A stretch of 12,154 nt of DNA. Origin: an uncultured Bacteroidales bacterium. GTDB lineage: Bacteria > Bacteroidota > Bacteroidia > Bacteroidales > Muribaculaceae. Position numbers and translations under genes: made by a program. Of this stretch, positions 1-12,154 are shown piece after piece. The notes below the pieces were generated by a model. It made no database searches. It was not told where the DNA came from and worked only from the letters and a program-made list of their open reading frames with translations. The DNA lies in contig CAMWNL010000007.1 in assembly GCA_947175585.1 (NCBI GenBank), forward strand, positions 1-12,154, in the 5' to 3' direction. The first letter of the stretch is position 1; every line of letters starts with the position of its first letter.

Positions 1-1989
1 TACCTGAACCGTGCCCGGCAGACTCCGGCTATGCTTAATATCCCGATTTCTTTCGGCAAATCAAAGTCTTCGTCTGTGCCTCAGAGTCTGATTTCTCCCC
101 TGCCGATGAACTTCGCTTTCATGGAGCTGTTCTCGCCTATTACCGCGCAGACCAAAGGCGATTTTAACAGACTGATGGTTCCCTATCGTTGTGTGGCTTC
201 CGACGTAGCCGCGCGCCATAAGATGGTTTTGTCGTCAGGCTCTATCGGCGACGCAATACGCGCGTCAATGAGCTTTCCGGCCGTATTTCAGGCTACCGAG
301 GTCAATGGCGCACTGCTCTATGACGGCGGCATCTACGACAACTTCCCCGTCGACGTAATGCGTTCGGTCTTTGCTCCGTCAATAATGATCGGTGTAGACG
401 TATCCACCGAAGAGACAGGTCCTCAGACCTCAATTCTCGACCAGCTCACCAATCTTATAGTCCAGAACAACGACTACTCTCTCCCGGCCGACGAAGGCAT
501 CAAGATAAAAATCGACCTCAACGAGTTCGGTCTCCTTGACTTCCCCAAGGCACGCCGCATCTATGCCATCGGTTACGAACACGGCATGGCGATGATTGAC
601 TCTATCAAATCCCGTATCCACACACGCACGGACTCAACGGCTCGCAACCTTCGTCGCGACGTGTTCAAATCCCGGACGCCTTACCTTCGTTTCGGCAATG
701 TTACGGTCGAGGGCGCATCACCAAGTCAAAACGAATTTATCCACCATCTCTTCCGCCGGCAATTCCACCACGACACACTGTCACTCGAAGGCGCACGCCG
801 CGCCTACTATATGGCTCTGTCGACCGACAAGCTCACCGATCTTGGCATACAGGCACTCTACAATGACACGACCGATCTTTTTGATCTAAAACTTAAAGCG
901 ACCGTCAAAAACAACTTCAAAGCCGCTTTCGGAGGTTATCTCACCTCGTCTAACAACAGCTATCTCTTCTTGTCAGCAGGCTACTCCACCCTAAGTTTCA
1001 ACTCAATTTCAGCCAACATCAACGCATGGCTCGGCCAAAGCGATATGGCCGCCATGGTCAACGGCAGCATCTATCTGCCGACTCCTATGGCTTCACGCCT
1101 CAACGTTCAGGCCGTCGTATCGCGTCGCAAGTTCTATGACGATGACTACATGTTCTATGAAACCCGTGTGCCGACCTTCATAATCGGCCATCAGTATTAT
1201 GGCCGTCTGAGTTGGTCAGTCGAAGCAGGCTATCTCGGTAAAATCGAAATAGGCGCCGGCTACGGCCATCTTCACGATTCATACTATCGCGACACCAACA
1301 GCAACAGCCGCATGTACAGTTTCGGCCGTTACCACTCATACCACAATCTCGCTCAGGCATTCGCTTCTTACCAGACCAGCACCCTCGACGACATTAACTT
1401 CCCGACCAAAGGCGACAGCTACAATGTGACCGTAATGGGCTTCACTGGTGACGCCTGGATAAAAAACTCCGACGACGAGACCCTCACCGACACAAATCCT
1501 TACTGGATACAGGCAGAAGCGCGCACACGCAATTATATTCCCATTAGTCGTCGATGGACTTTCGGCATAGAAGGTGACCTTATGCTCTCGACACGCAAAC
1601 TCCACGGCAGCTACAACTCTGCGATAATAAGCGCACCGAGCTTTGCACCGACTCCGGCGTCAAACAACACATTCAACCCCGCTTTCCGCTCCAACAGCTT
1701 CATAGCTGCCGGTGTCGTTCCAATCTACCGCTATAGTGACAATCTCTCTGCCCGTTTGCTTTGCTCCGCCTTCATGCCATTGCGAAAGATTGAGGAGCGC
1801 CCTAACGGTTCGGCATATTACGGCAAGTGGTTGTCTAAGCCGGAATTCTATGGTGAGGCCGACATCACTTACAAATTTCCCTTCGCCACCCTCGCCGCCT
1901 ATGTCAACTACTCCTCATACCCGGCCCACAACTGGAACGTCGGCCTGTCATTCGGCATCTACCTCCACGCCCCCAATTTCCTGAGATAA
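1..1989 (+). CDS. Patatin-like phospholipase fused to Omp85-type outer-membrane barrel (5' partial)
   Basis: The reading frame is open from base 1, so the N-terminus lies outside the window; the first ATG in the window (31) is an internal Met. The first part of the fragment is the C-terminal half of a patatin hydrolase domain. The segment around fragment residues 61-95 (VASDVA ... AIRASMSFPAVF) and the catalytic-Asp motif DGGIYDNFPVDV at about 108-119 are typical. The GxSxG nucleophile must lie upstream. Next comes a POTRA-like segment (about 225-290, starting near YLRFGNVTVEG), then about 370 residues of alternating aromatic/polar beta strands consistent with an Omp85/BamA-like barrel, ending in FLR. 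Patatin-barrel fusions (PlpD-like, type Vd) release or display a lipase at the outer membrane. Base composition is clearly GC-richer than the minus-strand cluster it converges on, and it looks like ordinary host chromosome. Family assignment is firm; the substrate is unknown. Confidence 0.88.
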   Translation, partial: YLNRARQTPAMLNIPISFGKSKSSSVPQSLISPLPMNFAFMELFSPITAQTKGDFNRLMVPYRCVASDVAARHKMVLSSGSIGDAIRASMSFPAVFQATEVNGALLYDGGIYDNFPVDVMRSVFAPSIMIGVDVSTEETGPQTSILDQLTNLIVQNNDYSLPADEGIKIKIDLNEFGLLDFPKARRIYAIGYEHGMAMIDSIKSRIHTRTDSTARNLRRDVFKSRTPYLRFGNVTVEGASPSQNEFIHHLFRRQFHHDTLSLEGARRAYYMALSTDKLTDLGIQALYNDTTDLFDLKLKATVKNNFKAAFGGYLTSSNNSYLFLSAGYSTLSFNSISANINAWLGQSDMAAMVNGSIYLPTPMASRLNVQAVVSRRKFYDDDYMFYETRVPTFIIGHQYYGRLSWSVEAGYLGKIEIGAGYGHLHDSYYRDTNSNSRMYSFGRYHSYHNLAQAFASYQTSTLDDINFPTKGDSYNVTVMGFTGDAWIKNSDDETLTDTNPYWIQAEARTRNYIPISRRWTFGIEGDLMLSTRKLHGSYNSAIISAPSFAPTPASNNTFNPAFRSNSFIAAGVVPIYRYSDNLSARLLCSAFMPLRKIEERPNGSAYYGKWLSKPEFYGEADITYKFPFATLAAYVNYSSYPAHNWNVGLSFGIYLHAPNFLR

Positions 1990-2055
1990 CAAAACAATAA
2001 CATCTAATTAGATAGCGCTGTGTCGTAACTAAGGTTTACGGGACAGTCTCTTTAT
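1990..2055. other. Convergent intergenic spacer and composition boundary
   Basis: These 66 bases separate the plus-strand patatin gene from the last gene of the minus-strand cluster. They contain a perfect 12-base palindrome ATCTAATTAGAT at 2002-2013 and an imperfect hairpin at 2021-2045. The DNA to the left is GC-rich coding sequence; the DNA to the right is AT-richer. No tRNA, integrase fragment or clear attachment repeat is visible here. Confidence 0.6.
2021..2055 (+). terminator. Possible weak terminator hairpin after the patatin gene
   Basis: TGTC (2021-2024) pairs with GACA (2042-2045) and GTAA (2025-2028) pairs with TTAC (2036-2039), with a two-base GG bulge and a seven-base loop. A T-rich but interrupted stretch follows at about 2047-2055. 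Its place between convergent genes favours a terminator, but the stem is short and AT-rich and there is no clean T-run. Confidence 0.25.
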
Positions 2056-2772
2056 CTATTTAGCAACTCGATCTTTCTGATAAGCTCTAAGAATTTCAAT
2101 AGTTTCATCATCAGTTGCCGTAGCAAGCATTGCATCAAACTTCGCTCTTGCGACCGAAGAACCACGCGATAAAACCGATGCTTTTATCAATGCCAAAGTA
2201 TGACTGCTACTGCTGAATGGTATGCTTCTGCCTCCAGTTATTGCCGACAGTTCTTTCATCCATTTTTGCGGTTCAATTTCTACGGTGTCAAATCTAACCT
2301 TTTGCATAGCCGCCTTTCTTGCCTCTATCCACCAGTTAATCACGCCATCACTATGAGGCACACTATCGCCTATAAGTAAAACCGAACGTGAAGCCCCTTC
2401 GCGCCAATGCGTTTCATTAACTATTTTCCTGATGACAAGCTCATAAAATTCAGGGGCATCGCCTCCATTCGTATCTTTAGTCTGCCTAACAAATTGAATT
2501 AGTCTCCCTTTATTGGAAGATAATTTATAGCACTGATATGCGTTACCAAAATCTTCCGGACCATTCATATCACAATAATCGCCAAATGCAACTATCCCAA
2601 GCTTCAAATCCTCATTATCACGGAATAATTCCGGAATCAATGTCGCCACACCGTCTCGGACTGTTTCAATATACTCACTCATCGAGCCGGTTGTATCAAA
2701 TGCTATTATCAAATCCAGTTTCCCGAAACAGTCATTATTCTTATAATCAATTTGGGCGTCATATTTATTCAT
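2056..2772 (-). CDS. vWA-domain protein, second subtype (VwkA/hemicentin-like)
   Basis: A 238-residue protein, essentially one von Willebrand factor A domain. The metal-ion-dependent adhesion site (MIDAS) is present: DTTGSM at residues 26-31, a T/G-rich loop TNGGDAPE at 101-108, and a third Asp in LLIGDSVPH at about 132-140. The DTTGSM, VAFGDYCD (61-68) and GGDAPE signature differs from the TerY-like vWA gene three cistrons upstream in the order and resembles the vWA domains of alpha-kinase/hemicentin-type proteins. There is no signal peptide or membrane segment, so it is probably cytoplasmic. Its ATG overlaps the PP2C stop codon (ATGA, 2769-2772), so it is translationally coupled and the last gene of the operon. 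Role inferred: a metal-dependent scaffold or substrate adaptor for the kinase/phosphatase pair. The fold call is strong; the function is not known. Confidence 0.87.
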   Translation of the reverse strand: MNKYDAQIDYKNNDCFGKLDLIIAFDTTGSMSEYIETVRDGVATLIPELFRDNEDLKLGIVAFGDYCDMNGPEDFGNAYQCYKLSSNKGRLIQFVRQTKDTNGGDAPEFYELVIRKIVNETHWREGASRSVLLIGDSVPHSDGVINWWIEARKAAMQKVRFDTVEIEPQKWMKELSAITGGRSIPFSSSSHTLALIKASVLSRGSSVARAKFDAMLATATDDETIEILRAYQKDRVAK

Positions 2773-3524
2773 TTGCTTTTTCTTTTATTAAGAACCATTG
2801 CTATCGACATATCGTCCTTACTCCCGACTTCACTGAAGTGAGTCAGAGCCACCGGGAGATCTACGCATATTTTCTCACGTCCTTCTTTACAAGCCGTGTC
2901 TAGTATACATCTTAAAAAGTTATATAACAGTTCGCCATCGTCAAACGTACTGTCGATGCCATCTGAGGATAAAAATACGGCCTTGGGTTCTGTGAATCCA
3001 ATCGCGCAGCGAAATTCATCAAGTGCGCTTTCATCACACATCGAAGTCGTATAATTAAGTATACACCTGTCATCCCACGGGATAGGCTGACTCCATTGTC
3101 CGCGTCTACTCAATGTCACAAATTTACCGTCACCAATTTGTATTCCAATCCAATATTTTTTTGTCTGGAGATATGCAATCAACGTACATCCAAAAGTCTT
3201 GACAGAGTTACTTCCTCTCAAATCGTCAACCTCATCATTCCACCGGGCTATTATCGAACCACATATTGTTTTTACTATTGATTCCTCTACACCTGACTTA
3301 ATGCTACTCACAGATGCTGCAAACTCCTTTAGAGTTTCAACCGCAACTTTACATGCAATATGCGATCCAAGTGCACTGTTATAGTATGCCTCTCCTCCAT
3401 GGCCATCGCTCACGGCTGCAATTTTGATGCTGCCGGAGCGATTTTTCCATGTTATAGAGTAGTCCTGACACTCCTTCCCTATTTCTTTGTGAGAAGCCCC
3501 AATTACGGTCGAATTAAATATCAT
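2769..3524 (-). CDS. PP2C-family Ser/Thr protein phosphatase
   Basis: A 251-residue metal-dependent (PPM/PP2C) phosphatase that would remove phosphate from Ser/Thr residues, most likely those set by the neighbouring kinase. Numbered from the chosen start, it shows QDY at 20-22, the metal-binding SDGHGG at 39-44, GDG at 131-133, SSDG at 186-189 and the terminal SKDDMS at 235-240. All the Asp residues expected for the two-metal site appear present, so it should be active. A longer start at 3557 is possible but adds only a hydrophobic 11-residue lead that overlaps the upstream gene by 32 bases. I prefer the ATG at 3524, one base after the TGA of the TerY-like gene, which fits termination-reinitiation. 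No transmembrane segment is visible. The gene ends in an ATGA overlap with the next vWA gene. Confidence 0.93.
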   Translation of the reverse strand: MIFNSTVIGASHKEIGKECQDYSITWKNRSGSIKIAAVSDGHGGEAYYNSALGSHIACKVAVETLKEFAASVSSIKSGVEESIVKTICGSIIARWNDEVDDLRGSNSVKTFGCTLIAYLQTKKYWIGIQIGDGKFVTLSRRGQWSQPIPWDDRCILNYTTSMCDESALDEFRCAIGFTEPKAVFLSSDGIDSTFDDGELLYNFLRCILDTACKEGREKICVDLPVALTHFSEVGSKDDMSIAMVLNKRKSK

Positions 3525-3525
3525 A

Positions 3526-4317
3526 TCAATCAAATTCGTCAAAATCAAGAGAATCAATCAACGCTTCATCACCGACGCTCAATCCTGCGACATCATCAAG
3601 TTCTTCAGCCAACGCCGTTGCAGCCTCCTCGCTTTTTGATATCAAAGTTGCTCCTGACGCGGCCGTCCCTGTTTTGGTGCCAGACATCCCGACTGATGAA
3701 CTACGGCTTGCTACCATAGACGATGTAACAACAGTCGCTTTGATTACCGCTTTTAGTGCATCAATATTCTGAGCTCGGAAAACAAGCTCGGGGTTACCTG
3801 TAAACGTTTTCAAAACATCAATGTCCGCATCTGCCCCAATTGCAATAGCAATACGCATAGAGTGTTTAAACCAATTATTAGTCATGATCTCGCTCATCGC
3901 ACCATAAAAATCATCAGTTGGAGCGCCATCACTGAGAAGTATTATCACCGGGGCATAAGATCCGCTTGCTGATGCAAGAAATCCATGTTTATGAGACAAC
4001 TGACGGTTAAGTTCGCGAGTTGCATCACCCATGCATGTCCAGCCTTCTGCATCGAGATCTGTCCATTTGAAATCAGATGCGAGCACAGGGGTAGAATTAA
4101 TCCAATTTGCCGTACTGGCAAATGTAAGCGTTGATATTTTAATTTCCGCATCGGGATTATCATCATTGATAGTGCTGATAATCGGAATAACATTACGGAT
4201 TGCATCATTGACTGCTGCAATTTTCTCGCCAGACATACTCCCTGATGTATCCACCATCATAAAAAGGTTAAGTACACGACGCGCTGTAGGAATGAGTTCA
4301 TAATCTGTAAGTGCCAT
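3526..4317 (-). CDS. TerY-like vWA-domain protein with acidic C-terminal tail
   Basis: A 263-residue protein. Residues about 13-200 form a vWA domain with a full MIDAS: DTSGSM at 23-28, a Thr in GWTCMGDAT (92-100) and Asp130 in LLSDGAPTDD (127-136). This is the TerY type found in kinase/PP2C/vWA triads of ter-linked loci, where it is proposed to scaffold phosphosignalling; here it sits exactly between the kinase and the phosphatase. After the domain comes a Ser/Thr/Gly/Ala-rich linker (about 199-228) and an acidic tail (229-263) ending in LDFDEFD. The Ser/Thr-rich linker and acidic tail are plausible phosphorylation or docking segments (inference). There is no secretion signal. The upstream gap to the kinase is 39 bp, the largest in the cluster, and holds a tetranucleotide repeat. 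I withhold the symbol terY because no terBCDE genes are present. Confidence 0.9.
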   Translation of the reverse strand: MALTDYELIPTARRVLNLFMMVDTSGSMSGEKIAAVNDAIRNVIPIISTINDDNPDAEIKISTLTFASTANWINSTPVLASDFKWTDLDAEGWTCMGDATRELNRQLSHKHGFLASASGSYAPVIILLSDGAPTDDFYGAMSEIMTNNWFKHSMRIAIAIGADADIDVLKTFTGNPELVFRAQNIDALKAVIKATVVTSSMVASRSSSVGMSGTKTGTAASGATLISKSEEAATALAEELDDVAGLSVGDEALIDSLDFDEFD

Positions 4318-4335
4318 AATAAATTGTTTATTAAA

Positions 4336-4356
4336 TAGTTAGTTAATTAGTTAGTT
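4336..4356. repeat. Short TAGT tandem repeat between kinase and TerY-like genes
   Basis: Five TAGT-type units (the third is TAAT) run across 4336-4355, filling about half of the 39-base spacer just upstream of the TerY-like start at 4317. On the coding strand it reads as repeats of AACT. The gap lacks a TAnnTTTG box or a Shine-Dalgarno motif. It may be slippage-prone or simply AT-rich spacer. Confidence 0.55.
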
Positions 4357-5619
4357 TTATTTATTAATCTTAAATTTAAATATTGTCGAAATCACAAGAT
4401 CTTGTTTTACCGGCATGAATCCACCAGGTGCTAAGCTCAGCGACTTGCCTGACGGAGTAAGAACTGTCCATGCCTTCTCAGTCAGATTTTTTATTAGAAG
4501 CAATCCTGAAGCATCATTTTTATCTATGACTACTCCAGAGGGAACACCCGTACGCTCGAAGCGAATGATATTTCCCTTTATTAATGGTATAGACCGGCCG
4601 GCTCCTTCCATTACATATGTCACTTGGATGGGTTTTCGGCATCGTGGATTCAGACATGGCTGATTGCCATAGACAAACGTCTCATCTCCGCAATGAGGAC
4701 ATTTCATAAGATGGTCTCTTAGCGAGATAAAAACATCAACCCACTGCATCTCAGTCATTCGTTCCTGAGGAGAGTTTATAATACGGTCACTAAACTGCTC
4801 TTTAAATTTACCTCGTAATTCCTCGGGAAGCAACGGCCACATTGTCAGAGCATTGCGATGAACGCCTCTTACTGGACGATTAATATCCTTTTCATCATTA
4901 AATATGAAACAGATATCCTTACCAAATAAACGCTGCTCAAATGCTTCAGTAAGACATGGATGCTTTATCACATTAAAACCTTCAAAGGGATGGTCGACAC
5001 AAAACAGCATGAACAAAATAACTGTAAGACTGAAGCGGTCTGTGTAGCTATTAGGAAGAGTCTTACCCATGACTACTTCGGGTGCCATATATCGTGCCTT
5101 ACCCAAAATTCCAGAATTTTCACCGTGAGGATAGACGTTATCACAGTCACATATCCGCACATCTCCTGTATTAGGATTGATAAAAAAACCACCGTCATTA
5201 AGGTCTTGATAAGAAAGTCCATTAGCATGAAGAAGCCTGAACGCATCACACAAATTCATAGCGGCCTCAATAATTGCCCTGAAAGATGAAAAACGGACTT
5301 TTGCCATACGGAACTTTGTAAATTCATAGCAGCCGTCAGGTTTAAGAGGCATTAAATAACCTATCCCTCCTGTACGAACTTTTGCAAGAGCCTCAGGCCA
5401 AAGAAACGTTGGCGAAGGTGAGCCGTCCTTAATATTTTTTCTGATGTTTTTAAGGAATCTTTCAGATGGCTGTTTTCTAAACCATTTAAGAGCTTTTCGC
5501 TGGCCATCAACACTTACCGCATAAACTGCGCCTTGAGCACCCTCTCCAAGAAAGCTATCGACGATTGCACTACGGCCGTCTTCCAATCTAATTGTCTCTC
5601 CTTTTTCGAATTGTTGCAT
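4357..5619 (-). CDS. Ser/Thr protein kinase with C-terminal zinc ribbon (TerY-P-type)
   Basis: A 420-residue soluble kinase. The N-lobe has the glycine loop GEGAQG (25-30) and the ATP-anchoring Lys45 in ALKW. The catalytic loop reads YQDLNDGGFF (137-146) in place of HRDxKxxN, keeping Asp139 but with Gly144 where Asn is expected. The Mg-binding DFG equivalent is DCDN at 158-161, and MAPE (178-181) is the APE motif. After the kinase domain comes a zinc ribbon with Cys307, Cys310, Cys322 and Cys327, then a beta-rich tail (about 340-420) with NLTEKAW and LAPGG elements that could be an FHA-like or related sandwich fold (tentative). The zinc-ribbon kinase next to vWA and PP2C genes is the hallmark of TerY-P triads. 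It starts nine bases after the helicase stop. It presumably phosphorylates cluster proteins; activity is probable but not certain given the altered loop. Confidence 0.9.
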   Translation of the reverse strand: MQQFEKGETIRLEDGRSAIVDSFLGEGAQGAVYAVSVDGQRKALKWFRKQPSERFLKNIRKNIKDGSPSPTFLWPEALAKVRTGGIGYLMPLKPDGCYEFTKFRMAKVRFSSFRAIIEAAMNLCDAFRLLHANGLSYQDLNDGGFFINPNTGDVRICDCDNVYPHGENSGILGKARYMAPEVVMGKTLPNSYTDRFSLTVILFMLFCVDHPFEGFNVIKHPCLTEAFEQRLFGKDICFIFNDEKDINRPVRGVHRNALTMWPLLPEELRGKFKEQFSDRIINSPQERMTEMQWVDVFISLRDHLMKCPHCGDETFVYGNQPCLNPRCRKPIQVTYVMEGAGRSIPLIKGNIIRFERTGVPSGVVIDKNDASGLLLIKNLTEKAWTVLTPSGKSLSLAPGGFMPVKQDLVISTIFKFKINK

Positions 5620-5628
5620 AATAGTATA

Positions 5629-8600
5629 TTAGACTGTTATATTATCAAAAAATGTTTTGGGGTGAAACGAACGCGGCAACATATAACCGGTACACATATT
5701 ACCATGAATGTCTGTATATTTTACCATATGTCCGAATGTCATCGCCATAACGATTCGCGACAACCTACCAGTCTTTATATGCTTAGCACATTGTTTACAT
5801 TTGGCAATACCGGCAAGAACATTCCCTGTAATGATGTAAGCAGATTCGCGGTTCTTTTTAGCTAATATCGCATCCCAGTTACTTAAATTAATTGATGAAT
5901 TGCGTGTAAGGCAAATACCAAAATATGATTGATGGATAATCGTCTGCAGACTCCCAGTGTCTGACATCGGAATTTTGACTACACTCCGGCTATCATTTAC
6001 TGCGAATATGGCATAAATTCGTGATTTAGTGTATTTATCTCCCATTACACTGAATCCCATGAAGATACCAACAGGAATATTAGCTACGTAACTGGGATCA
6101 TCTATTTGTCCATCTGGAATTATTGTCGACGGGATAGAGTACGTACATCCGACATGAAAACTCTCCATCGAATCCTTCAAGCCACTATAATTTAACTCCA
6201 CCTCTTGTATCTCTTTATTCATCCTTTCATGATTGTCTGCCCTTTCGCTTATAGCCTTGATTCGGGATGGTGTATATGAGGTTGACGTTTTCAAAAGCGC
6301 AAGTTGCCGCAGTGCTATTGCCCTCAATTCCGCATAATAATCGGTGACTGCCTGTATTTTCCTATCCTTGGCTTCCATAATTTTGGGAATTAGGTCTGCT
6401 GCGCTATTGAGGGTTGACATTCGCTCTTTTATTTCTGACGCATTCAATGGTTTACGCAATACGTTTACCTCATACTTATCCAAATATGCATCACTTGCAA
6501 AAGGAGAATCTGCATCTTTCTTGCCTGGTACAAACACTTGCCGCTTGATTAATTCTGCCTGTAGAGGCAGAATATTCACAGTTAAATCATTCTCATTATT
6601 TTCATCAAGAGAAGCAATTAATTGATTATAACGCTCCATCACCTCTGTCAAAATTTTTTCTTGCTCAGCACATGATAGCAGACCGAGGTCTCGCATAAAA
6701 TATGACACGAACTCTGCATTCTTACCTTTAATCACACCATTCTTCTTCCTAAAGCTATTTGCCCCCTGACTGATTTGTGCGCCTGATATAGTCTCAGCAT
6801 ATTCTGGATTCTCATAACTGAATTCTTCAATTACTTTTGCACCATACTTGTTAAATATATCGACACATATGGTATCTCGACCCTGATTAGCCTCTACATT
6901 TGCATTGAGTGAACGCTGTTTCCGTCTGTTTAACATCAGATATCTCTGTTCTACTGGTATAGGCGACGCGAGAACAATGTACTTGCAGTGATTTAATTGA
7001 CCGGTACGGTCTGCTCGACCATCAAACTGAGTTTGCACATCTGCGCTATCTTGTTGCTCCCAAGTTATCATTGTGCGCGAACGTGTGTCTGCAAATCCTT
7101 CTGAATTATGCAGTGAAATACCTGAAGCCATAACTCGATTACCTATTAATACATCAATCTTGCCGTTATTAAAGTCTGACGCCAATTGTTTTTTATCTGA
7201 TTTTTTTCGAGCTTGGCAAACTACACTGCTGTTAGGACCATTTGCCACATCATCATATACAAGCATCGCCTTACGCTCAGTCAGCTCGCCTACTTTTAGA
7301 CCTTCTTCTGTCAGACGTTGAACGAAATAGTCAATCGGACTAAGTGGCAATCCGGTCAATACAGAGGATATGTCATAAAGCAACTGGTCGTAACAATTCT
7401 GCACATCCTCACCTTTTATACCTGTTAGTAAAAACCCACTTTTCATCCACAGTGGACTATTATAATAGTCAATTACATCTGACAATTGATATTTACACTT
7501 TGTAGAATATGATGTCTCTACATATTTCTTTCCTACTTTCTTTGAAGTCTTACCAAACACTTCATATTCAAAGACATTTGTAACACTATCTTTTAAAACC
7601 TGAGCAAAATCAGGATTGTCACAACTATCGCCAATATTCATCAATTTGGCGATATTGCTCTCCATCGTTCGCGATATCTGCACAATCGGTTTACGCCCTG
7701 ATTTTACCTCTTCAAGCGTCTTATCAATAGCTAATTCGGTTTTTAATGCAAAAAGAAGCTGACGGATAGTCGGAGATAACCTCTGCTGTGGACTCCATGG
7801 TTTTATTTTACAATCGTCCGTTAACCAGTTTTCGCCTGCACTTGTTTTATGAGTCGTCGAAAGTATCCCTACCGGATCTATCGAATTAATATACACTGAA
7901 ATATAATCTTTATAAAATGATCGGATATCATCAATCAAGGCAATAATCTTATCATAACTTACACGAAGCGATTGTATAGCGGATTCATCTTTAGTAGTCT
8001 CCAATACTCTCTCCACCTCACTCATATCGCGCTGTCTACGAATCATAGAACCTGACTCAACAAGACCTTGGGCCATCACTTCCTGCAGGATAGTGCCGCC
8101 TTGTGAAACTATGTCTAATAGGTCCTCCGATGATATTTTAGCAGACCCCATTGCAGTCTTAAAAGCATAAATCGGCATGCTGGATGCATATTTGGCATAG
8201 GTAGCCGACGCAAAGCACACACCTGCAGCCTCTTGAACAGCCTGTTGAAAAAACAGGCCTACATTGCTGGTTATGCCGCTTGCATTATGACTTTCGTCCA
8301 TAATTAGGTAGTTTCCTTTGATTGCAGATAGCACGGCTCGGGGTTTCCAACTTTTACGGGAGTCTTTTTTAAGCTGAGAGTAGGTTAGCAATAAATAGTC
8401 ATAACCGAGAGGAATTTCTCCTGTGTTTCTAAATTCTTCTATTTCGTATGATGATGGAAGATTATAGATAATGTGACCGACGGCGTCTGTTATACGTGCT
8501 GTCGAGTCACTATTTAATATAAATGGACGCATATCTCCGTAACCGATGTCTTTGAGATCACGATACAAGTCATTAAATAGTATTGATTTCTCAGTTACAA

Positions 8601-9288
8601 ACACTGGTTTTTTACCTTGACGCTGAGCCCATTTTAAGAGCATAGCCAACTGGCGCCCCTTGCCGATGCCGGTCATATCACCAAGTATAAACGCCCGGCC
8701 ATCAATCATCTGTCTCATCGCTAATGCAACACCATCAATTTGCTCTCCGCTGATTTTCTTCCTTATCTCTTCAGCGTTTGGCTCGCCCATCTCGCTCCTT
8801 ACAAACTCTATAACGCTTCCTTCTTCGTTTGCAATGGCATTTAAATGGCGGTGAACGGACTGTGCCATGACGGCAGGAATCAGTGTCCCAATGTTATCTG
8901 AAGACCCATGGGAGATATACTCAACAGTATCATCCTCAAGATTAACAGCTTGAGTAATCTCCTTACCTTTTATCGAGCCAAATGACACCTCGTCGATTGC
9001 ACCAAGAGCAAAACCTAAACAGTCGATAGAGTAACGGAGATTATCAACTTCTACACCAGGATATGACGCCATATAAGTGGCAGCTGATGGCTTGCCAGTC
9101 TTCCATAATCTGATAATTTGCTTTAGATGGCCATACACAACCATCTTAGCGAATATTGGTTTTAAAGGTCTGTTATCCGGATCTGAGAACATTTTTTCAT
9201 CAGCCATTATTCCCGTCAAATAAGGCGAATCGAGAATGCCAATACCATAAGTGTCTACAAAACTTTTGAGCTGTGTATGAAGTGTCAT
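5629..9288 (-). CDS. Strawberry-notch-type SF2 helicase/ATPase (large DNA-processing protein)
   Basis: A 1219-residue protein. The first helicase core has a Walker A GDMTGIGKGRQ at 203-213 (the GxGKGR form typical of strawberry-notch/SNO ATPases), the Walker B box MDESHNASG at 330-338 and motif III FASATY at 359-364. The second core has motif V IGNRVMASGISLH at 715-727 and the arginine-finger motif QFDGRADRTGQ at 754-764. The tail has YIITGN at about 1151-1156 followed by YTDIHGN and GYMLP near 1191-1205, a pattern I associate with the C-terminus of SNO-like proteins in phages and plasmids. No methyltransferase or nuclease motif is seen in the remaining sequence. An upstream ATG at 9303 exists, but the ATG at 9288 is preferred: it has a clear GGAGGA six bases upstream and makes an ATGA overlap with the ligase stop. 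Expected to translocate on or remodel duplex DNA using ATP. Confidence 0.9.
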   Translation of the reverse strand: MTLHTQLKSFVDTYGIGILDSPYLTGIMADEKMFSDPDNRPLKPIFAKMVVYGHLKQIIRLWKTGKPSAATYMASYPGVEVDNLRYSIDCLGFALGAIDEVSFGSIKGKEITQAVNLEDDTVEYISHGSSDNIGTLIPAVMAQSVHRHLNAIANEEGSVIEFVRSEMGEPNAEEIRKKISGEQIDGVALAMRQMIDGRAFILGDMTGIGKGRQLAMLLKWAQRQGKKPVFVTEKSILFNDLYRDLKDIGYGDMRPFILNSDSTARITDAVGHIIYNLPSSYEIEEFRNTGEIPLGYDYLLLTYSQLKKDSRKSWKPRAVLSAIKGNYLIMDESHNASGITSNVGLFFQQAVQEAAGVCFASATYAKYASSMPIYAFKTAMGSAKISSEDLLDIVSQGGTILQEVMAQGLVESGSMIRRQRDMSEVERVLETTKDESAIQSLRVSYDKIIALIDDIRSFYKDYISVYINSIDPVGILSTTHKTSAGENWLTDDCKIKPWSPQQRLSPTIRQLLFALKTELAIDKTLEEVKSGRKPIVQISRTMESNIAKLMNIGDSCDNPDFAQVLKDSVTNVFEYEVFGKTSKKVGKKYVETSYSTKCKYQLSDVIDYYNSPLWMKSGFLLTGIKGEDVQNCYDQLLYDISSVLTGLPLSPIDYFVQRLTEEGLKVGELTERKAMLVYDDVANGPNSSVVCQARKKSDKKQLASDFNNGKIDVLIGNRVMASGISLHNSEGFADTRSRTMITWEQQDSADVQTQFDGRADRTGQLNHCKYIVLASPIPVEQRYLMLNRRKQRSLNANVEANQGRDTICVDIFNKYGAKVIEEFSYENPEYAETISGAQISQGANSFRKKNGVIKGKNAEFVSYFMRDLGLLSCAEQEKILTEVMERYNQLIASLDENNENDLTVNILPLQAELIKRQVFVPGKKDADSPFASDAYLDKYEVNVLRKPLNASEIKERMSTLNSAADLIPKIMEAKDRKIQAVTDYYAELRAIALRQLALLKTSTSYTPSRIKAISERADNHERMNKEIQEVELNYSGLKDSMESFHVGCTYSIPSTIIPDGQIDDPSYVANIPVGIFMGFSVMGDKYTKSRIYAIFAVNDSRSVVKIPMSDTGSLQTIIHQSYFGICLTRNSSINLSNWDAILAKKNRESAYIITGNVLAGIAKCKQCAKHIKTGRLSRIVMAMTFGHMVKYTDIHGNMCTGYMLPRSFHPKTFFDNITV

Positions 9289-9300
9289 ACAATTTCCTCC
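9285..9300 (-). promoter_or_regulatory. Shine-Dalgarno and ATGA coupling site of the helicase gene
   Basis: On the minus strand GGAGGA (9300-9295) lies six bases before ATG at 9288, and that ATG overlaps the ligase TGA at 9287-9285. This decides the helicase start. It is the only strong Shine-Dalgarno sequence in the cluster; the other genes have A-rich, weak or no such motif. Confidence 0.75.
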
Positions 9301-10670
9301 CATCCTTTTTTTATATTTAACAAAATCATTTCATCAAGAAGCTCCATTATTTGGCTACGACTGCTTGACACCCTCAAATCACGTTTTAGTTGTTCGTTTC
9401 GAGAATAGTTATAGTCAATGTGGCAAAGGACATAAGCCGGAAATGCACCTGATTGCTCTTTATTTGTCTGCCATACCAAAAATTTTTGTACTGCAGTTTT
9501 AAGACCTGTTTTTTTTACAAATACACGTCGGGACAGAATGGTACTCAACGGCATATGACCATAATCGATAGCCCTGCCTTTTGAAAACTCGCATAAGTCA
9601 GTGATTTGGGTCACCCTGACATCTTCAGAGCATACTTTTTTGTCCGTGCGCTCCCTTACAAAGGTCGCGCTATGAAGAGCCACTCCCGGCGTCTTACCCA
9701 CTGCCTTATAACCGTCATTGCAATCAAGCTCTATCAGCATGTTCTGTTTAGGCTCGCCCATCGAATTTTCAGTCACGAAATCCACTGATGAAATTTCTAT
9801 TACAATTTCGGGTTTGACCATCTGGAATGCAACGCCTCGTGAATCTGTTTCAAAATATTCTGACTCTACAGTTTTATCTCTTAGTCTATTGAAAAATTCA
9901 CTTCTTTGTTGTTCAGTAAGGCCGCCACCTACAGCGACAATCTGTCTGAACGTACCATCTTGCTCCATAACGGCAGTCAATAGGTCGCGAACCATATCTC
10001 TATGATCACCCTCACCTTCCGTGAAGCCAATCACAGCAACATCTATCGTATGCCGGGGTTTGATTTTATATACAAATCCATTTGAACTATGAACGACCAG
10101 ACCTTCGCATCCACGTTCGACTACTAACGAATTATAAATTTGTCGGACTTCTGCAACTGAAGTGCATTGACGTCCTTTAACCGGACTAACTAAACCACAT
10201 TGAGCAAAAAGCATCTTTAGCTTATGCATTTTTTCTATTATTGGCAGGTGACTCAAATCTTTACCATCTACTTCCAATAAATCAAAGGGTGCGAGTCGCA
10301 GTTTGTCAAAGAATTTCACGTCAGCCATAGCTATGGCAACATCACACACTCGTTCTCGTCCTGTATCGCTTAAGCTAACATACAATTCGGCTGCAAAAAG
10401 GGCGCTTGTAACACCTATTGACCGTAATTTATTAGCGACTTCTTTAAGACACGGTAAATCACTGGGCGTTTTGTTTCCGCCCGTTCCGAAAGCCGTTGCC
10501 ACTCCATCAGCATAATATACTAATTGCATCACACCGTCAAGTTTTTGGGTTACTAAAAATTCTTGACCTCCAACCTTTTCTTCAAGTTTACTTCCGTCGA
10601 CAAGCATAAATTTTCCAGGGACACGGCGTTTATAGTCCTGCGCAAGAGACGATATATCTTTTAAATTCAT
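9285..10670 (-). CDS. ATP-dependent DNA ligase with C-terminal extension
   Basis: A 461-residue nucleotidyltransferase that should seal nicks through a lysyl-AMP intermediate. Motif I is KLDG with the adenylated Lys at 43. A candidate motif III lies at AAELYV (93-98), with IIIa at FDLLEVDG (129-136). Motif IV is EGLVVHSS (189-196), and motif V is YKIKPRHTIDVAVIGF (201-216). The OB-fold domain includes PEIVIEISSVDF (287-298) and motif VI FVRERTDKK (337-345). Residues about 365-461 form an extra C-terminal segment that I do not recognise. Motif VI and the OB domain favour a DNA ligase over a capping enzyme, though an RNA-joining role cannot be excluded. NAD-dependent LigA is the usual replicative ligase in bacteria, so this one is accessory. 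Its ATG overlaps the stop of the upstream unknown gene (ATGA, 10667-10670), and it is coupled in the same way to the helicase downstream. Confidence 0.88.
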   Translation of the reverse strand: MNLKDISSLAQDYKRRVPGKFMLVDGSKLEEKVGGQEFLVTQKLDGVMQLVYYADGVATAFGTGGNKTPSDLPCLKEVANKLRSIGVTSALFAAELYVSLSDTGRERVCDVAIAMADVKFFDKLRLAPFDLLEVDGKDLSHLPIIEKMHKLKMLFAQCGLVSPVKGRQCTSVAEVRQIYNSLVVERGCEGLVVHSSNGFVYKIKPRHTIDVAVIGFTEGEGDHRDMVRDLLTAVMEQDGTFRQIVAVGGGLTEQQRSEFFNRLRDKTVESEYFETDSRGVAFQMVKPEIVIEISSVDFVTENSMGEPKQNMLIELDCNDGYKAVGKTPGVALHSATFVRERTDKKVCSEDVRVTQITDLCEFSKGRAIDYGHMPLSTILSRRVFVKKTGLKTAVQKFLVWQTNKEQSGAFPAYVLCHIDYNYSRNEQLKRDLRVSSSRSQIMELLDEMILLNIKKGWEEIV

Positions 10671-11362
10671 AATGAGATGTTTTTAAGTTCAAGATTGGTC
10701 ATATGTAGAATCAGACAATACTTATCTCCGTCAACACGTCCCTCAAGAAATGCTCTGTAAGGCGTGCCACCTGTTGACATAACCAATGGGCCTATACCTT
10801 TTAATCCGGCACCAATAAGCATCATCGAGTTGCTGTCATGCAACTGCTGGGCAATGCTATAGAGAAAATCAAATGTAAGTCCGTTAATATGTTTTATCTG
10901 ATATTTTCTCGTAAAGGCAAACATTCTGATTGCCTTGAATTTCGGAATCATCTTGCCTGTCCAACGCAATGGTATCTCTCTATTGATGTTTGACTCTGTT
11001 GTCTTATATGGACGTGAATCTTTTTCTTCACCTTCCGGTGTATAAAACACATGCTGTCTCGAAACTCTATGCGCAACTTTCAATGATGAATCAAGAAATA
11101 CTTTCTTGGTCGAATTAAGATATAAACCAACCTTCTCGATGTCAGTTTCGACATCACAATTGATTATCTGATCAGTCAAGTCCTCACCATATTGACTTAT
11201 CAGCATTTCAATCGCTGTATGAGGCGTAAATTTTAGCATTCTTATATTTCTGACATCCTGTCCATCGGGTCCGCACATTTTAATATTACTCTTTACAGCT
11301 CTGATATCCAATCCGACCTGTGCGTTTCGGCTCTTTGCATTTGATAAGTTTATAGCTCTCAT
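10667..11362 (-). CDS. Conserved-looking protein of unknown function, ligase-linked
   Basis: A 231-residue protein that I cannot assign to a named family. It has no signal peptide, no membrane helix and no nucleotide-binding motif. The N-terminal half is mixed, with a possible helix HTAIEMLISQYGEDLTDQII at about 48-67. The middle is basic (RKYQIKHINGLTFDF, about 152-166). The C-terminal part has glycine-rich turns (LIGAGLKGIGPLV, 182-194) and ends in beta-like strands near YCLILHMTNLELK (about 215-227). It starts 14 bases after the previous stop, with an AGGAAAG motif about six bases before the ATG acting as a modest ribosome site. Its stop overlaps the ligase start (ATGA). That tight coupling to the ligase suggests a partner of the ligase/helicase, for example a DNA-binding or adaptor subunit, but this is context only. 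Confidence 0.8.
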   Translation of the reverse strand: MRAINLSNAKSRNAQVGLDIRAVKSNIKMCGPDGQDVRNIRMLKFTPHTAIEMLISQYGEDLTDQIINCDVETDIEKVGLYLNSTKKVFLDSSLKVAHRVSRQHVFYTPEGEEKDSRPYKTTESNINREIPLRWTGKMIPKFKAIRMFAFTRKYQIKHINGLTFDFLYSIAQQLHDSNSMMLIGAGLKGIGPLVMSTGGTPYRAFLEGRVDGDKYCLILHMTNLELKNISL

Positions 11363-11376
11363 ATAATCTTTCCTAC

Positions 11377-11982
11377 TTACATCATTGAAAAATCGAGTTC
11401 TCCATCTTCTATATTTATATCCTCGTCACTAGTATCTAACTCTGCAAATTCATCAAGACCGACAAATTCGTAAGTGGTCAAAGTCCCTGTGAGCATAAAT
11501 ACACCATTTTCATTTGCCAAAACAAATGCAGTGTTACATTCATAGCCTCCTCTATAGCTAAAAGGGAAAGTATATATACGGCTATCAATTCCTGCTGCAA
11601 GCTTTATTGCATCAATGCCTGTTAGCTGGTATACAGACTGAATACTCAAATCAAGCAATTCTTCAATACTTGCTTCGCGAGCCAAAGATATTTCATTGTC
11701 AAACGATGAAGGAATTTTTACTGGAGTTGAGCCATCTTCAGCCTTAGGGATGAGAGCTTGCTTATCAACCCAGTTTCCACTATTATCAATTATTCCGATT
11801 TTAGTAGCTCCAGGACAAATAATATTTATTCCATCGCCATTTATTGCCGCTTGGCTACAACACGTACCGTCAGCATTAAGGACTCGTAGTTCGGTGTGTC
11901 CATAAAGTTTGTCCCGGTCTACCTTTTGGGGGATGAGTTCAAATGAAGAACCTCTAAGTGAGATTGCTATTGTTTTTGCCAT
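11377..11982 (-). CDS. Protein of unknown function with KLYG motif and acidic tail; first gene of operon
   Basis: A 201-residue protein, first in the cluster. I do not recognise the family with confidence. Residues 1-90 look beta-rich and carry a KVDRDKLYG motif (20-28) followed by LNADGTCC (35-42). A helical segment follows (about 99-130), then YTFPFSYRGGYECNTAFVLA (137-156) and GVFMLTG (160-166), which look like a second beta unit. The last 25 residues (177-201) are strongly acidic with an embedded Thr-Ser pair and end in GELDFSMM, echoing the acidic LDF-containing tail of the TerY-like protein. There is no secretion signal. The leader before the ATG at 11982 is A-rich without a Shine-Dalgarno sequence, usual for Bacteroidota. 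I compared it with TerD-type domains and did not see their calcium-binding Asp motifs. Its placement suggests a sensor or a substrate of the kinase, which is inference. Confidence 0.8.
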   Translation of the reverse strand: MAKTIAISLRGSSFELIPQKVDRDKLYGHTELRVLNADGTCCSQAAINGDGINIICPGATKIGIIDNSGNWVDKQALIPKAEDGSTPVKIPSSFDNEISLAREASIEELLDLSIQSVYQLTGIDAIKLAAGIDSRIYTFPFSYRGGYECNTAFVLANENGVFMLTGTLTTYEFVGLDEFAELDTSDEDINIEDGELDFSMM

Positions 11983-12053
11983 TTTGTTGTCGTTTTGATT
12001 TTCTGGGACAAATTTAGCTCAACCCCAAAAAAACATTTCCACTTTTGTTGTCG
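11982..12053. repeat. 11-base direct repeat in the operon leader
   Basis: TTTTGTTGTCG occurs at 11982-11992 and again at 12043-12053, 61 bases apart. One copy sits next to the start codon and the other upstream of the candidate promoter. The pair brackets the -7 box, so it could be an operator pair; chance similarity in AT-rich DNA is also possible. Confidence 0.5.
12009..12016 (-). promoter_or_regulatory. Candidate Bacteroidota -7 promoter box for the operon
   Basis: The minus strand reads TAAATTTG, matching the Bacteroidota sigma-ABfr -7 consensus TAnnTTTG. It lies 26 bases before the first ATG of the cluster, which would give a leader of about 20 nt. A clean TTTG -33 box at the usual spacing is not seen; the T-tract at about 12027-12034 is too close. 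It is the best promoter candidate in the window. Confidence 0.5.
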
Positions 12054-12100
12054 GAAAAAAATGACACTTTTTAGGCACAGCATGTATAACGACAATCGCG

Positions 12101-12154
12101 TAGGAGGTAAACACTAATCATAGGTGTTTATCTCCTACTTTCGTGTTTACCGAC
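12101..12154. repeat. 14-bp inverted repeat plus a third half-site
   Basis: TAGGAGGTAAACAC (12101-12114) is the reverse complement of GTGTTTATCTCCTA (12124-12137) except for one G-T pair, with a nine-base spacer. A third partial copy, GTGTTTACC, follows at 12143-12151, 19 bases downstream of the right arm. No T-tract follows the hairpin on either strand, so a terminator is unlikely. Spaced half-sites of this kind fit a repressor operator or a recombinase/nucleoprotein binding site. The site lies about 120 bases upstream of the first cluster gene and may belong to the cluster or to an unseen neighbour on the right. Confidence 0.65.

What the first reader, a model, noticed from the sequence alone, without database searches (positions are those of the whole stretch)
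2056..11982. Eight-gene operon joining a TerY-P-type phospho-switch to a helicase/ligase DNA-processing module
Seen: kinase with zinc ribbon, TerY-like vWA, PP2C, a second vWA, a strawberry-notch-type helicase, an ATP-dependent DNA ligase and two unknown proteins, all on one strand with short gaps or overlaps. Known: kinase/vWA/PP2C triads (TerY-P) are linked to ter stress and anti-phage loci. Inference: reversible phosphorylation gates a DNA remodelling and sealing machine. With no nuclease, methyltransferase or Ter core genes visible, this differs from restriction and from classical ter clusters and may be an undescribed or under-described defence or DNA-damage system.
Basis: partly seen in the sequence, partly recalled or inferred. 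Interest (0 to 1): 0.85.

Follow-up and report, generated by a model that had tools for sequence, protein, structure and literature searches.

The report
Hidden two-Ku DNA end-joining operon
A bacterial gene cluster that looked like a phosphorylation-controlled helicase/ligase unit contains, at its core, two unlabelled proteins predicted to share the fold of Ku (the ring that grips broken DNA ends) next to a DNA ligase, which suggests an overlooked way for bacteria to rejoin broken chromosomes.

Summary
All eight genes are present on one strand, as described, but the cluster is composite. Its conserved core is the first three genes: the two 'unknown' proteins (A, B) and the ligase, contiguous as A-B-ligase in 58 of 80 related loci from many bacterial phyla. 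A and B match no family in Pfam, NCBIfam, PADLOC or PHROGs, yet their AlphaFold models match Ku: the 50 listed Foldseek PDB rows of each are Ku or Ku complexes, and B's two best viral-library rows are phage Ku proteins. Profile comparison finds no sequence signal, so the link is fold-only. I read A-B-Lig as a cryptic, probably heterodimeric-Ku end-joining operon. The TerY-P triad is an exchangeable regulator: found whole or in part in 4 of 80 loci, while 7 carry a MoxR/midasin-type ATPase plus vWA protein; two Treponema loci fuse a vWA to the ligase. The helicase accompanies the core in 2 of 80 plus the window. Tail counts are lower bounds (contig ends). End joining is inferred, not shown; evidence for anti-phage defence is weak.

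The parts
11377..11982 (-). Protein A (here 'KuA-like'): 201 aa, Ku-core fold predicted, acidic, C-terminal tail ...ELDFSMM
10667..11362 (-). Protein B (here 'KuB-like'): 231 aa, Ku-core fold predicted, basic, most conserved of the three
9285..10670 (-). ATP-dependent DNA ligase (adenylation + OB domains) with a conserved, unassigned C-terminal domain of about 115 aa
   Evidence: PF01068, PF04679; best NCBIfam TIGR02779 NHEJ ligase 5.4e-20, below its curated cut-off; best PDB rows of the family profile are other DNA ligases, 3rr5 6.4e-20; invariant K43, D45, G46, E95, E189, K202, K204 in 29 rows; C-terminal domain without a clear family match
5629..9303 (-). Strawberry-notch-type SF2 helicase, accessory
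   Evidence: PF13872, PF13871; orthologues next to A-B(-Lig) in L008 and L009 (2 of 80 loci)
4357..5619 (-). Ser/Thr kinase with C-terminal zinc ribbon (TerY-P kinase)
   Evidence: PF00069; alignment with L008, L009, L077
3526..4317 (-). TerY-type vWA protein with DTSGSM MIDAS sequence
   Evidence: PF00092; alignment
2769..3557 (-). PP2C phosphatase
   Evidence: PF13672 4.7e-33; aspartates conserved
2056..2772 (-). Second vWA protein, no relative among the loci scanned
   Evidence: PF00092 1.8e-7; 0 phmmer hits

Best explanation
The core A-B-ligase operon is a bacterial end-joining (NHEJ-like) module in which two adjacent, diverged Ku-core proteins form a (probably heterodimeric) ring on broken DNA ends and bring the dedicated ATP-dependent ligase to seal them. 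A carries an acidic tail ending in a conserved DFSM-type peptide, likely a docking site for the ligase's own conserved C-terminal domain or for a regulator. In this window the core has acquired a TerY-P phospho-switch (kinase, PP2C, vWA) that sets assembly or release of the complex, and a strawberry-notch helicase that remodels or clears the ends. Shown: gene content, cross-phylum operon, co-divergence, intact motifs, vWA-ligase fusion. Predicted: Ku fold of A and B. Inferred: heterodimer, end binding, joining, phospho-control, tail docking.
For: A and B models, built from separate alignments, each retrieve Ku first; the viral library returns two phage Ku proteins at probability 1.00 and every other listed row at <=0.23 (none reaches E 0.001). 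Contiguous A-B-Lig in 58 of 80 loci, 50 of 62 with room on both sides; A-B gap mostly near 12 nt, and 41 of 68 B-Lig pairs overlap by listed start codons. Pairwise distances of A, B, Lig correlate at 0.93 in 53 loci, none of 1000 shuffles reached this (shared host ancestry alone also raises it). Best NCBIfam model of the ligase is the NHEJ ligase, and 4 of its 5 plasmid-collection matches are annotated LigD. Two Treponema loci fuse a TerY-like vWA to the ligase, and one (L077) has kinase-vWA-PP2C directly downstream. Ku + ligase operons were the original hint at bacterial NHEJ (PMC1378119 passages). Canonical Ku was found in 2 of 78 host genomes and not in the own, 77%-complete assembly.
Confidence: 0.65

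Rival explanations
1. A and B are Ku/SPOC-like protein-interaction scaffolds (as in Integrator INTS13-INTS14) that hold the ligase, without threading onto DNA ends; the ligase seals nicks in another pathway.
For: SPOC and INTS13/14 rank close behind Ku; insertion region low-confidence; A strongly acidic; ligase profile closest in the PDB to non-NHEJ ligases.
Against: The listed Foldseek rows are Ku in the PDB and the two best are phage Ku in BFVD; B's alignment to M. tuberculosis Ku spans residues 1-231 on 4-177, 140 aligned.
Confidence: 0.17
2. Anti-phage defence system: Ku-like A/B recognise linear phage DNA ends, and the TerY-P switch plus helicase turn this into protection or growth arrest.
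For: Patchy, rare distribution (B in 1 of 395 of the phylum sample; 3 of 295 of the order sample; own genome included); TerY-P is found with restriction systems (PMC11090510 passages); a few defence-model matches near some loci, e.g. a type II restriction enzyme near L041.
Against: No triad part or helicase seen at 76 of 80 loci (many contigs end early); B not found in phages, plasmids or viral contigs, A not in plasmids; PADLOC matches scattered and without a control set; no nuclease in the window.
Confidence: 0.1
3. Two unrelated modules (A-B-Lig and TerY-P + helicase) happen to be neighbours in this lineage, with no functional coupling.
For: Each occurs without the other.
Against: Same juxtaposition in L008 and L009 and, in another phylum, in Treponema (L077, L073), where a vWA is fused to the ligase; tight spacing and a 19-nt ligase-helicase overlap.
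Confidence: 0.12
4. A is not a ring partner but an acidic Ku-fold decoy (DNA mimic) that holds B, or the ligase, off until the switch releases it; B alone is the end-binding homodimer.
For: Net charge A -22.7, B +4.2 on average over 53 loci; same operon and co-divergence.
Against: Same fold side by side is equally the expectation for a heterodimer; no direct test made.
Confidence: 0.15

Closest known systems
Bacterial NHEJ (Ku homodimer + LigD)
   Same: Ku-fold protein encoded next to an ATP-dependent ligase; best NCBIfam model of the ligase is the NHEJ ligase.
   Different: Two distinct Ku-fold proteins with no detectable sequence similarity to PF02735; ligase without LigD polymerase or phosphoesterase domains, with its own C-terminal domain, and not closest to LigD in the PDB. 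Canonical system: PMC12784961 and PMC1378119 passages.
Two-Ku operons and multi-Ku bacteria within canonical Ku
   Same: Two Ku genes side by side, heterodimers proposed (PMC1378119 passage; Streptomyces, PMC5124664 passage).
   Different: Those are recognisable Ku homologues; A and B are not seen by the Pfam Ku model.
Eukaryotic Ku70/80 with DNA-PK
   Same: Two Ku-core subunits, vWA domains, a kinase and a ligase in one pathway.
   Different: vWA in trans or fused to the ligase, unrelated kinase type; a resemblance of organisation only. vWA-core architecture of Ku70/80: PMC11936186 passage.
TerY-P triad (ter clusters, CoCoNuTs, stand-alone)
   Same: TerY vWA, PP2C, kinase with C-terminal zinc ribbon (PMC11090510 passages).
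   Different: Here attached to a Ku-like/ligase core and a strawberry-notch helicase; no Ter or McrBC genes among the ORFs of the window.
MoxR/midasin-type ATPase + vWA pairs (incl. SWIM/DUF5682 clusters)
   Same: Lie downstream of A-B(-Lig) in other loci: 7 of 80 with a midasin-like AAA+ ATPase and a DUF2201 vWA protein, one with SWIM-HEAT-MoxR-DUF5682-CoxE.
   Different: Not in the window, where the TerY-P triad lies downstream instead.

Membership tests
Bacterial NHEJ / Ku (PF02735) | Sequence match to the Ku family model | tested here: not met
   No PF02735 among 62 B and 61 A members at E<=10; hhalign no better than controls
Bacterial NHEJ / Ku (PF02735) | Ku-core fold | tested here: met
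   On predicted models of moderate confidence only:
Bacterial NHEJ / Ku (PF02735) | DNA-encircling bridge / ring dimer | tested here: inconclusive
   Insertion of suitable length but low pLDDT; no complex predicted
Bacterial NHEJ / Ku (PF02735) | Co-encoded ATP-dependent ligase with intact active site | tested here: met
Bacterial NHEJ / Ku (PF02735) | Ligase of the NHEJ (LigD/LigC-like) type | tested here: inconclusive
   Best NCBIfam row is TIGR02779, but under its cut-off; PDB profile closest to other DNA ligases
Bacterial NHEJ / Ku (PF02735) | LigD-type polymerase or phosphoesterase domain | tested here: not met
   Only PF01068 and PF04679 above cut-off
Bacterial NHEJ / Ku (PF02735) | End binding and end joining | not testable with these tools
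   Needs bench work
TerY-P triad | Kinase + zinc ribbon, TerY vWA, PP2C adjacent | tested here: met
   definition from PMC11090510
TerY-P triad | Match to a defence-system model in PADLOC-DB | tested here: not met
   No hit for vWA and PP2C; kinase only matches models of other kinase systems. I did not check whether the library holds a TerY-P model
Anti-phage defence system | Enrichment in defence islands | tested here: inconclusive
   127 of 460 eligible neighbours scanned, scattered hits, no control set
Strawberry-notch helicase | AAA_34 + Helicase_C_4 domains with SF2 motifs | tested here: met

The most novel reading that the evidence does not exclude
A-B-Lig is an ancient, separate branch of end joining with an obligate two-subunit Ku, found across many bacterial phyla and missed by the sequence models tested, whose recurrent partners (vWA proteins, a kinase-phosphatase switch, MoxR/midasin-type remodelers, vWA fused to the ligase) mirror the make-up of eukaryotic Ku70/80-kinase-ligase NHEJ: a bacterial DNA-PK-like arrangement and a possible clue to how vWA domains came to be joined to Ku.
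Probability: 0.35. Interest if true: 0.95.

Novelty: new variant of a known kind. Interest (0 to 1): 0.85.

Why it matters
If right, bacteria from many phyla have a second, unrecognised end-joining pathway with a two-subunit Ku; canonical Ku was found in only 2 of the 78 host genomes searched. That would change estimates of which bacteria can join ends without a template (relevant to genome editing in gut bacteria and to mutation), and gives a small, testable system for the evolution of Ku heterodimers and of kinase control over end joining. It also gives TerY-P and MoxR-vWA-type regulators a concrete, biochemically testable client.

Tried and rejected
Sequence proof of Ku homology: profile-profile comparison, deeper alignments with reversed and unrelated profiles as controls (B against reversed Ku even scored higher than against true Ku), Pfam at E 10, PDB sequence profiles: nothing.

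Ligase C-terminal domain as WGR-like: suspected by eye; Pfam and PDB profile searches do not support it (only PDB row spore coat protein H, E 0.025). Dropped.

Mutual exclusion with canonical Ku: 2 of 78 hosts against 19 of 148 in a phylum sample; the samples are not matched by lineage, so not claimed.

Mobile-element origin: no match to B in phages, plasmids, viral contigs nor to A in plasmids (A was not searched in phages); ligase matches there are distant: 2 records of one phage, 5 plasmid-collection records, 4 of them LigD. The helicase alone has relatives on 307 plasmid records and 3 phage records, but the three neighbourhoods looked at (L002-L004) are different; a viral-contig scan with the helicase found none.

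The four large upstream genes scanned (L017, L054, L066, L078) are LptF/G-like, NACHT/TPR-type, CarboxypepD_reg-type and a DEAD-box helicase: no common partner. Calling the AAA+ genes of the seven loci MoxR at first rested on my own HMM, which included L014's; BLASTP between L012 and L014 copies is not significant, and the nearest PDB chain is midasin (1.5e-12); hence 'MoxR/midasin-type'. Structures of helicase or ligase were not predicted: both jobs went to A and B.

Literature: ten searches in the held open-access library showed no description of this triad in their listings. Anantharaman et al. 2012 (the ter / DNA-processing paper) is not held; I know it by recall and through PMC11090510 only, so it may already mention parts of this context. 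Papers: PMC11090510, PMC12784961, PMC11936186, PMC13201618, PMC5124664, PMC1378119, PMC10910872 seen as passages; PMC10853773, PMC12839542, PMC7159879 searched for terms without a hit; others as search listings.

Full report
Observation. The eight ORFs are real and lie as stated. Families: ATP-dependent DNA ligase, strawberry-notch helicase, protein kinase, two vWA proteins, PP2C; the first two genes (A, B) match nothing at E<=0.1 in Pfam, PADLOC, NCBIfam or PHROGs. The window is contig C7 of a 2.17-Mb, 77%-complete assembly in 409 contigs. The named relatives of B and ligase at about 70% identity are from a Muribaculaceae MAG (P0004, P0127), so I take the host for a gut Bacteroidales.

The conserved unit is not the eight genes. 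B has 1219 and the ligase 521 database relatives at E<=1e-3, A 1952 with an alignment query (searches scored only the candidates sharing most words); none of the 120 listed A or B relatives carries a Pfam domain. A pattern scan with a B alignment over one genome per species (84,980 species) found 329 encoding stretches; the best 80 were kept (L008-L087). Their record titles (MAG titles may mislabel) name Bacteroidota, Bacillota, Actinomycetota, Chloroflexota, Desulfobacterota, Spirochaetota, Planctomycetota, Verrucomicrobiota, Lentisphaerota, Myxococcota, Proteobacteria and Neomarinimicrobiota (phylum names partly my reading of the titles). By my ORF calls A was found in 73, B in 78 and the ligase in 72 of the 80; A-B-Lig directly in a row in 58 of 80, and in 50 of the 62 loci with room on both sides. 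These are lower bounds: overlapping ORFs hid, for example, B in L032 and L063 and A in L015, which one search lists. A-B gaps centre on 12 nt; 41 of 68 B-Lig pairs overlap by listed start codons. Distances among A, B and ligase correlate at 0.93 over the 53 loci with full-length copies; host phylogeny contributes to this. In 23 of 80 loci the co-directional run holds A-B-Lig alone, 13 of these with 1 kb or more on both sides.

Details of the core. A is acidic (mean pI 4.2), B basic (mean pI 8.5). A's last 12 residues hold DF in 53 of 53, DFSM in 44 and end exactly in [IL]DFSM[FM] in 38. Such a fixed C-terminus suggests a docking peptide (inference). The ligase has the nucleotidyltransferase residues invariant in 29 rows, plus a conserved C-terminal domain of about 115 aa for which I found no clear relative. 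Its type is not settled: best NCBIfam row is the NHEJ ligase model (5.4e-20, but 71.8 bits against a cut-off of 227.75), 4 of 5 plasmid-collection matches are LigD, yet the family profile scores best in the PDB with other DNA ligases (3rr5, 6.4e-20; DNA ligase 1 about 1e-15; ligase 4 2.6e-11; the M. tuberculosis Rv0938 ligase domain 6.9e-6).

Accessory modules. Of 80 loci, four carry TerY-P parts: L008 (ligase, helicase, kinase, TerY, PP2C as in the window), L009 (same, but no ligase found and a shorter helicase ORF, 913 aa), L077 (Treponema: A, B, vWA-ligase, kinase, TerY, PP2C) and L073 (Treponema, contig edge: PP2C, A, B, vWA-ligase). The Treponema ligases begin with a TerY-like vWA (BLASTP 4e-34 and 6e-35 to L077's TerY; L077's fused copy 8e-32 to the window's TerY; single comparisons); Pfam does not report a VWA there, and in L077 the MIDAS sequence of the fused copy looks degenerate. 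Seven others carry an AAA+ ATPase plus a DUF2201-type vWA protein downstream on the same strand (L010, L012, L016, L020, L027, L041, L044); the ATPase of L012 is nearest to midasin in the PDB (1.5e-12). L014 has a SWIM / HEAT / MoxR / DUF5682 / CoxE-vWA cluster; L071 and L070 show a SWIM gene and a MoxR-type gene at contig ends. The common factor is a vWA protein with an energy- or phosphate-driven switch. Only 52 of 80 loci have 3 kb or more behind the core, so these counts are lower bounds. Eukaryotic Ku70/80 carry a vWA fused to the Ku core (PMC11936186, passage); here it comes in trans or fused to the ligase. TerY-P also occurs without the core: 6 of 393 Bacteroidales genomes have the kinase at E<=1e-30 (own included), and in the other five stretches, all with kinase, TerY and PP2C, no A, B or ligase was seen (L119 is only 3.7 kb). 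So TerY-P is a plug-in regulator, as already described for other systems (PMC11090510, passages), and this window shows it plugged into a Ku-like/ligase core.

Distribution and role. The core is rare: B in 1 of 395 (phylum sample) and 3 of 295 (order sample), ligase in 3 of 297 (family sample), own genome included each time. Some of these hits are probably loci already held (equal contig lengths: L007/L126 and L039, L123 and L053, L124 and L056). Canonical Ku is in 2 of 78 host genomes of the loci, not in the own assembly, and in 19 of 148 of a phylum sample. The window's ligase is the only PF01068 match in its assembly. No matches to B in phage, plasmid or viral collections and none to A in plasmids. 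A PADLOC scan of 127 neighbours gave scattered matches at E<=1e-15 (three MzaA, two DpdF, two BrxH, single others) without a control set: inconclusive.

Mechanism proposed. Ku-like A/B load on double-strand ends; the ligase is recruited and seals; the kinase/PP2C pair, read by the vWA protein, switches assembly or release; the helicase clears or remodels ends. The Ku fold is predicted, the rest inferred. Alternatives (scaffold, defence, decoy A, chance neighbours) are listed with tests.

Novelty. Ku-ligase operons and even two-Ku operons are known for recognisable Ku proteins (PMC1378119 passages). What appears new is a cross-phylum pair of Ku-fold families outside the libraries tested here, with its own ligase type and exchangeable vWA-based regulators. 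Ten searches of the held open library listed no description; the 2012 ter paper could not be read.

Noticed in passing
L014:12176-19913: SWIM zinc finger, HEAT-repeat, MoxR, DUF5682 and CoxE-type vWA genes follow A-B-Lig in Pseudobacteroides cellulosolvens; the term DUF5682 was in no held paper.
   Followed up: partly
L077:2809-4959 and L073:2096-3709: DNA ligases with a TerY-like vWA region fused at the N-terminus; in L077 the MIDAS sequence looks degenerate.
   Followed up: yes
window 5629-9303; L002:1511-17686: The closest phage relative of the helicase (30.5% over 90%) lies inside a 16-kb single gene of Bacteroides phage BS-TP4; PHROG 14770, a 3427-position family of unknown function, also matches.
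   Followed up: no
window 4357-5619: Kinase catalytic loop has Gly (YQDLNDGGFF) where the Treponema relative has Asn; the same Gly is in L008 and L009. Activity may be altered (significance recalled from kinase biology).
   Followed up: no
L009:6744-10350: In Prevotella pectinovora no ligase was found and the helicase ORF is only 913 aa, shortly after B: partial loss of the cluster or an assembly effect.
   Followed up: no
L016, L031, L036, L041, L042, L125: BspA-type leucine-rich-repeat genes sit inside or close behind the A-B-Lig operon in several Bacteroidales, even between A and B (L125) or between B and ligase (L036, L042).
   Followed up: no
L126:1862-2233 (same place as L007:365-736): A 23S rRNA intervening-sequence-type protein gene between A and B.
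   Followed up: no
window 1-1989: Patatin-like phospholipase ORF, convergent with the operon, open at the contig's 5' end.
   Followed up: no
L010:5304-6635, L012:12092-13389: Two further proteins (about 200 and 232 aa) between A-B-Lig and the ATPase-vWA pair in a Tidjanibacter and an Alistipes MAG; the two L010 copies have no Pfam hit.
   Followed up: no
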